6,207 nt of DNA from the NCBI GenBank assembly GCA_905479025.1, contig CAJQKX010000542.1:1-6207 (forward strand), written 5' to 3'. The position numbers and the translations under genes are program-made. The DNA is from an uncultured Paraglaciecola sp. (GTDB taxonomy: Bacteria > Pseudomonadota > Gammaproteobacteria > Enterobacterales > Alteromonadaceae). Below, piece by piece: positions 1 through 6,207 of the stretch (its first letter is position 1; each line of letters begins with the position of its first letter). The notes under the pieces are model-generated. The model was not told where the DNA came from. It saw only the letters and a program-made list of their open reading frames with translations, and ran no database searches.

Positions 1-182
1 TCAGTGTTTTCAAAATACAACGCTTAGTCTTTAATGTAGGGTCATTATTGCAATGGTTTTAAGGCAAACGGCAAGGCTTAACCAGACTTGTGGTTTAATC
101 GATAAACTCACACCTTGATATGATCCTCTTTCCTCACAAGGCGTAACTTCATTTATGTATACATTTTATTTTGGGAGGGAGT

Positions 183-323
183 GTGGGTACACCTTGGGTA
201 GCTTACACAGTGGTCGGTTTGGCAATATTAATGATAGTCGTTCTTGGTGTCGGTTTGACAACCATGTCTCATAAAAGTGGTAATGCACAAGTACCTAAAC
301 AAGGTATCAATAAAGATGCCTGA
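183..323 (+). CDS. Small single-helix membrane protein (46 aa), unrecognised
   Basis: I do not recognise this gene. A GTG at 183 opens a 46-residue frame closed by TGA at 321-323. A near-ideal ribosome binding site, GGGAGGG at 173-179, sits just upstream with a short spacing of about 4 nt. The peptide starts MGTPWVAYTVVG and holds one hydrophobic stretch (about residues 5-28). A polar, lysine-bearing tail (about 29-46) follows, so one membrane helix with a short soluble tail is likely. The stop lies 10 nt before the ATG at 334 of the COQ7-type gene, which suggests co-transcription and possibly coupled translation. It is below the size most gene callers report. The composition and strong Shine-Dalgarno site support a real gene; homology is untested. 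The alternative is a leader peptide with no function of its own. Confidence 0.55.
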   Translation: MGTPWVAYTVVGLAILMIVVLGVGLTTMSHKSGNAQVPKQGINKDA

Positions 324-333
324 GGTAAGGACA

Positions 334-876
334 ATGGATAACATACGATACGCATCCTCTATTCGTGCTGAACTTCGTGCAAGCCATGCCGGAGAAACGG
401 GTGCAGTTTGGATATATCGCGGTATATTGTTGGTCAATCGTATTAAACGTGACTCCGATATTGACACGTTTGCACAACATCATTTAGCGACAGAGAAAGA
501 CCATCTTGTTCAATTTGAAAACCTTATTCATCGGTTTAGAGGCAGTGCTTTGCTTGTTATTTGGATCTTTGCTGGGTTCATGATGGGGGCATTGTCGATG
601 ATGCTCGGGAAAAACTGGGTTTATTACACGATTTACCAAGTAGAGTCATTTGTTGACGTTCATTACAGACAACAAATCAATACTCTGTCAAAGCTTGAAT
701 TTCTTGATAAGACCGACATCATAAAAATGATGGAAGCGTGTAATGCAGATGAGCAAGCCCACAGAGACGAAGCGCTGAAAGAGATGAAAAACGAACCTCA
801 TTTTATGATGCGGATTTGGGGCAAACTGGTTGCAACTGGATCACATTATGCTGTCGTTTTAGCTAAATTGTTATAA
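334..876 (+). CDS. COQ7-family di-iron hydroxylase (demethoxyubiquinone hydroxylase-like), short form
   Basis: A 180-residue ferritin-like di-iron protein of the COQ7 family, which hydroxylates the demethoxyubiquinone ring late in ubiquinone synthesis at the inner membrane. All expected ligands are visible: Glu21 in HAGETGA, Glu54 and His57 in EKDHL, Glu104 in QVESF, and Glu140 and His143 in EQAH. A hydrophobic stretch at about 72-92 matches the membrane-facing helix. The ATG at 334 was chosen because GAGG (322-325) lies 8 nt upstream and the preceding small gene ends at 323. Longer starts (GTG 277, ATG 316) overlap that gene and lack a good site. It is shorter than the roughly 215-residue Coq7 typical of gammaproteobacteria such as Pseudomonas, having almost no N-terminal extension before the first ligand. 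It may be the organism's UbiF/Coq7 enzyme or a paralogue acting on another quinol; the fold is certain, the substrate is not. Confidence 0.88.
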   Translation: MDNIRYASSIRAELRASHAGETGAVWIYRGILLVNRIKRDSDIDTFAQHHLATEKDHLVQFENLIHRFRGSALLVIWIFAGFMMGALSMMLGKNWVYYTIYQVESFVDVHYRQQINTLSKLEFLDKTDIIKMMEACNADEQAHRDEALKEMKNEPHFMMRIWGKLVATGSHYAVVLAKLL

Positions 877-885
877 CGTAAATTG

Positions 886-1077
886 ATGGGAAAATCACAA
901 AGAGACCGGGAACTGAAACACTGCGATGACTGTGCAGAACCTGAATCAGTATTGTATCGGATCCGATTGCAGCAACCAGGCCCTTGGGTTTTTGTTTGTT
1001 TAAACTGTCAAAAAAAAGTTAAAAGTCAGCCTCATTACCAATATGGCGGCACGTGGAAACAGAAAAAGCGACATTGA
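886..1077 (+). CDS. Small zinc-ribbon protein (63 aa), conserved-looking
   Basis: A 63-residue basic protein with two CxxC knuckles, Cys13-Cys16 (CDDC) and Cys38-Cys41 (CLNC), 21 residues apart: a classic zinc ribbon. The C-terminal part contains QPHYQYGGTWK followed by KQKKRH, a positively charged tail that could touch nucleic acid. I recall similar small proteins ending in an HYxYGGTWK motif in gammaproteobacteria, with no assigned function. The start is taken as ATG 886. A TTG at 883 in the same frame adds one residue, and neither has a clear Shine-Dalgarno site. It begins 9 nt after the COQ7-type gene stops, so it probably shares that transcript and may depend on upstream translation. Zinc binding is inferred from the cysteine spacing; the biological role is unknown. 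Confidence 0.75.
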   Translation: MGKSQRDRELKHCDDCAEPESVLYRIRLQQPGPWVFVCLNCQKKVKSQPHYQYGGTWKQKKRH

Positions 1078-1105
1078 GATTAATGCGTGCCTGTTGTGAC
1101 TGTGT

Positions 1106-1258
1106 CGAGTCAATATCCGGCTTAGCCCCACCGCGTTATTCACCAAACTAAATACGTCCACTTTAGATTTTAGCCTGTTTTGACTCGCACTTTTAGCCCC
1201 ATTGGGTGCGCAATATGCTATAAAATTCAACCATCACTGTATTTTGAGCGAGTCAATA
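1106..1258. repeat. Short repeated motifs (CGAGTCAA and TTAGCCCCA) ahead of the RNase H gene
   Basis: The 181-bp gap after the zinc-ribbon gene has no gene but repeats two words. CGAGTCAATA occurs at 1106-1115 and again at 1249-1258, immediately before the ATG at 1259. Its inverted form TTGACTCG is at 1180-1187. TTAGCCCCA occurs at 1122-1130 and 1193-1201, with a shorter TTTTAGCC at 1168-1175. The arms 1102-1113 and 1180-1190 (GTG plus CGAGTCAA against TTGACTCG plus CAC) could pair over 11 bp with one bulged base. Seen directly in the sequence; function unknown. Confidence 0.5.
1216..1226 (+). promoter_or_regulatory. Extended -10 promoter for the RNase H-like gene
   Basis: TGCTATAAAAT fits an extended -10 element (TGn followed by TATAAA). 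No -35 hexamer sits at a usual distance; a TTGACT at 1180-1185 is too far upstream. Transcription would begin near 1232, giving a leader of about 27 nt before ATG 1259. This position argues against the longer TTG start at 1202, which would place the promoter inside the gene. Confidence 0.5.
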
Positions 1259-1747
1259 ATGCTTCACTTAGAGGTTTTCACAGACGGTAGTGTGAATACG
1301 CAATTAAAGGTGGGTTATGGCGCTTATCTGATAGTATCAAAACAGAGTCAGTCTATAGACAGCCTTCAAGAAAAGGTGAAAATCAAACGTTTTGAAAACA
1401 CGAGTTCGACTAAGTTAGAATTACAAACCCTGTTGTGGGCACTGGATGACATCATTACTGTAGCTGAGGCAAGGGATATCAGTTTGTGCATTTACACCGA
1501 TTCCCAAAATATTATTGGTTTGCCTGGCAGGCAAAGTGCCCTTGAACAGAATAATTATTTTTCGAGTAAAAATAAGAGGCTCAATAATTACGAGCTGTAC
1601 CAAGCGTTTTACCGCTTAACCTCGGGCATAAAATACACCTTAGTTAAAGTGTTTGGCCATCAGGTATCAACCAAAAAAAGTGAAGTAGATACGCTGTTCT
1701 CATTGGTTGATAAGGCATCTAGGCGAGCGTTGCGAGAAGAGTTTTAA
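1259..1747 (+). CDS. Divergent RNase H-fold protein (RNase HI-like), 162 aa
   Basis: A 162-residue protein of the RNase H superfamily, whose members cut the RNA strand of RNA:DNA hybrids. The four acidic catalytic positions align by motif: Asp9 in FTDGS, Glu54 in KLELQTL, Asp81 in IYTDSQ and Asp151 in LVDKASR. His134 in VFGHQ matches the His124 region of E. coli RNase HI. The Asp81-to-His134 distance (53) is close to E. coli (54), while the stretch from His134 to the last Asp is about 7 residues longer. ATG 1259 was chosen because the fold begins there directly (MLHLEVFTDGS) and an extended -10 lies upstream. The ribosome site is weak (GAGCGAG). It differs enough from canonical RnhA that I read it as an accessory RNase H paralogue rather than the main enzyme. 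Nuclease activity is inferred from the intact catalytic set. Confidence 0.8.
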   Translation: MLHLEVFTDGSVNTQLKVGYGAYLIVSKQSQSIDSLQEKVKIKRFENTSSTKLELQTLLWALDDIITVAEARDISLCIYTDSQNIIGLPGRQSALEQNNYFSSKNKRLNNYELYQAFYRLTSGIKYTLVKVFGHQVSTKKSEVDTLFSLVDKASRRALREEF

Positions 1748-1819
1748 GCTGTGCTTTGGGTATTCTTAGTGTTTCAACTAGTGTTTCAACTAGTGTTTCA
1801 GCCAAACACCCCACAGCTT
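1746..1819. repeat. 12-bp tandem repeat enclosed by inverted arms
   Basis: TAGTGTTTCAAC is repeated at 1767-1778 and 1779-1790, with a partial third copy (TAGTGTTTCA) at 1791-1800. The array is flanked by AAGCTGTG (1746-1753) and its exact reverse complement CACAGCTT (1812-1819). Inside these, TTTGG (1755-1759) can also pair with CCAAA (1802-1806). The left arm overlaps the stop codon of the RNase H-like gene, so a transcript reading out of it would form a stem with the repeats in its loop. No T-run follows, so it is not a standard terminator. It could act as an RNA-stabilising 3' structure or be a slippage-generated repeat. Confidence 0.6.
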
Positions 1820-1870
1820 GATTTCAGATTTTCCACATGTCTACACTTAAATTTATGTTTCTATTACGTT

Positions 1871-1904
1871 TGTGGGTAACGAAGATGCTTTTCCGTTACC
1901 CACA
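1871..1904 (+). terminator. Strong stem-loop between convergent genes, probable terminator
   Basis: TGTGGGTAACG (1871-1881) and CGTTACCCACA (1894-1904) form a perfect 11-bp stem with a 12-nt loop. On the plus strand it is followed by a T-rich run (TTTACTCTTTTATTT), so it fits an intrinsic terminator for the RNase H-like transcript. It also lies 10 nt beyond the stop of the minus-strand DJ-1/PfpI gene. On that strand no T-run follows, so termination of that gene here is less certain. Confidence 0.75.
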
Positions 1905-1913
1905 TTTACTCTT

Positions 1914-2588
1914 TTATTTACCTAGCTGTTGCACTATTGCTACACCAACCGCATGGGCACTGGTAGGGTTTTGGCCTGTAATTACACGTTCGTCTTCGAT
2001 GACAAACTCCCCCCAAGGTTGCACTTTACTGTAACGAGCAGCGTTACGAGCAAGTGACTCTTCTAATAGGAAAGGTATGTCGTTTATGGTACCAAAATCT
2101 ATTTCTTCTTCTCGGGTAAAACCGGTGACGGATTTATTGGCTAATAGACTTTCACCGTTGCTTAGGGTGATAGGCAATAAGGCCGCTGGACCATGACATA
2201 CCGCAGCGATAATGCCGCCATTTTCATAGTGTTTGGCACTCAGTGCGGCAAAATCTTTGTTGCTGGCTAAGTCATTAAGTAGCCCAAACCCACCTGGATA
2301 AAATACCGCGTCGTAATCCTCTATATTTATATTGGAGACAGGGATCGTATTTTTAATTTTACTTTGTAAAGTTTGGTTGTTTAGTAAGTCTTTGTTTACG
2401 CTATCGCCTTCGATATCAGTACCATAAAGAGGTGCTTCACCCCCTTTAATCGAGGCAATATCATAATCAAATCCTGCTTCTAACAACACATGTAATGCAT
2501 GGGTAAGCTCTGGTGAGTAGGTGCCATTGGCTTGGTCAGTTGTGCCTAAGGTTGCATGATTAGTGACTGGAATGAGTATTTTTTTCAT
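1914..2588 (-). CDS. DJ-1/PfpI family protein, Hsp31-like (type 1 glutamine amidotransferase domain)
   Basis: A 224-residue member of the DJ-1/PfpI superfamily. The nucleophile elbow AAVCHGPAAL places Cys131 and His132 together, and Glu27 in YSPELTHAL provides the acid, giving the Cys-His-Glu set seen in Hsp31-type glyoxalase III/chaperone proteins. YPGGFG at 97-102 is the usual strand-loop of the fold. There is no signal peptide, so it is probably cytoplasmic. Relatives convert methylglyoxal to lactate without glutathione or act as deglycases or stress chaperones; which applies here cannot be read from sequence. The start is ATG at 2588-2586, preceded by an AAAGG ribosome site at about 9 nt. 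It is divergent from a LysR regulator across a 128-bp gap, so it is the likely target of that regulator. Confidence 0.88.
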   Translation of the reverse strand: MKKILIPVTNHATLGTTDQANGTYSPELTHALHVLLEAGFDYDIASIKGGEAPLYGTDIEGDSVNKDLLNNQTLQSKIKNTIPVSNINIEDYDAVFYPGGFGLLNDLASNKDFAALSAKHYENGGIIAAVCHGPAALLPITLSNGESLLANKSVTGFTREEEIDFGTINDIPFLLEESLARNAARYSKVQPWGEFVIEDERVITGQNPTSAHAVGVAIVQQLGK

Positions 2589-2655
2589 TTTAATTACCTT
2601 TAATGAGTCTTATGATGCGCTTTTTTTAAGCTGGTACCATGTTAATTCTTAAACG

Positions 2656-2706
2656 TATTGACAACAATATGGCGAAATGACAAATTACTGTTGTTATATA
2701 GCAATA
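2656..2706. promoter_or_regulatory. Divergent control region: dyads and an extended -10 for the LysR gene
   Basis: Two 14-bp dyads lie 35 bp apart centre to centre. The first, at 2656-2669, is TATTG-N4-CAATA and is perfect. The second, at 2691-2704, is TTGTTATATAGCAA with 6 of 7 pairs matched. A further CAATA lies at 2702-2706. ACAACA (2661-2666) and TGTTGT (2689-2694) also form an inverted pair. TGTTATATA (2692-2700) fits an extended -10 for the LysR gene and lies within the second dyad, so binding there could repress the regulator itself. LysR proteins commonly bind such dyads between divergent genes. The assignment is inference. Confidence 0.4.
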
Positions 2707-2716
2707 ATAGTAAATT

Positions 2717-3589
2717 ATGGCAAATTTCGAGGGTATTATTGAGTTTGTTTGTGTGGCCGAGAGCCAAGGGTTTTCGGCAGCGGCAAAACAACTGAGTTGC
2801 AGTACAAGCCATGTTAGTAGACACATATCAAAACTAGAAAAACGTTTAGGTTGTGCGTTGTTTGCACGTACAACTAGATTAGTCAGCCTTACATCAGCTG
2901 GACTAAGTTATTACCATCAATGCAAAGACTTAGTCACCGGCTTACAACAGGCCAACGAACAGATTAATTCTCAGCAACTTAAACTAGTTGGCACCTTAAA
3001 AATCAGTGCAGCGGGCACTTTTGCTGAACAACAAGTGGCACCAGTATTAATGGAATTTGCACTGCAACACCCAGAGCTGTCCATTGATATTGACTTTAAT
3101 ACTAAACCGGTCAATTTTGTCGAAGACGGTATCGATTTTGCGATCCGGTATGGCAAATTACAGGATTCTGGATTGGTTGCTCGAAAGTTATTAGCTCATC
3201 CCATGATGGCGGTGGCCAGTCCGTCTTATTTGGCTCAATATGGGATACCCAACCATCCAAGCGACTTAAAAGCACATAGCTGTATTATTTCGAATAATGA
3301 CCATTGGACGTTTATTCATGAAGAACAAGAACAGAATATAAAAGTGCAGGGACGTTGGAAGAGTAATAATGCCCAAGCGGTGGTTAACGCATGTGAACAA
3401 GGTTTAGGTATTGCCTACATGCCGCAACATAATTTTTTGCAGGCCACTGAGCAAGGACGATTAATTCCAATATTAAACACATTTTGGCGCAGCGAGTCCT
3501 ATAGTTGGGTGGTGTTTCAAGATCGTCGCTTTTTACCTATGAGAGCCCGATTGGCGATTGACCATTTACTTGCGCATTTTTCTGCATAA
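2717..3589 (+). CDS. LysR-family transcriptional regulator (CrgA-like effector domain)
   Basis: A 290-residue LysR regulator of standard length. Residues 1-60 are the winged helix-turn-helix, with the family pattern FSAAAKQLSCSTSHVSRHISKLEKRLG cut here to its key parts: FSAAA, SHVSRHISKLE and LFARTTR. A linker helix rich in Gln follows (about 70-88), then the two-lobed effector-binding domain from about 90 to the end. That domain has DFAIRYGKLQDSGLVAR and GLGIAYMPQ, typical of the CrgA-like subgroup. The start ATG 2717 gives the canonical MANFEGIIEFV opening, although no Shine-Dalgarno site is visible and the leader from the proposed promoter would be only about 10 nt. It is divergent from the DJ-1/PfpI gene, which is the likely regulated gene. 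The inducer is unknown; an electrophile or oxidant would suit the neighbour but is a guess. Confidence 0.93.
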   Translation: MANFEGIIEFVCVAESQGFSAAAKQLSCSTSHVSRHISKLEKRLGCALFARTTRLVSLTSAGLSYYHQCKDLVTGLQQANEQINSQQLKLVGTLKISAAGTFAEQQVAPVLMEFALQHPELSIDIDFNTKPVNFVEDGIDFAIRYGKLQDSGLVARKLLAHPMMAVASPSYLAQYGIPNHPSDLKAHSCIISNNDHWTFIHEEQEQNIKVQGRWKSNNAQAVVNACEQGLGIAYMPQHNFLQATEQGRLIPILNTFWRSESYSWVVFQDRRFLPMRARLAIDHLLAHFSA

Positions 3590-3610
3590 AAACTCAGTCG
3601 GTAAACTGCG

Positions 3611-4060
3611 TTACTTTGTCGCGTCACCTCGTAATAGACTGAACAACCATCCTCCCATCGCGCCTGCTAAGGATTGACATATAAACCCTAAAGTACTTCT
3701 AGCGCCAGCAATCACAGTGATGTCTAAAATCGGATGCATAGCAAAAAGTGCGGTCGCCACGCCACATCCGCCGCCTGCAAAATATACCGCTTTGGAAGGT
3801 AACTGAAAGCGTTTAATTAACAGAGCTGATATACAAAAAGCGACTAAAAAGCTTAAGCCTATGACCACCCCATAAATCGGATATAAGCCAATTAAATCAT
3901 CCAAACTCATACTCAGTCTGTCTACAACGCTGATTGTGACTCCTACTGAGGTTAATTCGAACATAACAAATTGGCTATGAAACAGGCTGGCTAATACAAA
4001 TGCAAAAATAGTCGCCATTAAAAAGTGGCGGCAAAGTCTTAGGTAAAACTTAAATTTCAT
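3611..4060 (-). CDS. Four-helix integral membrane protein, unknown function
   Basis: I do not recognise a named family. The 149-residue protein has four hydrophobic segments at about 13-34, 59-82, 91-117 and 122-143, with basic residues at the N-terminus (KFKFYLRLCRH) and a short charged C-terminus (RGDATK). The third and fourth helices are glycine/alanine rich (FAGGGCGVA, SLAGAMGGW), suggesting tight packing. ATG at 4060-4058 is preferred; a GTG nine bases upstream (4069-4067) in frame adds three residues. Neither has a strong ribosome site. It converges with the LysR gene, 21 bp apart, with no obvious terminator between them. It is divergent from the sugar dehydrogenase across about 140 bp. 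I believe similar small membrane proteins sit beside this dehydrogenase in related bacteria, but that is memory and not a search. It shows no catalytic motif. Confidence 0.75.
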   Translation of the reverse strand: MKFKFYLRLCRHFLMATIFAFVLASLFHSQFVMFELTSVGVTISVVDRLSMSLDDLIGLYPIYGVVIGLSFLVAFCISALLIKRFQLPSKAVYFAGGGCGVATALFAMHPILDITVIAGARSTLGFICQSLAGAMGGWLFSLLRGDATK

Positions 4061-4087
4061 ATGAGTCACTTAATTTGGGTAATTGCA

Positions 4088-4188
4088 TTGATCTAGGAAC
4101 TAAGCAATCATGCGTTAACTGTGCACTAAGATCAACTCAGTGATTCATTGACGTTTATATCTATACCACCTCGAAATAGCGTGCACAG
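4088..4188. promoter_or_regulatory. Divergent intergenic region with two inverted repeats
   Basis: The gap between the membrane protein and the sugar dehydrogenase holds two pairs of inverted arms. TTGATCT (4088-4094) pairs with AGATCAA (4129-4135). CTGTGCAC (4119-4126) pairs with GTGCACAG (4181-4188), and each of these also contains the palindrome GTGCAC. TTGACG at 4148-4153 resembles a -35 hexamer but lacks a convincing -10 at the right distance. These are possible operator sites; no regulator is identified in the window. Confidence 0.3.
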
Positions 4189-4202
4189 CGGGTTGGGGAT
4201 AT

Positions 4203-5354
4203 ATGTTTTTACTGTCCAAGAGCGAGCAAATTATGCCTTTTTGTGTGTTTATTTATAGTCTGATTGTTGTATTTACCCTGTCATTCGGGTCAGCGAAAGC
4301 ACAGACGCTGTCTTTTCCAAGTTATACAATCGAAACCATCGCAAAAGGTTTGGACTATCCGTGGGCATTGGCATTTTTACCTGATGGTGATTTACTGGTT
4401 ACTGAGCGCACAGGTCAAATTAGAATAGTCAGTCAAAATACTGTTTCTGAGCCTCTCGTTGGACTGCCAAAGGATATTTATGTTCAAGGGCAAGGCGGGC
4501 TACTGGATGTGGTATTACATCCAAATTATCACATTAATGGTTGGTTGTATTTATCCTATACAGTCGGCTCAGATGACAAAAACGCTTTGCAAGTTATGCG
4601 CGCTAAGTTAAGTGGAAATCAACTGATACAGCAACAGATCATGTTTACTGTCAGTCCTTTTAAAGATACGCCAGTGCATTTTGCGGGACGAATGACTTTT
4701 TTACCGGACAACTCATTACTTATCACCAGTGGTGATGGTTTTGATTATCGAGAGGATGCCCAGCGACTTAATAACCTTCTGGGTAAAGTGATACGCATTA
4801 ATGACGATGGCAGCATTCCCGCAAACAATCCTTTTTTAAGTGAAGATGTGGATTCACTCAGTAACTATGTATTTACCTATGGGCACAGAAACGCACAAGC
4901 CATTTTGTATGACCCGTCGCGAGGTGTTATTTTTTCAAATGAACATGGACCTGACGGTGGTGACGAATTAAATATTATCCAAGCCGGAGTCAATTACGGT
5001 TGGCCGGTTATCACCTTCGGCAATGATTATATTGGTGGACGCATTAGCCCATTTACCGATTATCCCAATATGCAACAACCGCTAATAGACTGGACACCAT
5101 CTATCGCACCTTCAGGTATGGCAGTCCATTCTGGTGAACTATTTAAGGCATTAAACGGTGATCTTTTAATCAGTGTGCTTAAATTTAAGGAAGTACGTTG
5201 GGTGCAAATGGACGGTATTAACGTGGTAGGACAGGTCTCTTTATTTAAGGAGCTCGGGCAAAGAATTCGTGATGTTCGTGTTCATCCTGATGGTTCTATC
5301 TATGTATTAACAGATAGCGCACAGGGAAAAGTACTGCGAGTGGTCCCTGATTAG
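4203..5354 (+). CDS. Secreted PQQ-dependent aldose sugar dehydrogenase (YliI/Asd-like)
   Basis: A 383-residue six-bladed beta-propeller dehydrogenase of the soluble glucose dehydrogenase / E. coli YliI (Asd) family. It oxidises aldose sugars in the periplasm using pyrroloquinoline quinone and calcium. A signal peptide covers residues 1-33, with hydrophobic core CVFIYSLIVVFTL and cleavage likely after AKA. Positions that match the family active site are Gln97 in GQGGLLDV, His159 in VHFAGR (catalytic base), and Arg229-Asn230 in YGHRNAQ. NEHGPDGGDELN (246-257) and NYGWP (264-268) are strong family signatures. ATG 4203 has a good ribosome site (GGGGA, about 4 nt upstream). A second ATG at 4233 (residue 11) also gives a working signal peptide, so the start is uncertain. 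No PQQ synthesis genes are present here, so the cofactor must come from elsewhere in the genome or from outside. Length is normal and the reading frame intact. Confidence 0.92.
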   Translation: MFLLSKSEQIMPFCVFIYSLIVVFTLSFGSAKAQTLSFPSYTIETIAKGLDYPWALAFLPDGDLLVTERTGQIRIVSQNTVSEPLVGLPKDIYVQGQGGLLDVVLHPNYHINGWLYLSYTVGSDDKNALQVMRAKLSGNQLIQQQIMFTVSPFKDTPVHFAGRMTFLPDNSLLITSGDGFDYREDAQRLNNLLGKVIRINDDGSIPANNPFLSEDVDSLSNYVFTYGHRNAQAILYDPSRGVIFSNEHGPDGGDELNIIQAGVNYGWPVITFGNDYIGGRISPFTDYPNMQQPLIDWTPSIAPSGMAVHSGELFKALNGDLLISVLKFKEVRWVQMDGINVVGQVSLFKELGQRIRDVRVHPDGSIYVLTDSAQGKVLRVVPD

Positions 5355-5681
5355 CTTAATTTGTCATTTTTTGTTAAAAAACTGTAAATTTCAGTAACTT
5401 ATCACTTAAATAAATACTGATTATAGATAAACAGTCACTCTTCACAATTCCACTTTTTGTTAATAACGCTTATAATTGCTTACTAAGTCCCCATGTTGCA
5501 GTGTTTTGTATCGGTTGGGAGTGTGTTACTCAGCACAAGATTTACTTGTTGCATATCGTAAACACATTAGGACAAGCCGCAGAGGCTGCCCCGCCTAAGC
5601 CGCTTATGTAAATTGTACTTATTTTACCAAATGATGCTTAACGTATTGAAAATCAGTTAAGCTGTCGACAAAATTTTATCC
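5355..5681. other. Long intergenic region, no gene seen
   Basis: No supported coding frame lies in this stretch. Just after the dehydrogenase there is an AT-only stem (TTTTTT-GTT-AAAAAA, 5367-5381) that is too weak to call a terminator. A perfect TATAAT at 5471-5476 lacks a good -35. A GC-rich island at about 5564-5609 stands out from the AT-rich surroundings. It carries AAGCCGC twice (5574-5580 and 5597-5603) and nested pairs ACAT/ATGT, TAGG/CCTA and AGCC/GGCT. A small RNA between the TATAAT and this island is possible but unsupported by any family I recognise. Confidence 0.4.
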
Positions 5682-5703
5682 TGTTAATTATCATATAATT
5701 AGC
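5682..5703 (+). promoter_or_regulatory. ArcA-box match overlapping the acnB promoter
   Basis: TGTTAATTAT at 5682-5691 matches the published ArcA consensus WGTTAATTAW at all ten positions. The next 11 bp (5693-5703, ATATAATTAGC) aligns with it as a partial direct repeat, and ArcA sites are built from repeats spaced about 11 bp. TATAAT at 5694-5699 is a perfect -10 hexamer, so bound ArcA would cover the promoter. No good -35 is visible. E. coli acnB is known to be repressed by ArcA, which makes the placement sensible. Binding in this organism is inference. Confidence 0.5.
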
Positions 5704-5728
5704 ACGTTATAGCCCTTGAGAGGTGTAT

Positions 5729-6151
5729 ATGAGTTTGTATTTAGAATACGTTGAAGAAATTAAAAGCCGGAACACAGATCTCGGATTGGCGCCTAAGCCA
5801 ATTGATAGTGCTGAATTGTTAGCAGAAATTATCGAGCAAATTAAAGACTCGGCCCATGAGCACAGAGAGGATTCGCTTCATTTTTTCATCTATAACACTC
5901 TGCCGGGAACGACTAGTGCAGCCGGAGAAAAAGCTCAATTCTTAAAAGAAATCATATTAGGTGACTTTGCATTAGCAGAAATTACACCCACCTTTGCTTT
6001 TGAGTTGTTATCGCATATGAAAGGTGGACCTTCAATTGATGTGCTTCTAGATTTAGCTCTATCTGATGACACATCGGTATCAAAACCAGCTGCTAAAGTG
6101 TTGAAGACGCAAGTGTTTCTATATGAAGCAGATACGAGTCGCCTAATATGA
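5729..6151 (+). CDS. acnB: Aconitate hydratase B, N-terminal part only; frame closed by fold-back sequence
   Basis: The 140-residue frame matches the N-terminal HEAT-like domain of AcnB, the TCA-cycle enzyme interconverting citrate and isocitrate. Similarity to E. coli AcnB is visible in LGLAPKPIDSAELLAEI, the FELLSHMKGGPSIDVLLDLAL segment and AAKVLKTQVFLYEAD. ATG 5729 has a clear ribosome site (GAGAGG, 5718-5723); a GTG two codons earlier (5723) overlaps that site and is unlikely. E. coli AcnB has 865 residues, so the iron-sulfur cluster and catalytic domains are missing here. The frame ends because bases from 6142 are an exact reverse complement of 5896-5961. The last residue and the TGA therefore come from the inverted copy and not from native acnB. 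Native sequence is trustworthy to about residue 137 (around 6137-6141). Treat it as the 5' part of a full acnB interrupted by an inversion or a chimeric join, not as a small stand-alone protein. Confidence 0.9.
   Translation: MSLYLEYVEEIKSRNTDLGLAPKPIDSAELLAEIIEQIKDSAHEHREDSLHFFIYNTLPGTTSAAGEKAQFLKEIILGDFALAEITPTFAFELLSHMKGGPSIDVLLDLALSDDTSVSKPAAKVLKTQVFLYEADTSRLI
5896..5961 (+). repeat. Left arm of a 66-bp perfect inverted repeat (inside acnB)
   Basis: This stretch of the acnB reading frame (encoding about residues 57-78, around TLPGTTSAAGEKAQF) is reproduced base for base as its reverse complement at 6142-6207. It reads as ordinary coding sequence with conserved AcnB residues, so this is the original copy. 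The arms are separated by 180 nt (5962-6141). Beyond position 5961 the match breaks at one base (5962 against 6141), resumes for four (5963-5966 against 6137-6140) and then ends. Confidence 0.97.
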
Positions 6152-6207
6152 TTTCTTTTAAGAATTGAGCTTTTTCTCCGGCTGCACTAGTCGTTCCCGG
6201 CAGAGTG
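6142..6207 (-). repeat. Right arm of the inverted repeat, running off the window end
   Basis: An exact reverse complement of 5896-5961, 66 of 66 bases. It contains no AcnB coding sense on the plus strand and supplies the TGA that closes the acnB frame. Pairing is still perfect at the final base, so the true repeat may be longer. The junction falls at about 6137-6150, at an imperfect short homology (AGTCGCCTAA on entry against AGTCACCTAA in the inverted source). Confidence 0.97.

Follow-up and report, generated by a model that had tools for sequence, protein, structure and literature searches.

Genes of the window and the truncated acnB

The window, by which we mean the whole stretch of 6,207 nucleotides that was analysed, contains from left to right genes for a COQ7-family protein, an RNase-H-like protein, a DJ-1/PfpI-family protein and a LysR-type regulator, an ORF of 152 amino acids, a gene of the glucose/sorbosone dehydrogenase family, and the start of acnB. 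The COQ7-family protein (334-876) scores 143 bits with Pfam and 37 bits with the NCBIfam COQ7 monooxygenase model (cut-off 180), and appears to be a divergent member of its family. The RNase-H-family protein (1259-1747) scores 44.8 bits with Pfam and 36 bits with the RNase HI equivalog model, against a cut-off of 160 bits. Just after its gene, at 1768-1800, a short tandem repeat of nearly three 12-nt units, agtgtttcaact, can be seen by eye. The 152-aa ORF (3611-4069, minus strand) matches neither Pfam nor NCBIfam models at E 0.001; by eye, it probably encodes a membrane protein. The dehydrogenase of the window was found on 81 contigs, the longest of 363,849 nt, and among the 120 relatives listed nine of the eleven that carry an NCBI organism name are named Paraglaciecola. 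The source bacterium is Paraglaciecola-like. A 24-nt stretch of the dehydrogenase gene had no match in viral_contigs, and a megablast search of plasmid records gave no match.

The truncated gene at the right end was identified as acnB by domain PF11791 (E 1.9e-31). The NCBIfam models NF006690 and TIGR00117 were matched within their first 130 positions, with scores far below the whole-protein cut-offs, because acnB is present here as a fragment. These three matches agree with the placement of a fold-back inside acnB by an earlier note on this sequence. The apparent reading frame extends from the ATG at 5729 to a stop codon at 6149-6151 and ends SRLI-stop. The stop codon lies within an inverted copy of an upstream part of the same gene. 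The ORF, the profile matches and the comparison with a closely related protein indicate that the true 5' part of acnB occupies 5729-6144 on the plus strand, up to codon 139.

The closely related protein, P0241, comes from a different record (a contig of 24,797 nt) and shares residues 1-139 with the window at 100% identity, after which it runs on normally (SRLEDAFKAGNAIAKDILESYA / SRLEDAFKAGNAIAKDILESYARADFF). Another one, P0242, is 99% identical and has the same continuation as P0241, and a complete protein, P0243, shows 93% identity over the scored part. When the fragment was compared with related loci by tblastn, the best 40 of the 83 alignments, including two that repeat places already counted, all passed SRL in the usual manner. 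Continuous acnB sequences are thus directly observed elsewhere. A fragment search with the truncated ORF retrieved 1184 proteins, and none of the 120 listed was more than 81% identical. No record of the same truncated ORF was seen among these 120. With a database clustered at 90%, this speaks only weakly against recurrence.

The inverted arm and its junction

Base-by-base comparison of 5896-5961 with 6142-6207 gave 66 nt of perfect reverse complementarity, exactly as the earlier note had stated, and the match is still open at 6207, where the window ends, again as described there. The inverted part is therefore at least 66 nt long. Inward of this arm there is a single mismatch (T at 5962, G at 6141), followed by four further matches (5963-5966 with 6137-6140). 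The total pairing is 71 nt at 99%, with this one mismatch, and the agreement drops further inward. The loop is 170 nt between the 71-nt arms, or 180 nt between the perfect 66-nt arms. The original arm, 5896-5966 on the plus strand, is normal acnB sequence covering codons 56-80, by the arm comparison and by the identity with P0241 at the protein level. The segment between the 71-nt arms (5967-6136, plus strand) is normal acnB as well, and relatives match it on the strand of the gene. They match the 66-nt perfect copy at 6142-6207, which we regard as chimeric, on the opposite strand, so that it is read as minus. Outside the candidate priming tract the inverted arm shows zero differences from its source. 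The inversion is seen directly in the window, with a single inversion junction at its extreme end.

The length of the arm was set against the background of natural inverted repeats. A script scan of 80 related loci (L001-L080, 1,233,714 bases) for perfect inverted repeats of at least 16 nt with a loop of up to 1000 nt found 35, the longest of 25 nt. Perfect inverted repeats above 25 nt with a loop of up to 1 kb are absent from these 80 loci (1.23 Mb), and none of those found lies wholly inside locus coordinates 7900-10800, where acnB is situated in most of them. Since the longest control repeat is only 25 nt, the 66-nt arm is far above chance, in accordance with the previous expectation that a natural perfect repeat of this length would be surprising.

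The switch between templates can be placed rather precisely. In the normal gene the residue following SRL is glutamate in P0241, and the corresponding codon in the related locus L092 is GAA; thus the A at 6146 already belongs to the new template. The switch lies within 6142-6145, where base 6145 may come from either template. The earlier note had reported a short imperfect homology at the join. Such a homology is indeed present, but the second A of the proposed 'CCTAA', base 6146, cannot be counted as part of it, so that the shared tract becomes AGTCGCCT(A), 8-9 nt with one G.T wobble. These last normal bases, at 6137-6145, are complementary to (T)AGGTGACT at 5958-5966 in all positions bar one, and in a strand folded onto itself the lone mismatch is a G.T wobble. 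The switch zone AGTCGCCTA (6137-6145, plus strand) can therefore pair with 5958-5966 by eight Watson-Crick pairs and one G.T pair, of which 3-4 nt at the join are perfect. This possible pairing can be read directly from the two tracts.

The single-strand DNA fold predicted for 5950-6145 has a nine-pair outer stem, in which 5958-5966 pairs with 6137-6145, in the minimum-energy structure as well as in the centroid. The energy of the fold is -22.9 kcal/mol (z -2.03), and 4 of 200 shuffled sequences were as good. Among 4930 test 3' ends in the window, a site comparable to that of the 9-nt tract lay no more than 500 nt upstream in 59 cases and no more than 1000 nt upstream in 123. The 8-nt tract, which ends at 6144, gave 173 and 366 such cases out of 4930, and the pairing is less special in this version. 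The junction homology is suggestive, not overwhelming.

Comparison with related genomes across the switch

Of the genomes found, G020 is the nearest: a single alignment at 84% identity covers window positions 1868-6144, directly preceded by a match at 73% over 1258-1746. Fifteen of the 22 genomes of the genus match the region 4203-6207, and eleven have an alignment in the acnB part. None of these eleven has an acnB alignment on the strand of the gene that extends beyond position 6146: the alignments end at 6135-6146 in ten genomes and at 6051 in one. In nine genomes of the genus, the last 55-69 nt are matched in a separate alignment to the opposite strand of the same gene.

The same pattern was observed at the level of the family, where two candidates were scored per genome and 104 out of 295 genomes match. 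Among the matches listed, no alignment on the gene strand extends beyond 6146, and the reverse alignments begin at query position 408 (window position 6136) or later. A match crossing the junction was found neither in the 22 genomes of the genus nor, among the matches listed, in the 295 genomes of the family. A search of viral_contigs for the exact 25-nt sequence of the junction gave no match, which is a weak test for chromosomal DNA. One family genome, G204, has two acnB-like matches on contigs C105 and C77, possibly reflecting two aconitase B genes or a mixed bin.

Origin of the inverted arm

The inverted arm is very probably a fold-back chimera formed in vitro, that is, a sequencing artefact rather than biology. 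Both the in-vitro origin and the candidate enzymes are inferred from sequence evidence. The proposed sequence of events would be as follows. In the course of amplification or library preparation, a strand ...GAGTCGCCT(A) would come off its template at its 3' end, at a point within 6142-6145, and this end would anneal to (T)AGGTGACT at 5958-5966. The partner could be the same strand, folded back with a loop of 170 nt, or another single-stranded copy. The polymerase would then extend the annealed end, producing the reverse complement of 5957 downwards, and a read of this chimeric molecule would be assembled as the end of the sequence. For the assembler to have followed the chimeric path over the normal one, coverage of the normal continuation would have to be low or uneven. 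The shared tract at the junction and the normal continuation of P0241 support what had been suggested in the earlier note, a template switch to the opposite strand at a tract of short homology.

Both multiple displacement amplification (MDA) with phi29 polymerase and self-priming during library end repair or PCR fit this scheme. As reported in PMC1855051 for MDA, 406 of 475 chimeras were inverted, most segment pairs lay within 10 kb, junctions had 2-21 complementary nucleotides in more than 70% of cases, and inverted chimeras with segments less than 10 kb apart had junction complementarity in 93.5%. The window resembles the inverted chimeras described there in the inverted second segment, the short distance (180 nt between the perfect arms), the complementarity at the junction (3-4 nt perfect, 8-9 nt with one G.T), and the extension on an opposite-strand template, but the feature is seen in assembled sequence and not in a read. 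In the same source, Lasken and Stockwell (2007) argue that MDA does not depend to any large extent on hairpin self-priming. On this argument, a neat hairpin suits library preparation at least as well as it does MDA; if MDA was used, a true hairpin would be no more likely than annealing to another displaced strand.

Similar fold-back molecules arise at library end repair according to the PDSM model (PMC10908179), and in amplified Illumina libraries most wrongly oriented reads are ascribed to fragments with two ends that are inverted copies of one another (PMC4060946). The artefacts described in PMC10908179 likewise combine a strand with its own opposite strand and start at nearly perfect inverted repeats. 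Here such a natural repeat at the join is formed by (T)AGGTGACT at 5958-5966 and AGTCGCCT(A) at 6137-6145, although this repeat is short and the new template may already begin at base 6145. However, the artefacts of that study come from human capture libraries and are observed at soft-clipped read ends, in a small share of the reads (PMC10908179), whereas the window has at least 66 inverted nucleotides in assembled sequence.

Three other explanations were weighed against the fold-back chimera. Tandem inversion duplications (TID) occur in laboratory selections, and the junctions of TID and of origin-dependent inverted-repeat amplification (ODIRA) start at short interrupted inverted repeats. Snap-back priming of this kind in vivo, in a cell or a sub-population that retained an intact acnB nearby, would give a real inverted duplication, and both the homology at the junction and the predicted fold would be compatible with it. 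An inversion junction is present in the window as in ODIRA (PMC4689423) or TID, and interstitial inverted triplications are known that involve no loss of genetic information (PMC4689423). The continuous acnB proteins found elsewhere leave room for this explanation, because in-vivo snap-back could preserve an intact copy. For the same reason it was too strong to hold, as the earlier note did, that reads continuing normally past 6141 would refute a rearrangement, given that an intact copy can coexist (PMC4689423). A real event would involve two junctions and a raised copy number, and the window stops inside the second arm. Against such an event, one junction only is seen, at the very end of the window. 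The identity of the arm to its source outside the priming tract and the absence of junction-crossing matches in the 22 genus genomes and, among the matches listed, in the 295 family genomes also argue against it, as does, weakly for chromosomal DNA, the unmatched 25-nt junction in viral_contigs. As in the previous view, a genuine duplication is the less likely reading, and we consider it very unlikely. There is similarly little chance that a snap-back inverted duplication, with its junction in acnB, is present in some members of a wild Paraglaciecola population and was captured in a metagenome, as the natural equivalent of the TIDs of laboratory selections; if true, this would be an inverted gene amplification in a wild marine bacterium.

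An assembler might also have joined the sequence to its own reverse complement with no chimeric molecule involved. The position of the feature at the end of the sequence would agree with this, and one may conjecture that the 66 nt represent k-1 for k = 67, the contig ending where the de Bruijn graph becomes shared. But the join shares only 3-4 nt perfectly, or 8-9 nt with the wobble, and assemblers ordinarily accept a longer overlap or k-mer, so that a chimeric read is needed and pure misassembly is extremely unlikely. Hence, of the artefact sources that had been proposed, amplification and library fold-backs fit, and misassembly from normal reads is unlikely. A natural functional inverted repeat in acnB, such as a regulatory hairpin, a terminator or the end of a mobile element, has the predicted fold as its sole support and is almost certainly not the explanation: the stop codon would shorten a conserved protein, and perfect inverted repeats in the related loci (1.23 Mb) reach no more than 25 nt. 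The regulatory hairpin and the mobile-element end were rejected, as no such repeat exists at this place of acnB in P0241, P0242 and the relatives examined.

With the arm taken as a fold-back chimera, the 140-aa 'aconitase fragment' ending in SRLI, and all of 6146-6207, should not be read as biology, and the fold-back matters for annotation only. Screening contig ends for fold-backs could precede the calling of inverted repeats or truncated genes.

The two acnB proteins closest to the window are themselves incomplete and have odd tails, P0241 stopping after 607 residues and P0242 after 531. The tail of P0242 after residue 523, LSHRFGLG, is unrelated and perhaps represents another chimera or a contig-end error; a fold-back source for it was not found in L092, L001 and L084. 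The end of P0241, RKRFPRP, looks by eye like the product of a frameshift.
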